Positions 1 through 64,000 of a stretch of 64,000 bases of DNA are shown here, one piece after another. The translations under genes and the position numbers were made by a program. The DNA is from Chryseosolibacter histidinae. Its GTDB lineage: Bacteria; Bacteroidota; Bacteroidia; Cytophagales; Cyclobacteriaceae. Positions within the stretch are counted from its first letter, which is position 1. Every line of letters starts with the position of its first letter. The stretch lies in assembly GCF_018598225.1 (NCBI RefSeq), contig NZ_JAHESF010000025.1:1-64000 (forward strand). Reading direction: 5' to 3'. The notes under the pieces were generated by a model. That model ran no database searches. It was not told the DNA's origin and worked only from the letters and a program-made list of their open reading frames with translations.

Positions 1-704
1 GCCTTATATTGTTTCTGTGCGTTAAGCGGTGTGATCCTCACCAGTCCCATGCCGTCATGCTCGCTTTTAAAAGAAGCCACCACGGTATTGTTCTCATCGA
101 GCACCTCCCCTTCAACAGCAATACCTTTGCCCCGTTCATTGAGCGCCTTGAACGCGACGCGGTTTTCCACGCCAGGTAAGAAGTTACCACCCTCCGGAAA
201 GAACTGTAGCGCCACCGATGGAGCAACATCCCGTAAAGGTTCATCAGGCGTGCTTCCATTGAGAATATCGATCTCCTTCACGAAGAAAAAGTCTTCGCCC
301 AGGTTCTTCATGTAATTGGTGTAAGCCCGAACCACATACCTGCCTTCGGAGAGCGAGTCGGGAAGGCTGAAATCGCCGTGCGCCAGTCCACCAGAAACAT
401 AAAGGACATCGCGTTGAATGAGCTTGCCCTGTGCATTGAGCAATTCCGCATAGATCACGCGGCTCGCTGAATCAGCCGTGTGAAAAGTAGCGTTCACCAA
501 ATACGCCTTGAACCAGAGATCTTCACCCGCAGCATAAAAAGGTTTGTCGAGGTGCAGGTACAATTTCTCCTGTGGCCTGTAATGCACATAGGCGCTCAGC
601 TTGTCAAGGATCTGCTTCAGGCCATCATTGAAAGGAACCGTGCTGAAGGCGAAACAGAGCATCACCGCGGTGAGGAGAGCAGAAGCGTAGTGTGAACGGA
701 ACAT
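1..704 (-). CDS. MG2/TonB-plug-type surface protein, 5' part only (cut by window edge)
   Basis: The minus-strand reading frame opens at ATG 704 and runs off the window with about 234 codons visible. It starts with a hydrophobic signal peptide (MFRSHYASALLTAVMLCFAF). This is followed by the motif YLHLDKPFYAAGEDLWFKAY, which is typical of the N-terminal macroglobulin-like (MG2) domain of large Bacteroidota surface proteins that later carry a plug-like domain. The segment FFPEGGNFLPGVENRVAFKA is also typical of that family, whose members usually have 750-900 residues. Its biochemical role is unknown; members are thought to act in the outer membrane or periplasm. It is divergent from the PUL that follows, so it need not belong to it. 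Confidence 0.75.
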   Translation of the reverse strand, partial: MFRSHYASALLTAVMLCFAFSTVPFNDGLKQILDKLSAYVHYRPQEKLYLHLDKPFYAAGEDLWFKAYLVNATFHTADSASRVIYAELLNAQGKLIQRDVLYVSGGLAHGDFSLPDSLSEGRYVVRAYTNYMKNLGEDFFFVKEIDILNGSTPDEPLRDVAPSVALQFFPEGGNFLPGVENRVAFKALNERGKGIAVEGEVLDENNTVVASFKSEHDGMGLVRITPLNAQKQYK

Positions 705-734
705 GAAGGAGTTTTGGAAGTAAGTTAAGAATTT

Positions 735-880
735 GTTGCCGGTTGCCAGTTGCCTGTTGCCGGTTTAGTGACGTATAGACTATTACATTTGAGTTCCGAA
801 TGACAGATCTCATAGCGTTAGCGAAGACCTGTGCAACTGTGCCGCGCAACTGGCCATCCGGCAACCGGTAACTGGCAACC
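735..880. repeat. TTGCCGGT stutter repeat, inverted arms
   Basis: The left arm (735-766) is four tandem variants of the word GTTGCCGGT. The right arm (846-880) carries the reverse-complement words CCGGCAACC, GGTAACTGG and GGCAACC. The 80 nt between the arms encode nothing recognisable. It lies in the 404-nt gap between divergent genes, so it cannot be a simple terminator for either. Confidence 0.7.
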
Positions 881-923
881 GCTTCGAACGATCCTTCCCC
901 CATCTTTGAATGAATCCTATCCC

Positions 924-937
924 CCGTTGTACAACGG
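924..937. promoter_or_regulatory. 14-bp palindrome, candidate operator
   Basis: CCGTTGTACAACGG is a perfect palindrome in the leader of the first beta-helix gene, about 170 nt before its chosen start. The symmetry suggests a dimeric repressor site. No matching copy was noticed elsewhere in the window, so the regulator is unknown. Confidence 0.3.
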
Positions 938-1002
938 AAACGCTAGCTTGTATCTGCATTAAACAACAGACCTATGAAAAAAATCAGTGCCGGTGTTGGC
1001 GC

Positions 1003-1093
1003 CGATGTTGGTGTTCCCTGCGCCGATGTTGGTGTTCTTCACCAACATCACCCCTTACATCACCCCGCCAATGTTGGTGTTCTTCACCAACAT
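1003..1093. repeat. GATGTTGGTGTTC repeat block with two hairpins
   Basis: Three direct copies of GATGTTGGTGTTC or a close variant occur. Two of them continue into their own reverse complement: stem 1025-1034 with 1040-1049 and loop TTCTT, and stem 1071-1079 with 1085-1093 with the same loop. The block sits immediately before the signal peptide of the first beta-helix gene. It could be transcribed as two leader hairpins. It is open in the same frame as the gene from an ATG at 974. Confidence 0.75.
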
Positions 1094-1108
1094 CAACCCT
1101 TACTTCTT

Positions 1109-2623
1109 ATGAAAACAATTCTCACCCTGCTTTTCCTGGCTGCAACATGTATCGTGAACGCGCAGACCGTAGCACCTTTGTGGCAGAATTTTGTGCAGGC
1201 AAGGCAATCGGGCGAGACACCCGTACTCCCTGACTTCTCTTATGCCGGATATCACTTCTCCGAACGGTCACTTCCCGATCTGAGCGGAAAAAAGATCTTC
1301 AAGGTTACCGACTACGGTGCATTGCCTGATGACGCGCAGTATGACGATCAGGGTATACAGGCAACCATCGCGGCAGCAGAGAAAGAACCCGGCGGCGGTA
1401 TTGTGTTCTTTCCTCCCGGTAAATTCCTGATCAGCGCCGATGAAGATAAAGGAAAATACATCCGCATCTCGAAAAGCAACATCGTGCTCAAAGGCAGTGG
1501 CGCCGGGGCTGGAGGTACAGAGATCTTTCAGGATAAAAAACGCATCGCCACAAGGCAGTTTCAGTTCAGGCCTTCTTCGGAAGCAGGAGCGAAGCTGGCC
1601 GCCATTATTAAAGCGGCGCCGCGCGAAAGCTTCTGGGTTGAAGTGGATAAAGCTTCAGCGCTCTCCATCGGCATGAATGTGGTGATCAAGCACAGAAGCG
1701 AAACCTTTACCCGTGATTATTTTGCTCCGCTGGGGCTCGATTCAGACTGGACACGGTTGGTGGGACCGGACGGCGGTATGAACATTCACTCTATTCATAC
1801 AATAGAGAAGATCGAAGGCAATCGCATCCGGTTCAAAAATCCCATTCACTTCGACCTGAAGATCATCGAAGGCAAACCTTTCGTGCTCGAAAACTATGTG
1901 AGCCTTTCGGAATGTGGTGTTGAAGACCTGCTCTTCACCAGTAACTGGAAAACGTATCCCGAAGAATTTGTGCACCATAAAGATGGCATCCACGATGGCG
2001 GATGGAATGTGCTTGCCATGGAGTATGTGGAGAACAGCTGGGTGCGGAACTGCACGTTCAGGGATATTAATGAGTGCGTCTTTATGCGCGCTGCTTACAT
2101 GACCACGGTGATCAACTGCACTTTTGAAGGAAAGAAAGGACACTCTTCCGTTCATGCCCGTACGGGTTATGGCGTGCTGGTGAAAAACTGTAAGTTCAAC
2201 GGAAGTCATCACCATGGTCCGGGCACGGGTTACGCAGCTTCCAATACGGTGATCACACAATGTGAGATGGGCTCCGATCAGAATATCGACAGCCACTCCG
2301 GCCAGCCGATCGCGACACTCTTTGATAATGTATTGGGAGGTGTGTTCTCCAACCTCGGCGGCCCGCTTCCCGGGCTTCCGCATCACGGCAGGCACCTGGT
2401 GATGTGGAATTTCAGACACCGTTCTGCGCGCGACTATCATTACAATTTCTGGGACCTTGAAAAAAGAAGGAATTTCACCATTGCACATCCTGTTTTTGTG
2501 GGCTTCCAGTCAGACACGAAGATCACGTTCCAGAACGAAGGTTATGATCAGCTGCGCGGCGTTACCGTTGAGCCCGTTTCACTTTTTGAAGCCCAGCTGG
2601 ATCTCCGCTTGAAAGGTAAATAG
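1109..2623 (+). CDS. secreted beta-helix protein (pectate-lyase-3 / DUF4955-like)
   Basis: This 504-residue protein starts with the clear signal peptide MKTILTLLFLAATCIVNAQ. The N-terminal segment around KVTDYGALPDDAQYDDQG, followed by GGGIVFFPPGKF, is the usual opening of a pectate-lyase-3-type right-handed parallel beta-helix. The opening PDFSYAGYHFSE resembles DUF4955 proteins. Later coils contain a histidine-rich run (SHHHGPGTGY) and GLPHHGRHLVMWNF, possible substrate or metal contacts. Activity is unproven; polysaccharide lyase or hydrolase is likely by fold and context. An in-frame ATG at 974 would add 45 residues encoded by the GATGTTGGTG repeat block and bury the signal peptide, so 1109 is preferred. 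It shares its layout with the beta-helix proteins at 9704 and 21298 but is divergent from them. Confidence 0.75.
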   Translation: MKTILTLLFLAATCIVNAQTVAPLWQNFVQARQSGETPVLPDFSYAGYHFSERSLPDLSGKKIFKVTDYGALPDDAQYDDQGIQATIAAAEKEPGGGIVFFPPGKFLISADEDKGKYIRISKSNIVLKGSGAGAGGTEIFQDKKRIATRQFQFRPSSEAGAKLAAIIKAAPRESFWVEVDKASALSIGMNVVIKHRSETFTRDYFAPLGLDSDWTRLVGPDGGMNIHSIHTIEKIEGNRIRFKNPIHFDLKIIEGKPFVLENYVSLSECGVEDLLFTSNWKTYPEEFVHHKDGIHDGGWNVLAMEYVENSWVRNCTFRDINECVFMRAAYMTTVINCTFEGKKGHSSVHARTGYGVLVKNCKFNGSHHHGPGTGYAASNTVITQCEMGSDQNIDSHSGQPIATLFDNVLGGVFSNLGGPLPGLPHHGRHLVMWNFRHRSARDYHYNFWDLEKRRNFTIAHPVFVGFQSDTKITFQNEGYDQLRGVTVEPVSLFEAQLDLRLKGK

Positions 2624-2624
2624 C

Positions 2625-2696
2625 TACCAGCTTTTAGTTGCGAGTTTCGAGCTGGGTTCTCTCGCAGCTCAAAGCTCGCGGCTGGCAGCTCAAAAG
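2625..2696. repeat. AGCTC/GAGTT stutter hairpin after the beta-helix gene
   Basis: It begins 2 nt after the stop codon at 2623. The left arm (2625-2654, with AGTTGCGAGTTTCGAGCTG) pairs imperfectly with the right arm (2664-2696, words CAGCTC, AAAGCTCGCG, GGCAGCTC). It would fold into a long stem and may terminate or stabilise the upstream mRNA. It belongs to the stutter-repeat system seen at most gene ends in this window. Confidence 0.7.
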
Positions 2697-2710
2697 ATGG
2701 TGGACAAACT

Positions 2711-2720
2711 AAAACGTTTG
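2711..2720. promoter_or_regulatory. AAAACGTTTG, LacI-like half-site pair (weak)
   Basis: AAACGTTT is an 8-bp perfect palindrome of the type bound by LacI/GalR-family repressors. It lies about 260 nt upstream of the first SusC gene and directly after a repeat hairpin. The match is short and could be chance. Confidence 0.2.
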
Positions 2721-2857
2721 CGGAAAAAACGGCCTTCACGACCCCAAAAACGGCCCTGAACGATTCCAACCACTTAATTGAATTGTTTTTACCCCCTCGA
2801 AACACCCGCCGATTGCCACATTTAGGTAAGGATTGCAAACGATTTAGTAGTCTTAAA

Positions 2858-2962
2858 ATGAAAAAATCAGGTAAAACGGGAATTACCCCAAGGTTAAAAG
2901 AGGCCATTGTAGTGGCGCTCCTGGTATTGACCCTGATCTTCATTTTATCGTCGATATTTTAA
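2858..2962 (+). CDS. predicted 34-residue single-span membrane peptide
   Basis: This small frame opens with ATG, encodes a basic head (MKKSGKTGITPRLKE) and then one hydrophobic span (AIVVALLVLTLIFILSSIF), and stops 14 nt before the SusC start. Basic head plus hydrophobic tail is the layout of small inner-membrane peptides, and the position suggests it is made from the same transcript as SusC. No family is recognised. It could also be a non-functional leader frame, so confidence is limited. Confidence 0.4.
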   Translation: MKKSGKTGITPRLKEAIVVALLVLTLIFILSSIF

Positions 2963-2976
2963 ACCCTTAATTGCCT

Positions 2977-5900
2977 ATGAAGGAAGCTTTACTTGGATCT
3001 AAAATGATGAAGGCGGCGCTGATGCTGCTCTTCATGTTTGCCGGACCGGTTGCGTGGTCGCAGCAGGTTATCACCGGCAAGGTGTCGGATGACACGGGAG
3101 AAGTGATTCCCGGTGTAAACATTATTGTTGAAGGTACGAGCCTTGGAACGGCCACGGATGCGGAAGGAAAGTATTCCATCTCCGTGCCTAATGCCGGGTC
3201 TGTGCTGATCTTTTCGTTCATCGGTTTTGATACCAAACGGGAAGAGGTGGGCAACCGCTCTACCATCGATGTGCAGATGAAGCCCGACCTTAAAACACTG
3301 GAAGAAGTTGTGGTGGTAGGTTATGGTGTGCAGAAGAAACGCGACGTCAGCGGTGCTATCGGGCACGTGAGCGCCGAAACCATTCAGCAGCGCCAGGCCA
3401 TCAACGTGATGGACGCTTTGCAGGGTACGGTGGCAGGTCTGCAGATCAGCAGTAACTCCGGCGCACCAGGTTCCAGTAACAGTGTCATGATCCGTGGTGC
3501 CTCCACATTTTCCGACAATGCGGTATCGCCGCTCTTTATTGTGGATGGTATGATCGTCAGCAGCATCGATGGCATCAACCCTAACGATATCAAATCCATT
3601 GAAGTGTTGAAAGACGGTGCATCCGCAGCGATCTACGGTGCCCGGTCTGCCAATGGTGTGATCATCGTAACAACCAAAACCGGTGAAGAAGGCAAACCAA
3701 GGCTGGACGTTCGCTGGCTGCAGAGCTACAGCAACATGGCCAATAAAGTGCCCCAGGTAAATGCGTTCGAACGTGTTTTGAATGAGGCCTCCACCCGCGG
3801 ACGGATCATCGAAAAATATAATGTTGGTAATGACTCGTTAGGATTGGTGAACAGCACCAGCAACGATTACCAGGATATTCTCACCCAGACTGCCAAACGT
3901 TCTGACCTCGGTCTCAGCATCAGCGGTGGCTCCAAGAAGCTCAGCTACTTCACTGGTCTGAACTACATCGATGAACAGGGTATCATCATCACCAGCTACC
4001 AGAAAAAAGCAACTCTGCGTACCAACATCGACTATGAAGCTTCTAACAGGCTCAGGTTCGGTTCGCGCCTGAGCTTCGGTTATCGCAAGACCAACAACAT
4101 CAGCGAAGGCGATGCCCTCGGATGGTCTTTGAAACGTATTACGAACTACATTATCTGGTACCCTGACGGAAGCTTGGCCCCTGTGTACGCCATGGGTGGC
4201 CAGCGCAACCCGGTGCAGGAGATCTACGGCAGAAGAAGAGAGACCAATATCTACGATGGGAATATCAGTAACTACCTCGAGCTGAAGATCACGGACTGGC
4301 TGCAGGCCAGGGCCAGCGCCACGGCGATCGTCTCCCTCAGGCGTTTCAATGAATTCAAAAGCAAGGAGCTTGACTCCAACGGAAACGAAGATCTGCGGCA
4401 AAGCACCGGACAGGACCAGACCGATTGGAAATTGACCACCCTCGCCGATGCTTACCTTACGGCCAACCATACCTTTAGTGGCGACCACAGCGTTACGGGT
4501 ATGCTCGGTACCAGTATCCAGGCAGATAAAGTGGAATATTTAAGATATGCAGGTATCAACTTCCTGACCGAAAGTGGTCCGAGCACCATGGATCTGCTGT
4601 CGATCAACGCAAGCACAGATGATACTTACACAGATGCTGCCCACTGGGGAATGGTGAGTATGTTCGGTCGCGCTACATACTCGTTTAAAGGTAAGTACAT
4701 CCTGAACGGAATTTACAGGATGGACGCCTCTTCGAAGTTCGGCCCCAATAACAAGTGGGCGAGGTTCCCTTCGGCATCACTGGCGTGGCGTTTCTCGGAT
4801 GAGAGCTTCATGCAGTGGACCAGCTCGATCCTGAACGACGGTAAATTCAGGGTTGGTTACGGAAGCAATGGAAATGATGGTCCGCTCGGCGCGAATGATT
4901 ATATGTCTGTATATGAAGCCGGCCACGCATACAACGGTATCGCCGGTGCATCTGCTACTACCAATATCGGGAACCCCAACCTGCGGTGGGAGCAAAGTAA
5001 AAGCACCAACTTCGGTTTGGACCTGGAGCTGCTCAGCGGTCGCGTGAATGTTACCGCGGATTATTATATCAAATCCACCAAAGACCTCCTGCAACAGATC
5101 AACCTGCCCACCAATACCGGTTATTCTACCATGTGGACCAACTCAGCACACATAGAGAACAAAGGTGTGGAGTTGTATGTGGCTGCTTACCCGATCCCCA
5201 AGACAACCAATTTCTCCTGGCAGACCATCTTCAACTTCTTCAAGAACAAGAACAGGATCATTTCCCTCGACAGGCCCGATTACGTTTATAACAGCACATG
5301 GCTGGTGGCGTCAGGTCAGCCTGCCGGAAACTTCTATGGATATCAGCAGTTAGGCATTTATCAGTTTGATGCCAGCAATGCTTACACAGATGATCATTCC
5401 ACACGCTTAACACCCGTGGTATCGCGCGATGGTGACGGAAACGTGATCATCAATGACAACGGCGAGCCTACCGTAGAGTATTACCTGCTTCCCAATGGCG
5501 AGCAGTATACAGGCACGGTAACACAGCTCGATGTTAACGGCGCACCTGCCCGCGGTGGTGATGTGATCTGGGCCAACCTGCCGGATGCCAATGGCGTGTA
5601 CGATAACAAGATCGACGAAGCAGACCGCAAGCTGCTGGGCAACGGACAACCGAAGTGGGATCTTGGCTGGACCAACAACATCACTTATAAGAACTGGATG
5701 CTGACCTTCAACTTCTATGCAAGGTGGGGCAACATGATCTACAATAAATTCAAACACGGTTATGCGTCGTGGGGTGGTAACCTGCACAACCAGTACCCTG
5801 ACTATGTGCGCACCGGATGGAAATGGCCCGGCCAGATCACAGACTGGTACTGGATCAGCAACAACCGTAACTATAACTATCGCGAGCTGAGCAGCTTCTT

Positions 5901-6147
5901 CCTCGAAGATGGCTCTTTCATCCGCCTGCGCAACGTTCGCGTAAGCTACCAGCTTGACAATGCCCTGGCACAAAAGCTCTACATGAAGAATGTTCAGTTG
6001 TATGTGTATGGAACCAACCTGCTCACCTGGACAAACTACACCGGTTATGATCCTGAGATCGGCGGCGGTGTTCTCGGCCCTGGCCGTGATGCGGCTACTT
6101 ATCCGCGCAAGCGTGAGTTCGGTTTTGGAGTTAATCTTGGTCTTTGA
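2977..6147 (+). CDS. SusC-family TonB-dependent outer-membrane transporter (PUL 1)
   Basis: This 1056-residue protein has a signal peptide ending near AWSQQ. A carboxypeptidase-regulatory-like domain follows (ITGKVSDDTGEVIPGVNIIV, about residues 31-105), then a plug (EEVVVVGYGVQKKRDVSGAI; DVMDAL and VDGM motifs, about 110-230) and a long beta-barrel. It should import oligosaccharides across the outer membrane with its SusD partner. ATG 2977 was chosen over an in-frame TTG at 2971. The SusD gene starts 17 nt after its stop, and two lipoprotein genes follow in the same direction, so these four form the uptake operon of the first PUL. The glycan ligand cannot be read from the sequence. Confidence 0.95.
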   Translation: MKEALLGSKMMKAALMLLFMFAGPVAWSQQVITGKVSDDTGEVIPGVNIIVEGTSLGTATDAEGKYSISVPNAGSVLIFSFIGFDTKREEVGNRSTIDVQMKPDLKTLEEVVVVGYGVQKKRDVSGAIGHVSAETIQQRQAINVMDALQGTVAGLQISSNSGAPGSSNSVMIRGASTFSDNAVSPLFIVDGMIVSSIDGINPNDIKSIEVLKDGASAAIYGARSANGVIIVTTKTGEEGKPRLDVRWLQSYSNMANKVPQVNAFERVLNEASTRGRIIEKYNVGNDSLGLVNSTSNDYQDILTQTAKRSDLGLSISGGSKKLSYFTGLNYIDEQGIIITSYQKKATLRTNIDYEASNRLRFGSRLSFGYRKTNNISEGDALGWSLKRITNYIIWYPDGSLAPVYAMGGQRNPVQEIYGRRRETNIYDGNISNYLELKITDWLQARASATAIVSLRRFNEFKSKELDSNGNEDLRQSTGQDQTDWKLTTLADAYLTANHTFSGDHSVTGMLGTSIQADKVEYLRYAGINFLTESGPSTMDLLSINASTDDTYTDAAHWGMVSMFGRATYSFKGKYILNGIYRMDASSKFGPNNKWARFPSASLAWRFSDESFMQWTSSILNDGKFRVGYGSNGNDGPLGANDYMSVYEAGHAYNGIAGASATTNIGNPNLRWEQSKSTNFGLDLELLSGRVNVTADYYIKSTKDLLQQINLPTNTGYSTMWTNSAHIENKGVELYVAAYPIPKTTNFSWQTIFNFFKNKNRIISLDRPDYVYNSTWLVASGQPAGNFYGYQQLGIYQFDASNAYTDDHSTRLTPVVSRDGDGNVIINDNGEPTVEYYLLPNGEQYTGTVTQLDVNGAPARGGDVIWANLPDANGVYDNKIDEADRKLLGNGQPKWDLGWTNNITYKNWMLTFNFYARWGNMIYNKFKHGYASWGGNLHNQYPDYVRTGWKWPGQITDWYWISNNRNYNYRELSSFFLEDGSFIRLRNVRVSYQLDNALAQKLYMKNVQLYVYGTNLLTWTNYTGYDPEIGGGVLGPGRDAATYPRKREFGFGVNLGL

Positions 6148-6164
6148 TTGAAATGACATTGAAT

Positions 6165-7754
6165 ATGAAAAATCATTTAAGATACGGTTATGCATCCCTG
6201 CTGGCTGTCATGGTAATAATAGTTTCGGGATGTGAGAATTTTTTGAACAGGGAACCGCTGTCAGACCTGACCACCGGCACCTTCTTCAAAGCGAAGAGTG
6301 ATATGCGGGTGTGGGTTCACGGTACCTATGATGAGCTTCAGAATGCGCTGATCGGAAACAATGCGGCTGCACTTGAATGGGGTGATCTCCGTTCTGACAA
6401 TTACGGCAACACAGGTTATGGCGACACCCGCGTGTACATGAATGCCATCGACGCTGCACAAGGCCAGTGGACCTGGGAATATCTCTACCGCGTTATCGAT
6501 CGCTGCAACGTGGGCATCATGAAGTTCCCCACGATCCCCAGCGTGACGCCCGCTGATTACAATGACTACCTCGGTCAGCTTCATGGACTCCGCGCACTGT
6601 GTTACTTCTATGCGTTGCGTGTATGGGGTGCGGTGCCGATGACATTGGAACCCTGGGATGGAGAGACCGCTGAAAAAGCCAACCTGCCCAGAACACCGGA
6701 AGCTGAGCTAAAAGCGCAGATCCTGAGCGACATCGATAAATCGATCGAGCTGCTGAACTCAGATGTGAGCCGCAAGTTCTATTTCAATCGCGCGGCAGCG
6801 TGGGCGTTGAAAACAGATGTTCACATGTGGTTTAAGGAGTACAATGAGGCGCTTACTGCATCGCAATATTTTATCAACCATGCCAGCATTAAATTCCTGG
6901 TGGCAACGGCAACGGCTCCCGGCTACGTGGTATGGAAGAACCAGTTCACCGACCCGGCCAGCAGTTCTGAATCGATCTTCACCATGGCGTGGAACCAGGA
7001 CCCTACCGGTGCCGATGGTGTTAACCAATGGGCACAACGTGTGGGGGCTTCCAATACAAACAACACCTACCAGGTCTCACGTGTTATTTTTAATGAGTTC
7101 ATTGCACGCCATCAATCCAAAAAAGGAAGGGATGGTCGTTTCTGGGGCGTGATCGACACCGCCAAGATCGCGTATGCTGCAGGCGCCAGGATCCTGGCAA
7201 ACCCGCCGGTGTACAGAGTGCTGAGCACAAATGACTATGGCCGCGATGGTACAACCAAGTGTGTCAAGTTCAGCCAGCCTTCAACCGCTCAGCCTGACCG
7301 TGAAAAATGGCAGGTATTGTCGACCACTACCTCAACCGTGCAATTGCCCATCTATCGTTTTGCCGATGTGATGCTGCTGAGAGCGGAAGCATTGAACAGA
7401 ACTGGTAATGCCGATGGTGCGCTCACGATCGTGAACAGCATCAGGAGCCGTGTAGGATATACAGCTGACTCAAAAACCGAAGTTGCCTTAGGCGATGTGG
7501 TTGCTGTGGAAGATGCGATCCTGAAAGAGCGCCAGCTCGAGTTCATGTGCGAAGGCAAGCGTTGGTTTGACCTGATGCGTACCGATAACGTCATTCGCGT
7601 AATGGACCCTGTGATGCGCCAGCGCCAGATCGACTACAAAGTGGAGGTTACCGGTTTTGGAGACCCAGGTCGTGTCAAATTCCCGATCTACTACAAGGAG
7701 TTTGAGTCCAATCCGGCCCTGAGAGGTACACAAAACCCTCCTTATACAGAATAA
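6165..7754 (+). CDS. SusD-family glycan-binding lipoprotein (PUL 1)
   Basis: The 529-residue protein has a lipoprotein signal peptide (MKNHLRYGYASLLAVMVIIV, then SGC). The segment FLNREPLSDLTTGTFFK is a typical SusD start, and the C-terminal RagB/SusD segment is seen in ERQLEFMCEGKRWFDLMRTD. It is expected on the cell surface as the lid of the preceding SusC pore. Possible starts also exist at 6144 (TTG) and 6153 (ATG). The ATG at 6165 gives the cleanest signal peptide. Confidence 0.95.
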   Translation: MKNHLRYGYASLLAVMVIIVSGCENFLNREPLSDLTTGTFFKAKSDMRVWVHGTYDELQNALIGNNAAALEWGDLRSDNYGNTGYGDTRVYMNAIDAAQGQWTWEYLYRVIDRCNVGIMKFPTIPSVTPADYNDYLGQLHGLRALCYFYALRVWGAVPMTLEPWDGETAEKANLPRTPEAELKAQILSDIDKSIELLNSDVSRKFYFNRAAAWALKTDVHMWFKEYNEALTASQYFINHASIKFLVATATAPGYVVWKNQFTDPASSSESIFTMAWNQDPTGADGVNQWAQRVGASNTNNTYQVSRVIFNEFIARHQSKKGRDGRFWGVIDTAKIAYAAGARILANPPVYRVLSTNDYGRDGTTKCVKFSQPSTAQPDREKWQVLSTTTSTVQLPIYRFADVMLLRAEALNRTGNADGALTIVNSIRSRVGYTADSKTEVALGDVVAVEDAILKERQLEFMCEGKRWFDLMRTDNVIRVMDPVMRQRQIDYKVEVTGFGDPGRVKFPIYYKEFESNPALRGTQNPPYTE

Positions 7755-7778
7755 TGTGTGTGTTTAAAATTGCTTAAC

Positions 7779-8462
7779 ATGAAAAAGAGAAATATATATA
7801 CCCTTATTGCCGTGGCCTTTGCAGCGTTCGCGATCACAGGTTGCGAGCTGGCGGGCCTCGACCTGCAGGAAAAATATGACTACGATGACAAGGCGGGACT
7901 GATCAGCAATGAGCTTCACAAAAGCGTATGGGAGTTTTTGAATTCCCGTACGGATGCATTCAGCCTGATGCTGGAAGGCATCGACTATGCGGGACTTTCA
8001 GGTGAATATGATAAGCCCAACAGCACCTACATGGCCCTCACGGATAACGCCATCCAGATCTACTTTGTTAACCACAGGCTGGTAAATCCCAACTGGGTCA
8101 AAGGTGATCCATCCACAGGAGATTCGCTTTTAGCTCCGGCTGTGTCATTGAAACAATATCCCCAGGAACAGGTTCGCGAAATGTTGCTCTACCATATTGT
8201 GAAAGGCGCTTATAGCTGGAACAACCTGCCTCCGGTACAAACCTGGTATGACTCGTATGCTTCGGGTGACCTGGCGAAAGTGAATTTATACCTGGGCAAG
8301 AACGATCGTTCACCGGCCATTACCTTTAACAACTTTCCTTCGCACTACCTGACCAACCTCAGGGCGCGGAGCTCGAATATGAAGGCGAATAACGGCTCGT
8401 ATGTGCATGCCCTGGACGCGTATCTTGAATACCCGACCCTGGTTGACCTCAACGACAATTAA
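7779..8462 (+). CDS. FAS1-like surface lipoprotein of the Sus operon
   Basis: This 227-residue protein has a lipobox (FAAFAITGC) at about residue 22. The segment around REMLLYHIVKGAYS and the closing VHALDAYLEYP resemble fasciclin (FAS1) domains. One such domain seems present and is divergent. FAS1-like lipoproteins downstream of SusCD are common in Bacteroidota PULs and probably bind glycan or matrix on the cell surface; this role is inferred. An upstream GTG at 7758 would lengthen it by 7 residues, but ATG 7779 fits the signal peptide better. It begins 24 nt after the SusD stop. Confidence 0.65.
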   Translation: MKKRNIYTLIAVAFAAFAITGCELAGLDLQEKYDYDDKAGLISNELHKSVWEFLNSRTDAFSLMLEGIDYAGLSGEYDKPNSTYMALTDNAIQIYFVNHRLVNPNWVKGDPSTGDSLLAPAVSLKQYPQEQVREMLLYHIVKGAYSWNNLPPVQTWYDSYASGDLAKVNLYLGKNDRSPAITFNNFPSHYLTNLRARSSNMKANNGSYVHALDAYLEYPTLVDLNDN

Positions 8463-8473
8463 AAAAGCATTTT

Positions 8474-9583
8474 ATGAAACTCTGGAAGAAATACATAGCG
8501 ATAATATGCCTCACGGCCGCGGCAGCGGGATGCGGTGATGAAGATCCGACCGTTGAGATCGATTCAGTAAGCGCCTGGGGTAACGAATTTTACCTGCGTG
8601 AAAAAGTAAAAGTGTGGATGGCCGTGAAGACCAATGACCTTCCGGCAGCGCGTTATACCTGGACCTGCCAGGGCGGCGCGTTCACACAGCCGCAATCACT
8701 GGACGAAAATACATGGCAGGCTCCCCGGGAACCTGGTGTATATACTGTTACCTGTACCGTTGATGTGGATGGCGTTAAAAAAACAAGATCCCGCCAAATG
8801 AATGTGCTCCCGATCTATTATTTCGATCACTTCGAAAAATTGCCGCTTTCTTTTGCAGTAGGTTCTGGTACCAGCACTGTTACCCAGGTAATAGACGCGA
8901 CCGCGAAGAACGGATACCTTGAAACAAGGCCCAATGGCTCCAGCACTACCAGAGCATGGATCCAACGTGCTTTTGCCGACCAGGAATTGAAAGTGCCCTT
9001 CAGCACAAAAGCGACCATTGCCTGGACTTCCAACTTTCCGACAGGTGTGATCAACACCGGCTCCGCGCCGAATGTTGTAACCACACAAAACACCATGTAT
9101 TATGAATGGGTGCTGGCCCGTGACCCTGACAAGCAAGACAACGAATACGTCGATGCCGTACAGTTCGAATGGTACCCCCGGGGAAGAAGCGGTGGCCTGC
9201 CTACAGATACAGGCCTGCCGGGTGGAACCCAGTACAACGGCGTCTTAAGGATCAGGGTAAGGAACATTGCCACCGGCTCGGTTACGTTTGTTAGTACCTA
9301 CGTCAATAATACCGCCCTGGCTTTCAATCAGAATCAGTTGAAAACGGTAGCGCTGAGCATTGATGCAAGCTACAGGATGTTTGTTCATGTGGCGGGTACC
9401 GAGCTGATCAACACAGGCATGCTTCAGACATGGCGCACAGCTTCCAATGGCGGCGCAGGCAGCAAAGATGATATGTATGTGGATACATGGAGGTTTGCAT
9501 TTGCCAGCAATACCGGCAGCAACGTCTCGGTGCTCAGATATGACGATCCCATTGCCTATCACGATGGAACGGTCCTGAAATAA
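8474..9583 (+). CDS. surface lipoprotein, PKD-like plus lectin-like (SusE/F position)
   Basis: The protein has 369 residues and a lipoprotein signal (MKLWKKYIAIICLTAAAAGC). Residues about 25-112 look like an Ig/PKD-type fold (RYTWTCQGGAFTQPQ, PGVYTVTCTVDVDG). The rest is beta-rich, rich in Thr, Asn and Trp, and ends with a segment (DDMYVDTWRFAFASN) like a concanavalin-type jelly roll. It occupies the place of SusE/SusF surface glycan-binding proteins, 11 nt after the previous gene. Ligand binding is inferred from position. It is the last gene of the uptake operon; a hairpin follows. Confidence 0.65.
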   Translation: MKLWKKYIAIICLTAAAAGCGDEDPTVEIDSVSAWGNEFYLREKVKVWMAVKTNDLPAARYTWTCQGGAFTQPQSLDENTWQAPREPGVYTVTCTVDVDGVKKTRSRQMNVLPIYYFDHFEKLPLSFAVGSGTSTVTQVIDATAKNGYLETRPNGSSTTRAWIQRAFADQELKVPFSTKATIAWTSNFPTGVINTGSAPNVVTTQNTMYYEWVLARDPDKQDNEYVDAVQFEWYPRGRSGGLPTDTGLPGGTQYNGVLRIRVRNIATGSVTFVSTYVNNTALAFNQNQLKTVALSIDASYRMFVHVAGTELINTGMLQTWRTASNGGAGSKDDMYVDTWRFAFASNTGSNVSVLRYDDPIAYHDGTVLK

Positions 9584-9605
9584 TCAACGATCTGTCTCCT
9601 CTCTT

Positions 9606-9635
9606 CAGAGGCTGCTACAACTGTGGCAGCCTCTG
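9606..9635 (+). terminator. 10-bp stem hairpin after the uptake operon
   Basis: CAGAGGCTGC (9606-9615) pairs perfectly with GCAGCCTCTG (9626-9635) around a 10-nt loop. The tail (TTATGATT) is only weakly T-rich, so it may give partial read-through from the Sus genes into the enzyme genes, setting their relative expression. Confidence 0.6.
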
Positions 9636-9703
9636 TTATGATTATCCGATAAACTTTTTCGACAAGGCACAAGCCTCTTTTAAAACCACTAATTGATATC
9701 ACG

Positions 9704-11287
9704 ATGCAGAAGAAATATATAATGTTGGGATGTTGCCTGCTGATCTGCACTTTTTCGGTGGCCCAGACACTGGTAAAGCTGGAGAAGAACAAGCTCGTCT
9801 ACACCGCCTACGCCAACACGGGTCAGCAGAATGCGGTGAATGTCATTCCTGATTTTTCATCCTGTGGTTATGCCAGGGGAGGAGTGAAGCTTCCCGTGGT
9901 AGCAAACGTGATCACCCTGAGTCCCCGCAAAGGCGATTGCCGTGAGATGATCCAGAAAGCCATCGATGAGCTTTCGGCCAAACCACTCGATAAAAAAGGC
10001 ATCCGGGGTGCCATCCTGCTGAAAAAAGGTGTTTATCCCGTTGACGGACTGCTCACCATCAAAGCTGGTGGTATCGTGCTGCGCGGTGAAGGAGTCGGCC
10101 CTGACGGAACCGTGCTGCTCGCGTTGCAAAAAACGAAAAGCGACTTCCTCACCATCGAGGGAGAAGGTAACGGATATGGAAACGCTTCTCCTTCGAAGAA
10201 GATCGTTAATTCGTATGTTGCCACGGGCGCAAAAGAGTTCGAGATGGAGCCAGACCACGGCCTCAAAGCAGGCGACGCCATCGTGATCCAGGAGTCGCCA
10301 AACGACACGTGGATCAGCGACATCGGCACAGCACAGTATGGCTGGAAAGCTGATGAATATAAAATGTTCTATGAAAGGACCGTCACCGCTGTGAAAGGGA
10401 ACATCATCACCATCGATATTCCCGTTGTTGACCCCATCGAGCAACGGTATGGCCAGGCCGTTGTATTCAAATCAGATATCAAAGGCAGGATCAAAGAATG
10501 TGGCGTGGAGAACCTTCGCATCGAGTCGGTTTTTGAAACCGATGAGGACGAGAACCATGGATGGAATGCCGTGGTGCTGAAACGCGCCGAGAACTGCTGG
10601 GTAAAGAACGTCACGGCCAAATACTTCGGATATGCCTGCGTGAGCATTTCGGAGACATCGGCTTTCAATACCGTTGAAGACTGCGCGATGATCGACCCGA
10701 AGTCAGTGACAACCGGTGGTCGTAAATATTCCTTCAATATCGAGCACGGAAGCACCGCCAACCTGTTCCAGCGTTGTGTTTCGTGGGGCGGCCGCCATGA
10801 CTATGTTACCGGGTCGCGTGTTCCGGGGCCAAACGTGTTCCTGGATTGTGTTGCTAAAAATACTTTCGCCGACATCGGGCCGCACCACCGCTGGTCTACA
10901 GGTCTTTTGTTCGATAATATCTACGGCGGAGAGATCCGCGTTCAGAACCGCAAGGCCATGGGTTCAGGTCACGGATGGGCGGGTGTACAAACCCTTTTCT
11001 GGAATTGTTACTCCGAGACAAAAGAGATCAAGGTAGAAAGCCCCACCGGCACCATGAACTGGGGCATCGGCTGTATCGGCAAAAAGCAGAACGGCGACGG
11101 CTACTGGGAAAAATGGGGTGAACACGTGACTCCCCGCAGCCTGTACCTGAAACAACTGGAAGAACGCCTCGGCAAAAAGGCTGTCGATAACGTCATCACT
11201 GCCGAACAACGCTCGGGCACCATCTGGGATACCCTGAAGACCCGCGCAGCAGAAGTGGTAGAAGAAAAAAGAGTAGTGGCACCGTGA
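9704..11287 (+). CDS. secreted beta-helix protein, paralogue A
   Basis: This 527-residue protein begins with the signal peptide [20 protein letters not shown]. The body is a right-handed beta-helix of pectate-lyase-3 type ([20 protein letters not shown]). It shares long identical segments with residues 20-520 of the protein at 21298: [32 protein letters not shown] and [12 protein letters not shown]. The conserved Arg, His, Lys and Asp in these loops are candidate catalytic residues for a lyase, but no activity is known to me. Its stop overlaps the GTG start of GH95 by 4 nt, so the two are translationally coupled and probably act on the same glycan. Confidence 0.75.
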
Positions 11288-13872
11288 AACATTATAATCC
11301 TGTGAATCTCAAAAATTCTATAATCCTGTTCATCCTGATAATCCAGGTAATCCCGGTCGACGGACAGCCGTTGAAGAACGATCCGGCGCTGGTGTTGTGG
11401 TATAACAAACCCGCGTCCGCCTGGGAAGAAGCGCTTCCGCTGGGGAATGGCAAAACAGGAGCGATGGTCTTCGGCGGTGCTGGTAAGGAAAGACTTCAGC
11501 TCAACGATAACACACTTTGGTCGGGCTATCCTGATCCGGGCAATAATCCCAACGGCCCCAGGTATCTCCCGCTGGTGAGAAAAGCTGTGAACGACGGTGA
11601 CTACGCCCTCGCCGCGGTCTACTGGAAAAAAATGCAGGGGCCTTATTCAGCGAGGTACCTTCACATGGCCGATCTTTTTCTCGATTTCGGTTTTGCCGAT
11701 ACCCTGGCTACGAATTATGTACGAAGCCTCGATCTCGCCACGGCCATGGCATCGGTGACCTACACTTATGGCAACACAAAGTATAAACGTGAAATGTTCA
11801 TCAGCCATCCCGATAAGGTGCTGGTGGTGAAATTATCTGCCGATAAGAAGAAAAAAGTGAGCTTCAAAGCCGCGCTGAAGAGCAAGCTGCGATACAAGAC
11901 CACCGCAAAGGCAGATGATCACCTCGTGCTGCGTGGCAAAGCGCCGATGCACGTGGCCAACCGCGAGTCAGAACCACTCCAGGTGGTGTATGACGACTGG
12001 AAAGGTGAAGGCATGAACTTCGAAGTGCATGTCAGGATCAAAGCAGAAGGTGGCACCGTTACAAAACAGGACACGGTACTGTCAGTTACGGATGCCGATG
12101 CGGTAACACTTTACCTGACGGAAGCAACCAGTTTTAACGGTTTCGATAAATCGCCGGGACTCGAAGGCAAAGATCCTTCTGTGGAAGCCATGGCCAATCT
12201 CGATGCCGCTGTAAAAAAATCTTTTGAGACATTGGCAGCGGCGCACCGTAACGACTATCAATCACTTTTCAATCGTGTAACGCTTGACCTCGGCGCCGAT
12301 AAGGATGCCGCCAAGCTGCCTATCGATAAACGTATGCTGCGGCTGAACCAGGGCAAGCCCGATCCACAGCTCCAGGTATTGTATTACCAGTTCGGACGGT
12401 ACCTGCTCATTGCCAGCTCGCGGCCAGGTTCACTGCCCGCCAACCTCCAGGGTATCTGGAATGATCATGTACAGCCGCCGTGGGGAAGTAACTACACCAC
12501 TAACATCAATACCGAAATGAACTACTGGCTCGCGGAGAGCACCAATCTTTCCGAGTGCCACGAGCCGCTGTTGAGCTTCATCTCAAGCCTTGCCCGCAAC
12601 GGAGCACAGACGGCAAAGATCAACTACGGCATCAACGAAGGATGGTGCGCGCATCATAATTCCGATGTGTGGGCCAAGACCTCACCGCCGGGAGGTTACG
12701 AGTGGGATCCACGCAGCCAGACGCGCTGGTCTTGCTGGCCCATGAGCGGCGCATGGTTCAGCACACACCTGTGGGAACATTACCTGTTCACAGGCGACGA
12801 GAGATTTTTGCGCGAAAAAGCGTGGCCGCTGATGAAAGGTTCAGCACAATTCATGCTGGCATGGCTGGTGGAAGATGCTAACGGATACCTGGTGACCAAT
12901 CCTTCCACTTCACCCGAAAATACCATGAAGATCGAAGGCAAGGAATTTCAGGTGAGCATGGCCACTACCATGGATATGTCCATCACCAAGGAGCTCTTCA
13001 CAGCCTGCATTCGCGCAGCCAAGACACTGGGTATTGAAAAGGACTTCCAGGCGAAACTGGAAGCTGCGGAGAAAAAACTTTATCCTTATCACATCGGTCA
13101 ATACGGACAGCTGCAGGAGTGGTTCAGGGATTGGGATGATCCTAACGACAAGCACCGTCACTTATCTCACCTCTTCGGGCTTCATCCCGGAAGCCAGATC
13201 ACGCCCGGTACAACGCCCGAGCTGGCGGCCGCGGCAAAACAATCTTTGATCCATCGCGGCGATGTGAGCACCGGGTGGTCCATGGCCTGGAAGATCAACT
13301 GGTGGGCCAGGTTGCGCGAGGGCGATCATGCCTACAAGATCCTGAAAGACGGCCTTACTTACATTGATCCCACAAAGAAGAAAGCGGAAATGTCAGGTGG
13401 CGGTACTTATCCCAACCTCTTCGATGCACATCCTCCATTCCAGATCGATGGCAACTTCGGCGCTACTGCCGGCATCACAGAAATGTTGCTGCAGAGTCAT
13501 GCCGGTGAAATTGATGTGCTGCCCGCATTACCCTCCGTATGGCAAAAAGGTACCGTAAAAGGTATCAGAGCACGCGGTGGTTTCGAAGCAGACATCGCAT
13601 GGGAGAATGGAAAGCTGAAACAGGTAAGCCTGAAGTCTACCCTGGGTGGCAATTGCCGCCTGCGCACCGCCATTCCCGTGAAGGTAGTGGAAGCTTCTTT
13701 CAGGAATGCGTCCGGAACCAGCACCAATGCGCTGACACCTGCGCCATTAGTGCCCGTCTATAAAAATAACACGCAGGCGAAGCTGACTGCCATCGAAGCC
13801 AATGCAGGATATGTGATCGACTTCGAAACAGAAAAAGGCAAGACCTACACAATCGTTCCCTTAAACCCATAA
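11284..13872 (+). CDS. GH95 alpha-L-fucosidase / alpha-L-galactosidase
   Basis: The 862-residue protein carries the GH95 hallmarks. [16 protein letters not shown] and [11 protein letters not shown] lie in the N-terminal beta domain. NINTEMNYW (Asn407, Asn409), SPENTM (Glu545) and [10 protein letters not shown] (Asp722) match the two Asn, the Glu acid and the Asp of the bifidobacterial 1,2-alpha-L-fucosidase mechanism. It should remove terminal alpha-linked L-fucose or L-galactose by inversion; the two cannot be separated from sequence. The start is GTG 11284, overlapping the previous stop. The signal peptide (about residues 1-27) is encoded by an AATCCTGTTAATCC-type stutter repeat, which is unusual and treated as a finding. 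Confidence 0.9.
11293..11352. repeat. AATCCTG stutter repeat inside the GH95 signal-peptide codons
   Basis: The words TATAATCCTG, TATAATCCTGTTCATCCTG and ATAATCCAGG are repeated in the first 23 codons of GH95. The same words, in reverse complement, make up the non-coding block at 60535-60618. Here the repeat is translated into a hydrophobic Ile/Leu-rich stretch. Confidence 0.7.
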
Positions 13873-13876
13873 AACA

Positions 13877-15865
13877 GTGCACAACAATAACAATTCCATA
13901 AACGACAGCACGGCAAAGAATTTGTTAGCGCTAATTTTGCCTACTGCCAATCGCTTACTGCCTACTTTTCTGATCCTTGCCTTAGTTCATTTCAGCCTTA
14001 CTGCCTCGGCACAAGACGCATGGACCCTTTCTTCTCCTGATAAAAAACTGGAAGTAAAGATCGTTTCACAGGCGGGCAGGCTTACCTATGACGCAACCTA
14101 TTCCAAAAAAGCAGCCATTGAGTCGTCACCACTGGGCATCGTGCGTGATGACCAGCAATTCAGTGAAAAGCTGAAATTTGTATCGAAGCGCACATCGGTC
14201 ATCGACGAAAAGTATATGTTGAGTGTAGGCAAGCAGTTGCAGGCCAGGAACAATGCCAACGAGCTCATACTCACTTTTGAAAATGCGAACAAAGACCAGG
14301 TGCAGGTGATCTTCAGGGCGTATAACGATGGCATGGCTTATCGTTATCATTTTCCGAAAAAAGACAACAATCCCCATAAGATCATAAAAGAAGAGTCCGG
14401 TTTTGCCATCGCGAAAAACGCCAAAGCATGGATCCAGCCTTACGACCTCAACTCGAGGAAGAAGCCCTGCTACGAAGCATTTTACGAGAACGGCATTGCG
14501 ATTGGTTCACCTTCACCGAATCCTGCAGGCTGGGCTTTCCCTGCGTTGTTCAATACCAACAACCTCTGGGTACTGATCAGCGAAGCAGCGCTGGACGAGA
14601 CCTATTGTGGAACACACCTTGAAGACAAAGAAGGCAAAGGCGTGTACACCATCCGCTTCGCTGAAAAAGAAGAAGTAACAAGTGACGCAGATCCCGAGCC
14701 TGTATCCACATTGCCCTGGACAACACCCTGGCGTGCGGCAGTGATCGGCCCTTCACTGGCCACCATCCAGGCATCGAACCTTATTGCTAATCTCAATCCG
14801 CCTTCCGTTATCAACGATGTTTCGTGGATCAAACCCGGCAGGTCGAGCTGGAGCTGGTGGTCGCAGGGTGGCACTACACGCGACTTCGAAGTACAGAAAC
14901 AATACATCGATTTTACGGCCGACATGAAATGGGAATATGTGCTGATCGATGCAGGCTGGCCGCAGATGAAGAACGGAACCATGGAAGACCTGGTGAAATA
15001 TGCCGACTCGAAAAACGTAGGCATCGTGCTGTGGTATCACTCCGGCATGGGGCGGGAGAAAGATACCCTGAGCTACGCCAACCTGATGGCCTTTCCGGAT
15101 TCAAGGAAAAAAGAGTTTGAGAAACTTCACGCCTGGGGTGTGAAAGGTGTGAAGGTCGATTTCTTCGATGGCGACAAGCAGCCCGTGATCAAACGTTATT
15201 ATGACATTTTGAGAGACGCTACCGCGAACAAGATCATGGTGAATTTCCATGGCTCCACATTACCCCGCGGATGGGAGCGCACTTATCCGAACCTCGTGTC
15301 TATGGAATCGGTAAAAGGTGCGGAAGGAGCAGGCCGCCAGGAGTTCTGCGATAAGGCTCCTGTTCACAACACCATTCTTCCTTTCACCAGGAACGTGGTG
15401 GGCCCGATGGACTACACTCCCGTGACCTTCACCAACAAACGTGAAGCGATCCGCCAGACAACCTTTGCGCACGAGCTTGCACTCTCCGTAGTGTTTGAAT
15501 CCGGCGCATTCCATTTTGCTGACAACATGAAGTCATACCAGGCATTGCCCGAGGCACCGAAGAATTTTCTGCGCGAAGTGCCCACAGCATGGGACGAGAC
15601 CACTTACCTGGCGGGAACACCCGGCGCGTACGTGGTAGTGGCCCGGAGAAAAGGAAACGTGTGGTACGTCGGGGGCATCAACGGACAAAATACCTCCCGC
15701 GAGCTTTCATTTGCCCTGCCATTCCTGAAAAAGGACCAGGACATCAGCATTATTACCGATGGTAAAGAGACAGGAACATTCGAAACAAGAACAATAAAAA
15801 CCGAAGGGAAAAAGATCAACTTAACATTGCCGGCGAAAAGCGGATTTGTTGGCGCAGTCCGTTAA
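13877..15865 (+). CDS. GH97 glycoside hydrolase (retaining type, alpha-galactosidase-like)
   Basis: The frame is 662 codons from GTG 13877, 4 nt after the GH95 stop. The mature part starts near SAQDAWTLSSPDKKLEV, the usual N-terminal beta-sandwich of GH97. KVDFFDGDKQ places an Asp (about residue 428) where retaining GH97 alpha-galactosidases have their nucleophile; inverting members lack it. MVNFHGSTLPRGWERTYPN is also typical. It probably releases alpha-linked galactose in the periplasm, an inference from this motif. No ATG lies upstream of the signal peptide; GTG 13877 or an internal TTG (13921 or 13937) must serve. The codons for LPTANRLLPTFL come from a repeat also found at 40574 and 48506. 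Confidence 0.88.
   Translation: MHNNNNSINDSTAKNLLALILPTANRLLPTFLILALVHFSLTASAQDAWTLSSPDKKLEVKIVSQAGRLTYDATYSKKAAIESSPLGIVRDDQQFSEKLKFVSKRTSVIDEKYMLSVGKQLQARNNANELILTFENANKDQVQVIFRAYNDGMAYRYHFPKKDNNPHKIIKEESGFAIAKNAKAWIQPYDLNSRKKPCYEAFYENGIAIGSPSPNPAGWAFPALFNTNNLWVLISEAALDETYCGTHLEDKEGKGVYTIRFAEKEEVTSDADPEPVSTLPWTTPWRAAVIGPSLATIQASNLIANLNPPSVINDVSWIKPGRSSWSWWSQGGTTRDFEVQKQYIDFTADMKWEYVLIDAGWPQMKNGTMEDLVKYADSKNVGIVLWYHSGMGREKDTLSYANLMAFPDSRKKEFEKLHAWGVKGVKVDFFDGDKQPVIKRYYDILRDATANKIMVNFHGSTLPRGWERTYPNLVSMESVKGAEGAGRQEFCDKAPVHNTILPFTRNVVGPMDYTPVTFTNKREAIRQTTFAHELALSVVFESGAFHFADNMKSYQALPEAPKNFLREVPTAWDETTYLAGTPGAYVVVARRKGNVWYVGGINGQNTSRELSFALPFLKKDQDISIITDGKETGTFETRTIKTEGKKINLTLPAKSGFVGAVR
13939..13970. 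repeat. GCTTACTGCCTACTTTTC word in the GH97 signal peptide
   Basis: The last 18 nt are identical to 48519-48536 (3' end of egtD), and 15 of them recur at 40574-40588 (upstream of the second LacI gene). A shorter copy of the word, CCTACTGCC, precedes it. It is read in frame as part of the hydrophobic leader of GH97. Confidence 0.75.
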
Positions 15866-15899
15866 AAAAGATTGGGGTCAAGGGTTACTCAATCTTTTT
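15864..15899. terminator. intrinsic terminator after GH97
   Basis: AAAAAAGATTG (15864-15874) pairs with CAATCTTTTT (15890-15899) around a 15-nt loop and ends in a T run. It starts at the GH97 stop codon, and so closes the beta-helix A/GH95/GH97 operon. The A run on the other side makes it usable in both directions. Confidence 0.75.
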
Positions 15900-15977
15900 C
15901 GCCTGCGATGATAGTTAATTTCAGATGTACGATTTATAATTTACGATTTAGGAACCGTCTTTCAATCGTAGATCCGA

Positions 15978-15995
15978 TCCCGATAACTATCGGGA
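15978..15995. repeat. TCCCGATnnnnATCGGGA palindrome, copy 1
   Basis: TCCCGATAACTATCGGGA, with 7-bp arms and a 4-nt loop, lies 15 nt before the GH31 start. Three more copies with the same arms and other loops occur at 25694, 40481 and 40510. A stutter of TACGATTTATAATTTACGATTT lies just before it (about 15927-15948). Confidence 0.75.
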
Positions 15996-16010
15996 CGTAA
16001 ATTTTAAGAT

Positions 16011-18173
16011 ATGAACAACGTAAGGACATTTATCACAACAGTATTTTTTTTGATAGCAACCGGCCTCGCCTGTGCGCAGCAATTGACGTGGACGGAAGTG
16101 GCGCCGGGAGTCTGGAAGGCAGTGATCGGTAAACCCGAGGCATTCGACCTGTTCAAGGCCGCCGCCGTACAACCCAACATCCAGGCGATCTCTGCCATCA
16201 CAAAAAGTGACTTCCCGTTTTCAAAAGACCTGGCAGTGGGTACGATCCAGGACAGGCAAACGTACCTGCGTCTTCCGCTGGAGCGCGAAGAGCAGCTCTT
16301 CGGATTTGGCTTGAACTTCAAGACCGTACACCAGCGCGGCCGTATCATGCAGCTGCACGTGGACCACTATGGTGGCAAAGACGATGGACGCACACACGCG
16401 CCCGTACCGTTTTATGTTTCCAGTCGCGGCTATGGTGTATTCGTCAACTCGGCACGTTACATCAAAGTGTGGGCGGGAAGTGGCGTGAGGAGAGACAGTC
16501 CCAATGCCCCGGAGCCACGCGACCGGAATACAGACAAGAGCTGGACAGCAAGACCTTATTCTGATGCCGTTGAGATCCTGGTGCCTGCAGAAGGTGTGGA
16601 GGTATTTGTGTTCGCCGGCCCCACAGCGCTCGATGCAGTACGTCGTTACAATTTATACAACGGGGGAGGATGCCTTCCGCCGCGTTGGGGACTCGGTTTC
16701 AGCCACCGCGTGCCCAAGATGTTTGATGCAGCGCAGACCCTGACCGAAGCCAAAGAGTTTTCAGCGCACGGCTTTCCGCTGGATGTCATCGGCCTCGAAC
16801 CAGGATGGCAGAGCAAAAGTTATCCCTGCACCTTTGCCTGGGATAGAACGCGGTTCCCCGATCCGGCAAAATTCGTTCAGCAGCTGAAGGAGATCAACGT
16901 ACAGGTCAATCTCTGGACCAATCCCTACGTCTCAAAAGAATCGCCCTTATACAAAGAGTTGCTTCCCCTCACGGGCTCGCATACCGTATGGGGTGGCGCC
17001 GTTCCCGACATCACCATGCCGCAGACAGTAAAACCGATGGTTGACTTTTTCAAACAGGAGCATGTGAACATCGGTGTGAGTGGTTATAAAGTAGATGAGA
17101 CCGATGGCTACGATCATTACCTCTGGCCCGATGTGGCTACCTTCCCCTCAGGCCTCAGCGCGGAGCAGGTACGGCAGACTTATGGTATGCTGTGGCAGAA
17201 GATCACCACGCAGATCTACAGAGATAACAATGTAAGAACGTACGGTCTCACCCGTGCTTCGAACGGAGGCGCTGCGTCTTTACCTTATGTTATTTACAAC
17301 GACTATTACAGCCACGAAGATTTTATCACGGCACTTTGCAACAGCGGTTTCACCGGTACGCTCTGGACTCCAGAAGTGAGATCGTCTAAGACCGCCGAAG
17401 AGTGGCTGCGTCGCTGGCAGTCAGTTTGTTTCTCACCCATGGCTATGCTCAACGCCTGGGCCAGTGGTACAAAACCCTGGTCATTCCCCGAAGTTGAAAA
17501 GCAGGTGAAAGAGATCGCCCTGCTGCGCATGCAATTGCTTCCTTATTTTTATACATCGTTTGCCCGCTATCACTTCGACGGTATTCCGCCGTTCAGGGCC
17601 ATGAACCTCGAAGAAGGTTTTTCTGCTTCCGCCATCATGGAAATGAAGACCGCGAGCCTCAACGATAACCCTTATGCCGAAGCGGTGCTGAAAGAGATCA
17701 AAGACCAGTACATGGCGGGTGATTTTCTGCTGGTGGCGCCGATGTTCACGGGACAAACCTCGCGCACGGTGATCCTGCCCAAAGGAAAATGGTACGACTT
17801 CTACACCGGTGAATATGCCGGAGATGGTACTGTGATCACGGTAACTCCCGGTCTCGATAAAATTCCGGTGTATGTGAAAGACGGAGGCATCATTCCCATG
17901 GCGGAGCCTGGCCTTCGAGCTCCCGGCAAGAATGAAAAATTCAACCTGGAGATCCGGCACTATGGAGCAAAACCTGCAACGTACAAGCTGTATGATGACG
18001 ACGGTGTAACGTTCGATTATGAAAAAGGAGCATTCGCCTGGCGCGAGATCAAGGTTGAGCAACAGAAGAATGGCCAGTGGAAGGGAACCCTCTCGAAACC
18101 CGAGAAAGGAAAACCTGACAACGTAGGAAAGGTCACCTGGAGATTTATGTCAGCAGCGTCAACTCCTAAATAG
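16011..18173 (+). CDS. GH31 alpha-glycosidase
   Basis: This 720-residue protein has a signal peptide (MNNVRTFITTVFFLIATGLA, cleavage near ACAQQ), an N-terminal GH31 beta domain, and a TIM barrel with GYKVDETDG, whose Asp362 is the likely nucleophile. NDYYSHEDF probably carries the acid/base Asp. C-terminal beta domains follow (QTSRTVILPKGKWYDFYTG). GH31 covers alpha-glucosidase, alpha-xylosidase and alpha-galactosidase; the Lys-Val-Asp-Glu motif does not settle which. It starts a new unit after the terminator and repeat at 15864-15995. The next gene begins 7 nt downstream. Confidence 0.9.
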   Translation: MNNVRTFITTVFFLIATGLACAQQLTWTEVAPGVWKAVIGKPEAFDLFKAAAVQPNIQAISAITKSDFPFSKDLAVGTIQDRQTYLRLPLEREEQLFGFGLNFKTVHQRGRIMQLHVDHYGGKDDGRTHAPVPFYVSSRGYGVFVNSARYIKVWAGSGVRRDSPNAPEPRDRNTDKSWTARPYSDAVEILVPAEGVEVFVFAGPTALDAVRRYNLYNGGGCLPPRWGLGFSHRVPKMFDAAQTLTEAKEFSAHGFPLDVIGLEPGWQSKSYPCTFAWDRTRFPDPAKFVQQLKEINVQVNLWTNPYVSKESPLYKELLPLTGSHTVWGGAVPDITMPQTVKPMVDFFKQEHVNIGVSGYKVDETDGYDHYLWPDVATFPSGLSAEQVRQTYGMLWQKITTQIYRDNNVRTYGLTRASNGGAASLPYVIYNDYYSHEDFITALCNSGFTGTLWTPEVRSSKTAEEWLRRWQSVCFSPMAMLNAWASGTKPWSFPEVEKQVKEIALLRMQLLPYFYTSFARYHFDGIPPFRAMNLEEGFSASAIMEMKTASLNDNPYAEAVLKEIKDQYMAGDFLLVAPMFTGQTSRTVILPKGKWYDFYTGEYAGDGTVITVTPGLDKIPVYVKDGGIIPMAEPGLRAPGKNEKFNLEIRHYGAKPATYKLYDDDGVTFDYEKGAFAWREIKVEQQKNGQWKGTLSKPEKGKPDNVGKVTWRFMSAASTPK

Positions 18174-18180
18174 ATCCAGC

Positions 18181-19353
18181 ATGAGGTTCGCGATCGTACT
18201 TTCAATTCTCATCGCCACACAGGCAACCCTGTGCCAGGCGCAGCATGACCTCAGGAAAGAAACCATTGCCGTGCTGAAAGACCAGGTGCTTTCGCAGGCA
18301 GCGTGGGCGCTGAAAGAACAACCGGTGACGGTCACTGCTGCGGTGAGTCCCAGGAGCGCGGGAGGCAAACATGACTTCTTTTCGGAAGCCGATTACTGGT
18401 GGCCCGATCCGGCGCAACCCGATGGCCCGTATATTCAACGCGATGGGCAGACCAATCCCGATAATTTTGTGGCCCACCGCCATGCCATGATCCGCCTGAG
18501 TCGTATTGTAGGCGCGCTCGCTTCTGCATACGTGATCACCGGCGACGACAAATATGTTGCTCACGCACTTAAACACGCTAAGGCCTGGTTTGTAGACACC
18601 ACAACGCTGATGAACCCATCGCTGCTGTATGCACAGGCCATCAAAGGAAAAGTTACCGGTCGTGGCATCGGCATTATCGATACCATTCACCTGATGGAAG
18701 TAGTGCAGGGACTATTGGCGATGGAAAATTCATCTGCAGCTGATAAGGCTTTGTATGTGGCTATCAGGAAATGGTTCGCGGACTACCTCACGTGGCTTAC
18801 CACGCATCAGTATGGCAAAGATGAGATGAATGCCGAGAACAACCACGGTACGTGCTGGGTGATGCAGGTGGCGTCGTTTGCAAAGTTCACCGGCAACCGC
18901 GACCTGATCAACTTCTGCCGTGAGCGGTACAAGACTGTACTGCTGCCCAATCAAATGGCGGAAGACGGAAGTTTTCCCCGCGAGCTGAAGCGGACCAAAC
19001 CTTATGGCTACTCGCTCTTCAACCTGGACGCCATGACCATGGTATGCCACATTCTTTCTGATGGCAAGGAAGACCTGTGGCGTTACAAGACCCAGGATGG
19101 AAGGAGCATCGAAAAAGGTATCAGGTTTCTGTTCCCGTATGTGCAGGACAAGAGCCGCTGGACCTTTGCCAAAGATGTGATGTATTGGGACAACTGGCCT
19201 GTGGCGCACCCGTTCCTGCTGTTCGGTGCGCAGGCTTACCACGAGAAGGCCTGGATGGAAACATGGAAAAAACTTGACCACGATCCGAAGGTGGATGAGG
19301 TGATCCGAAACCTGCCCATCCGCAACCCGGTGATCTGGTTCAATAAAAAATGA
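18181..19353 (+). CDS. alginate-lyase-fold protein (PL38-like, glucuronan/alginate lyase)
   Basis: The 390-residue protein has a signal peptide ending near LCQAQH and an alpha/alpha-barrel of the alginate-lyase (PF05426) type. The motifs are FSEADYWWPDP, GPYIQRDGQTNPD, NAENNHGTCW and GSFPRELKRTKPYGYS. In this fold the Asn-His pair (ENNHGTCW) and the Tyr/Arg in the second motif are the usual lyase residues. The motif set resembles family PL38, which cuts beta-1,4-linked glucuronate or mannuronate; that assignment is from memory and should be tested. It is spaced 4 nt from GH29. It would leave unsaturated uronates for GH88/GH105. Confidence 0.75.
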   Translation: MRFAIVLSILIATQATLCQAQHDLRKETIAVLKDQVLSQAAWALKEQPVTVTAAVSPRSAGGKHDFFSEADYWWPDPAQPDGPYIQRDGQTNPDNFVAHRHAMIRLSRIVGALASAYVITGDDKYVAHALKHAKAWFVDTTTLMNPSLLYAQAIKGKVTGRGIGIIDTIHLMEVVQGLLAMENSSAADKALYVAIRKWFADYLTWLTTHQYGKDEMNAENNHGTCWVMQVASFAKFTGNRDLINFCRERYKTVLLPNQMAEDGSFPRELKRTKPYGYSLFNLDAMTMVCHILSDGKEDLWRYKTQDGRSIEKGIRFLFPYVQDKSRWTFAKDVMYWDNWPVAHPFLLFGAQAYHEKAWMETWKKLDHDPKVDEVIRNLPIRNPVIWFNKK

Positions 19354-19357
19354 TACA

Positions 19358-21238
19358 ATGAAGAACATAAAGTGGACTACCTTCTTAGGACTGATGGCCC
19401 TGCCGTTGATCCTCTCCGCCCAATCCGGCGATGAAGCCGAAATGGCCAACAAAGCAAAAGCGCGAGACCAGGCAGCGATCAACGAAGCTGTGAATGGCTG
19501 GTGGAAAGAGTCCATGAAGAACCATGAGCAGCGGATCGCCTGGTGGCGCGATGCGAAGTTCGGTATGTTCGTCCACTGGGGCATATACTCCCTGCCGGGC
19601 GGTGAATGGAAAGGTAACAAGGTGAGCGGTTATGCCGAGCACCTCATGCGGAAAGAAAAGATCTCGCGTGCCGATTACCTCGCCCTCGCCAGCCAGTTCA
19701 ATCCTGTTAAGTTCAATGCGGATGAATGGATCCTCGCAGCGAAGAACGCGGGCATGCGGTACTTCATCATCACCTCCAAACATCACGACGGCTTCGCCAT
19801 GTTCGATTCGAAGGTCTCTGATTTTAATATCATGAGGCAGACACCCTTCGGCCGTGACCCGATGGCCGAGCTGGCCGCAGCCTGCCGCAAGCATGGCGTA
19901 AAATTCGGTTTCTATTACTCGCATGCCTTCGATTGGGAACATCCCGATGCACCGGGCAATGACTGGGAATATAACAACCCGGGCGGCGATAAAAATCTTT
20001 TCGGTGGTCCCGATGGCGGACGCAACTGGTTCGACTGGCACCCGGAGCTGTTGCCCAAAGCCGTGAAGTACGTAGACGAAAAAGCGATCCCGCAGATCAA
20101 AGAGCTCCTGCAGAAATACAAGCCCGATATTCTCTGGTTCGATACACCGTCCAAGCTTCCGCTGTCGGAGAACATCCGCATCCTGAAAGCAATTCGTGAA
20201 GTGGATAATAAAGTTGTTGTCAACGGCCGCCTTGCACGCAGCAGCGACATTTCGTTCGGCGACTACAAGAACACCGCCGACCGCCCCGCAGAGTTCTATC
20301 CCGTGGAAGGCGATTGGGAAGCGATACCTACCACGAATGAATCGTACGGCTATCACAAATACGATCAGAGTCATAAAACACCGGCTCACTTCATTCAGCT
20401 GATGGCCAGCGCTGCCTCCCGTGGTGGCAACCTGCTGATGAACATTGGTCCCATGGGCGACGGACGCATCGACCCGAAAGACCTGGACATCCTGAATGCC
20501 ATTGGTAAATGGGTGAAGGTAAATGAAGAAAGTATCTATGGCACATCGGTGACTCCATTGCCGCTGCAGAGCTGGGGAGCATCAACACTTGGAAAGAACA
20601 AGCTCTACCTGCATGTATATCAATGGCCGGCCAATCAGCAGCTTGTTGTTGGTGGATTGAAAAGCAAGATCAAAAAAGCTTACCTGCTGAGCGACCCCTC
20701 GAAGAGAGCGCTGAAGTGGAGTAAGCCGAACACGCTCGACCTGAGCATCACTGTGCCGGAAAAAGCACCTGACGAAGCGAATACGGTAATTGTTCTAGAA
20801 ACCGATGGAAACGTTGAAACCGATCCCGTAAGGTTACTGACGGGAGGAAAACTTACCCAGCGTCTTTTAGCATTTGACGCTGCTCAACAAGGAAAAGGAT
20901 TTCGCTATGGCGATGGTAAGGCCGACCGCTACTACGTGGAGGGATGGAACAAAAAAGATCAATCGCTGAGCTGGAAGTTCCGGGTTGAGCAGCCGATGTC
21001 TTTTAACGCCGGGTTGAAGTACATCGCGGTAGCAACGGGCGGTGGAAGAGTGCAAGTCAGGCTCAACGGCAAAGTGCTCTTCGATCAGGTGGTCATTGCT
21101 GACAAACAAAATGGCCCTGCGTTCAAAGCGCTCGGACCACTGGCACTGCAGCCGGGAACATATACGCTGGAGATCGCGGCAACAGAAATTGAAGGAGAGG
21201 AGATCATGAAGCTGCTGGAGATCACGCTCGTTCCGTAA
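19358..21238 (+). CDS. GH29 alpha-L-fucosidase
   Basis: This 626-residue protein has a signal peptide and a GH29 catalytic barrel: WWRDAKFGMFVHWGIYSLPG, TSKHHDGFAMFDS, FYYSHAFDWEHP and ILWFDTPS with Asp262 as the likely nucleophile. SRGGNLLMNIGP closes the barrel. The C-terminal 200 residues are beta-rich and resemble an added carbohydrate-binding domain. It should release alpha-L-fucose with retention, in the periplasm or on the surface. It is the second fucose-directed enzyme here, beside GH95. It is translationally close to the lyase before it (4 nt). Confidence 0.92.
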   Translation: MKNIKWTTFLGLMALPLILSAQSGDEAEMANKAKARDQAAINEAVNGWWKESMKNHEQRIAWWRDAKFGMFVHWGIYSLPGGEWKGNKVSGYAEHLMRKEKISRADYLALASQFNPVKFNADEWILAAKNAGMRYFIITSKHHDGFAMFDSKVSDFNIMRQTPFGRDPMAELAAACRKHGVKFGFYYSHAFDWEHPDAPGNDWEYNNPGGDKNLFGGPDGGRNWFDWHPELLPKAVKYVDEKAIPQIKELLQKYKPDILWFDTPSKLPLSENIRILKAIREVDNKVVVNGRLARSSDISFGDYKNTADRPAEFYPVEGDWEAIPTTNESYGYHKYDQSHKTPAHFIQLMASAASRGGNLLMNIGPMGDGRIDPKDLDILNAIGKWVKVNEESIYGTSVTPLPLQSWGASTLGKNKLYLHVYQWPANQQLVVGGLKSKIKKAYLLSDPSKRALKWSKPNTLDLSITVPEKAPDEANTVIVLETDGNVETDPVRLLTGGKLTQRLLAFDAAQQGKGFRYGDGKADRYYVEGWNKKDQSLSWKFRVEQPMSFNAGLKYIAVATGGGRVQVRLNGKVLFDQVVIADKQNGPAFKALGPLALQPGTYTLEIAATEIEGEEIMKLLEITLVP

Positions 21239-21297
21239 GAACGTTGCAGGACTGAGATCGTTCTGAATATTCATCATAAGACCTAAACCAAAAAAAG

Positions 21298-24200
21298 ATG
21301 AAAACGTTTTCCGCACAACTCCTCTTGCTGCTCCTGGTGGTCGGCACCGCCAGCGCGCAGGCCCCGCTTATCTCCCTGCAAAACGGGCGGCTCGTTTACA
21401 ATTACTATGCTAACCGCGGCCAGCAAAATGCCGTGAACCGCATCCCTGATTTTTCCAACGCAGGTTATAAAGGTGGTGGTGTGCAGTTACCGGTGCTCCC
21501 GGTGCAGGAAACCATTCAGCCCGTGCAGGGCGATTGCCGTGCGCACATCCAGGCTGCCATCGACCGTGTTTCAGCACTGCCAGCCGATGCGAATGGCTAC
21601 CGTGGTGCTGTGGTGCTTCGGGCCGGTATCTATCCCGTTGAAGGCTCGCTGATTATCAGGGCAGGTGGTGTGGTTTTGAGAGGAGAGGGCAATGGCGTTA
21701 CAGGCACGGTACTCATCGCCACCCAGAAAGTCCAGCACAATTTTATCGTGGTGCAGGGATCTGGCAGCGGCTATGGAGAAGTGAGCGGGAGCCGTGTGAA
21801 GATCACAACCCCCTATGTGGCAACAGGAGCAACAACTTTTGACGTTGCTGCCGGCCACACCTTTCAGCCTGGTGACAATGTGGTGATCCAGAAGATGCCC
21901 ACCGAAGCGTGGATCGATACCCTCGATATGCGGCAGTATGGATGGACCGCGTCCGGTTACCGGAATACGTACGAAAGAAAGATCGTATCCGTATCGGGAA
22001 ACACTGTTACCATCGATATCCCGGTCGTTGATCCGCTCGAGCAGTTCTATGGCGGAGGCGAGATCCACAAATCCAATATTGTTGGCCGCATCAAAGAGTC
22101 AGGTGTGGAGAACATGCGGATCGAGTCTTTTTTTGCGGGCAACGACGATGAAAGCCATGGGTGGAATGCCGTGGTGCTGAATCGTGCTGAGAACTGTTGG
22201 GTAAGAGATGTGGTGGCCAAGTATTTCGGATATGCCGCGGTGAGCGTTTCGAATATGTCGCGTTTCATCACGGTTCAGGACTGTGCGATGATCGATCCCA
22301 AATCCGTGACCACGGGCGGTCGAAAATATTCTTTCAACATCGAAGGCAACGCTACCAATAACCTCTTTCAGCGCTGCATGACCTGGGGCGGTCGTCATGA
22401 CTTTGTGAGCGGCTCGCGGGTGCCCGGCCCGAACGTGTTCCTGGATTGTGTAGCCGAGAATACCTTTGCCGACATCGGCCCGCACCACCGCTGGTCTACT
22501 GGGCAATTGTTCGACAATATTTACGGCGGACAGATCAGGGTGCAGAACCGTGGCGCCTCGGGCAGTGGGCATGGATGGGCCGGTGCGCAAATATTATTAT
22601 GGAACTGTTATTCTTTCAAAAGTGATATCGAAGTGGAGAGTCCACCCACCGCACGCAACTGGGGCATCGGTTGCATCGGTGTAAAGCAGACCAACACCGG
22701 TTACTGGGAAAGCTGGGGAACACACGTGCTGCCGCGAAGTCTGTATCTTCAGCAACTGGAAGAAAGACTCGGAACACAAGCCGTACAAAATATTGCCACC
22801 ACAGATCAGCTTCAAAACACACTGCGCCAAAAGTTGCGGACACGCATCAGCCAGATCGCAGCCGAGCCTCAGGTATACAACCCACCCGGCAATGGAAATA
22901 CTGACGCCTTCGATATCACTGACAACGGCGGCGTGCTCACGTCACAATTCGTGAGCAACAGGCCTGAAGAGAACTTCCCCAACATCATCGATAACAACAT
23001 CAATACAAAATATTATCAGAATGGCAAGAAGGCGCTCTGGGTACAATACCGCTCTGCCGTTCCCGCCATCGTAACACGGTATACCATCACCTCTGCCAAC
23101 GATGTGGAGGAACGCGACCCTAAGGACTGGAACCTCGCCGGCTCTAACAACGGTACAACGTGGACGGTGTTAGACACCCGAACAGGAGAAGATTTTCCCA
23201 CGCGGCGCCTTACCCGTACATTCGAGACCAGCAACACACAGTCATTTATCTTCTATCGCCTGAACATTCTCCAGAATGGCAACAATAACAACACCCAGTT
23301 TGCAGAGTGGGAGCTGTTTCAGCGCAAGTATCAGAACATTACTATCAGCGATATTGAAGATAAGACCTATGGCGATGAACCGTTCGAGCTGATCGCCAGC
23401 GCCGACTCCGGACTCCCGCTGAACGTCGAGATCGTCTCAGGGCCGGCAACACTTGACTCCACATTTGTAACCATCACAGGTGCCGGTACAGTCACCATTC
23501 GTGTCAGTCAGCCAGGTAATGAGAATTATTTTCCCGCGACTGCCGAAAGAACATTTACGGTGAACAAAGCCACACAATCCATCACCTTCGATGCGATAGA
23601 AACCAAAACTTATGGTGATGCCCCGTTTGAACTACATGCTGCGGCCGATTCAGGTTTGCCTGCAACCTTCGAAGTGATTTCAGGACCCGCAACCGTCGAC
23701 ACTACTATGTTGATCATTACCGGTGCAGGAACCATCACTGTCAGGGCCACTCAGTCGGGCAATGAGAACTACGAGGCGGTTTCTACAGAACAGACCTTCG
23801 TCGTTAACAAAGCTTCGCAGACCATCGACTTTACGCCTCTTATTCCCGCCAATGTGCAGGATGTAGTAACGTTATCAGCAACAGCTTCGTCTGGATTACC
23901 TGTGGCCTTCGATATCATCTCAGGACCGGGAGCGCTGGCGGGCAATGCACTTTCTTTCACAGGTGAAGGTGCAGTAGTTGTTGAAGCAAGCCAGCCTGGT
24001 GACGCGAACTATCTACCGGCTTCGACTGTGGAGCAGACCATCCTTGCCGATGCGGTAGGCTTCAGGAGAGAGGGTGTGACACTGGTAGTAGCACCGAATC
24101 CCACCAGGGGCAAGCTGATCGTGGTGATCCTTGAGCTCAAAAGAGATAAGCAGTATTCGTTCGTTGTTTATAACAGTGCCGGTCGCCCTGTGAACGTGCC

Positions 24201-24321
24201 GGTGACGGAGAAACATCCGAAGTTATTCGAGATAGATCTCAGTGCTGGTGCCGACGGATTGTACTATCTTTTGACCACCGATGGAACGGCCAGCACCGTG
24301 ACAAGAATTGTAAAACGTTAA
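21298..24321 (+). CDS. secreted beta-helix protein B with discoidin, MBG-like repeats and T9SS sorting tail
   Basis: The 1007-residue protein has a signal peptide ending at SAQA. Residues 20-520 are a beta-helix close to the protein at 9704. Residues about 535-675 are a discoidin/F5-8C (CBM32-like) domain (DAFDITDNGG, SNDVEERDPKDWNLAGSNNG-like core). Three MBG-like repeats follow, about 678-925 (KTYGDEPFELIASADSGLP and KTYGDAPFELHAAADSGLP). The end (VAPNPTRGKLIVVI ... GLYYLLTTDG) is a type A sorting domain of the type IX secretion system. So the enzyme is expected outside the cell or anchored on its surface, attacking the polymer first. Catalytic activity is not proven. It lies 59 nt after GH29. 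Confidence 0.82.
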   Translation: MKTFSAQLLLLLLVVGTASAQAPLISLQNGRLVYNYYANRGQQNAVNRIPDFSNAGYKGGGVQLPVLPVQETIQPVQGDCRAHIQAAIDRVSALPADANGYRGAVVLRAGIYPVEGSLIIRAGGVVLRGEGNGVTGTVLIATQKVQHNFIVVQGSGSGYGEVSGSRVKITTPYVATGATTFDVAAGHTFQPGDNVVIQKMPTEAWIDTLDMRQYGWTASGYRNTYERKIVSVSGNTVTIDIPVVDPLEQFYGGGEIHKSNIVGRIKESGVENMRIESFFAGNDDESHGWNAVVLNRAENCWVRDVVAKYFGYAAVSVSNMSRFITVQDCAMIDPKSVTTGGRKYSFNIEGNATNNLFQRCMTWGGRHDFVSGSRVPGPNVFLDCVAENTFADIGPHHRWSTGQLFDNIYGGQIRVQNRGASGSGHGWAGAQILLWNCYSFKSDIEVESPPTARNWGIGCIGVKQTNTGYWESWGTHVLPRSLYLQQLEERLGTQAVQNIATTDQLQNTLRQKLRTRISQIAAEPQVYNPPGNGNTDAFDITDNGGVLTSQFVSNRPEENFPNIIDNNINTKYYQNGKKALWVQYRSAVPAIVTRYTITSANDVEERDPKDWNLAGSNNGTTWTVLDTRTGEDFPTRRLTRTFETSNTQSFIFYRLNILQNGNNNNTQFAEWELFQRKYQNITISDIEDKTYGDEPFELIASADSGLPLNVEIVSGPATLDSTFVTITGAGTVTIRVSQPGNENYFPATAERTFTVNKATQSITFDAIETKTYGDAPFELHAAADSGLPATFEVISGPATVDTTMLIITGAGTITVRATQSGNENYEAVSTEQTFVVNKASQTIDFTPLIPANVQDVVTLSATASSGLPVAFDIISGPGALAGNALSFTGEGAVVVEASQPGDANYLPASTVEQTILADAVGFRREGVTLVVAPNPTRGKLIVVILELKRDKQYSFVVYNSAGRPVNVPVTEKHPKLFEIDLSAGADGLYYLLTTDGTASTVTRIVKR

Positions 24322-24358
24322 TTTAATATTTCAGGAAAACCGAAAAACAGTACCGACC

Positions 24359-25579
24359 ATGAGAATGAAAATTATTGCAGGTGTGATCATCGTGATCTCC
24401 TGTTCAGCCATGCTGAAGAAGGACGATGTGGTGAGGCAGGCATTTGATCATGCGGCAAAGCAAACACTGGTGATGTTAAAAGAAGTGGCGATCAAACTTC
24501 AGGCCGCCAAAGCGGAGAGCAAAAACCCCATGCCGGTGGCACCGCGCACGCTGAAGGACGGTGACCTCGTGGTGGTGCCTTCACGCGACTGGACCAGCGG
24601 GTTTTTCTCTGGCGTACTCTGGTACCTGTACGAATACACCGGGAAAAAAGAGTGGCTTGATGAAGCGAAGAAATTCACTGCAGCCATGGAGCAGGAAAAA
24701 TGGAATGGTAAAACCCACGACATGGGCTTTAAAATGTATTGCAGCTATGGCAACGGCTACCGCCTTACAAAAGATGCTACGTACAACGACGTCCTGGTGC
24801 AGTCCGCTAAAACACTGAGCACAAGGTTCAGGCCGATCACAGGTGTGTTGCGCTCATGGGACCACAGCCGCGACAAGTGGAGCTACCCGGTGATCATCGA
24901 CAATATGATGAACCTCGAATTGTTGTTCTTCGCCACGAGATCAACAGGCGATTCTTCATTTTATAAGATCGCGGTAAGCCACGCAAAGACCACGATGAAG
25001 AATCATTACCGGGCTGATAACAGCTCGTACCATGTGATCGAGTACGACACGCTGACAGGCAAGGTATTGAAGAAGAACACACACCAGGGTTATGCCCATG
25101 AGTCGGCGTGGTCGAGAGGACAGGCGTGGGGATTGTATGGCTTCACCATGTGTTATCGCGAGACGAAAGACAAGGCATTTCTGGAACAAGCCGAGAAGAT
25201 CGCCAAGTACATATTCTCGCATCCGCACATGCCGGCAGACCTGATCCCTTACTGGGATTACGATGCACCCGGAATTCCGAATGAGCCGCGTGACGTGTCG
25301 GCAGCAGCCGTGATCGCTTCAGGTTTGTATGAGCTGAGTCTGTACAGCCCCAATGCAAAAGACTATCGCGCCAAAGCCAACACCATCGTGCAGAACCTTT
25401 CCAAAAATTATGCTTCACCCGTTGGCGGCAGCAAAGGATTTATCCTGTTGCACAGCACCGGATCCAAACCCGCCAACAGCGAAGTAGATGTGCCCCTTTC
25501 TTACGCAGACTATTATTTCCTGGAAGCACTGTTGAGAAAAGATAAATTGGAGAAGACCAGTTACAAGTCCATCCAATAA
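24359..25579 (+). CDS. GH88 unsaturated glucuronyl hydrolase
   Basis: The 406-residue protein is an alpha/alpha-barrel with the GH88 signatures SWDHSRDKWSYPVIIDNMMN (Asp168 and Asp181 are candidate catalytic acids) and HQGYAHESAWSRGQAWGLYG. PYWDYDAPGIPNEPRDVSAA completes the pattern. It hydrates and removes the 4,5-unsaturated uronate left at the non-reducing end by a lyase. The N-terminus (MRMKIIAGVIIVISCSAM) is a weak signal or lipoprotein-like leader; ATG 24365 is an alternative start. Its presence shows that lyases of this PUL make unsaturated ends. Confidence 0.92.
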   Translation: MRMKIIAGVIIVISCSAMLKKDDVVRQAFDHAAKQTLVMLKEVAIKLQAAKAESKNPMPVAPRTLKDGDLVVVPSRDWTSGFFSGVLWYLYEYTGKKEWLDEAKKFTAAMEQEKWNGKTHDMGFKMYCSYGNGYRLTKDATYNDVLVQSAKTLSTRFRPITGVLRSWDHSRDKWSYPVIIDNMMNLELLFFATRSTGDSSFYKIAVSHAKTTMKNHYRADNSSYHVIEYDTLTGKVLKKNTHQGYAHESAWSRGQAWGLYGFTMCYRETKDKAFLEQAEKIAKYIFSHPHMPADLIPYWDYDAPGIPNEPRDVSAAAVIASGLYELSLYSPNAKDYRAKANTIVQNLSKNYASPVGGSKGFILLHSTGSKPANSEVDVPLSYADYYFLEALLRKDKLEKTSYKSIQ

Positions 25580-25693
25580 ATAACTGAAGCGAGACTTGAT
25601 CACATTTATTTGCAGACGTTGTAGTGAATACAGTGTGGTTTTATCGTCTCTGAACATGAGATCCGTCAATGGAATTAAAACCCAGTCCCGCAG

Positions 25694-25711
25694 TCCCGAT
25701 AGCTATCGGGA
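25694..25711. repeat. TCCCGATnnnnATCGGGA palindrome, copy 2
   Basis: TCCCGATAGCTATCGGGA is a perfect 18-bp palindrome in the 232-nt gap between GH88 and GH105. It is preceded by a degenerate copy of its own first half (CAGTCCCGCAGTCCCGAT). Confidence 0.8.
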
Positions 25712-25722
25712 TGGCTGATGTA

Positions 25723-25759
25723 CGCAGATAAGATATTTTTTAATCTGCGCCTATCTGCG
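25723..25759. repeat. CGCAGATA hairpin before GH105
   Basis: CGCAGATA (25723-25730) pairs with TATCTGCG (25752-25759); an internal AATCTGCG repeats the word, and TCCGCGG follows. It ends 53 nt before the GH105 start and adds to the stutter-repeat set. Confidence 0.6.
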
Positions 25760-25811
25760 GAATCCGCGGGAAATGATTTCAACGGAGCTCATCCTATTAA
25801 ACCGAAAACGT

Positions 25812-26942
25812 ATGAAAAAATATCACCTGTTTTTCCTGCTGATTGTTAGTGCAGGCTTCTGCTTGGGCCAGTCGAAGAAAAATGATGCGGACCTGAAGCA
25901 GTGGCCGAAGGGAGCGTCGCCCCTGGAAGTTGGTCAGCGTGTGGCCGCACGTTTTATCGCCACTCCTCATCCGAACTTTGGAAGGCCCACGCCGCCGAAA
26001 ACCATTACGTATCCCGAAGTTTGTACCTGGTACGGAGCACTCACCTTCGCCAAAGAAAGCAAGGATAAGAAACTTCGCGACCAGCTCGTGCAGCGCTTTG
26101 AACCCTTCTGGACCACCGAGGCCAGCATGGTGCCGCTGCCCGATCACGTTGACCACACGGTGTTCGGCTCCATTCCGCTGGAGCTTTACATGCAGACCAA
26201 AGAGAAGAAATACCTCGACATGGGTTTGAACTTTGCCGACAAACAATGGGGACCTCCCGAAGGCCCTCGTGTAAAACCTGAGTCGCACGTGTTCCATAAC
26301 ATGGGGCTCACCTGGCAGACACGCCTGTGGATCGACGATATGTTCATGATCACCGCGGTACAGGCACAGGCATACCGTGCTACCGGCGACAAAAAATACA
26401 TCGAGCGTGCCGCGAAGGAAATGGTGGTGTACCTCGATTCGCTGCAACGTGAGAACGGTCTTTTTTATCATGCACCTGATGTTCCGTTCTTCTGGGGACG
26501 TGGCGATGGTTGGATGGCCGTAGGAACAGCAGAGCTGCTTCGCTCTTTGCCCGAGAACAATCCTCACAGGCCACGCATTATGGAAGGTTATAAAAAGATG
26601 ATGGCGTCGCTGCTGAAGTACCAGGCCGAGAGTGGCATGTGGCGGCAGCTGATCGACGATCCTGAGTCATGGCCTGAAACCTCGTCTACCGGCATGTTCA
26701 CTTTTGCCATGATCACGGGTGTGAAGAACGGCTGGCTTGAAAAAGAAACGTATGGTCCCGCGGCGCGCAAAGCATGGCTGGCGTTGATCTCTTACCTTGA
26801 TGAGAATGCAGACATCCGGGAGGTGTGCCAGGGAACCAATAAGAAGAACGACCGTCAGTATTACCTGGACCGTGAGCGGATCAAAGGCGACATGCATGGC
26901 CAGGCGCCTGTGCTCTGGTGTGCGACTGCGTTGCTGAGATAA
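25812..26942 (+). CDS. GH105 unsaturated rhamnogalacturonyl hydrolase-like (YteR type)
   Basis: This 376-residue protein has a signal peptide (MKKYHLFFLLIVSAGFCLGQ) and an alpha/alpha-barrel. LWIDDMFMI (Asp175/Asp176) and FFWGRGDGWMAVG are the usual GH105 active-site segments, and GMWRQLIDDPESWPETSSTG is also characteristic. The reaction is the same vinyl-ether hydration as GH88, usually on unsaturated galacturonyl-rhamnose, although specificity varies. An in-frame ATG at 25773 would add 13 residues before the signal peptide, so 25812 is used. Together with GH88 this suggests two kinds of unsaturated end product. Confidence 0.9.
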   Translation: MKKYHLFFLLIVSAGFCLGQSKKNDADLKQWPKGASPLEVGQRVAARFIATPHPNFGRPTPPKTITYPEVCTWYGALTFAKESKDKKLRDQLVQRFEPFWTTEASMVPLPDHVDHTVFGSIPLELYMQTKEKKYLDMGLNFADKQWGPPEGPRVKPESHVFHNMGLTWQTRLWIDDMFMITAVQAQAYRATGDKKYIERAAKEMVVYLDSLQRENGLFYHAPDVPFFWGRGDGWMAVGTAELLRSLPENNPHRPRIMEGYKKMMASLLKYQAESGMWRQLIDDPESWPETSSTGMFTFAMITGVKNGWLEKETYGPAARKAWLALISYLDENADIREVCQGTNKKNDRQYYLDRERIKGDMHGQAPVLWCATALLR

Positions 26943-27131
26943 CGTGCTGCTGATGAGGAGCAAGACCTGTGGGACCACTAGACATTGATGGATAGGAATT
27001 GAATAGATCATAACCTGAAATTTTTCATTTGTAAGCAAAATCTGACTTCCTCCAAAGTATCTGTGATAATAACCTGATGAAGCGCAGCTTTCTTCAGATA
27101 TTCGCAGGTCATTTTAGTCGATAGTTGCTTT

Positions 27132-27905
27132 ATGAGGGTTGTGACGCTGATCACCAACGCAAACCAGAAAGGTTTTAAGGAATACCTGCAGCCTTCCTGT
27201 GCGTATCATGATCTGGACCTGACGGTGTTGAAATATGAAGACCGATATACAACACACAGGATCAAGGATGTTGTTTTGTACCAGTACCTGAAAGACAGGC
27301 CGCAAAAGGAGATCGTTCTGTTTACCGATGCCCATGACACCGCTTTTTTATCCGGTGAAAAGGAGATCATGGAAAAATTCAGGAGCTTCGGCACGCCCCT
27401 GGTGTTTTCGGCAGAGATCAATTGCTGGCCATTCAGTGATCTCGCAGAAAGGTATCCGGAGCCGGGAAAACACTTCAGGTATCTGAACAGCGGAGCCTTC
27501 ATTGGTGAAGTTGGCTATCTGGTTGACTTGTACGAAACATATCCAACTTTTTCACCGGCATACGATCCGGTGTATAATTGGAGCAACCAGTATTACTGGC
27601 ATCATGTTTATCTCGAGAACCAGGACACGATTGCGATAGACCATAATTGTGAAATGTTTTTTAATACATCCATACCGGTTGAACGGATCGATCAGATTGA
27701 TTTCAGGGTTGGAGATGATCCGAGAATCGCGGCACTGTTTGCAGAAGAGATCGTCAGGCTGAACAACGAGATCGTATTTTCAAATGACCGGATCATGAGC
27801 AAGCTTACCAATACCTGGCCATGCCACCTGCATCTTCCGGGTCCTGTGTCAAAGCTGCTGATGAAAGGAGAATATTTCGCATCCATCAAAGCCTGGGAAC
27901 ATTAA
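27132..27905 (+). CDS. PLOD-type glycosyltransferase domain protein
   Basis: This 257-residue cytosolic protein lacks a signal peptide. It resembles the glycosyltransferase domain of procollagen-lysine hydroxylases (PLOD) and related viral proteins: IVLFTDAHDTAF (metal-binding Asp-x-x-Asp), LVFSAEINCWPFSDLAERYP, FRYLNSGAFIG, a YYWHHVYL segment followed by AIDHNCEMFFN, and a late His-containing LHLPGP. The family uses UDP-sugars. The acceptor here is unknown. It lies alone between a GH105 and a PL6 gene with 189 nt in front, and is the only biosynthetic-looking gene in the PUL. Confidence 0.7.
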   Translation: MRVVTLITNANQKGFKEYLQPSCAYHDLDLTVLKYEDRYTTHRIKDVVLYQYLKDRPQKEIVLFTDAHDTAFLSGEKEIMEKFRSFGTPLVFSAEINCWPFSDLAERYPEPGKHFRYLNSGAFIGEVGYLVDLYETYPTFSPAYDPVYNWSNQYYWHHVYLENQDTIAIDHNCEMFFNTSIPVERIDQIDFRVGDDPRIAALFAEEIVRLNNEIVFSNDRIMSKLTNTWPCHLHLPGPVSKLLMKGEYFASIKAWEH

Positions 27906-27933
27906 AAAAGTTTAATACTGAAAAGATATCTCT

Positions 27934-29229
27934 ATGATCACTACGTTACTGCAATACAGTTTATTGGCGCTTGTCTGCCTCACGTCACCTGCCCCTAAGA
28001 AGTATTTTATCAGTTCAGCCAGCGAATTAAAAGCGATCAGGTTGCAGCCTGGCGACACCGTTGTGCTGAAAGCAGGCACATGGACAGACCAGAAGCTTGA
28101 GCTCAAAGGCAATGGCACAGAAAAATCACCGATTGTACTGACGGCAGCGGTGGCGGGGCAAGTGAGGCTTACCGGCAGCTCCACGCTTCGCATCGAAGGA
28201 AAGTGGCTGGTGGTTGATGGCTTGTATTTTGTGAATGGCGATCCGGGTAAAGAGCCAGTGATCGATTTGCGTGACAGCAGCTCATGGTGCAGAGTTACAA
28301 ACACAGCAGTGGTGAGCTGTAACCCTGCCGACAAGACATTCACTACTCAGTACATGTCTATGCACGGATCACATCACCGGGTAGACCATTGCTATTTTGA
28401 GAACAAGACCAATCACGGCCCTACGCTCGTGGTGTGGCTGAGCGAGAAGCCGAACTATCACCGCATCGATCATAATCACTTTGGTCCCCGTCAGAATTTA
28501 GGTGTGAACGGCGGCGAGACCATCCGCATCGGGACGAGCACATGGTCACTTTACGATTCATATACCACCGTTGAGTATAATCTCTTCGAACATTGTGACG
28601 GCGAGCTGGAGATCATCTCTAATAAATCATGTCACAATACACTGCGACATAATACCTTCTTCGAAAGCCAGGGCACACTGACCCTGCGGCATGGCAACGA
28701 CGCCATCGTCTATGGCAATACGTTTATCGGCAACAATGTTAAGAACACAGGCGGTATCCGCATCATCGGTGAACGTCATCGTGTTTACAACAATCGTTTC
28801 TATGATCTGAAGGGCACCGGTGTAAGCGCCGCGATCAGCATCATCGATGGTATGCCCAATTCACCCCTCAATGGATATTACCAGGTGAAGCGCGCGCAGG
28901 TGTTCGGCAACAGCATCGTGAATTGTGAAGAAGCTTTGGCGCTGGGCATCGGTAAAAGAGAAGACCGTTACCTCGTTCCTCTGGATTGCGAGATCCGTGA
29001 CAACCATGTGCTGAACGGCAACAAAGTGGTGGTATTGGCCGATACGTTGAAGAACCTGCGCATGGAGCACAATTTTTTGTACCGGCAGTCATCTGCTGAG
29101 ATACCGGCTGGGTTCAAGATCGTCAATCCGAAATCTTTTCCGGACTCGCTGCAACAATCCTATCAGCGTGCACTGGCAAAACAATTCCTTGAAAAACCAG
29201 TAGCCGGAACGATGTGGAAACGCAATTGA
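27934..29229 (+). CDS. PL6 polysaccharide lyase (alginate lyase / chondroitinase-B fold)
   Basis: The 431-residue protein is a right-handed beta-helix with PL6 motifs: YFISSASELKAI, MHGSHHRVDHCYFENK, NGGETIRIGTS, ELEIISNKSCHNTLR and TLTLRHGNDA. The Lys of SNKS and the Arg of TLRHG match the Bronsted base and acid positions of PL6, and the Glu/Asn before them match calcium-binding positions. Known members cut alginate or dermatan sulfate. Here alginate or another uronan is more likely. The N-terminus (MITTLLQYSLLALVCLTSPA) is a signal peptide. It lies 28 nt after the glycosyltransferase gene and precedes the second SusC. Confidence 0.9.
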   Translation: MITTLLQYSLLALVCLTSPAPKKYFISSASELKAIRLQPGDTVVLKAGTWTDQKLELKGNGTEKSPIVLTAAVAGQVRLTGSSTLRIEGKWLVVDGLYFVNGDPGKEPVIDLRDSSSWCRVTNTAVVSCNPADKTFTTQYMSMHGSHHRVDHCYFENKTNHGPTLVVWLSEKPNYHRIDHNHFGPRQNLGVNGGETIRIGTSTWSLYDSYTTVEYNLFEHCDGELEIISNKSCHNTLRHNTFFESQGTLTLRHGNDAIVYGNTFIGNNVKNTGGIRIIGERHRVYNNRFYDLKGTGVSAAISIIDGMPNSPLNGYYQVKRAQVFGNSIVNCEEALALGIGKREDRYLVPLDCEIRDNHVLNGNKVVVLADTLKNLRMEHNFLYRQSSAEIPAGFKIVNPKSFPDSLQQSYQRALAKQFLEKPVAGTMWKRN

Positions 29230-29375
29230 TCTTCGTTGCGCATACATTGTGGTGACGAACGTCATATGATCACACGCCTGTGCAATTGCACCTTTTCTGC
29301 GCAATAGACATGCAACCTGATGTGTTACCAGGTGCAACTGATTTAAAATTTCCTTTCATCACATTTTAACTTTCA

Positions 29376-29383
29376 AAGCGCTT
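29376..29383. promoter_or_regulatory. AAGCGCTT core, weak LacI-like site before SusC 2
   Basis: AAGCGCTT is a perfect 8-bp palindrome of LacI-family core type, 64 nt upstream of the second SusC gene. Flanking bases do not extend the symmetry. A LacI gene lies at the far end of this SusCD pair, but its own putative operator (GGGAACGTTCCC) has a different core. Confidence 0.2.
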
Positions 29384-29446
29384 CATAGGTGTAGGGTAAC
29401 GTGATTTGTTTCGCGTCAGAAAATTATATATCAAAACCTTAAAACT

Positions 29447-32400
29447 ATGAGACAAGTTCTTCCACTCTTGTTGTGGATAGTGCTGTGCTTTTTTTTGTCA
29501 CACGCTTATTCACATGAACGATCATCTCCGGTGGAGATACGCGAAGCGAATCGCAACGGTACGGCTGTATTTCAGACCGTGAATGTTGCCGGGAAGGTGA
29601 GCGATGAAGCCGGCCTGGGCATGCCCGGCGTGAATGTTATCGTCAAGGGAACTTCTCAGGGAACCACCACGGATGCAGACGGAAACTATGCGCTCAACCT
29701 GACGAGTGAGAATGCTTCCGGTACCCTTGTGTTTTCATTTATTGGTTACACAACCCAGGAACAGGCTATCAGCGGCAGAACCCGCATTGATATTACGTTG
29801 CAGTCTGATGTTCTTGCGTTGAATGAGGTAGTTGTTGTCGGATATGGAAGCCAGAAGAAATCGGATGTGACGGGCGCCATCGTTTCTGTTAATGAGCAAG
29901 CCTTGCGCGATGTTCCGGTAACGAGCCTGGCGCAGGCTCTCCAGGGAAGAGGTGCTGGCATCGATATTCAGAAAGACGGAGGCGACAGCAAGCCGGGCGC
30001 GAACCCGGTCATCCGCATTCGCGGCATGAGATCGCTGTCTGCAGGAAACTCTCCCTTGTTCATTGTAGACGGTATTCCTTATAACGGAAACATCAGCGAC
30101 CTCAACCCTGACGATGTGGTCTCTATGGAAGTTTTGAAAGATGCTTCTTCCACTGCTATCTATGGATCGAGAGGTGCTAACGGCGTTATACTGGTTACCA
30201 CCAGACGCGGAAAGACAAACTCAGCGCCGGTGATCACCTACAGCGGCTACGTTGGTTATACCAAACCCCTCCGGAAATTTGATGTCATGAATGGTGAGGA
30301 GTTTGCCGAGTTCAGGAAGTGGTCGCGTATCAACGGCGAGCCCGGAAAATACACCGGCCTTGATGACCCCGCTTTGCTGAATGCATTTGAATCACAGGAA
30401 CTTGAATCCATTCAATTGGGACGAAGCACCGACTGGCAGGACCTCATCTACAAAACAGGTGTCCGCACCAATCACCAGGTGGGGATCTCAGGGGGGTCTG
30501 AGAAAACGCAGTACGCTGTTTCTGCAGGATACTTTAAGGAAACCGGCATTTATCCCGTTCAGGCATTTCAGCGCACCACGTTGAAACTAAGCGTCGATCA
30601 GGTCTTGGGCGATCGTTTCAAGATCGGGATCAGCTCTTTGAATAATTTTTCACTGCGGCAGGGCGAAGGCATGAATCCGATGGGACAGGTGCTGCGTGCC
30701 AGCCCTTTGGCAACACCGTATAATCCGCAAGGTGTATTGTGGGGTACAACGGCACAGGAGTTTCTGCCGGGAAGCAATAACCAGGTGTGGAACCCGCTTG
30801 CCGATTTTGTGAAAGATGCCGTGGTGGAGAACCGCAGAAGAAACGGAACCTTTACCACTGCCTACCTCGAAGCTAAACTTATCGACGGGCTCAAGTATCG
30901 GTTTAACGCCGGTGCTGAGATAAGATCAGATGTCTACGGCAATTTTTACGGAAGGTATACAACGAAAAATTTAGGAAAGCCCAACACAACAAGCAACAGG
31001 ACGAGCTCGAGCTACAATTATACGTTGGAGAACCTGCTGATCTACGACAAGGTTCTGGCACAGCGGCACAAGATAAATTTTACCGGCCTGTACAGCTTGC
31101 AGGAGTCGCTTTCTAATGGCAATGAATTTAATAATACCGGAAACCCGCTTGACTATATGCTGTATTATAATCCGGAGCTTGGTGAGAACTTCAGGGGCGA
31201 AGGCAGTTATACGAAGTGGGATATTATTTCGTACATGGGCCGGTTGAACTACGGCTTCAACGACAAGTACCTGCTTACTCTGACCATGCGCTCTGACGGA
31301 TCTTCGCGGCTGGCGGAAGGAAACAAATACAAGCTTTTCCCTTCTGCTGCGCTTGGGTGGAACGTGATCGAAGAATCCTTTATGGCGAATGCACCAGTGT
31401 TTACAAACCTGAAGCTCAGGGCAAGTTATGGCAGGGTAGGAAATACAGCCATTGACCCGTATACGGTACTCGGTGAGCTCTCGCCGCTTCGTTACAACTT
31501 CGGTGACCTGATGGTAACAGGTGTTTATCCGACCACGGCACCGAACTACGCGCTGGAATGGGAATATACAACCTCTGCCAATGTTGGCCTGGACTTCGGC
31601 ATCCTGCAGAACAGGATCACGGGATCTGTGGAAGCCTACAAGCAAATGACCGACAACCTGCTGCTGGACATGACCTTGCCACCAACCTCGGGAATAGAAA
31701 AGCCTGTGAAGACCAACGTTGGAAAAACCGAGAACAAAGGCATCGAGCTGCAGCTCAACACGGTAAACTGGCAGGGCGATGGAAGAGACAAGTTCATGTG
31801 GACCACCGACATCAATATTTCTTTTAACCGCGGCAAAATTGTAGCCCTGCATACAGGTGACAAGGATGATATTTCAAACAACTGGTTTATCGGGCAGCCT
31901 ATCGGTACCATCTATGATTATAAGAAAGTGGGCATATGGCAAAACACGCCAGCCGACTCCGCCCTTGCTAAAAGTCTGGGCCTTACGGTGACAGGTAGTA
32001 CCTCCGTTATTGGAACCATCAAAGTGGCCAATACCTCCGTTGATTACGACGCGGATGGAAACCCGCTGCCCAACCAAAGGATCACACCCGATGACAGGAT
32101 GATCCTGGGAAGCAGTCAGCCTAAATTCCAGGGCGGCATCACGAACAGGTTTGCCTACAAGGGATTCGATTTTACCGTGGTGGCTGTAGGAAGATATGGT
32201 GGCACCATGATCAGCCGGATGCATAACAGTGGATTTGCCAACACTTACCAGGGGAATTATAATAACCTGCGCACACCTTACTGGACTCCCACTAATCACG
32301 AGAACCGGTATCCCAAGCCGAGCAACGCATTCACGAATCCGTTGTACAACTCAACCCTGGGTTATTTTGATGGCACTTACCTGAAGATCAGAAGCCTGAG

Positions 32401-32623
32401 CCTGGGCTATACACTTTCACCATCACTGCTCACAAAAGTGGGCATGAAGTCGCTGCGTGTGTATGGAACCGTGAACGATGCCTTTACACTGTTCTCTCCT
32501 TATGTCAATAAATATAATGGCATGGATCCCGATGCCGTGAATGGCGACACCAACAAGCAGCAGGTTGATGTGGATACACCGGCTGTCTACTCCGTTGTTT
32601 TCGGACTTAACGCTACATTTTAA
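29447..32623 (+). CDS. SusC-family TonB-dependent transporter (PUL 2)
   Basis: The 1058-residue protein has a signal peptide, then a spacer (SHERSSPVEIREANRNGTAV). A carboxypeptidase-regulatory-like domain (VAGKVSDEAGLGMPGVNVIV) follows, then a plug (NEVVVVGYGSQKKSDVTGAI, FIVDGIPYNGN) and the barrel. It is expected to import oligosaccharides, plausibly the alginate- or uronan-derived products of the PL6 lyase encoded just upstream. The SusD partner follows after 11 nt. It is clearly a different clade from the SusC at 2977, so the two import different products or evolved separately. Confidence 0.95.
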   Translation: MRQVLPLLLWIVLCFFLSHAYSHERSSPVEIREANRNGTAVFQTVNVAGKVSDEAGLGMPGVNVIVKGTSQGTTTDADGNYALNLTSENASGTLVFSFIGYTTQEQAISGRTRIDITLQSDVLALNEVVVVGYGSQKKSDVTGAIVSVNEQALRDVPVTSLAQALQGRGAGIDIQKDGGDSKPGANPVIRIRGMRSLSAGNSPLFIVDGIPYNGNISDLNPDDVVSMEVLKDASSTAIYGSRGANGVILVTTRRGKTNSAPVITYSGYVGYTKPLRKFDVMNGEEFAEFRKWSRINGEPGKYTGLDDPALLNAFESQELESIQLGRSTDWQDLIYKTGVRTNHQVGISGGSEKTQYAVSAGYFKETGIYPVQAFQRTTLKLSVDQVLGDRFKIGISSLNNFSLRQGEGMNPMGQVLRASPLATPYNPQGVLWGTTAQEFLPGSNNQVWNPLADFVKDAVVENRRRNGTFTTAYLEAKLIDGLKYRFNAGAEIRSDVYGNFYGRYTTKNLGKPNTTSNRTSSSYNYTLENLLIYDKVLAQRHKINFTGLYSLQESLSNGNEFNNTGNPLDYMLYYNPELGENFRGEGSYTKWDIISYMGRLNYGFNDKYLLTLTMRSDGSSRLAEGNKYKLFPSAALGWNVIEESFMANAPVFTNLKLRASYGRVGNTAIDPYTVLGELSPLRYNFGDLMVTGVYPTTAPNYALEWEYTTSANVGLDFGILQNRITGSVEAYKQMTDNLLLDMTLPPTSGIEKPVKTNVGKTENKGIELQLNTVNWQGDGRDKFMWTTDINISFNRGKIVALHTGDKDDISNNWFIGQPIGTIYDYKKVGIWQNTPADSALAKSLGLTVTGSTSVIGTIKVANTSVDYDADGNPLPNQRITPDDRMILGSSQPKFQGGITNRFAYKGFDFTVVAVGRYGGTMISRMHNSGFANTYQGNYNNLRTPYWTPTNHENRYPKPSNAFTNPLYNSTLGYFDGTYLKIRSLSLGYTLSPSLLTKVGMKSLRVYGTVNDAFTLFSPYVNKYNGMDPDAVNGDTNKQQVDVDTPAVYSVVFGLNATF

Positions 32624-32634
32624 TCAAAGCAAAC

Positions 32635-34368
32635 ATGAAAAAGATATTGATATACCTGTGTGTTGGCCTGGCAGCATCGTTTGCCACAACCGGTTGTGAT
32701 GATAAGCTGACGGAAGAACCCAAGTCGGTCATTGCCCCGGATTTCTTCAAGACGCGGCAAGGTTTTGAGTTAGGACTGGCCGCCGCCTACGCCGGTAGCC
32801 GCAGATTTTGGGGTGACCAGGATTTTTTTCTAAACACAGTTCCAGGTACGGACGAGTTTACCTATGGCAGAGACCTGACGGGTGCCGGTCGCGATATGTC
32901 TATTTACGGAAGCTCTTACGCCACCAATGATAGCCGGGTGACAGGTGTTTGGAAGCAAGCTTATATTTTCATCAACACGTGCAATGGCCTGGTGGATAAT
33001 GCAGCCAACATAACTGACCTCAGCGATGCGCAGAAAACAAGCATGGTGGCAGAGGCGCGGTTTCTCAGGGCTAACTATTACTTCATCCTGGTGCAGCTGT
33101 TCGGTGATATCACGCTGAACAGAAATTTCAACCTTGTTCCAACAACCTCGGCTGTTCGAAATTCGGCAGCGGAAGTATATGATTTTATTGTTGAAGACCT
33201 GCAGACGGCGATTGCGAACCTTCCGGCCGCGCCGAAAGATGTGCTGCCGGGAAAAGCTTCAGCGGCTGCCGCAAGACATTTGCTGGCCAAGGTATACCTG
33301 ACACGGGCAGGGTCTAAGGCAGCGCAGGCAGATGATTACAAAAATGCGCATACCCTTGCCGTTGGACTGATCAATGACAGGGCTGCCCTCGGCCTTGGCA
33401 TGTTACAGGACTACGGCCAGGTACATAAGGAAGGAAATGAGCGGAGCACAGAAGTATTGTGGACCGTTCAGCATACCACCAACCTGGCGTACAATGGCAG
33501 TGAGGCGCAGAACAGCAGCGCTCCCGATAATATGTTGAATCACCTTTTTGTGCCCGTGTATCAAAACAGCCCGGGGTTGCAACGCAGCATGGACTATGGT
33601 CGTCCATATTGCCGGGTGCGTCCTACACCATGGTTGCTGAACGTTGCTTTTCAGGAACGTGTGAATGATACACGGTACAGCAAGACCTTTCAAACCCTCT
33701 GGATCTCCAACCTGGCAAACGACAGCCGTGTTCCAAAATGGACTCAGGCAGAGATCAACAGCGGCTATGCCCCGGCATCGCAGTTGGGCAAAGCGAAGTT
33801 TGCCCTCGGCGACACAGCTGTATACATGCCGGGTTATGAGGTGAGCGCAGCCAAGATCGCAGCTACACGGTACAAGCTGGTTCCCCCCAGCAAGTACACG
33901 CTGGAGCTGTTTCCTACGGTGGTCAAATATTTCGATACCAAAAGAGTGGACATCAACAACCCGTCTATACGCCCTGTGATTGTGTACCGCCTGGCAGAGA
34001 CCTACCTGATCGCAGCAGAAGCCTTGTTGATGGACGGAAGAGCTGCAGACGCGGTACAGTACGTGAATGCAGTTCGTGCGCGGGCGGCTTATCCAACGGG
34101 CGATCCCCTGAAGATGCAGGTGCAGGCGTCAGACCTCACTGTTGATTTTATACTGGACGAGCGTACCCGTGAATTGTGTGGTGAGAATATGCGGTGGCTG
34201 GACCTGGTAAGAACGGGTAAGTTGCTGACCCGTGTGAAAGCCGACAACCCAGACGCAGCGCCGAACATTGTTGCGCCCAAACATCTTCTCCGTCCCATTC
34301 CGCAGGCGCAGATCGACGGCGTGATCACCGGTGAGCCTTACCTGCAAAATGACGGCTGGCTTCAGTAA
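32635..34368 (+). CDS. SusD-family glycan-binding lipoprotein (PUL 2)
   Basis: The 577-residue protein has a lipoprotein signal (MKKILIYLCVGLAASFATTG, then C). DDKLTEEPKSVIAPDFFKT at the start and LDERTRELCGENMRWLDLVR near the end are SusD/RagB hallmarks. It lies on the cell surface over the SusC pore encoded just upstream. A strong terminator follows 72 nt after the stop, so SusC and SusD form a closed unit. Confidence 0.95.
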   Translation: MKKILIYLCVGLAASFATTGCDDKLTEEPKSVIAPDFFKTRQGFELGLAAAYAGSRRFWGDQDFFLNTVPGTDEFTYGRDLTGAGRDMSIYGSSYATNDSRVTGVWKQAYIFINTCNGLVDNAANITDLSDAQKTSMVAEARFLRANYYFILVQLFGDITLNRNFNLVPTTSAVRNSAAEVYDFIVEDLQTAIANLPAAPKDVLPGKASAAAARHLLAKVYLTRAGSKAAQADDYKNAHTLAVGLINDRAALGLGMLQDYGQVHKEGNERSTEVLWTVQHTTNLAYNGSEAQNSSAPDNMLNHLFVPVYQNSPGLQRSMDYGRPYCRVRPTPWLLNVAFQERVNDTRYSKTFQTLWISNLANDSRVPKWTQAEINSGYAPASQLGKAKFALGDTAVYMPGYEVSAAKIAATRYKLVPPSKYTLELFPTVVKYFDTKRVDINNPSIRPVIVYRLAETYLIAAEALLMDGRAADAVQYVNAVRARAAYPTGDPLKMQVQASDLTVDFILDERTRELCGENMRWLDLVRTGKLLTRVKADNPDAAPNIVAPKHLLRPIPQAQIDGVITGEPYLQNDGWLQ

Positions 34369-34440
34369 GGGTAGACGTTAAGAATTTTCGTCTTATAGGC
34401 AGTATCAGAAAGTTTATGCTTTCTGCTCAGTTTGGGTTAT

Positions 34441-34465
34441 AAAGGCCGGTGGCTCCGGCCTTTTT
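34441..34465 (+). terminator. intrinsic terminator after SusD 2
   Basis: AAAGGCCGG (34441-34449) pairs with CCGGCCTTT (34455-34463) around a 5-nt loop and runs into TTTTT. The form is classical and the placement fits the end of the SusCD transcript. Confidence 0.85.
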
Positions 34466-34466
34466 C

Positions 34467-34556
34467 GTCGTCCGACCACTGATAAGCGCGCGGCCTGCGG
34501 GAAGTGGTCTGACGACTAAACTGTCAGGTTTGCAGAAAGTGGTCTGACGACTAAAC
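34467..34556. repeat. GTCGTCnGACCACT stutter repeat between convergent genes
   Basis: GTCGTCCGACCACT (34467-34480) faces AGTGGTCTGACGAC at 34503-34516 and again at 34538-34551. The GC-rich middle (GCGCGCGGCCTGCGG) would lie in the loop. The last copy provides the stop codon of the minus-strand LacI gene (TAG of TAGTCGTCAGACCACT). The same word family occurs at 61734-61784. Confidence 0.8.
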
Positions 34557-35573
34557 CGATCTCACATGCGTCGACTCCCTTATCACCAACCTGCTTTTGA
34601 TCATACGCCTTTCAGGTTCGAGATTTCCGGTTTCGATCTTGTTTAATAATATTTCGGCCGCGGCAGTACCCATGTCGAACGCAGAGTGGTCGATGCTGCT
34701 GAGCGCGGGTTCTACAAAACGACAGATAGCCTCATTGTTGAATCCCAGGATAGCAATATCGTCAGGCACCCTGAGTCCATTCTTTTTGATCACGTGCATC
34801 ATCTCGATGGCGGCGTAATCGTTGATGGCGAAAATGGCATCGGGCCGTTGTGGAAGGTTGATGAGGTGGCGCGTGTATTCTTCTACGTTGCCACCGCGGA
34901 AATAAGAATGAATGATGTAGTTATCTTTTACGGGAAGGTTGTGTTTCTTCAGCGCATCGATATAACCCATGAGGCGGTTACGTGAGTTGTAAAGATTCTG
35001 CGGACCTGCTACGATGGCAATACGTTTGCATCCCTGCGAGATGAGGTGTTCCGTGCCTTCGAACGAGATCTCATAGTTGTCGGTGTAGACCTGCGATGCT
35101 TTTACATCTTCAAGGATGCGGTCGAAGAAGACAAGCGGTACGTTTTTCTGCAGCAGCATATCGAAGTGATCGGTGCGGTCTGTTTCGCTGGAGACAGAAA
35201 CAAGGATGCCATCCACGCGACTGGCGAGAAGGCCCTGAAGATTTTTGCGTTCGGCTACATACGACTCATCCGACTGGCAGATCATTACGTGATATCCGGC
35301 GAGGTTCGCTATTTTTTGGATCCCGCCGATGGCTTTTGCGAAAAAGCGATTGACTGTTTCAGGGATGATCACGCCCAGGGTATGGGTGCGCTGCTGTTTG
35401 AGGTTCAGCGCAAGTACGTTGGGCTGGTAGTTGAGCTTTTGTGCAATTTCCAGTACCCGTCTGCGGGTCTCCTGATTGACATCAGAATGTTCGGAAAGCG
35501 CACGGGAAACCGTTGATTTTGAGATCCCCAGAAGCTTTGCGATATCTTTTATGGTGACGGATTCGGTGGCCAT
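34551..35573 (-). CDS. LacI/GalR-family transcriptional regulator 1
   Basis: The 340-residue protein has an N-terminal helix-turn-helix (TIKDIAKLLGISKSTVSRAL) with the usual hinge (LNYQPNVLALNLKQQRTHTL), and a periplasmic-binding-protein-like effector domain to the end (DDIAILGFNNEAICRFVEP). It should repress or activate a sugar locus in the cytosol in response to a sugar or sugar acid. It converges with PUL 2 and diverges from an ECF sigma gene. A tandem palindrome 39-62 nt before its start is a good candidate for autoregulation. The effector is not predictable; a uronate intermediate would fit the neighbours. Confidence 0.92.
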   Translation of the reverse strand: MATESVTIKDIAKLLGISKSTVSRALSEHSDVNQETRRRVLEIAQKLNYQPNVLALNLKQQRTHTLGVIIPETVNRFFAKAIGGIQKIANLAGYHVMICQSDESYVAERKNLQGLLASRVDGILVSVSSETDRTDHFDMLLQKNVPLVFFDRILEDVKASQVYTDNYEISFEGTEHLISQGCKRIAIVAGPQNLYNSRNRLMGYIDALKKHNLPVKDNYIIHSYFRGGNVEEYTRHLINLPQRPDAIFAINDYAAIEMMHVIKKNGLRVPDDIAILGFNNEAICRFVEPALSSIDHSAFDMGTAAAEILLNKIETGNLEPERRMIKSRLVIRESTHVRSV

Positions 35574-35611
35574 TCAAACGATTGATTAAAGATCAAAGAT
35601 ACTTAAAAACC

Positions 35612-35635
35612 GGGACCGTTCCCGGGAACGTTCCC
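35612..35635. promoter_or_regulatory. tandem GGGAnCGTTCCC operators
   Basis: Two 12-nt units lie head to tail with no spacer: GGGACCGTTCCC (35612-35623) and GGGAACGTTCCC (35624-35635, a perfect palindrome). A central CG flanked by A/T and C/G arms is the LacI-family operator form. The site lies between the divergent LacI and ECF sigma genes, 39 nt before the former and 87 nt before the latter, so it could control both. Confidence 0.65.
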
Positions 35636-35721
35636 TTAAAAATTGTTTTCAATAATGCAAGAGACGGTAATGCTTTTTTTAAAAAAAGTTGTAGAATTAC
35701 TGAACAATCGATTGCGCAAAA

Positions 35722-36330
35722 ATGATACAATCTCTACCCACAATTCTACCGCCGCAAGCTATACAACCGCATCGGATCCTGCAATCCGACAACCTCGATG
35801 AGTTGTTCCAGCGGGTCATCAACGACGATTACAGTTCCTTTGAAAAGATATTCAAAAATAATTACAAGTCGCTGTGCACCTACGCCTGTCACGTTGTGAA
35901 AAGCCACGAATTAGCGGAAGAAATCGTTGACGATGTGTTTTGCAATCTTTGGAAGAACCGGAAAAAAATTCAGATCACTTCGTCGTTCCGGGCCTATCTG
36001 CTCACTTCCATCCGGAATAAATCGCTGGATTGTTTGCGCAAAATGAAACACGAAAAGAATGCAATGCTCGAAAGCGCTGCAACGGTGCCGTGCAAACAAT
36101 CGATTGCATACGAAACGCTGTTTTATGAAGAATTGAACGGGCGTATAGAGGCCGCCATTCAAGGCCTTCCAAGACAATGCCGCACTATTTTTCTGATGAG
36201 TCGCGACCAGGACCTGAAATACAAAGAGATTGCAGAGCTCCTGAATATCAGCATCAAAACCGTCGATACGCAGATGGGAAGAGCCCTGAAATACCTCAGA
36301 AAGTCGATTTCGCCGGCTGTTTCATCATAA
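35722..36330 (+). CDS. ECF sigma factor, Bacteroides expansion family type
   Basis: The 202-residue protein has sigma region 2 (FEKIFKNNYKSLCTYACHVV; AEEIVDDVFCNLWKNRKKI) and region 4 (LPRQCRTIFLMSRDQDLKYK, then an HTH). It belongs to the RNA polymerase sigma factors often paired with FecR anti-sigma proteins and a SusC-type transporter in Bacteroidota. A short FecR-N-terminus-like gene follows 120 nt later, but no full FecR. It is divergent from LacI 1 and shares the tandem operator region. The target genes are unknown. Confidence 0.9.
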   Translation: MIQSLPTILPPQAIQPHRILQSDNLDELFQRVINDDYSSFEKIFKNNYKSLCTYACHVVKSHELAEEIVDDVFCNLWKNRKKIQITSSFRAYLLTSIRNKSLDCLRKMKHEKNAMLESAATVPCKQSIAYETLFYEELNGRIEAAIQGLPRQCRTIFLMSRDQDLKYKEIAELLNISIKTVDTQMGRALKYLRKSISPAVSS

Positions 36331-36450
36331 CCCGCGTGGTCAATTATAGTCAAAACTACCATTTCCCGTTCTTTCAGTAGGGGTATTGCTCCCTTTTGCC
36401 GTCATTTGTACGTGGCGGTTATAATAAGTTCTACAGCAATCTATTCCCTG

Positions 36451-36669
36451 ATGGCCCGGTGCCTGAAGGGAGAATCCACCCCGGAGGATGATATGATGCT
36501 TCAGGATCTGCTCTCGTCAGACCCCGGAATGAAAGAAGAATACGATCTCTTCAGGAGCCTGGTGCAAAATGAATGCAACACGCAGCTGAACGGTGACTCA
36601 TCCGAAGCGCATCTTCAGAAAAAATTTGATCGCATTACCCGTCGGTTAAAAGAGGAAGGATCGTTATAA
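36451..36669 (+). CDS. short protein like the cytosolic N-terminus of FecR anti-sigma factors
   Basis: The 72-residue protein opens MARCLKGESTPEDDMMLQDL and continues SSDPGMKEEYDLFRSLV. This helical pattern (Leu-x-Gly-Glu-x-Ser/Thr-x-Glu-Glu, then Asp-Pro) is that of the sigma-binding N-terminus of FecR proteins. It has no membrane span and no periplasmic FecR domain, whereas full-length members usually have over 300 residues. A TTG at 36406 would give 87 residues. It lies directly after the ECF sigma gene. It may be a stand-alone soluble anti-sigma factor or the remnant of a deleted fecR; the next gene begins 63 nt later and is unrelated. Confidence 0.5.
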   Translation: MARCLKGESTPEDDMMLQDLLSSDPGMKEEYDLFRSLVQNECNTQLNGDSSEAHLQKKFDRITRRLKEEGSL

Positions 36670-36732
36670 TCGCACTTCAGTCATCACCGATCAATTCAGA
36701 TTTTTTATTGTTTGTAAACGAATCATAAGCGC

Positions 36733-37545
36733 ATGGACTTTTTTTCACTTAAAGGCAAGTCTGTTATTATTACCGGAGGTACGGGAGTTCTCGGCACATC
36801 CATGACCAAAGGCGTGGCGGAAGCCGGCGCGTCAGTGGCCATCCTGGGAAGAAGAAAAGAAGTAGGAGAGAAGCTCGCAGCCGAGATAAACGCTGCGGGT
36901 GGAAAAGCGATCGCCCTCGTAGCCGATGTGCTCAACCGCGAGCAGCTGGTCAGCGCCAGGGACGCGGTTAAAAAAGCATTCGGCAGCATCGATATACTCA
37001 TTAACGCCGCCGGTGGAAATATGCCCGGAGCAGTCATTCCTCCCGACAAAAACTTTTTCGATCTCAGCATCGACGCATTTCAGCAAGTAATGGATCTCAA
37101 CCTGCTGGGTACAGTATTGCCCACACAGGTGTTCACGGAAGATATGGCCAAACAGAAAAAAGGTGTGATCATCAACATCGCCTCCATGGCCTCTTACAAA
37201 CCGCTTACCCGTGTCGTAGGATATTCCGCCGCCAAGGCTGCCGTTGAAAATTTCACGCGATGGCTGGCGGTTGAAATGGCGAAGAAGTTTGGTGAAGGCA
37301 TCCGTGTCAATGCCATCTCCCCGGGATTCTTCCTCACGGAACAAAACCGTACGCTGCTCACCAATCCCGATGGAACGTTTACCGCCCGGGGCCAGTCGGC
37401 CATCAACCAGACTCCCTTCGCAAGATTTGGAAAACCCGAAGAGCTCATCGGTACATTGGTGTGGCTCTGTTCCGATGCATCCGCTTTTGTCACCGGTGTC
37501 AACGTTCCCGTCGACGGAGGATTCACGGCTTTCGGAGGCGTATAA
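36733..37545 (+). CDS. SDR oxidoreductase, probable fructuronate reductase (UxuB-type)
   Basis: The 270-residue protein is a classical short-chain dehydrogenase: a Rossmann Gly motif GGTGVLGTSM (about residues 15-24), ILINAAGGN, the catalytic Ser of NIASMASYK, and the YSAAK Tyr-Lys pair. GVLGTSMTKGVAEAG and ILGRRKEVGEK resemble the SDR-type D-mannonate oxidoreductases of Firmicutes and Bacteroidota. The gene lies just before glucuronate isomerase, which makes its substrate. Reduction of fructuronate to mannonate is therefore likely. Reduction of the unsaturated-uronate product DEH after alginate cleavage is the alternative. Confidence 0.75.
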   Translation: MDFFSLKGKSVIITGGTGVLGTSMTKGVAEAGASVAILGRRKEVGEKLAAEINAAGGKAIALVADVLNREQLVSARDAVKKAFGSIDILINAAGGNMPGAVIPPDKNFFDLSIDAFQQVMDLNLLGTVLPTQVFTEDMAKQKKGVIINIASMASYKPLTRVVGYSAAKAAVENFTRWLAVEMAKKFGEGIRVNAISPGFFLTEQNRTLLTNPDGTFTARGQSAINQTPFARFGKPEELIGTLVWLCSDASAFVTGVNVPVDGGFTAFGGV

Positions 37546-37600
37546 GTTTAAAGTTTAAGGTTTAAAGTTTAAAGTTTAGGGAAGGTTTAAAGTTTTTAAG
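37546..37600. repeat. TTTAAAG stutter repeat between SDR and uxaC
   Basis: Six irregular copies of GTTTAAAG/TTTAAGG fill the whole gap from the SDR stop (37543-37545) to 2 nt before the uxaC start. No inverted arm is present here, but matching inverted arms flank the other end of uxaC. Confidence 0.75.
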
Positions 37601-37602
37601 GT

Positions 37603-39021
37603 ATGATAGGAACTGCGAAAGTTTTTCTGGATGACGATTTTCTGCTGAGCAATGATATCGCTGTGCAGCTTTATGAGGAGTATGCGTCTCCCATGCCCAT
37701 CGTGGATTATCACAATCATCTCTCACCGGAAGACATCGCTTCGAACCGTAAGTTCACCAACATCACGGAAGCGTGGCTGGAGGGTGACCACTACAAATGG
37801 CGGGCGATGCGCATCAACGGCGTTCCTGAAAAATACTGCACGGGCCAGGTACCACCGCTCGAGAAATTCCAGGCGTGGGCGAAAACCGTACCCTATACCA
37901 TGCGCAATCCCCTGTATCACTGGACTCACCTCGAGCTGAAAAATTATTTCGGGGTACGCAAGCTGCTCGATGAAAAAAGTGCCCGGGAGATCTATGACGA
38001 TTGCTCCGCCATGCTGAACCAGGACGACTTCAGCGTGCACGCCCTGCTGGCCAAAATGAATGTTGAAGTAGTGTGCACCACCGATGACCCCACCGATTCG
38101 CTCGAGCATCATCAGCGTTTCGCAGGCTCCGGGTCGGCGCTGAAAATGTTCCCCACCTTCAGGCCAGACAAAGCTTACGCAACGGAAGATGCCGTTGCCT
38201 ACAACGCTTACCTCGACAAGCTTTCAACAGTTTCTTCGACCGCTATCAAGAATTTTGACGACCTCATCCAGGCGCTGCAAAAAAGGATCGCTTTTTTCGA
38301 CAGCCTCGGATGCCGCGCGTCTGATCACGGACTTGAATCGCTTTATTTTGATGCGCAATCACTGGCAACAGCCCCTGCCATCTTCAAAAAGATCCGCGCA
38401 GGCGAAAACCTCGGCGCCGAAGAAAGATTGCAGCTCAGGTGTGCCGTGCTCATCAACCTCTGCAAGCTTTATCATGAGAAACGGTGGGCACAGCAGTTTC
38501 ACCTGGGCGCTATGCGCAACAACAACACGCGTATGAAACGTGCGCTGGGTGCTGATACCGGTTTCGACTCGGTAGGAGATTACCCGCAGGCAACACACAT
38601 GTCGCGGTTCTTCGATCACCTCGACAGCACAGACCAGCTCGCTAAAACGATCATCTATAACCTCAACCCGTCGCAGAATGAAGTGTTTGCCACCATGGTA
38701 GGCAACTTCAGCGATGGCTCCGTTCCCGGCAAGATCCAGTTCGGTTCGGGCTGGTGGTTCCTCGATCAGAAAGATGGTATGGAGAAGCAGATGAACACCC
38801 TCTCCAACATGGGACTGCTCTCACGCTTCGTAGGCATGGTCACGGATTCCAGGAGCTTCCTGTCATTCCCGCGCCACGAATACTTCAGGCGCATCCTCTG
38901 CAACCTGCTGGCAGAAGATATCCGCGCCGGCGAGCTCCCCGACGATCTCCCACGCATAGGGCAGATGGTGAGGGATGTGTGTTACTTTAATGCGAAGGGG
39001 TATTTTGGGTTTAAAATTTAA
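37603..39021 (+). CDS. uxaC: glucuronate (uronate) isomerase
   Basis: The 472-residue protein, the usual family length, has the UxaC signatures HNHLSPEDIASNRKFTNITE and WLEGDHYKWRAMRINGVPE near the N-terminus (metal-binding His-x-His), and GSGWWFLDQKDGMEKQM and SFPRHEYFRRILCN near the C-terminus. It converts D-glucuronate to D-fructuronate, or D-galacturonate to D-tagaturonate, in the cytosol. It provides the first step after the PUL releases hexuronate. Its last codons and stop (TTTAAAATTTAA) merge with the TTTAAAG stutter repeat. Confidence 0.95.
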   Translation: MIGTAKVFLDDDFLLSNDIAVQLYEEYASPMPIVDYHNHLSPEDIASNRKFTNITEAWLEGDHYKWRAMRINGVPEKYCTGQVPPLEKFQAWAKTVPYTMRNPLYHWTHLELKNYFGVRKLLDEKSAREIYDDCSAMLNQDDFSVHALLAKMNVEVVCTTDDPTDSLEHHQRFAGSGSALKMFPTFRPDKAYATEDAVAYNAYLDKLSTVSSTAIKNFDDLIQALQKRIAFFDSLGCRASDHGLESLYFDAQSLATAPAIFKKIRAGENLGAEERLQLRCAVLINLCKLYHEKRWAQQFHLGAMRNNNTRMKRALGADTGFDSVGDYPQATHMSRFFDHLDSTDQLAKTIIYNLNPSQNEVFATMVGNFSDGSVPGKIQFGSGWWFLDQKDGMEKQMNTLSNMGLLSRFVGMVTDSRSFLSFPRHEYFRRILCNLLAEDIRAGELPDDLPRIGQMVRDVCYFNAKGYFGFKI

Positions 39022-39127
39022 AGTTTAAAATTTAAAGTTTAAAGTTGGAGCTTTCGAATCGGTGCTGAGTTGACAAACACCGAATCTAACTTTAAACCTG
39101 AAACCTGAAACTTCTAACTTTAAACTA
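39009..39127. repeat. TTTAAAG inverted stutter repeat between convergent genes
   Basis: The left arm (39009-39046) is TTTAAAATTTAAAG words; the right arm (39087-39127) is the reverse complement set (AACTTTAAAC, CCTGAAACCTGAAAC). The left arm includes the uxaC stop and the right arm includes the stop of the minus-strand DUF4861 gene. The 40 nt between the arms are unique. Confidence 0.8.
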
Positions 39128-40294
39128 TTTCACAACTTTCACCTCCAACGGCGAGCCGAGTCTCTCTGCAAAACCCTTCAGATACTTATTCCAATCCGTG
39201 GCATTGTTGAAACGTCCGGCTTTTTTCCAGCCGAAGCCTGCGTAGTATACCACTTTGTTCTTCGCTGGTTTCAGCATTACGTAAAGCTGGCTCAGGTCTT
39301 TTTTGGGCGTGCGATAGTCGAGGTGGGAGATCACGTCTTTGCTCGCCGCAACGATGCCTGTTCCCAGCTCTGAGTCGTCAAGTGGTTCCCAATAGCTGAA
39401 CCAACCTTCTGAATCATTCCCGCTTGTTACACCTGCTTTATCATGGAGTGTGATGCCGGCGGTGCAGTTCGGTAGCGGAGCGCTGCTTTCAAGTGTAACT
39501 TCATATCGCGTAAGCTGGCTTCCTGCATCGAGGGAGATCCTTTTCTTTTCCTTGACTGTTGCACCGTTGGCAGTCCATGGTGCATAGGTGAGCTCGAAAA
39601 CGGTGCGGATCGGTCCGGTGGCAATGGTTTTGTACGATACAAAATTCTTCGATACGTAGAGTGAGTCTTTCACCCACACGCCGATCCCACCGCATCCTCT
39701 GCTGGCGCCAACATGGTAATTGTCGAGGCCTTCGCCATTGTCTTTGTGGTACGAGCCGCCGGTTTCACTTTTTTTGTACCATTTATCGATGATCAGATAA
39801 TCCACCCGTTTCAGCCAGCAATCCATGCCACTGGAAAGTGTTCCGCCGGGTTTACCTTCGTCAACGATCTGTTGCGCCTTGGGACCGTAGGTGCGGAAGG
39901 CCACAAGATCATTCTCCCAGGCATAGTCGTCGATACGTTCGGGAACAAGCCGTGAGAAAGTAGCCGAAACTGGTGGCGGCGCCTGAGCGGTTGTTGTCTC
40001 GATGGTCACTGTTTTTTCCTCCTTGCCACGGATGTCAACCTGGAAGAGGAGCTCGTCAGCTTTTCCGTCGTCGTTGTTATCGATCAGCTGTTGCACGAGC
40101 ACTTTGCCGTTGTCCGTTACCTGAAACGGTTTGCCGGCCAGTGAACGCAACGATGTCAGTGGAATGGTAACACTTTCGGCGCGACGATCGGCAGCCAGTT
40201 TGTTGCTGATCTTTACCTGCAGCTTCTGCTGGCCGTAAGACAATGACACACACGAAATGAGGATGCAAAGAAGTGAACAGGATTTGAGCTTCAT
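39125..40294 (-). CDS. DUF4861 family secreted protein
   Basis: The 389-residue protein has a signal peptide (MKLKSCSLLCILISCVSLSY) and then DUF4861 features: QKLQVKISNKLAADRRAESV, the segment DNNDDGKADELLFQVDI, and a long beta-sandwich with DCWLKRVDYLIIDKWYKK and HKDNGEGLDNYHVGASRGCG. DUF4861 proteins are frequent in uronan PULs and may be carbohydrate-active, but their reaction is not known to me. The Asp-rich DNNDDGKADE loop could bind calcium. The upstream ATG at 40327 would add 11 residues before the signal peptide. It converges with uxaC. Confidence 0.8.
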   Translation of the reverse strand: MKLKSCSLLCILISCVSLSYGQQKLQVKISNKLAADRRAESVTIPLTSLRSLAGKPFQVTDNGKVLVQQLIDNNDDGKADELLFQVDIRGKEEKTVTIETTTAQAPPPVSATFSRLVPERIDDYAWENDLVAFRTYGPKAQQIVDEGKPGGTLSSGMDCWLKRVDYLIIDKWYKKSETGGSYHKDNGEGLDNYHVGASRGCGGIGVWVKDSLYVSKNFVSYKTIATGPIRTVFELTYAPWTANGATVKEKKRISLDAGSQLTRYEVTLESSAPLPNCTAGITLHDKAGVTSGNDSEGWFSYWEPLDDSELGTGIVAASKDVISHLDYRTPKKDLSQLYVMLKPAKNKVVYYAGFGWKKAGRFNNATDWNKYLKGFAERLGSPLEVKVVK

Positions 40295-40625
40295 GAGATT
40301 ACGATACAATGATCCGTTAATATACAACGACGGATTTTTATAGCCTAACCCTGAAACGGCATCACTTTATTTCAACTAAAGTTTTCCCCATGTCGCAGGT
40401 AGTTTGAAAATGGTGTAACTTGCATCCATAGCTTGCAGGAATGAGGAGCGCCACCTCAGTTCTTGAAGGTACGAGGTACATCCCGATTCCCATCGGGATA
40501 CGAAGTAGGTCCCGATGCCAATCGGGAGGAAGGCTTTACATCGAAGCCAGTTCCTTTACCTGCTGTTGTCTCCTACTGCCTACTTTTCATGCAGGTGTTT
40601 GAAACCCCCGAATTCAACACAGACT
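40295..40625. other. 331-nt gap with repeats between divergent genes
   Basis: No gene is seen here. It holds two TCCCGATnnnnATCGGGA palindromes (40481-40498 and 40510-40527), a GTACGAGGTAC word (about 40470) and the TACTGCCTACTTTTC word (40574-40588). Promoters for both the DUF4861 gene and LacI 2 must lie here. The longer open frame from 40515 runs through these repeats and is not considered coding before 40626. Confidence 0.6.
40481..40527. repeat. two TCCCGATnnnnATCGGGA palindromes, copies 3 and 4
   Basis: TCCCGATTCCCATCGGGA (40481-40498) and TCCCGATGCCAATCGGGA (40510-40527) lie 11 nt apart. The arms equal those at 15978 and 25694; only the 4-nt loop differs (AACT, AGCT, TCCC, GCCA). Conserved arms with free loops point to selection on a hairpin or on protein binding. 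Confidence 0.8.
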
Positions 40626-41663
40626 ATGAAAAAGGATCGACCAACCGTACATGATATCGCCCGTGAGCTGAACATAACTGCGTCCACGGTTTCAAGAGCG
40701 CTCAACGATCACCCCCGCATCAGTGACAGCACCAAGAAGGCCGTGCTCAACATGGCCAAGAAGCTCAGCTATCAGCCCCACCGCATTGCCGCCGCCCTGA
40801 GAAAAGGCCGCAGCCACATCATCGGGGTAATTGTACCGACCGCCGACCGTAATTTTTTCGCCTCTGTGGTGAGAGGTATAGAAGAGATGGCCAACCAGTC
40901 TAACTACCAGGTGATGATCTGCCAGACGTACGAAGACCCGCACAAGGAAGCGGCAGCCATCGAGGCCCTGCTCAGCTCGCGGGTGGATGGTATCATTGCT
41001 TCGTTGTCGAAACGCACCGAGAACTTCGATCACTTTTTGAAAGTGAAGAACAAAGGTATTCCGCTCATCATGTTCGACCGCTCCAACGATCAGCTCGGCG
41101 TGAGCCATGTTGTGATTGACGATTACCTGGCCTCTTATAAAGCCGTGGAGCACCTGATCGAACAGGGATGCCGGCGGATTGCACACTTCACCAATTTTCA
41201 GAAGATCAACATCTATAAAGAAAGGTTGAGAGGATACAAGGCTGCGCTGGAAGATCATGGAATCGCCTATGACGAACGTCTTGTCGTTGCCAGCAACCTG
41301 CAGCTGCAGGACGGCCGTGAAAGCATGATGAAGTTGCTGGAACTGGCCGAAATACCCGACGCCGTATTTTCTTCCAGCGACCTGGGTGCCATGGGTGCCC
41401 TGCAGGTGTTAAAAGAGAAAGACATCGCCGTGCCAGAGCGCATTGCACTGGTGGGCTTCAGCAACGAGCCGTTTACCATGTTCTCCGATCCTCCGCTCAC
41501 CTCCATCGATCAGCACACCAAACGTATGGGCAACATCGCTTCGGAAATGTTCCTGGAAGAGATCAAGGCATCGCCCATCGAAAAATTCATCCCAAAAAAG
41601 ATCGTACTGAGCCCGGAGCTGGTAGTGAGAAAATCGTCTCTGAAGATCCGCAGAAGCGCCTGA
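40626..41663 (+). CDS. LacI/GalR-family transcriptional regulator 2
   Basis: The 345-residue protein has a helix-turn-helix (PTVHDIARELNITASTVSRA) and hinge (LSYQPHRIAAALRKGRSHII), then the effector-binding domain (RIALVGFSNEPFTMFSDPPL). ATG 40626 places the HTH at the usual distance from the start; an upstream in-frame ATG (40515) would add 37 residues encoded by repeats. It probably controls the sugar dehydrogenase genes next door or the third SusCD pair. It is similar in layout to LacI 1 but clearly distinct. Confidence 0.92.
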   Translation: MKKDRPTVHDIARELNITASTVSRALNDHPRISDSTKKAVLNMAKKLSYQPHRIAAALRKGRSHIIGVIVPTADRNFFASVVRGIEEMANQSNYQVMICQTYEDPHKEAAAIEALLSSRVDGIIASLSKRTENFDHFLKVKNKGIPLIMFDRSNDQLGVSHVVIDDYLASYKAVEHLIEQGCRRIAHFTNFQKINIYKERLRGYKAALEDHGIAYDERLVVASNLQLQDGRESMMKLLELAEIPDAVFSSSDLGAMGALQVLKEKDIAVPERIALVGFSNEPFTMFSDPPLTSIDQHTKRMGNIASEMFLEEIKASPIEKFIPKKIVLSPELVVRKSSLKIRRSA

Positions 41664-41769
41664 CAGGTCTTTCTCTTCAACGGCGATTTGGTATTTTGCA
41701 CTCACTATTAAATGAGTTCACGTTTACAAAAACACATCCTGTTAAATTTACAGACAAATAATTATTGAT

Positions 41770-43044
41770 ATGCAAAACAAAATATTATGCTGGGCGGTGC
41801 TTGCCGTATTTGTGCTGGCCAGCTTCGCACCGGTGAGCGATCCTATTGTTGCGCAGGAGGATGTCTCGCTACAGTTGCCGCAGGGATTTCAGGCCACCAC
41901 CATCATCCCTGAGCTGGGCCGCAACCGCCACCTCGTGGTTCAGAGCAACGGCGATATCTACGTCAAGCTCGACAAGCTGAAGGATGGCGCCAAAGGTATT
42001 GTGATCCTCCGCGATGCGAACAAAGACGGGCAATATGAGATCGCTTCAAGCTTTGGTGATTATGCCGGCACTGGTATCGCCATCAAGAACGGATATTTGT
42101 ACGCTTCATCCGATGACCAGGTGTTCCGCTATAAGCTCAATAAGAAAGGGGAGGTTGAGAATACGGATAAACCCGAGATCATTGTTACCGGTTTGGTGAA
42201 AGGCCGTCAGCACCAGACCAAATCCATCGCGCTTGACAACGCCGGAAATATTTATGTGAACATCGGTGCGCCTTCCAATGCCTGCCAGGAACAGGATCGC
42301 AGCAAAGGTTCTCCGGGCCAGGATCCATGCCCCATCCTGGAGACAGCGGGTGGCATCTGGCAGTTCAGGGCAGACAAGCTGAACCAATCTTACGCAGAAG
42401 GTACACGCTACGCTACCGGTATCCGCAACGTTGTGGGCCTCGACTGGAATGCGCAGGCCAATGAGCTTTACGCGATGCAGCACGGCCGTGATCAGTTCTT
42501 CCAGCTCTATCCTGAAATGTATACGGAGCAACAGAGCGCTGAGCTTCCGGCAGAAGAGCTGTTCATGGTGAAAAAAGGATCGAACTTCGGCTGGCCGTAT
42601 TGCTATTACGACCAGTATCAGAAAAAGAAGATCCTGGCACCTGAATATGGCGGCGACAGCAAAAAGCAAGGCCGGTGCGAAGGTGTAGACCAGCCAGTGA
42701 TGGCATTTCCCGGGCACTGGGCACCGAATGGGCTTTTATTCTATACCGGCAAGATGTTTCCTTCCAAATACAAAAATGGCGCGTTCATTGCTTTCCATGG
42801 GTCATGGAACAGGGCGCCGCTGGAGCAGCAGGGTTACAAAGTGGTGTTCGTTCCTTTTGGAAAGGATGGAAAACCTTCCGGGGATTATGAGGTGTTTGCC
42901 AACGGATTTGCCGGGGCAGGTGTTGTTCAGTCGCCGCGCGATGCCAAATTCAGACCGTGTGGTCTGGCGCAGGGACCTGATGGTGCCTTATACATTTCAG
43001 ATTCTGTAAAAGGAAGGATCTGGAAGATCGTTTATAAAAAATAA
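41770..43044 (+). CDS. PQQ-dependent sugar (sorbosone-type) dehydrogenase
   Basis: The 424-residue protein has a signal peptide ending near VSDPIVAQ and a six-bladed beta-propeller typical of soluble PQQ glucose/sorbosone dehydrogenases: LPQGFQATTIIPELGRNRHL, GKGRQHQTKSIALDN-like core, YATGIRNVVGLDWN, GSNFGWPYCYYDQ, HWAPNGLLFYTG and DGALYISDSVKGRIWKI. It would oxidise a sugar or sugar aldehyde in the periplasm. The cytochrome c gene 9 nt downstream is the natural electron acceptor. PQQ synthesis genes are not in the window; the substrate is unknown. Confidence 0.8.
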   Translation: MQNKILCWAVLAVFVLASFAPVSDPIVAQEDVSLQLPQGFQATTIIPELGRNRHLVVQSNGDIYVKLDKLKDGAKGIVILRDANKDGQYEIASSFGDYAGTGIAIKNGYLYASSDDQVFRYKLNKKGEVENTDKPEIIVTGLVKGRQHQTKSIALDNAGNIYVNIGAPSNACQEQDRSKGSPGQDPCPILETAGGIWQFRADKLNQSYAEGTRYATGIRNVVGLDWNAQANELYAMQHGRDQFFQLYPEMYTEQQSAELPAEELFMVKKGSNFGWPYCYYDQYQKKKILAPEYGGDSKKQGRCEGVDQPVMAFPGHWAPNGLLFYTGKMFPSKYKNGAFIAFHGSWNRAPLEQQGYKVVFVPFGKDGKPSGDYEVFANGFAGAGVVQSPRDAKFRPCGLAQGPDGALYISDSVKGRIWKIVYKK

Positions 43045-43053
43045 AGTTTAGCA

Positions 43054-43452
43054 ATGAAGAAAATCGTGAGTGTAGTGGCGTTCATCGCTGTGCATGCTGC
43101 CGTGCTGGCACAGTCGGCCGACAAAGCATCTATTGAAAGAGGAAAGACCGTGTATGAATCGACCTGTCTGGCCTGCCACCAGGCGGATGGGTCTGGTGTT
43201 CCGAACCTGAATCCGCCCCTGATCAAAACTAAATGGACCCTGGGTGATAAAAATCAGCTGATCAACGTTGTGCTGAAAGGCCTGGATGAAGAGATCGAAG
43301 TGGATGGCGAGACCTATCACAATGTGATGCCACCCCTGAACTACCTGTCTGACCAGGAGATCGCCGACGTGCTCACATACGTACGCAATAACTTCGGCAA
43401 CAAGGCAAGCGCTATTAAGGAAGCTGACGTTAAAGCGCTACGCGAAAAATAG
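43054..43452 (+). CDS. class I cytochrome c, single haem
   Basis: The 132-residue protein has a signal peptide (MKKIVSVVAFIAVHAAVLAQ) and one haem site, CLACH (Cys38, Cys41, His42). NVMPPLNYLSDQEIADVLTY gives the distal Met ligand. It probably accepts electrons from the sugar dehydrogenase encoded 9 nt upstream and passes them to the respiratory chain. Its stop codon (TAG) is the first word of a GTAATCAGG stutter repeat. Confidence 0.92.
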   Translation: MKKIVSVVAFIAVHAAVLAQSADKASIERGKTVYESTCLACHQADGSGVPNLNPPLIKTKWTLGDKNQLINVVLKGLDEEIEVDGETYHNVMPPLNYLSDQEIADVLTYVRNNFGNKASAIKEADVKALREK

Positions 43453-43538
43453 TAATCAGGTGATCGGTATTCAGTAATCGGTTTTAGAGCTACCCAGTTA
43501 CTGACTACCGTTTACCGATCACCTATTACCACTTACTG
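43450..43538. repeat. GTAATC/GGTGATCGG inverted stutter repeat
   Basis: The left arm (43450-43481; AGTAATCAGGTGATCGGTA) pairs with the right arm (43495-43538; TACCGATCACCTATTACCAC). Between convergent genes, the left arm includes the cytochrome c stop and the right arm includes the SusD stop (minus strand). Confidence 0.8.
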
Positions 43539-45065
43539 TCCCGCCAACGGATTGCTCTGGATCTCCACGTCAGGGATCAGGAAATACAACCGGGTAGGAT
43601 CAGGCTTGCGATTTTTGTTCTTGATCTGTGCCCGCACTTCGGAGATGAGCTGCACCGCCCTGTTGGTGCGCACCATGTCGAACCACCTCTTAGCCTCACC
43701 CATAAACTCGTATCCTCTTTCGCGGAACACCAGGTCATCGAACTGTTGCATGGATAATCCTGCGGCAAGATCTGCTGTCACACTGGGTGTATTGATGTCC
43801 ACACCATAACCACGCCTTCTTACCTTGTTGATGGCATCGTAGGCAGCAGCTGTAGGGATGCCGTTGAGCTTATTATCGGCTTCCGCGAAGATCAGCAGCA
43901 CGTCGGCATAACGATAGAAATAAAAATCATTTCCATTGCCGGTATCAATGGGGGCTTGCGGATCCTTGTACTTGCCGAAGCGCAGGTCATAGATATCGGT
44001 TTCTATTTCGGCTTTTACAACCTGGCCGTTGATCACATAGGAGTCATACAGGTTGAACCGCTTGCGCAGGTCGTTAGCATCCCAGCCGCTGATGAGCGGA
44101 GCTTTGGAGATGGCGCCACCGAACTTGTTTCCACTCACTGAAAAACCTGCAGCCTTCGCTCTCGAATCGGCATAATAGGAAGCCAGGAATGCGCCCTGGT
44201 CGATGGCCTGTGAGAACTTCAGCGAGAAAACATCTTCGGCGTTTGTGGGCAGCACGGGTGAGTACAGTGTTTCCAGCGACGTGATCAGGTCGTAGCCATA
44301 CGTTGCCTTTGCATCCATCACTTCTTTCGCTTTGTCGCGTGCTTGCTGGTAATAGGTTGTGCCACCATTCAGCGGAGCACCGGCCATGGTCAGGTACACG
44401 TCTGCCAATGCAACCTTGGCAGCTCCTTTTGTGGCGCGTCCGGCCATAGACGAAGGCACCGTGTTAGGCAGTACACCTTCCGCGAAAGAAAGGTCGGCCA
44501 CGATCTGCGCATAGACGTCGGGTATTTCCGTCAGCGGGATGCTGGTGTTTTCAGTATCCGTGATGGGCGTGAGGCGCAGGGGAACCTTGCCGAAGGTGCG
44601 CACAGCGAAGTAATAGCACAGGGCACGTACGAAACGCGCTTCCCCGTAAGCGGCATCTTTTAAGGTGGCACTGAGGTTCTGATCTTTGTCCAGCGCATCG
44701 ATCAGCACATTGGCGCGCCCTATCGCCTCATACAAGGTGATCCAGGGTTGGTTCATGCTGGTGTTGGTAGTGCTCAGCAGGTTGGCGTAGTTGCTCCACG
44801 ATACCTGGCTGCCGCCACCGTCTGCATATTCGGCCATGAGCTCGAAGCCCAGGCCAACCGTTGATTCCCACAAACGTCCGCGGCTGCGGGTCATGGGCTC
44901 ATAAACACCGATGATGGTCTGCTCCAGCAAACCTGGATTGAGGTTCTCGAGGAAATCCTGCTCCAGTGCCTTGGGATCTTCTTCGAGAAGGTCGTCGCAG
45001 CCTGTGAAATTGAACGCCACCAGCGTGAGGGCGATCAACATTCCATATATTCTGGTTCGTTTCAT
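43533..45065 (-). CDS. SusD-family glycan-binding lipoprotein (PUL 3)
   Basis: The 510-residue protein has a lipoprotein signal (MKRTRIYGMLIALTLVAFNF, then TGC) and the SusD features DLLEEDPKALEQDFLENLN and DDLVFRERGYEFMGEAKRWF. It lies 18 nt downstream of its SusC. No CAZyme follows, since the next genes downstream are on the other strand. It is part of a minimal SusCD pair. Confidence 0.95.
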   Translation of the reverse strand: MKRTRIYGMLIALTLVAFNFTGCDDLLEEDPKALEQDFLENLNPGLLEQTIIGVYEPMTRSRGRLWESTVGLGFELMAEYADGGGSQVSWSNYANLLSTTNTSMNQPWITLYEAIGRANVLIDALDKDQNLSATLKDAAYGEARFVRALCYYFAVRTFGKVPLRLTPITDTENTSIPLTEIPDVYAQIVADLSFAEGVLPNTVPSSMAGRATKGAAKVALADVYLTMAGAPLNGGTTYYQQARDKAKEVMDAKATYGYDLITSLETLYSPVLPTNAEDVFSLKFSQAIDQGAFLASYYADSRAKAAGFSVSGNKFGGAISKAPLISGWDANDLRKRFNLYDSYVINGQVVKAEIETDIYDLRFGKYKDPQAPIDTGNGNDFYFYRYADVLLIFAEADNKLNGIPTAAAYDAINKVRRRGYGVDINTPSVTADLAAGLSMQQFDDLVFRERGYEFMGEAKRWFDMVRTNRAVQLISEVRAQIKNKNRKPDPTRLYFLIPDVEIQSNPLAGQ

Positions 45066-45083
45066 ATCCTTTTCAGTTTTGGG

Positions 45084-48000
45084 TTAGAAGGTAACATTGA
45101 ATCCGAGGGTGTAGGTCTTGGCCGTAGGATAGGCGCCGAGGTCAACACCTTGCCTGCGGTCGTTGCCGCTGAACGAATTCACCTCCGGATCGAAACCCGA
45201 ATAATTGGTGAAGGTCAGCAGGTTTTGCGCACTGACGTAAACGTTCAGACTTTTTACCGCCTTGGTATTGGCGAGCGCGAAGTTGTAATCAAGCCTGATG
45301 TTGCGCAGCCTGAAATAAGATCCGTCTTCCATGAACCGCGACGAGCGGATGTGCCGGTTGGTGGCGCCGCTGGAGATAGCAGCGCTGGGATTGGGATAAA
45401 ACTCCTGCGCTGCCTTCAGCTTGTTGAACTGGTTGGCCATGGCCGGGTTGGTGAGCTCAAAAAGCGCCACGTTGTTGATGGACGAGCCACTGACGCCCTG
45501 CCATACCGTGGTGAACGTTAGCCGCTTGTACTTCAGCGAAGTGTTCACGCCATAGTACAGGTCCGGATAAGGGCTGCCGATGATCTGGTTGTCGAGCGCG
45601 TTGAGAATAGGATTGCCGGCATTGTCATAGTTGTCGTCTACATTTTCATGGATGGGCAATCCGTTTTCGTCCACACCGAGAAATTTGATGCCGTAGAAGG
45701 CGAACAGCGGATAGCCGGCCCGGATGATGCTGTTAGATCCGGAAGCGTCGTTGCCGCCCGTGCTGGGTACATCCTTGTTGTCTTTTGTTTTGGTGATCTT
45801 GTTCTTATTCTGCGAGAGGTTCACATCCAGGGCCAGCACCCAATCGTTGTTGTTGATGATGTTGGTGCCGAGGGTGATCTCCCAACCCTTGTTCTCTACT
45901 TCGCCTACATTCTCGAGCACCTGTCCGGCGAGAGTTCCGAGGCCTGCGCTCACACCGGCCGTTGGTGGCAGCTGCCTTACGGCGAGCAGGTCGGAAGTGG
46001 TCTTCACGTAGTAATCGAAAGTGATCCGGTATTTTTCGTTCATCACGCCCGCATCGACGCCTATGTTGATCTGTGAGGTGGTCTCCCATTTCAGATTCTT
46101 GTTGGCGATGGTAGGTGCCAGTCCCACCACCAGGCCGGTGCCTGCACCTTGACCGGTGTTCACCACGCGGCCCACTTGAAGTGACTGATAAGGTTTGATG
46201 GCCGGATTTCCCGTCTGGCCCCAGCTTGCCCTCAGCTTGAGCGTTGACATCCAGTCTGCTTCCTTGAGGAAAGACTCTTCCGAGATACGCCATCCGCCAG
46301 AGACGGAGGGAAATACGCCGTACTTGTTGTTGCCGGCAAATACCGAAGCACCGTCTCTTCTGACACTGGCCGCCAGCAGGTATTTCTCCTTGTAGTTGAA
46401 CCGCGCCCTGGCGAACGATGAGAGGATGGTATTTTCCGAGATATCGCTCACGGGTTTGCTCACGGAGCTCGCGGCGTTGATGTTGGCATTCTTCATATCA
46501 TCGGTAGCAAAGCCCGAAGCTTTCACCTCCAGTGAATTGAACCGCTCGCGCTGCAGCGAAGCACCGGCGATCACTTCCACATAAGTGCCTTCCGAGATAT
46601 CGTATTTATATTCGAGGAAATCTTCCATCAGCACAGAGAGCTTATCGTATTGATTCAGCTCTGCCGCCCCGATGTTGTTCCCTAAGCGGGGAAGGATGCG
46701 GGGAAAGTAAAGATCCCTGCGGATGTGGTAGAAGTCTCCGCCGATCCGCGCCGTGTTTGAAAGCCCTTTGATGATCTCGGCCTTCACATCGATGCCACCC
46801 TGGATACGCGTTGTGGTATTCTGATCCAACACCTCTTTGGCAACAGCCACAGGATTTTCCGCATCAATACCGTTGAAGCTGAAGGGAGTTGTGTCTGTAT
46901 AAGTGCCGTCAGGATTTTTGACGGGTACCACGGGAAGCGACCTGAGCACAGAGCCCACACCGGATTTGCCAAAGTTACGCGTGTTGTCACCCTGGGCAGG
47001 AGAGAAACCGTTTTGCACCGCGCGCGAAGTGATCAGTCGGGACTGTATGCTGAACCGGTCGCTGAGCTTGCTGTCCATGTTCATTCTGACAGAGCCGCGT
47101 TTATACCCCGTGTTCATCACGATGCCTTTCTGATCGAGGTAGCCACCGGAAAGAAAGAAACGGCTGCGATCTGTACCACCCGAGATGCTGAGGTTGTTGT
47201 TGAACTGGGGAGCGGTCTGGAAAACTTCGTCCTGCCAGTCGGTATCAGCGGTAGGAGTGAAGTTCTCGAGGTCAGCGGGGATGGTCTGGTTGGAGTTCAC
47301 ATAGAAGGCCCGGGCATAGTCGAGAAACTCCTGCGTGTTCATCATCTCCAGTTTTTTGCGTACCTGCTGAAAGCCCAGTGAGCTCTCGAAGGTGAGCTTG
47401 GGCTGGCCGGCTTTACCGGAGCGGGTAGTGATGATCACCACGCCATTGGCGGCGCGTGAACCGTAAATGGCAGCGGCAGCAGCGTCTTTCAAAACGTCGA
47501 TCGATTCGATGTCAGACGGGTTGATGGTAGACAGTCCGTTGGCGCCGCGCACATCGTCATTGAATTGTGGAATTCCGTCAATGACATAGAGGGGCTCATT
47601 GCCGCCGGCGAAAGATGATACACCGCGTACGCGGATGCTGATGCCCGCACCGGGTTGCCCGGAGGCCTGTTGCACCTGTACGCCAGCCATACGTCCCTGC
47701 AACGCCTGCTCTACTGTGGTGACAGGCATTTCCCGGATCGACTCTCCTCTTACGGAAGTGATGGAGCCGGTCAGGTCAACCTTGCGCTGTGTGCCGTAGC
47801 CGACCACCACTACCTCAGACAGGGTTTTTACATCCGGCAGCAGCACCACGTCGATGGCCGTGCGTTCTCCGACCGTTGTTTCAAGAGCCTCATAACCGAT
47901 AAAGGTGAACACCAGCACGGCGTTCCGGCCGGGCACCGAGAGGCGATAGGCGCCATTGACATCTGTGGCCGTACCGTTCGAGGTGCCTTTCTCGATCACA

Positions 48001-48155
48001 TTCACCCCCGGCAAAAGATTTCCGGCGTCATCTTTCACCGTGCCGGAGACAGCCACCTCCTGCGCAAACGCTGCACGGCTGAGCAGACACATGACGAGGG
48101 TACAGACCAGGGCCCATGGCAGACCACGGCCCCGTTTCGTAAACATTACTTTCAT
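45084..48155 (-). CDS. SusC-family TonB-dependent transporter (PUL 3)
   Basis: The 1023-residue protein has a signal peptide (cleavage near AAFAQE), a carboxypeptidase-regulatory-like domain (VSGTVKDDAGNLLPGVNVIE), a plug (LSEVVVVGYGTQRKVDLTGS, YVIDGIPQFND) and a barrel. As with the other two it should import a ligand with SusD. No degradative enzyme lies beside it, so the ligand may be a sugar or small oligosaccharide released elsewhere. The convergent PQQ sugar dehydrogenase and LacI 2 are the only nearby sugar genes. Confidence 0.95.
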   Translation of the reverse strand: MKVMFTKRGRGLPWALVCTLVMCLLSRAAFAQEVAVSGTVKDDAGNLLPGVNVIEKGTSNGTATDVNGAYRLSVPGRNAVLVFTFIGYEALETTVGERTAIDVVLLPDVKTLSEVVVVGYGTQRKVDLTGSITSVRGESIREMPVTTVEQALQGRMAGVQVQQASGQPGAGISIRVRGVSSFAGGNEPLYVIDGIPQFNDDVRGANGLSTINPSDIESIDVLKDAAAAAIYGSRAANGVVIITTRSGKAGQPKLTFESSLGFQQVRKKLEMMNTQEFLDYARAFYVNSNQTIPADLENFTPTADTDWQDEVFQTAPQFNNNLSISGGTDRSRFFLSGGYLDQKGIVMNTGYKRGSVRMNMDSKLSDRFSIQSRLITSRAVQNGFSPAQGDNTRNFGKSGVGSVLRSLPVVPVKNPDGTYTDTTPFSFNGIDAENPVAVAKEVLDQNTTTRIQGGIDVKAEIIKGLSNTARIGGDFYHIRRDLYFPRILPRLGNNIGAAELNQYDKLSVLMEDFLEYKYDISEGTYVEVIAGASLQRERFNSLEVKASGFATDDMKNANINAASSVSKPVSDISENTILSSFARARFNYKEKYLLAASVRRDGASVFAGNNKYGVFPSVSGGWRISEESFLKEADWMSTLKLRASWGQTGNPAIKPYQSLQVGRVVNTGQGAGTGLVVGLAPTIANKNLKWETTSQINIGVDAGVMNEKYRITFDYYVKTTSDLLAVRQLPPTAGVSAGLGTLAGQVLENVGEVENKGWEITLGTNIINNNDWVLALDVNLSQNKNKITKTKDNKDVPSTGGNDASGSNSIIRAGYPLFAFYGIKFLGVDENGLPIHENVDDNYDNAGNPILNALDNQIIGSPYPDLYYGVNTSLKYKRLTFTTVWQGVSGSSINNVALFELTNPAMANQFNKLKAAQEFYPNPSAAISSGATNRHIRSSRFMEDGSYFRLRNIRLDYNFALANTKAVKSLNVYVSAQNLLTFTNYSGFDPEVNSFSGNDRRQGVDLGAYPTAKTYTLGFNVTF

Positions 48156-48520
48156 GATTGATTGGGTTAGGGTTGAACAATCTTAAGAAACTACTTATTT
48201 AAGACGCAGAAATCGATTGAAATGCTTACAACACCTTACGGGATTTTTGTATCGAAAGTGTTAATTATCATGATGTTATCGTTGAGTCCACGGTCGACAG
48301 TCCACGGACCCTTTCACACCGGTATTCTGAGCGAAGGGCATGTGTTGGCTTTGCGGGAGCGAAGAATCCCGTGATTACAAAGTGTACGCGAAAAAGGTAT
48401 GCTCACGAATTAAGTACGCACTAATCGATCTGGGGGATCCTTCGCGCCTGCTTTCTATCAGCGCAAATCACTGCTCAGGATACCGGTTCATTAGGAGAGG
48501 ACTTTGCCTATTGCATTTGC
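48156..48520. other. 365-nt gap with repeats downstream of egtD
   Basis: The gap carries the promoter region of SusC 3 on the minus strand. It also holds an AGTCCACGGTCGACAGTCC word (48285-48311), nearly identical to the left arm at 59814. A loose inverted pair lies at 48353-48373 and 48431-48451 (GGGAGCGAAGAATCCC facing GGGGGATCCTTCGC), and a GCCTATTGC word leads into the egtD stop. No gene is seen. Confidence 0.6.
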
Positions 48521-49489
48521 TTACTGCCTACTTTTCTTCACCAGCACGTCGCAGAAGAAATGGTTGGCATCGAAGAACAGGTCTACGATCTCCAGACCGG
48601 CCTCAGACAGGGTCTTTTCTATCATGAGCAGGTCGTATTTCTGCGAGATCTCGGTATTGATCGTTTCCCAATGTGCAAAATGGTAGGTCTTTTTAAGCGC
48701 CGCGATAGGTACATCCTGGTCCTTCAGGCTGACCAGGAAGCTGCGAGCCGCACCGGTCTCAGGATCATAGGATGCATAGTGGTCGAATTGTGTGAGGGAG
48801 AACTGTGCGCCCAGCTCGCGGTTCAGTCGTCTCAGCAGGTTGATGTTGAAAGCTTTTGTTATGCCACCTTCATCATCGTAGGCGCGGGCGATGATGCGTG
48901 GATCTTTTTTGAGGTCGAAGCCGATCAGCGCCAGCCCCTGGCCCTCCAGGTGAACGGAGATATTTTTGAGGAATGCGAGCGCTTCCTGGGGAGTGAAGTT
49001 GCCGATGTTGGCGCCCAGGAAGAAGATCACTTTTTTTTCGTCTCCATGGAGCTCGCCTACCGCCTCGTAATAACTTTTGTTGACGGGCTGTATCTCCAGC
49101 TCAGGTAGATTTTTTTTCAATCTTCGGGAGAGCTGCTCCAGCACCGATGCAGAAATATCCACAGGCCGGTACGTGAACCTGACGTGGCGTGAACAAAGGT
49201 ATCTTAACAGGATCTCGGTTTTCAGTCCATCGCCCGCGCCCAGCTCGATGAGTTGAAAAGGACTTTGCTGCGACTCGAAATAACGCAGCAGGTCTTCCTT
49301 GTGGTGATCCAGGATCTCGTATTCACAACGGGTTGGGTAATACTCAGACATGTGCATGATCTGCTGAAAGATCCTGTCTCCTTTTTCGTCGTAGAAAAGC
49401 CAGCTGGGGAGCGATTTATGTTTCGCTCCCAGGCCCTCCTCTACGGCCTTCCTGAGTTCACGGTTCACTATGGTGGAAGTATGCATCAC
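48521..49489 (-). CDS. egtD: L-histidine N-alpha-methyltransferase EgtD
   Basis: The 322-residue protein has the EgtD motifs LPSWLFYDEKGDRIFQQIMH, SEYYPTRCEYEIL, IELGAGDGLKTEILLRYL (SAM site), FFLGANIGNFTPQEA and IGFDLKKDP. It makes hercynine from histidine by three methylations, the first step of ergothioneine synthesis. It begins 3 nt after the EgtB stop. Its last codons and stop (KSRQ, TAA) lie in the GTAGGCAGTAAGC repeat word shared with GH97's leader. Confidence 0.92.
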   Translation of the reverse strand: MMHTSTIVNRELRKAVEEGLGAKHKSLPSWLFYDEKGDRIFQQIMHMSEYYPTRCEYEILDHHKEDLLRYFESQQSPFQLIELGAGDGLKTEILLRYLCSRHVRFTYRPVDISASVLEQLSRRLKKNLPELEIQPVNKSYYEAVGELHGDEKKVIFFLGANIGNFTPQEALAFLKNISVHLEGQGLALIGFDLKKDPRIIARAYDDEGGITKAFNINLLRRLNRELGAQFSLTQFDHYASYDPETGAARSFLVSLKDQDVPIAALKKTYHFAHWETINTEISQKYDLLMIEKTLSEAGLEIVDLFFDANHFFCDVLVKKSRQ

Positions 49490-49492
49490 CTG

Positions 49493-50725
49493 TTATTTCT
49501 TACATAACCTGATCCCGTTGAACTGCCACCGGAGGTGAGGATAAAAGAAGTTTCTGTAGGTCTTTCGCGAATGATTTTCAGGTGTTACGGCAGAAGCGCC
49601 GCGAAGTACCATGGTATTGATCATGAACTTCTCGTTGTATTCGCCCAGCGCGCCGTCCGGTTTTTCATATCCGGGATAGGGGAGGTAAGCGCTGTTGGTA
49701 TGTTCCCAGCGCAGCCCCCACGGTAACTGGGGGGCGGCAGCTTCCCATTCTTCTTCAGTAGGAAGCCGCATGCCCTTCCATGTGGCGAAAGCGGCGGCTT
49801 CGTAAAAGCTCACGTGGGTTACCGGCTCCTCGGGGTTGACCCGTTCAAGTCCTGAAAGCGCATAACGGCACCAGGTCCCATCCGTAAAGTGCCAATACAT
49901 CGGACTAGTGATGTGCTCTTCCTTCACCCAGGCCCATCCATCGCTCAGCCAGTACTCCGGGCGTTGGTATCCACCCGCTTGCATGAACTGCATGTATTCG
50001 CCGTTGGTAACAAGGCTTTTGCGGATGGAGAACGCTTTCAACAGAACGGTGTGCGCTGCCCTTTCATTATCGTAGCTGAAACCCGAGCCGCGGTGGCCGA
50101 TGGTGTACCGGCCGTCAGAGATAGAAATAAAATCGTGGTCGGTCTCATTGTGCGGCGTTTCTTTGATCTCCTTGCGGTAGGCCGGAAACAGCGGATTGTG
50201 ACCGAGAATAAATTTGATATCGGTATACAGCAGCTCCTGGTGCTGTTGCTCATGATTAAAACCTATTTCGAGGATGGGAAGCGCTTCTGCCGGAAAATCC
50301 CTCAGCAACCAATGCATGTGCTCATCCACATAGCCGCGGTATTGAAAGATCTCTTCCACCGTAGGCCTTGAAAGGTTGCCGCGATCCGCACGAAGCACAT
50401 GGGTGCCCACGCTTTCATAGTAGCTGTTGAACAAGAACGAATACTGCGGGTGAAAGCGCGTGTAATTTTTGTAATAACGCGCGAGTATGAACTCTTCAAA
50501 GAACCATGTGGTATGCGCCAGGTGCCATTTGGGTGGGCTTACATCTGCCGACGGCTGTACAACATAGTCTTCTGTAGCCAACGGCTCACAAACATACTCA
50601 CTGTATCTTCTGATGGTTGAATACCGCTCGGTGAGCGTTGCCTTGCTTGGTGCTTTCCGGGTTGCTTTTCTGGTAAACCGTTGCAAATCCGCTGTTAATC
50701 CCCTCATAACTCTTTCGCTGATCAT
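49493..50725 (-). CDS. egtB: hercynine oxygenase EgtB
   Basis: The 410-residue protein joins a DinB-type helical domain to a formylglycine-generating-enzyme (sulfatase-modifying) domain. The iron ligands are seen as HLAHTTWFFEEF and NHEQQHQELLYTDI (His-x-x-x-His-x-Glu). The C-terminus (MRLPTEEEWEAAA, YRNFFYPHLRWQFNGIRLCK) is the FGE-sulfatase part. It couples hercynine with a thiol donor using O2. It is in an operon with egtD. No egtA, egtC or egtE is visible, as is common in non-actinobacterial sets. Confidence 0.92.
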   Translation of the reverse strand: MISERVMRGLTADLQRFTRKATRKAPSKATLTERYSTIRRYSEYVCEPLATEDYVVQPSADVSPPKWHLAHTTWFFEEFILARYYKNYTRFHPQYSFLFNSYYESVGTHVLRADRGNLSRPTVEEIFQYRGYVDEHMHWLLRDFPAEALPILEIGFNHEQQHQELLYTDIKFILGHNPLFPAYRKEIKETPHNETDHDFISISDGRYTIGHRGSGFSYDNERAAHTVLLKAFSIRKSLVTNGEYMQFMQAGGYQRPEYWLSDGWAWVKEEHITSPMYWHFTDGTWCRYALSGLERVNPEEPVTHVSFYEAAAFATWKGMRLPTEEEWEAAAPQLPWGLRWEHTNSAYLPYPGYEKPDGALGEYNEKFMINTMVLRGASAVTPENHSRKTYRNFFYPHLRWQFNGIRLCKK

Positions 50726-51116
50726 CGGTTTTTTTAGATTCTAAAAATATACCAGATCGCGGTGAGGACGTCCTTCCCCAGCGAAAACCAGTCGGCCATT
50801 CATGAAATATCGCCCCTTCGTTTTGCAGCCGGTCTGATGAACATATGGCTCGCCTAATTTTTCTATCTGCTATGCGATTGACTATCGCGTTGCGGCAATA
50901 CCGTTAATTAAGGAACCGACTAAAAATATTCAGCCATCTTAAATGTAGGTTTAGCTCTGAAAGGGCGTAATGTCAATAGCCATGGGTGCAGCCATGGCTA
51001 TTGTGCATTTTGCATTTTTACGTGTCATAGGTAATCTGGATCAGTGTCTTGTCTCTGGCACGTCACGCATGCGCCAGATCAGGGGTGCTGTCGACCATGA
51101 ATAAAACAACGCTCGA
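50726..51116. other. 391-nt gap without a gene
   Basis: The gap includes the promoter region of egtBD and the 3' end of the ABC permease transcript, both on the minus strand. Apart from the hairpin at 50974-51003 and the leading words TTTAGCTCTGAAAGGGCGTA (50951-50970) I see nothing recognisable. Confidence 0.5.
50974..51003. repeat. REP-like 12-bp hairpin
   Basis: CAATAGCCATGG (50974-50985) pairs perfectly with CCATGGCTATTG (50992-51003) around GTGCAG. It is preceded by GCTCTGAAAGGGCGTAATGT, a lead that I recall before similar hairpins in other Bacteroidota genomes. It does not touch a gene end. Confidence 0.7.
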
Positions 51117-51920
51117 TCAAATGTCAGCTTTTTTGAGCTTGAGGTAACTGAAGTAGTTGAAGAGCACGGTCCAGGCAACCACGATCAGCGCTGAGCCAAT
51201 GTCAATGTAATCTTTGATCTCCTGGAAGGCGTAGCGCGGATACGGGATCGCAATCAGGTTCCAGATGGATCTCATCGGGAAGAAAGGGATCAGCCACGGA
51301 AGCTCATCATCGATATTGGCCGTGATGATGAGCTCGATCATCTGCGAAAGCAGCAGCAAGATGATGGTAAGGCCCGACCGTTGAATGAGGATGCTGATCA
51401 GCAGCGCATACGATAAAAAGAAAAAGATCTCCAGAAAATACGCAGGGAAGAACTCGAGGTCCGTGAGGATGTTGCTGTAAGCGGCCGATGGACTGTAAAT
51501 AAGTCCGGTGATGAGTCCGATCACAAAGATCATGGCCACGCTCATGAGGCTGAGCAGCACATTGGTCGATATTTTGGAATACAGAAATTGAGAGCGGCTG
51601 AGACCGTCGATGATGTTCTGGCGCAGCGTGCGGTAGGCGAACTCGTTGGTCACGGAGATCACCACCATAATGGCCAGCACTACCTTGAACAGACCACTGA
51701 ACCAGATGAGGTTGTGCCACACATCCGGGAAGTGGTACAGGGGAATACGGTTGATGTTGATCTTCTGGCCAAAATCTGCGAAGGTCCTTGCCAGCAATTT
51801 CAGGAACTCCATTCCGCTGGCGGTGGCAAAAGCAAGTGTTATAAAATACAGACCGCATACAACCCAGAAGGTTCTGTAGCTGGTCAGTTTTTTCAGGTCT
51901 ATTTTAAGCAGTTGAAGCAT
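51117..51920 (-). CDS. ABC-2 type transporter permease
   Basis: The 267-residue protein has about six hydrophobic spans (for example VVCGLYFITLAFATASGMEF, FKVVLAIMVVISVTNEFAYR, SLMSVAMIFVIGLITGLIYS) and the ABC-2 feature of a large loop after the first span. TLRQNIIDGLSRSQFLYSKI is typical of this permease group. It should act with the ATPase encoded upstream as a heteromeric exporter. The two genes are separated by a 90-nt stutter hairpin. Substrate unknown. Confidence 0.82.
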   Translation of the reverse strand: MLQLLKIDLKKLTSYRTFWVVCGLYFITLAFATASGMEFLKLLARTFADFGQKININRIPLYHFPDVWHNLIWFSGLFKVVLAIMVVISVTNEFAYRTLRQNIIDGLSRSQFLYSKISTNVLLSLMSVAMIFVIGLITGLIYSPSAAYSNILTDLEFFPAYFLEIFFFLSYALLISILIQRSGLTIILLLLSQMIELIITANIDDELPWLIPFFPMRSIWNLIAIPYPRYAFQEIKDYIDIGSALIVVAWTVLFNYFSYLKLKKADI

Positions 51921-51930
51921 GGTCTTGTAA

Positions 51931-52020
51931 GTACGAGGTTAGAGGTACGAATGTGAAGGTACGAGGTACGAAATACGAGGTACGAGCCCACGTACTTCGT
52001 ACCTCGTACCTCGTACTTTT
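51931..52020. repeat. GTACGAGGTACGA hairpin between ABC genes
   Basis: The left arm (51931-51985) holds six TACGAGG/TACGAAAT words. The right arm (51991-52020) is the reverse complement (GTACTTCGTACCTCGTAC) and ends in a T run. It starts at the stop codon of the ABC ATPase and spans most of the gap to the permease gene; the plus strand would read it as a terminator-like stem followed by TTTTTT. Confidence 0.8.
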
Positions 52021-52911
52021 TTACGATTCTGCCAGTATTTCGAGAAATTGCTTTTCAAGGCTTTTCTTTTTGGTAACGAGGTGTGAAGCAACAATACCTT
52101 TTTCAAAAAGGAACTGGTTCAGGTCTTTACTTTTGAAGCCATCGCGCAGGGATACCTGGAAGCTTCCGTTCTCGCGGTTGATAGAAGAAGTGCCGGCGAA
52201 CGAAAGCAGGATCTCGTTGAGGTTGCTCACGTCTGCATTCACCTCCACGGTATCGGTGCCTTTGCCAACCTCGTCCACGGGACCCGTATGGATCAACGAA
52301 CCTTTCTTCAGTACTGCGAAATGAGTACAAACCTTTTGCACTTCATCCAGCAGGTGGCTGGCCAGAATAATGGTTTTTCCCTGGACGGCGATCTTGCGGA
52401 TCAGCTCACGGATCTCCGCGATGCCCATGGGGTCGAGCCCGTTGGTGGGTTCATCCAGGATCAGCACGGTGGGGTCGTTGAGCAGCGCGGAGGCAATAGC
52501 CAGGCGTTGCTTCATACCCAGAGAGTAGGTTCTGTATTTGTCGTTCCTGCGTTCAGTCAGCTCCACCAGCTCGAGTACCCGCGGGATGCTGGCGGGATCG
52601 CATTGTTTGATCATACAATTGAGCTCGAGGTTCTTCTGGCCATTCAGGTACGGATAGAATATCGGGTGTTCCAGCACGGCGCCGATCTTTTTCCTGACGT
52701 GGTGGCTGGGCGTTTCGCCAAACCAGCTGTACGTTCCGGAAGTAGGATTCACCACGCTCATGAGCATGCCTAGCGTGGTGGTCTTTCCGCTTCCGTTCGG
52801 CCCCAGCATGCCAAATACCTGGCCTGCCTTGACTTCGAGGTTGAGATTGTTAACAGCCTTTATGCGGCCGAAATGTTTGGTGAGATTTGAGATCGAGAGA
52901 ACCGTTTCCAC
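52021..52911 (-). CDS. ABC transporter ATP-binding protein
   Basis: The 296-residue protein has Walker A (GPNGSGKTT), the signature (YSLGMKQRLAIASAL), Walker B (VLILDEPTNGLDP) and the switch His (ILASHLLDEVQKVC). It is of the type that pairs with ABC-2 permeases in lantibiotic/multidrug or lipid export. It lies upstream of the permease in the same direction. Its stop codon is followed at once by the stutter hairpin. Substrate not predictable. Confidence 0.92.
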   Translation of the reverse strand: METVLSISNLTKHFGRIKAVNNLNLEVKAGQVFGMLGPNGSGKTTTLGMLMSVVNPTSGTYSWFGETPSHHVRKKIGAVLEHPIFYPYLNGQKNLELNCMIKQCDPASIPRVLELVELTERRNDKYRTYSLGMKQRLAIASALLNDPTVLILDEPTNGLDPMGIAEIRELIRKIAVQGKTIILASHLLDEVQKVCTHFAVLKKGSLIHTGPVDEVGKGTDTVEVNADVSNLNEILLSFAGTSSINRENGSFQVSLRDGFKSKDLNQFLFEKGIVASHLVTKKKSLEKQFLEILAES

Positions 52912-52991
52912 AGCAATATGAGTTTGAACGATGATCTTAAAAAAAGAAAGTTAGCAAAAAATTGGTCGCTTGAAGTGTGTCAGAATTACAC

Positions 52992-53567
52992 TCAGTGTTT
53001 TTTGCCGGGATTTTCTTTCCGGTCGTCATTATCATCATCGTCATCATCTTCACCACCATTGGCGAAGGCCTTGATCTTTTTACCGATATCGGAGCTGCTG
53101 TCAATGGTTTTGTAAAGCTCGGTGACCTTGTTCAGGGCGATGCTGCCCACGATATCGAGCACATAAAGATTCTTATCGTCGTTAACAAGCACCAGCATAG
53201 CTTTGGTCTTGTTGTCTTTTTCCCGGATGAAGATATCGAAGTTCTTTCCGTCCATGCGGCTGGTCATGATCTCTTCGAAGGCTTCTGACTTGTAATCGCT
53301 TTTCACCTTCTTGTATCCGGTGGCACTGAGGGCTTCACCGGTTTTTTTGATCATCAGGAATTTCATTTTTTCGATGTCTTTGATCAGCTCATCGAAGGCC
53401 TTGTCTTCCTGCTGATTGAGCATGCGAAGGGTATTGTTGTAAAAGAAGAAAGCCATGGCGTCGTACTTTTTCTCCAGGGCCTCAGTGGTTTTGCTTTGCG
53501 CGCCGGCCAGTACAGCACACGACATCAAGAGGGTTATGATCAATGATCGATTGGGTTTCATAAACAT
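52992..53567 (-). CDS. DUF4252 domain protein 1
   Basis: The 191-residue protein has a signal peptide (MKPNRSLIITLLMSCAVLAG from ATG 53561; ATG 53567 is also possible). It matches DUF4252 in pattern: FFFYNNTLRMLNQQEDKAFD, MTSRMDGKNFDIFIREKD and NLYVLDIVGSIALNKV. The C-terminus (GGEDDDDDDNDDRKENPGKK) is acidic then basic. DUF4252 proteins of Bacteroidota are secreted or lipoprotein-like and lie beside ECF sigma genes; function unknown. It is 80 nt downstream of a paralogue and separated from it by a terminator. Confidence 0.8.
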   Translation of the reverse strand: MFMKPNRSLIITLLMSCAVLAGAQSKTTEALEKKYDAMAFFFYNNTLRMLNQQEDKAFDELIKDIEKMKFLMIKKTGEALSATGYKKVKSDYKSEAFEEIMTSRMDGKNFDIFIREKDNKTKAMLVLVNDDKNLYVLDIVGSIALNKVTELYKTIDSSSDIGKKIKAFANGGEDDDDDDNDDRKENPGKKH

Positions 53568-53600
53568 GTGATGGATTTAACTATTAACACGTTAAAACAG

Positions 53601-53631
53601 AAAAAGCGTTGCCTGGTGAGCAACGCTTTTT
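53601..53631 (-). terminator. strong bidirectional intrinsic terminator
   Basis: AAAAAGCGTTGC (53601-53612) pairs with GCAACGCTTTTT (53620-53631) around a 7-nt loop, a 12-bp perfect arm with A and T tails. It lies between the two DUF4252 genes (both minus), so the sigma operon probably ends after the first DUF4252 gene, with the second expressed by read-through or its own promoter. Confidence 0.9.
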
Positions 53632-53647
53632 GTTAAAATCTTTTCTG

Positions 53648-54202
53648 TTAATGATGGCTGGTTTTATTCTCGTCTTTCTTTTCGCCTTTCTTGTCTTCAC
53701 CGATGCGATGCAGGTTCTCGAGACCTTTTACGTCCATACGTTTGCCGATGCGTGATACCTGCTTCAGGTCAATTTCACCGAAGAGACTCATCACCATGAA
53801 CTCTTCATTTCCACCCATCACCATCAGCAGCTCGGAGATCTTGCCACCGCTTTCCTTGATCATGAATTTCATGTCTTTGTCTTTATCGCGCACGGTCATC
53901 AGCTCTTCGTAATCTTTGGGGATCAGCGAAAAGGCTTCCTTGTAGAGCTCGCGTGCATTGCGGGCGTCTTCCTTTGCCAGGATCTTGAGGCCCTTCAGCT
54001 TGCTGATGGCTTCGACGATGTCTTTATCTTCGGGTGTTTCTATTTCCATGTTCGTGATGAGGCCGAACATCTTGCTGGAAATATTCACCTGGTTGAATGA
54101 TTCGTCATTCTGGTACTTGTTGAAGAATTTTGAGATGGCATCCTGGGCAAAAGCTCCACTTACCATCATCATCATCACAACTGCTGCAACTATCTTTTTC
54201 AT
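53648..54202 (-). CDS. DUF4252 domain protein 2
   Basis: The 184-residue protein has a signal peptide (MKKIVAAVVMMMMVSGAFAQ) and the DUF4252 pattern: ISKFFNKYQNDESFNQVNIS, TVRDKDKDMKFMIKESGGKI and LMVMGGNEEFMVMSLFGEID. The C-terminus is charged (GEDKKGEKKDENKTSHH). It is third in the ECF operon (sigma, anti-sigma, DUF4252) and is similar to the protein at 52992. It may be a target or effector of that sigma system. Confidence 0.82.
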   Translation of the reverse strand: MKKIVAAVVMMMMVSGAFAQDAISKFFNKYQNDESFNQVNISSKMFGLITNMEIETPEDKDIVEAISKLKGLKILAKEDARNARELYKEAFSLIPKDYEELMTVRDKDKDMKFMIKESGGKISELLMVMGGNEEFMVMSLFGEIDLKQVSRIGKRMDVKGLENLHRIGEDKKGEKKDENKTSHH

Positions 54203-54255
54203 ATTCTTTGATGTTTTAAATTCTTATTTATTTCTAGTGGGTTGGTACGATCGGT

Positions 54256-54774
54256 TTATAACGCCCTTTTCTCTTCATTTTTCTGGATCTGCTGCTGGGC
54301 CTCGTTGAACATGTTTATCTTCTTGGCCTTTTCTTCAGCAGTGCCGAAGCTTTTGGAGATCATCATCAGCGCTTTTTTGGTTTCTTCCAGCGCCAGCTTC
54401 GGGTCGTCGTAGGTATCTACCATTTCCTGCGGTGTTGATTCCCTGATCTCGTTCCGCACCAGGAATGTGGCTACTACCAGCACACTGACACCGGCGGCGA
54501 TGCGCAATGTGTTATAGAAGATCCTTACCACTTTTCCCTTGCTCGGTGGCGGGGTGTTTATTTTTTTCATCAACGCGGTGTCAAAAGCACCGTCGTTCAA
54601 TGTCTTTTTTTTGTGCGTGTCGAAATACCGGAACAAAGTGGCGGTCTCTTTCCACTGCTCGGGGATCTGCTCACCCCGGAAGTACTCACGCAGCTGCTGC
54701 TCTTCTTCGAGAGAAGTCTCGCAGTTCCAGTACTTGTTCAGCAGTTCGTCAATTTTATTAGAGTCCATAAGCAT
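54256..54774 (-). CDS. putative anti-sigma factor, single membrane span
   Basis: The 172-residue protein has a helical N-terminus (IDELLNKYWNCETSLEEEQQ) of anti-sigma type, a span at about residues 87-106 (TLRIAAGVSVLVVATFLV) and a helical C-terminus (EEKAKKINMFNEAQQQIQKN). It should hold the ECF sigma factor at the membrane. Its start lies inside the sigma gene's 3' end (17-nt overlap with ATG 54774, 11 nt with ATG 54768), indicating translational coupling, normal for a sigma/anti-sigma pair. Confidence 0.7.
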   Translation of the reverse strand: MLMDSNKIDELLNKYWNCETSLEEEQQLREYFRGEQIPEQWKETATLFRYFDTHKKKTLNDGAFDTALMKKINTPPPSKGKVVRIFYNTLRIAAGVSVLVVATFLVRNEIRESTPQEMVDTYDDPKLALEETKKALMMISKSFGTAEEKAKKINMFNEAQQQIQKNEEKRAL

Positions 54775-55270
54775 TGATCTTCGTTAGTTTTTCGCGCACT
54801 GCATTTCGTGCCCTGAACAGGTTTACCTTCACCTGGTTCATGTCCAGCTCGAGAATGTCGCAGATCTCGTTGTAGCTGTACCCTTCCACATCCCGGAGGT
54901 GTATGATCTGCCGTTGCTTTTCGGGCAAGGCGGCGATGAACTGAGTTATTTTTTGCATACTCTCATGGGCTTCTGTTGATTCATGAGGCGTTAACGCTTC
55001 GTGTTGAACATTAAAGCTCTCTTCGATCGGCTGTGTTTGCTTGCGCGTGAGGGAACGGATGCGGTCGAGCGACAGGTTCCTGGTGATGCGCATACACCAG
55101 GCTTCCCAGTTTTGTACGTCCGCCATCTGCTCCCGGCCGTTCCAGACCCTGATAAATACCTCCTGAACAATGTCCTTGGCCTCCTCCTCATTGCCTAAAA
55201 ACCTCAGTGCAAAGCGAAAAAGCTTGTTTTTTGCAGGTAAAACCCGGTTTTGGAAAGCTTCTAGGTTCAT
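54758..55270 (-). CDS. ECF sigma-70 factor
   Basis: The 170-residue protein has sigma region 2 (RFALRFLGNEEEAKDIVQEV, FIRVWNGREQM) and region 4 (LPEKQRQIIHLRDVEGYSYN, EICDILELDMNQVKVNLFRA). It directs RNA polymerase to a small regulon. It is first in a minus-strand operon with the overlapping anti-sigma gene and a DUF4252 gene. The signal sensed is unknown. Confidence 0.92.
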   Translation of the reverse strand: MNLEAFQNRVLPAKNKLFRFALRFLGNEEEAKDIVQEVFIRVWNGREQMADVQNWEAWCMRITRNLSLDRIRSLTRKQTQPIEESFNVQHEALTPHESTEAHESMQKITQFIAALPEKQRQIIHLRDVEGYSYNEICDILELDMNQVKVNLFRARNAVREKLTKINAYGL

Positions 55271-55381
55271 CCGATTAAATTCAATATCAAGACGGCAGGT
55301 GTAAGCCGATGTTACAGCTAAAAATAAAATATTTCGTTCAGTTTTTGACGTCGGTTTTTAAGCGGGTGGGTTTTATTCCCC

Positions 55382-58090
55382 CTACTTTCGCCTGGCTTTG
55401 GCTTCGCGGATCAACTTCAACCGGATGTTTTCCGCGGAAACGGGCTCGTAATTTCCTTTTCCGAGAGTGGCGATGGCTTCGAGGGTTTTGGAGGTGCCGG
55501 CCCCTTTGCCGAAGTTGAAGACGGAGAGGAAGATGTCTTGTTTTGTAAAGTTGCCGATCAGCTGACGTATTTCATCGCCGATCTCAAACTCGCCGTCGGT
55601 GGCGAGAATGATGCGGTTGTTGCCGCCACGGATATAATTTTCGTCCGCCACTTTATAGGCAAGCTTCAGTGCAGCATTGCCATCGGTCTTGCCGGAAGAG
55701 GAGAGGTCGTTCACTGCCTTCCTGATCTTGTCTTCTTCTTTAAAGGAAGTCGATTTGAGCAGGATCCGGGGTTTGCCTGAAAACGCGATGATAGAGATAT
55801 GGTCTTCCTGCCGCATCATGGAAAGCATATCGAGCATCGATTGTTTCAGCAACGGAAGTTTGCCGGGTTGGTTCATGGACCCGGAGACATCGAGCAGCAG
55901 GATCATGTTGTTGGTGGCATAACCCTCCATCGATCGCAAGTCATCTGTCGATCCTGTGAGGTATACCGTATCGCGTTTTTCGATATAGACCGTGTCATGT
56001 ACAACCGTCGTTTTTGCACCAGGTACCGCTGTTGGTTTGTCTTTCGCTGTGGCATTGTTCTGAACATTTCCGCTGCCTGGTCTCACAGGCTCGTTTGTCT
56101 TATTCTGTGTTGCCTTTGCTTTTGACGAAGCCTGGTGCAGTGCGAACAGCTCAGGCTGCTTGATGGTTTTAAGATGATACACCGAAGTTGACAGCTCACA
56201 GAATTTGTTGTAATCATCTACGATCTCATTGTAGAGATAAACCATGGAGTGATACGGATGACTATAGCCCGATGAGGTACCAGCAGGTTTCAATTTCTTA
56301 AAATCTTCGCTCAACCTCCTTGCTGTCTCCGGCAGATCTTCATAAGGTGTATAAGGACAAAGCCCATTGTTGCGACCGATCTTCTGAATACCTTTCATGT
56401 TCTCGTATTCGTTGGCAATAACCTCACGAACGGTCTTGTCAATTTCTTCGGTAGGCACTGTTACGGTAGAATCTCCGTTGTAATACGCCTTTGCCTTGAA
56501 CAGCGCCTCGCGGTTGAGGTCAGTGAGTGTGCGAAGCGCTTTGCCGGAGATCTGCCACGCACTTGCTGTGTTGGTCACGGGATAACTATCGTACACGGCA
56601 CGAAGGTCATTATAGAGAAGCTCTTTTTTCTCATCCCAGATCCTGAACAATTCAGCCTGTCGTTCCAGGATGGTGTATACCCGCGCAAGCCTGTCTTGTT
56701 CGTACTTTCTTTCCTTTACTTCCGTTTCAAGCACGGCGCAGAGGTCGTCCATTTCTTTCAGCACATTGAGCAACACTTCGGCCTGATCGTTCAGTGCTTT
56801 ACCATAGGGAGCAGGAACCACATTGCCGCCGCTCACTGCTTTCTGGTAGTAGGACAAGGGCACTTTGTAATCTCCATAATCGAAATGCATGGGCGCTCGG
56901 CGCCCGTAGCTCTCCAGGTTTTTGAACGAGGCTGCCGTCGAGCTGAAGTTGCCGATCACTGACTGGAGGTAGCCGGTTTCACGCCAGCATTCGTTGATAA
57001 ACTCGACATAGGCGAGGAGTGATTCAAAAACCGGCTTACCGATAGCCGTCTTCTGGACTGCTACCTTCAACGGCGTGTAGGGTCTATCCTTGAAAGGTTT
57101 TACGTCAACACTGACTGCTTTTGACTGTGAGCGGATCTCGAAAAGGGGAACGTATTTGATGGTCTTCAATCCACGATAATTGTCACGCTCCGAGAATTGA
57201 ATGAATGTGTTATAGTCCGATACCAGCGTGCCGTTGAAATAGTTGATCAGTTCCAGGTACACATCGTTGCTATGCTTGTCCGATTTTTTTGCCTCATAGT
57301 TATATCCATCGAGCGCATTTCTTTTTATCTCCAGAATAGAAGACAGTGCCTCCTGGAAAGCAGACCACATGCTGGAAGCAGGATATTTCAGGGTTGTGTT
57401 GAGACCCTTTAAAGCGCTGAGCTGGCGATCGGTTTCTGGAATGCTTTCGGTCAGCTTGTCCACCGGCCAGCCTGTGTGCACCTTTTCTTCCAGGTTGAAG
57501 CTCCAGGTGTCAATTAATTGCCTTTCCATTCCGATCACGGCCAGCATTCGCGCATCGGATTGCTGGTAATTTTTGTCGGCCGTGCCACCGCCTAGTTTTT
57601 TATAAGATGTCTCCAGCACAAGCTGAAAAGCACGAAGCTTTTTTTGATAATCTGCTGTGAGTGTCTGCAGTTCTGCGATGAGCGATCTGGCCCTGGCAAA
57701 ATTATCCTGCTTGTAATCTTCAAGCTTGTGATAGGTGTCGAGTGCCTTGCATTGCTGATCGATCTTTTGTTCGGCACCGCGGAGGTTTTCAAGGGCACTG
57801 CTCAACGATGCAGCTACGTTGCCAAGGGTCTTGCATTGGCTGACGGCATTGTTGTAATAATAGACATCGGCAGGAGAAGGACAGACATACCGCGGTGCGC
57901 CGAAGTTTTTCCGCTCAAGCGAAGGATAATAATCAATGATACTCCTGATCACAGCAGTAACGCCATCGGCCGTCTGGTTGGCGTAATCCACGCAGGCGTT
58001 CAGGCTTTTTTGCTGCGCCGGGGTGATCTGGGCAAGTACCGGAATGGACCAAAAACAGAGTAAAACGCTGATCGGGGTTCGCATGGTCAA
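55382..58090 (-). CDS. secreted protein with C-terminal von Willebrand A domain
   Basis: The 902-residue protein has a signal peptide (MRTPISVLLCFWSIPVLAQ). Residues about 22-640 form a long, mostly helical region rich in Tyr, Asn and Lys, with no recognised domain. A low-complexity linker follows (about 665-710). The C-terminal 180 residues are a VWA domain with a complete metal-ion-dependent adhesion site: LLLDVSGSMNQPG (Asp-x-Ser-x-Ser), later LATDGEFEIGDE. VWA domains bind protein partners via a metal. Role unknown; it lies upstream of nothing in its operon and faces the sigma genes 111 nt away. Confidence 0.75.
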   Translation of the reverse strand: MTMRTPISVLLCFWSIPVLAQITPAQQKSLNACVDYANQTADGVTAVIRSIIDYYPSLERKNFGAPRYVCPSPADVYYYNNAVSQCKTLGNVAASLSSALENLRGAEQKIDQQCKALDTYHKLEDYKQDNFARARSLIAELQTLTADYQKKLRAFQLVLETSYKKLGGGTADKNYQQSDARMLAVIGMERQLIDTWSFNLEEKVHTGWPVDKLTESIPETDRQLSALKGLNTTLKYPASSMWSAFQEALSSILEIKRNALDGYNYEAKKSDKHSNDVYLELINYFNGTLVSDYNTFIQFSERDNYRGLKTIKYVPLFEIRSQSKAVSVDVKPFKDRPYTPLKVAVQKTAIGKPVFESLLAYVEFINECWRETGYLQSVIGNFSSTAASFKNLESYGRRAPMHFDYGDYKVPLSYYQKAVSGGNVVPAPYGKALNDQAEVLLNVLKEMDDLCAVLETEVKERKYEQDRLARVYTILERQAELFRIWDEKKELLYNDLRAVYDSYPVTNTASAWQISGKALRTLTDLNREALFKAKAYYNGDSTVTVPTEEIDKTVREVIANEYENMKGIQKIGRNNGLCPYTPYEDLPETARRLSEDFKKLKPAGTSSGYSHPYHSMVYLYNEIVDDYNKFCELSTSVYHLKTIKQPELFALHQASSKAKATQNKTNEPVRPGSGNVQNNATAKDKPTAVPGAKTTVVHDTVYIEKRDTVYLTGSTDDLRSMEGYATNNMILLLDVSGSMNQPGKLPLLKQSMLDMLSMMRQEDHISIIAFSGKPRILLKSTSFKEEDKIRKAVNDLSSSGKTDGNAALKLAYKVADENYIRGGNNRIILATDGEFEIGDEIRQLIGNFTKQDIFLSVFNFGKGAGTSKTLEAIATLGKGNYEPVSAENIRLKLIREAKARRK

Positions 58091-58225
58091 TCTTACTGGA
58101 AATAAATGGTCTTTAAAAATGCCTTAAGAAAGCCTCAAACGAGCCTGATTTCCCGGTTTTATATCCCCTTCCAATATTTTTTTAAGAAAAGTTAAACGGC
58201 AGGGAAACTATCCATGGATCAAATT

Positions 58226-58239
58226 GTTGTATATACAAC
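58226..58239. promoter_or_regulatory. GTTGTATATACAAC palindrome, candidate MarR-type operator
   Basis: This perfect 14-bp palindrome lies 31 nt upstream of the YceI start, with a partial TTACAACAATAT copy following. The form (TTGTATATACAA) is that of MarR-family operators. No MarR gene is in the window, so the regulator would act from elsewhere. Confidence 0.5.
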
Positions 58240-58269
58240 TATCATTACAACAATATAACCAATAAGATT

Positions 58270-58794
58270 ATGACAACCTGGAAAATCGATCCTACCCACT
58301 CAGAAGTGAAGTTTAAAGTGAAACACCTCGTGGTTTCTACTGTAACAGGTCATTTCAATAAATTCGACGCTACTGCACAAACTGCTACCGGCGATTTCTC
58401 AGATGCCAAGCTCACCTTTGAAGCAGACATCAACAGCATCGATACCAAAAACGAGCAGCGCGACGGTCACCTTAAGTCACCCGATTTCTTTGATGCGGCC
58501 AACCATCCGAAGCTGACCTTTGTTTCGAAGTCGGTGAAAAGGAAATCAGGTAACGAGTACGAAGTAACAGGCGATCTCGCCATCCGCGGCACCAAGAAAG
58601 AAGTGAAGTTCGACGCCATCTACAATGGTACAGTGAAGGGTTTTGGTGGTACTGATGTGGCAGGATTTGAGATCACTGGCAAGATCAACCGTCAGGAGTA
58701 CGGACTGGCCTGGAGCGCTTTGACAGAAGCCGGTGGTGTGGTAGTGGGCGATGATGTGAAGTTTGAGATCAACGCCGAGTTCAACAGAGCTTAA
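58270..58794 (+). CDS. YceI-family lipid-binding protein
   Basis: The 174-residue protein has the YceI lipocalin-like beta-barrel pattern: WKIDPTHSEVKFKVKHLVVS, FNKFDATAQTATGDFSDAKL, DGHLKSPDFFDAANHPKLTF and GLAWSALTEAGGVVVGDDVK. The family binds isoprenoid or fatty amides. It has no signal peptide, so this member should be cytosolic. It stands alone, with a palindromic operator just upstream; the next gene starts 93 nt later. Confidence 0.92.
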   Translation: MTTWKIDPTHSEVKFKVKHLVVSTVTGHFNKFDATAQTATGDFSDAKLTFEADINSIDTKNEQRDGHLKSPDFFDAANHPKLTFVSKSVKRKSGNEYEVTGDLAIRGTKKEVKFDAIYNGTVKGFGGTDVAGFEITGKINRQEYGLAWSALTEAGGVVVGDDVKFEINAEFNRA

Positions 58795-58887
58795 ATCACT
58801 GGCTGATTCCCGGCGATCTTTAGTGAAGACGATTTTTAGTGAAGCAGAAAGATCGTCCGGGAATATTACCTTGCAGCTCCTGAGCCT

Positions 58888-59763
58888 ATGACACGCGCAG
58901 AATTTTTATCACACACTGTTGGAGGAATGTTTGCCATGAACTCATTGAAGGATCTTAAAAAATTCACGGATACCCTGAACCCGCAAGACCGCACCATGCC
59001 GGCGCTGTTTGTGGGCCACGGTTCGCCCATGAATGGCATTGAAGACAATGTGTTCAGCGAAAGCTGGCAGGCCCTGGGCAAGGAGATCCCCACACCAACG
59101 GCAGTGCTGTGCGTATCGGCGCACTGGCTCACGCGGGGTACGCAGATCACAGCCATGGATCATCCGCAAACCATTCACGACTTCGGTGGTTTCCCGAAAG
59201 CGTTATTCGATGTTCAGTATCCGGCTCCTGGAAGTCCGGCGCTGGCCGCAGAGACGGCATCGCTTGTGAAGAAAACGAACGTGGGACTGGATCACGAATG
59301 GGGCCTCGACCATGGAAGCTGGACCGTGATCAGGCGGATGTATCCTGATGCCAATATTCCCGTACTTCAACTCAGCATCGATTACACCAAAGATGCGCAA
59401 TATCATTACGAGCTTGCCAAAGAGCTGGCGGCCCTTCGAAAAAAAGGTGTGTTGATCATGGGCAGCGGAAACATGGTCCACAATCTTCGCATCATGAACT
59501 GGCAGACGCCGGATACCGGTTACGACTGGGCCGTTGAGATAAATGAAAAATTCAAACACCTGATCCGTGAAAACGATCACCACGCGCTGATCCGGTACGA
59601 GGATCTCGGACAAGCTGCGAAGCTTTCCATTCCCACACCGGAGCACTACCTGCCGATGCTGTACACGCTGGGATTGAAAGGTGCGAATGAACAGTTGAGC
59701 TTCTTCAACGACAAAACCATGATGGGCTCCATCTCGATGACGTCCTTTAAAATCGGAGCATAG
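58888..59763 (+). CDS. ygiD: extradiol dioxygenase of the YgiD/4,5-DOPA type
   Basis: The 291-residue protein has the LigB-fold metal site: LFVGHGSPMNGIEDN, VLCVSAHWLTRGTQI, HDFGGFPKALFDVQYPAPGS, DHEWGLDHGSWTVIRRMYPD and MGSGNMVHNLR. The N-terminal 35 residues (MTRAEFLSHTVGGMFAMNSL) are an extension of uncertain role; a shorter start could exist at Met16. It cleaves catechol-type rings with O2; physiological substrate unknown. Confidence 0.88.
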   Translation: MTRAEFLSHTVGGMFAMNSLKDLKKFTDTLNPQDRTMPALFVGHGSPMNGIEDNVFSESWQALGKEIPTPTAVLCVSAHWLTRGTQITAMDHPQTIHDFGGFPKALFDVQYPAPGSPALAAETASLVKKTNVGLDHEWGLDHGSWTVIRRMYPDANIPVLQLSIDYTKDAQYHYELAKELAALRKKGVLIMGSGNMVHNLRIMNWQTPDTGYDWAVEINEKFKHLIRENDHHALIRYEDLGQAAKLSIPTPEHYLPMLYTLGLKGANEQLSFFNDKTMMGSISMTSFKIGA

Positions 59764-59813
59764 AACTTACGTTAGCAAGTGACTTGGCCTGTGTTATCGT
59801 GAAGTGTGTGGTT

Positions 59814-59947
59814 AGTCCACAGTCGACGGTCCACAGACGTACAGCATTGATTCAAGAGTTTATTGGAACAATAGAGACGTGAATAGTGCTCGATCCAGTT
59901 GACGTTGCACCACCCGGCCGTGGTCTGTCGACTGTGGACCGTGGACT
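59814..59947. repeat. AGTCCACAGTCGAC inverted stutter repeat
   Basis: The left arm (59814-59838) and right arm (59923-59947) are 25 nt each and contain the words AGTCCAC, GTCGAC and GGTCCACAG in different order. They flank about 84 nt of unique sequence between convergent genes (stops 59763 and 59961). A single arm of the same word lies at 48285. Confidence 0.8.
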
Positions 59948-59960
59948 TTCCTTCATGATT

Positions 59961-60482
59961 TCATAACAACCTTTCTCCAACCTCTCTCCAATTATTCAAT
60001 CTACCGAACCGATTGACGTGCATGTTGTGCGGCGCGGTGAAAAGGAATTTTTCTCCGTTGAACTTTTCGAGGTTGTGCGGAAGGTCATCGATCATGTAAT
60101 CGCCATATACCACGGCCTTGCTACCGCAGAACACAAATTGTTTCCAGGTGAGGAAAGGAAAATGTTCGTTGAGCCACTCCAGCTTTTCGGGCAACGATTG
60201 CGGGAACTCCATGGCCGCTGAAACAATGAACAGCTCGTATTTCCGATTGAGCTTCTCCATCACCTCCTGGCTGTTCTCGTTCACTTTCATAGTGCGGAAA
60301 AAATTGATGCGATAAGGAAATTCTCTAAGCACATGATGGTTCTCGGGAAAACCTTCGCCTTCATCCTTGCCATTGAGTACAGAGCGTTCGATCCGGATGC
60401 CAAACTCCTTTTCATAATAGTGGATGAACTGTCCCGTAGCATCGGCCATGACGTCATCCATGTCAACAATCAGTCTCTTCAT
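59961..60482 (-). CDS. 5'(3')-deoxyribonucleotidase-like HAD phosphatase
   Basis: The 173-residue protein has the NT5C-type HAD motif DMDDVMADATG (Asp nucleophile, Asp acid) at the N-terminus, the Ser/Thr motif LFIVSAAMEFP and a late DYMIDDLPHNLEKF (Asp-Asp metal pair). It should dephosphorylate deoxyribonucleoside monophosphates or similar. It is of the usual family length and stands alone on the minus strand. Confidence 0.88.
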   Translation of the reverse strand: MKRLIVDMDDVMADATGQFIHYYEKEFGIRIERSVLNGKDEGEGFPENHHVLREFPYRINFFRTMKVNENSQEVMEKLNRKYELFIVSAAMEFPQSLPEKLEWLNEHFPFLTWKQFVFCGSKAVVYGDYMIDDLPHNLEKFNGEKFLFTAPHNMHVNRFGRLNNWREVGERLL

Positions 60483-60534
60483 CTTTGCGCTTCCTAAGCT
60501 GTTTTTCTTTATCTTTCTTTGGGGGCTAAATTAA

Positions 60535-60618
60535 CCAGGATTAATCAGGATTAATAGATTTTCAGGATTAACAGGATTGTGACCAGGATTATTAGGATTT
60601 GTAGGATTAACAGGATTG
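60535..60618. repeat. AGGATTAA stutter repeat
   Basis: Eight or so copies of CAGGATTAA/AGGATT lie in tandem, with the spacers TCAGGATTAATAGATTTTC and TGTGACC. Its reverse complement (AATCCTGTTAATCCTG) is the word that encodes the GH95 signal peptide at 11293. It lies upstream of the DUF2007 gene, between divergent genes. Confidence 0.85.
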
Positions 60619-60716
60619 AAATACAGTTTTACCTACTGGCTTGCAGACGCTTCCCTATGGACGCGATCAGGAAAGAACAGTGAAGGATAGGCAGTTAAAA
60701 ACTGATCAGGAATTTT

Positions 60717-61118
60717 ATGACGCACGACCAGGAGGAGATCATTGTATTCAGGCAATTTGAAAATGCCATCGACGCCAGCATTGCCAAGTCAAAGCTGGAC
60801 GCTTATGGTGTGCCTTGTTTTCTGACGGAAGAAAATATAACGAATCTTTATCCCGGCCAGCATTACCTTCCTTTCAGGGTGCGGTTGCATGTGTTCAAGA
60901 GAGATGTTGCACAGGCTGAGGACTTGTTGCACGAAAGCCTTCTTCAGGTTGATCACGCAGAGCTGGAATGCCCTAACTGCCGTTCGCGCAACGTGCAACG
61001 CGATTTCCCCAAACGATTTAGTATGAAACCTTTGCCCGCCTTAAGTCTTGTACTTTTTGGTGTATTGTTTCCACATAAAAAAGTTAATCATTGTCTTGAT
61101 TGTGATAATGAATTCTGA
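60717..61118 (+). CDS. DUF2007-type protein with C-terminal zinc ribbon
   Basis: The 133-residue protein opens with a DUF2007 (PII-like signal-transducer) module: FRQFENAIDASIAKSKLDAY, GVPCFLTEENI and RVRLHVFKRDVAQAEDLL. The C-terminus has two Cys pairs, CPNC and CLDC, of a zinc ribbon, around a short hydrophobic stretch (ALSLVLFGVLFPH). Function unknown. It lies 32 nt before the LOG-like gene and probably shares its transcript. Confidence 0.75.
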   Translation: MTHDQEEIIVFRQFENAIDASIAKSKLDAYGVPCFLTEENITNLYPGQHYLPFRVRLHVFKRDVAQAEDLLHESLLQVDHAELECPNCRSRNVQRDFPKRFSMKPLPALSLVLFGVLFPHKKVNHCLDCDNEF

Positions 61119-61150
61119 TGTTGTTAAATTAGCGACCTCAAAACCTTCTT

Positions 61151-61657
61151 ATGGCGAGAAAAACAATTGTTGGCATTATGGGCCCCGGAGAAAATGCAAC
61201 TCCGGAAGACAATGAAATTGCATTTGAATTGGGCAAAGCAGTTGCGGAGCATGGCTGGGTTATTCTAACCGGCGGCCGCAGCTTCGGCGTAATGGATGCG
61301 GCCATGAAAGGCGCGCATGAAGGCAATGGCCTCACCATCGGCGTATTGCCCAACGACAATTCCGTCAATTCGTCTGATAATGCAGACATCAAGATACTGA
61401 CCGGTATGGGCAGCGCCCGCAACATGATCAACGTATTGTCAAGCCACGTGATCGTTGTCATCGGTATGGCCGCCGGCACCGCCTCCGAAGTAGCCCTCGC
61501 CCTGAAGAGCAACAAAAAAGTTATATTATTAAACCAGGATGAGATCACCATCCGGTTTTTCAAAAATATCGGAACCTATAAAGTGATGGTGTCAAGCTCC
61601 GTATCGGAAACGATCGCGATGATCAAGGATTATCTCTCCGTATATCACGTGTATTGA
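61151..61657 (+). CDS. LOG/TIGR00725-like nucleotide-binding protein
   Basis: The 168-residue protein has a Rossmann-type fold with TIGR00725 features: GPGENATPEDNEIAFELGKA, LTGGRSFGVMDAAMKGAHEG, MGSARNMINVLSSHVIVVIG and AAGTASEVALALKSNKKVIL. The last parallels the PGGxGTxxE loop of LOG proteins (cytokinin riboside monophosphate hydrolases), but the key Pro-Gly-Gly is absent. A nucleotide- or Moco-carrier-like role is possible; the reaction is unknown. Confidence 0.8.
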   Translation: MARKTIVGIMGPGENATPEDNEIAFELGKAVAEHGWVILTGGRSFGVMDAAMKGAHEGNGLTIGVLPNDNSVNSSDNADIKILTGMGSARNMINVLSSHVIVVIGMAAGTASEVALALKSNKKVILLNQDEITIRFFKNIGTYKVMVSSSVSETIAMIKDYLSVYHVY

Positions 61658-61660
61658 AAA

Positions 61661-61827
61661 TAGTCCATGGTCCATGGTCGATAGTCCATGGACGGTGGTG
61701 TAAATTCAACACTTTCTCCTCTTTTGAAGATTAGTCGTCAGTCCACTGCGCACAGGGCTTAGCGCCCGGCAGTGGTCCGACGACTGCTGTGTCCTGCTAT
61801 GGACTATGGACCATCGACTATCGACTG
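61661..61827. repeat. nested stutter repeat between convergent genes
   Basis: Two word families are nested. The outer arms, 61661-61692 (TAGTCCATGGTCCATGG) and 61797-61827 (CTATGGACTATGGACCATCG), pair imperfectly. The inner arms, GTCGTCAGTCCACTG (61734-61748) and CAGTGGTCCGACGAC (61770-61784), enclose a GC-rich loop with GGGCTTAGCGCCC. The inner family matches 34467-34556. Confidence 0.85.
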
Positions 61828-61829
61828 TT

Positions 61830-63587
61830 TTACTTCTTCAGCACCGTAAACTCTACGCGCCTGTTATTGGCCTGTCCATCAGGTGTATCATTGGTATCGA
61901 TGGGTTTCGCTTCTCCGTAACCGTGTGCGGTGAGGCGATGGCTTTCGATTCCCTGGCTGGCGATGTAGTCCACCACCGCTTGTGAACGGCCCTGTGACAA
62001 ATTCAGGTTGTAGTCGTCAGAGCCTTTGCTATCGGTATGGCCTGATATTTCAACCTCTACGGTATTGTTCTGCTTCAGGAAGTCCACCACCTTGTTGAGC
62101 TCGGTGAATGACTCTTTCTTCAATGTAGTTTTATCAAAATCGAAATAGATATTCTTCAGCCTCACCGTTACACCTACTTCGATCGGCTCGAGGTAAACGT
62201 CTTTGGTCACCGGCGTGAGCTCTTCATTGTCGATGGAAACACTATCAGTAGTGTTCATATATCCTTCCGCAGAGGCGGCGATCAGGTACGTGCCCAGCTT
62301 CGGCACAGGCTGCTCATATTTCCCGTCAACGGCCTGCAAAGATGACGTTGTTTTTCTGTCGCTCCTGAGTGATACATTCAGTTTTGCATTAATGGTCTTT
62401 TCGGTTTTCTTGTCGTACACATTGCCCGTCAGCATGAGCTTTTTAGCTACTGGTGTCAGGAGGATCTCAACGTTGAGGGTAGTGTCGTTATACAGGGCAG
62501 GTACCTTGAAAGACTGCTCTTTGGGAAGGAAGCCCTGGGCACTGGCGCTCACTACGTATTCAGTTACCTCGGGCATTTTTGTTTCGAACTTGCCGGTGGT
62601 GTTTGACTTCAGCTTCAGCGGGTCCTTTTCTTTTAACCTCACTTCAACATCGGCCTGCAGGGGTGTGTTTGTCTTCTGGTTGTAGACCATGCCCACGAGG
62701 TTGATCTTGATGGTTTTGGGCACCAGCATGTAGAGGTCCAGTTGGGCACCTTCCAGCGCTTTGTTGGCGCGGCTGGTAAACACGTTGCCGGCCTCATCCA
62801 TGGTGAAATAAAAATCGAGGGCGCTGGTGTTGATCGGTTTGCCCATGTTCACAGGCTCTGACCAGTTGTTCCAGGTGTCGTCAAGACGGGTACATTTATA
62901 GATATCCACGCCGCCTTGTCTTCCGGGTGCCTGGCGTGCGCTGCCGAAGAAAAGTGTCTTTTGATCCGGACCAATGAAAGGCCCCACCTCGTCAAGGTTG
63001 GTGCTGAGCTTTAACTTCTCGGGCCTGGAATAGCTTCCATTCCCCTGCAGGTGACTGGCATAGAGGTCGCTGACGGCGCTGCCATCCTTTTCGCTGAAAT
63101 AAAGGATAATATGTTTTCGGTCTGCAGAGATGCTGGCGCCATAGAAACGGCCCTGGTTCATCTTTTTGAAGTCAACCACTTCGAGCTCGGTGAGTCCGCC
63201 GCCCTTGCTGGCGATGGAGAACCCTTTTTCACCTTTACTTCTGCCGCCCCTGATGAAGAGGCCGCCGTCGGGCAATACGGTGAATACCTGGTTGGAAGGA
63301 TGGATATTAAAAGGTGAGCGAAGGTGCTGCGCAGGTCCCCAGACTCCATTGGCATCTTTTTCTGACATCCAGATGTCCTGTGTATCGTCTTTGCCAAGGG
63401 TGTTCTCCGGATGGTCCTGAACGAAGAAGTATAATGTTTTGCCGTCTGGTGATACAACCGGGGCGGCTTCGTGATGGAATGTGTTGACCGTTTTATCCAT
63501 CTTCACCAGCTCGTAACGTGGTGAGACCTGCTGGCACAGCGCGGACACACTGAGTGTAACAAGGAGAAGCGGTAAACATTTCTTCAT
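61830..63587 (-). CDS. OmpA-family protein with beta-propeller and repeat domains
   Basis: The 585-residue protein has a signal peptide (MKKCLPLLLVTLSVSALCQQ). PD40/WD-like propeller segments follow (VSPDGKTLYFFVQDHPENTL, SADRKHIILYFSEKDGSAVS; about residues 30-300), then two carboxypeptidase-regulatory-like beta domains (about 315-455). A peptidoglycan-binding OmpA domain closes it (FDFDKTTLKKESFTELNKVV ... ISGHTDSKGSDDYNLNLSQG). It should tether the outer membrane to peptidoglycan. The layout resembles PorE-type T9SS proteins but lacks TPR repeats. Confidence 0.85.
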   Translation of the reverse strand: MKKCLPLLLVTLSVSALCQQVSPRYELVKMDKTVNTFHHEAAPVVSPDGKTLYFFVQDHPENTLGKDDTQDIWMSEKDANGVWGPAQHLRSPFNIHPSNQVFTVLPDGGLFIRGGRSKGEKGFSIASKGGGLTELEVVDFKKMNQGRFYGASISADRKHIILYFSEKDGSAVSDLYASHLQGNGSYSRPEKLKLSTNLDEVGPFIGPDQKTLFFGSARQAPGRQGGVDIYKCTRLDDTWNNWSEPVNMGKPINTSALDFYFTMDEAGNVFTSRANKALEGAQLDLYMLVPKTIKINLVGMVYNQKTNTPLQADVEVRLKEKDPLKLKSNTTGKFETKMPEVTEYVVSASAQGFLPKEQSFKVPALYNDTTLNVEILLTPVAKKLMLTGNVYDKKTEKTINAKLNVSLRSDRKTTSSLQAVDGKYEQPVPKLGTYLIAASAEGYMNTTDSVSIDNEELTPVTKDVYLEPIEVGVTVRLKNIYFDFDKTTLKKESFTELNKVVDFLKQNNTVEVEISGHTDSKGSDDYNLNLSQGRSQAVVDYIASQGIESHRLTAHGYGEAKPIDTNDTPDGQANNRRVEFTVLKK

Positions 63588-63643
63588 GGTATAAGGGGTT
63601 AGAAACAGTAAAGTTAAAACATAAACGGCTACGAAATAAGCAG

Positions 63644-63667
63644 AAAAACCGCGCTAGCGCGGCTTTT
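63644..63667 (-). terminator. intrinsic terminator after the cytochrome-b-like gene
   Basis: The palindrome CCGCGCTAGCGCGG (63649-63662) is flanked by an A run and by CTTTT. On the minus strand it forms a GC stem then TTTTT, 24 nt after the stop of the last gene. Confidence 0.85.
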
Positions 63668-63690
63668 AAAGAGCAAAATGACCGTTTTAC

Positions 63691-64000
63691 TTACACAATG
63701 CCTCTGCCGCTGAGCCAGATGGTGACCAAAATGATGGCCAGGGCGATGGTATTGAAAATGAACATGCGCTTGTGTTTGGCCTGGTCAACCGCCATCTTTT
63801 TCGAGGTGGTCCTGGCCAGCGTAATGAGTACAATGGCGATCAGCATAGCCGTATTATGCTCCACCAGCCAGTAGCGGGTTGAAGGTTCTTTCATGGCTGC
63901 GCCGGAGAACTGCACGAACGGGCTTACAAAATACAATACAAGTCCCAGCAGAAGTTGCGTATGTGTGCAGATGAACAGAAACAACCCCACACGGTTATCC
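63691..64000 (-). CDS. cytochrome-b-like membrane protein, 3' part (cut by window edge)
   Basis: The frame is open to the window end, so the start is missing; about 103 codons are visible. Four hydrophobic spans can be seen (for example GLFLFICTHTQLLLGLVLYF, AMLIAIVLITLARTTSK and MFIFNTIALAIILVTIW), with His in HTQLLLG and VEHNTAM as possible haem ligands. Short proteins of this pattern are often named cytochrome b in Bacteroidota; the haem is unproven. Confidence 0.6.
   Translation of the reverse strand, partial: DNRVGLFLFICTHTQLLLGLVLYFVSPFVQFSGAAMKEPSTRYWLVEHNTAMLIAIVLITLARTTSKKMAVDQAKHKRMFIFNTIALAIILVTIWLSGRGIV

Follow-up and report, generated by a model that had tools for sequence, protein, structure and literature searches.

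Why do two genes that converge on each other both end inside a repeat, and what kind of element is that repeat? In the 64,000-nt stretch of Chryseosolibacter histidinae DNA analysed here (henceforth the window), a cytochrome c gene (43054-43452, plus strand; Pfam PF00034, 3.5e-14) ends within the left arm of an inverted repeat, and a SusD family gene (43533-45065, minus strand; Pfam PF07980, 4.8e-23) ends within its right arm. Specifically, the 80-nt gap between them is a single imperfect palindrome of 7-nt words (43451-43537), whose outermost words each include the stop codon of one gene; the surrounding sequence (43440-43550) reads ...GAAAAATAGTAATCAGGTGATCGGTATTCAGTAATCGG...ACCGATCACCTATTACCACTTACTG. 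The left arm (43451-43485, plus strand; delimited by inverted-repeat and hairpin evidence) consists of AGTAATC, GGTGATC, GGTATTC, AGTAATC and GGTTTT, and begins within the cytochrome c TAG (43450-43452, plus strand), which provides the AG of the first heptad. The right arm (43498-43537, minus strand) is made of minus-strand words of the same family (AGTAAGT, GGTAATA, GGTGATC, GGTAAAC, GGTAGTC and AGTAACT) and holds the SusD TAA (43533-43535, minus strand), the heptad AGTAAGT being built from the CAG-TAA of that gene. The loop (43486-43497) is approximate, with blurred edges, and minimum-energy folds pair slightly different bases. The first-pass annotation of this DNA had placed both stops inside repeat arms, and the placement proved correct to the nucleotide. 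The arms showed strong RNA folding on both strands (z -4.3 and -5.8), and the 106-nt site, used as a query, found 74 matches in the genome at E <= 10, many of them matching both strands. The palindrome belongs to a class of heptad palindromes that is scattered through this genome and specific to it.

The extent of this class was assessed in 12 contig stretches totalling 1.66 Mb of the 8.04-Mb genome (about a fifth), in which genes were called within the analysis from codon usage and are not curated. Arrays were detected by self-similarity at shifts of 4-15 nt, with a detector tuned on no family; the contigs were picked partly for matches to the query element, such that density is possibly slightly raised. 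Intergenic DNA in this sample contained 326 arrays of period 7, compared with 0 in dinucleotide-preserving shuffles, 224 arrays of period 14 (a multiple of 7) and 1-30 of every other period. There were 338 arrays in total, of which 5 were wholly genic and 67 overlapped a gene end; extrapolated to the whole genome, this gives approximately 1,600 arrays.

The arrays are built from several families of words (GTTGCC/GTTACC, GTCCAC/GTCGAC/GTCCAT, GTACGA/ATACGA, GTTTAA/GTTTCA/GTTTGA, GTAATC/GTATTC/GTGATC and AGGAGT/AGGAGC) that follow the consensus RGTNNNN, with few variants per family and about four words per arm. RGT on one strand was found in 89% of array words versus 42% expected from shuffled letters, a figure that is descriptive because RGT was first spotted in these same data. 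The order of the parts is fixed, i.e., 5'-(RGTNNNN)n-loop-(NNNNACY)n-3', with RGT reading inward on both strands: among gaps with two arrays, the one carrying RGT on the plus strand came first and the minus-strand one second in 75 cases, and the reverse order was found in about one. Array length peaks at 28-34 nt, or four units (167/338). Whole elements span 60-165 bp, and their loops are typical of the family: the GTTTAA, GTACGA and GTAATC families have short ones (~10-35 nt), the GTTGCC and GTCCA families long ones (~55-110 nt). Some arrays are half-elements, and some elements lie in divergent gaps.

What the arms enclose is mostly specific to the locus. With arrays masked, 57 of 71 centres had no second match in the 1.66 Mb, two centres from the window had no significant second copy in the whole 8-Mb genome, and centres were structurally no more stable than shuffled sequences (mean z -0.36). 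Folding energies of the arms are about -22 to -37 kcal/mol, and any two arms of one family pair well. Complementarity between arms of the same element was no higher than with arms of other elements (and lower in the AATC family), and swapped arms folded equally well or better. The sole positive result for within-element matching, in the TCCA group (p = 0.018), is confounded because the CAC and CAT subfamilies were pooled in it. Given that arms are not best matched within their own element, covariation gives no sign of a conserved stem.

Some elements elsewhere in the genome have a more complicated make-up. The centres at C122:13855-14120, C122:128690-129081, C45:380455 and C28:61764-62172 bear another dispersed repeat (~100-300 bp, 72-93% identical), i.e., they are composite or nested repeats. 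At C35:55195-55345, C21:63570-63795 and C67:99690-99935 different word families are nested or adjoining, and one of the loops contains a canonical terminator.

We then considered position relative to genes. Arrays overlapped 63 stops and 4 starts in the 1.66 Mb, compared with 16 +/- 3.5 stops and 7 +/- 2.4 starts when each was placed at random in its own gap with 4 nt of overlap allowed. Under a laxer null, in which arrays may reach 25 nt into genes, ~56 overlaps with stops and 30 with starts are expected, meaning that stop overlap alone is weak evidence. The signal is instead the anchoring of arrays 0-10 nt past stops, together with their near absence from starts and coding DNA. Specifically, at a cut-off of 10 nt, 147 arrays were close to a stop, compared with 52 +/- 6 under the null, and 24 were close to a start, compared with 27 +/- 4. 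Where co-directional genes left at least 60 nt of free room between them, 32 of 44 paired elements began within 10 nt after the upstream stop and 1 of 44 lay within 10 nt of the next start, the median distances being 3 nt and 110 nt, respectively. Occupancy also differed with gap orientation: arrays were present in 43% of convergent versus 15% of divergent gaps overall, and among gaps of 100-150 nt the figures were 65% for convergent, 24% for co-directional and 0% for divergent ones.

Considering the 250 gene ends with an array in the adjoining gap, 38 (e.g., uxaC) obtain their stop and last residues from the array, which begins more than 3 nt upstream of the stop's end; the overlap is 1-3 nt in another 26, the array begins 0-10 nt later in 82, and it lies at 11-30 nt in 24 and beyond 30 nt in 80. 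Stop overlap, seen at about a quarter of array-flanked gene ends, thus follows from the closeness of elements to stops. The first-pass annotation had suggested that such repeats target or arise at gene ends and had proposed tabulating them against distance to the nearest stop and against shuffles. As a statement about position this is borne out, with strong genome-wide enrichment at stops and no even spread over gaps. The stops inside words from which it started are real, and they are mostly a by-product of proximity (38 and 26 of the 250 gene ends).

The window itself contains several further cases. Besides the cytochrome c and SusD genes, four genes had been named as ending in repeat words, and Pfam agrees with each identification (UxaC, DUF4861, LacI and an EgtD-type methyltransferase). 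The convergent uxaC (stop 39019-39021) and DUF4861 (stop 39125-39127) genes do have their stops in the arms of a GTTTAAA palindrome (39009-39127), the left array of which extends into the final uxaC codons. For the other two the picture is more mixed: the egtD stop lies within AGTAAGC, a weak single arm, and the LacI stop lies within AGTCGTCAGACCACT, a REP-like palindrome distinct from the heptad arrays. The list of six genes stands, with a seventh having been overlooked, namely a short-chain dehydrogenase whose TAA (37543-37545) is overlapped by a plus-strand GTTTAAA array (37544-37578).

Other word families occur in the window as well. A GTTGCC-family palindrome lies between divergent genes (735-879); searched in full, it had 58 other matches in the genome, nearly all confined to the arms, and its centre (766-854) had no significant match elsewhere. 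The same is true of the centre of a GTCCAC/GTCGAC-family palindrome between convergent genes (59813-59947). A GTACGAG-family palindrome (51931-52016) ends 4 nt from the stop of the gene at 52021-52911, and a GTCCAT-family palindrome (61660-61826) fills a convergent gap up to 2-3 nt from the stop on either side and has an AGTCGTC REP-like palindrome nested at its centre.

This REP-like family, AGTCGTCNGACCACT...AGTGGTCNGACGACT, is separate from the heptad arrays. It occurs at 34467-34552, where the last copy contains the LacI TAG (34551-34553), at 61733-61785 and also at C28:98418-98470. Allowing up to 2 mismatches, it had 82 matches in the 1.66 Mb (38 in shuffled sequence), 29 of them within 30 nt of a stop and 3 within 30 nt of a start, and it terminates in CGTC-like letters (compare the CGTC-tagged REPs in PMC3733652). 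Recurring short TCCCGATNNNNATCGGGA-type palindromes were found near gene borders at 40470-40527, 15924-15990 and 25683-25715, sometimes adjoining heptad words, and a degenerate 9/18-nt tandem repeat, ATTAACAGG, whose period is unlike that of the heptads, lies between divergent genes at 60530-60618.

The words are largely private to this genome. The GTTRCC (TTGCC) pattern has 294 occurrences here, none in 58 relatives (two congeners among them), and 1-4 copies in 7 of 394 other Bacteroidota; GTCSAY was found 514 times here and at most 6 times in five relatives. One congener (G002) has heptad arrays of other words (GCTTGCA, ATTTTAG and GTTCCAG) at lower density and with a weak stop bias (12/40 versus 4/24), arrays are almost absent from the other (G001), and samples of 80 kb from three more relatives held none or one. 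SusD and cytochrome c matches in the two congeners are 33-43% identical, too diverged for a comparison of orthologous sites. The best uxaC match (71%) is in a Cyclobacteriaceae MAG, which suggests a place in the Cytophagales. Among 80 uxaC loci of named Bacteroidota, several genera had heptad arrays, some directly behind uxaC. At four loci from different genera (L139, L179, L192 and L199) arrays of different words sit at the uxaC 3' end, as in the window. When the loci of the 80 other Bacteroidota were pooled, arrays were no nearer to stops than to starts (12/54 versus 15/58), meaning that stop anchoring is demonstrated for this genome and not for the phylum.

A speculative and rather doubtful extension is that some process encloses locus-specific DNA right behind stops in palindromic arms of four heptads, whatever the word. 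The lexicon would then vary by species under a constant grammar (7-nt unit, four units, inward RGT and stop anchoring), and recognition would depend on how many heptads there are and how they are spaced, not on the word or on a G-quadruplex.

As to what the elements might do, the reading towards which we lean, by a little, is that they form a stem in the 3' UTR that would act directly behind the ribosome as it terminates, or shield the 3' end, and that both genes of a convergent pair share a single palindrome. Elements lie directly past the stops of genes that end transcription units, and each would be transcribed within the 3' UTR, giving a stable stem just past the terminating ribosome. Words such as GTTTAAA or AGTAATC would supply or include the stop, which falls inside a word because the element begins at, or slightly upstream of, the gene end; a single copy could serve two convergent genes because the palindrome reads alike on both strands. 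The likeliest effect would be REP-like, with the stem blocking 3'-to-5' decay or affecting translation termination or release, rather than that of an intrinsic terminator with a U-tract. In E. coli, REPs near stop codons affect translation. What the analysis shows is the position, the polarity and the folding potential; that the elements are transcribed, help to form 3' ends or alter expression is our inference.

The main rival explanation, to which we give a minority chance, is that these are selfish or neutral REP/MITE-like non-autonomous insertions surviving where they are least harmful (after stops and in convergent gaps), in which case their position would reflect selection against damage and not function. 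High copy number, families nearly missing from the congeners, the nesting of one family in another and depletion from coding and divergent regions are all consistent with it. Harm avoidance does not account for the unused, equally harmless sites further downstream, given that 32 of 44 elements lie within 10 nt of a stop despite the room available. The genome also has only 4 Y1-transposase genes, just 1 with an array nearby, and the centres are not copied as those of a transposed unit would be (57 of 71 unique in 1.66 Mb, and the two window centres unique in 8 Mb).

That the palindromes are unusual, U-tract-free transcription terminators for both convergent genes appears to us quite improbable. 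Elements do occur at the ends of transcription units, the hairpin at 43451-43537 is strong on both strands, the SusD-side transcript would reach UAUUUUU after the stem, as read from the site sequence, and transcripts start or stop more often at the G-quadruplex-capable repeats of Xanthomonas (Rehm et al., PMC4692102). Canonical terminators, moreover, were found in 8% of convergent gaps with arrays versus 24% of those without, as though elements replaced them; this apparent effect disappeared after gap-length control (8/80 versus 7/54, p = 0.59), the deficit being due to gap length. There was also no general U-tract past the distal arm (T-run in 13% versus 9% at random, n = 55), and a canonical terminator sits inside one element (C35:55195). 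The earlier suggestion of 3' processing or termination signals is thus unproven, termination being unsupported and its intrinsic-terminator version weakened by all three observations.

An equally improbable account is in-situ replication slippage and template switching at a pre-existing quasi-palindrome, with functionless repeats piling up in unconstrained 3' sequence: it fits constant-period tandem units, degenerate copies and locus-specific centres (and heptamer over-representation has been attributed to polymerase slippage, as discussed in PMC4692102), but independent slippage should yield locus-specific words, whereas a few words recur at hundreds of loci with arms fixed at about four units and family-typical loops, and templated copying of arms predicts the best match within an element, which own-element arms do not show.

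Several known identities were also considered and rejected. A RAYT-mobilised REP would have to rely on 4 Y1_Tnp genes in 8 Mb, with an array near one only; a REP stem-loop with a GTAG or CGTC tag does not match arms that are heptad arrays of differing words around unique centres; and a MITE or other transposed unit would have a shared interior, when 57 of 71 centres are unique in the 1.66 Mb. Rfam gave no match in the window and three loci, and for comparing paralogous gene ends that have and lack an element the genome offered just two pairs of similar ends, one of them informative. The negative results on terminators, REPs, Rfam and covariation rest on limited data and are not proof of a lack of function.

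Heptad repeats have been seen before. The STRR heptanucleotide repeats of heterocystous cyanobacteria, reportedly described by Mazel and colleagues in 1990, are similar in being degenerate 7-nt tandem repeats with several words per genome; to our knowledge, inverted pairing and stop anchoring have not been described for them as such. The closest precedent is the heptamer repeats of Xanthomonas (GGGAATC) and Nostoc (GGGGA(C/T)T), for which G-quadruplexes were proposed and no function was found (Rehm et al. 2015, PMC4692102). These are dispersed, intergenic, degenerate 7-nt units, preferably four, at ~185 per genome, with 70-75 inverted convergent pairs per genome; they are rare in genes and between divergent ORFs, lie 0-50 bp from the stop on the coding strand, sometimes over it, and have no tie to mobile elements (PMC4692102). 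Our arrays share with them the dispersed, degenerate intergenic unit, the preference for four, the inverted convergent pairs, the stop proximity with occasional stop overlap, the scarcity in genes and divergent gaps and the lack of a tie to mobile elements. By contrast, they comprise at least six word families in one genome, obey the RGT grammar and are about five times as dense (338 in 1.66 Mb versus ~185 per genome); their anchoring was measured at 0-10 nt, their loops are typical of the family and their centres are unique. G-rich words of the quadruplex type were not found either: 0 of 338 arrays had four GGG runs on one strand. As several unrelated words without four GGG runs share unit number and position, the G-quadruplex reading is not transferable here, although weaker two-tetrad quadruplexes may form, four GG runs being present in 211 of 338 arrays.

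Two other systems are less similar. The TAACTGA heptamer repeats of Bacteroidetes, Cyanobacteria and Beggiatoaceae (MacGregor 2015, PMC4679880) are likewise intergenic arrays, and their reverse-complement register AGTTATC fits RGTNNNN; they differ in having one word and being mostly direct, with a single indirect repeat reported, and in lying just upstream of Beggiatoaceae starts. REP/BIME sequences (Di Nocera et al. 2013, PMC3733652) are dispersed extragenic palindromes, often in 3' UTRs, that are thought to form RNA hairpins and are associated with RAYT transposases. They measure 20-40 bp and share a conserved stem-loop tagged with GTAG or CGTC, whereas the elements described here are 60-165 bp long, with heptad arms, non-conserved centres and no RAYT link found. 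New in this genome are the at least six words, none with four GGG runs and almost absent from relatives, in arms set around mostly locus-unique centres.

Heptamer repeats have been seen in several phyla, and for the four-unit rule in Xanthomonas and Nostoc the G-quadruplex is the main proposal. In this genome, AT-rich or mixed words without GGG runs nevertheless come in units of four, in inverted pairs and close to stops, which speaks against G-quadruplexes as a general explanation. With approximately 1,600 arrays, the genome is a convenient one in which to test the 3'-end hypothesis.
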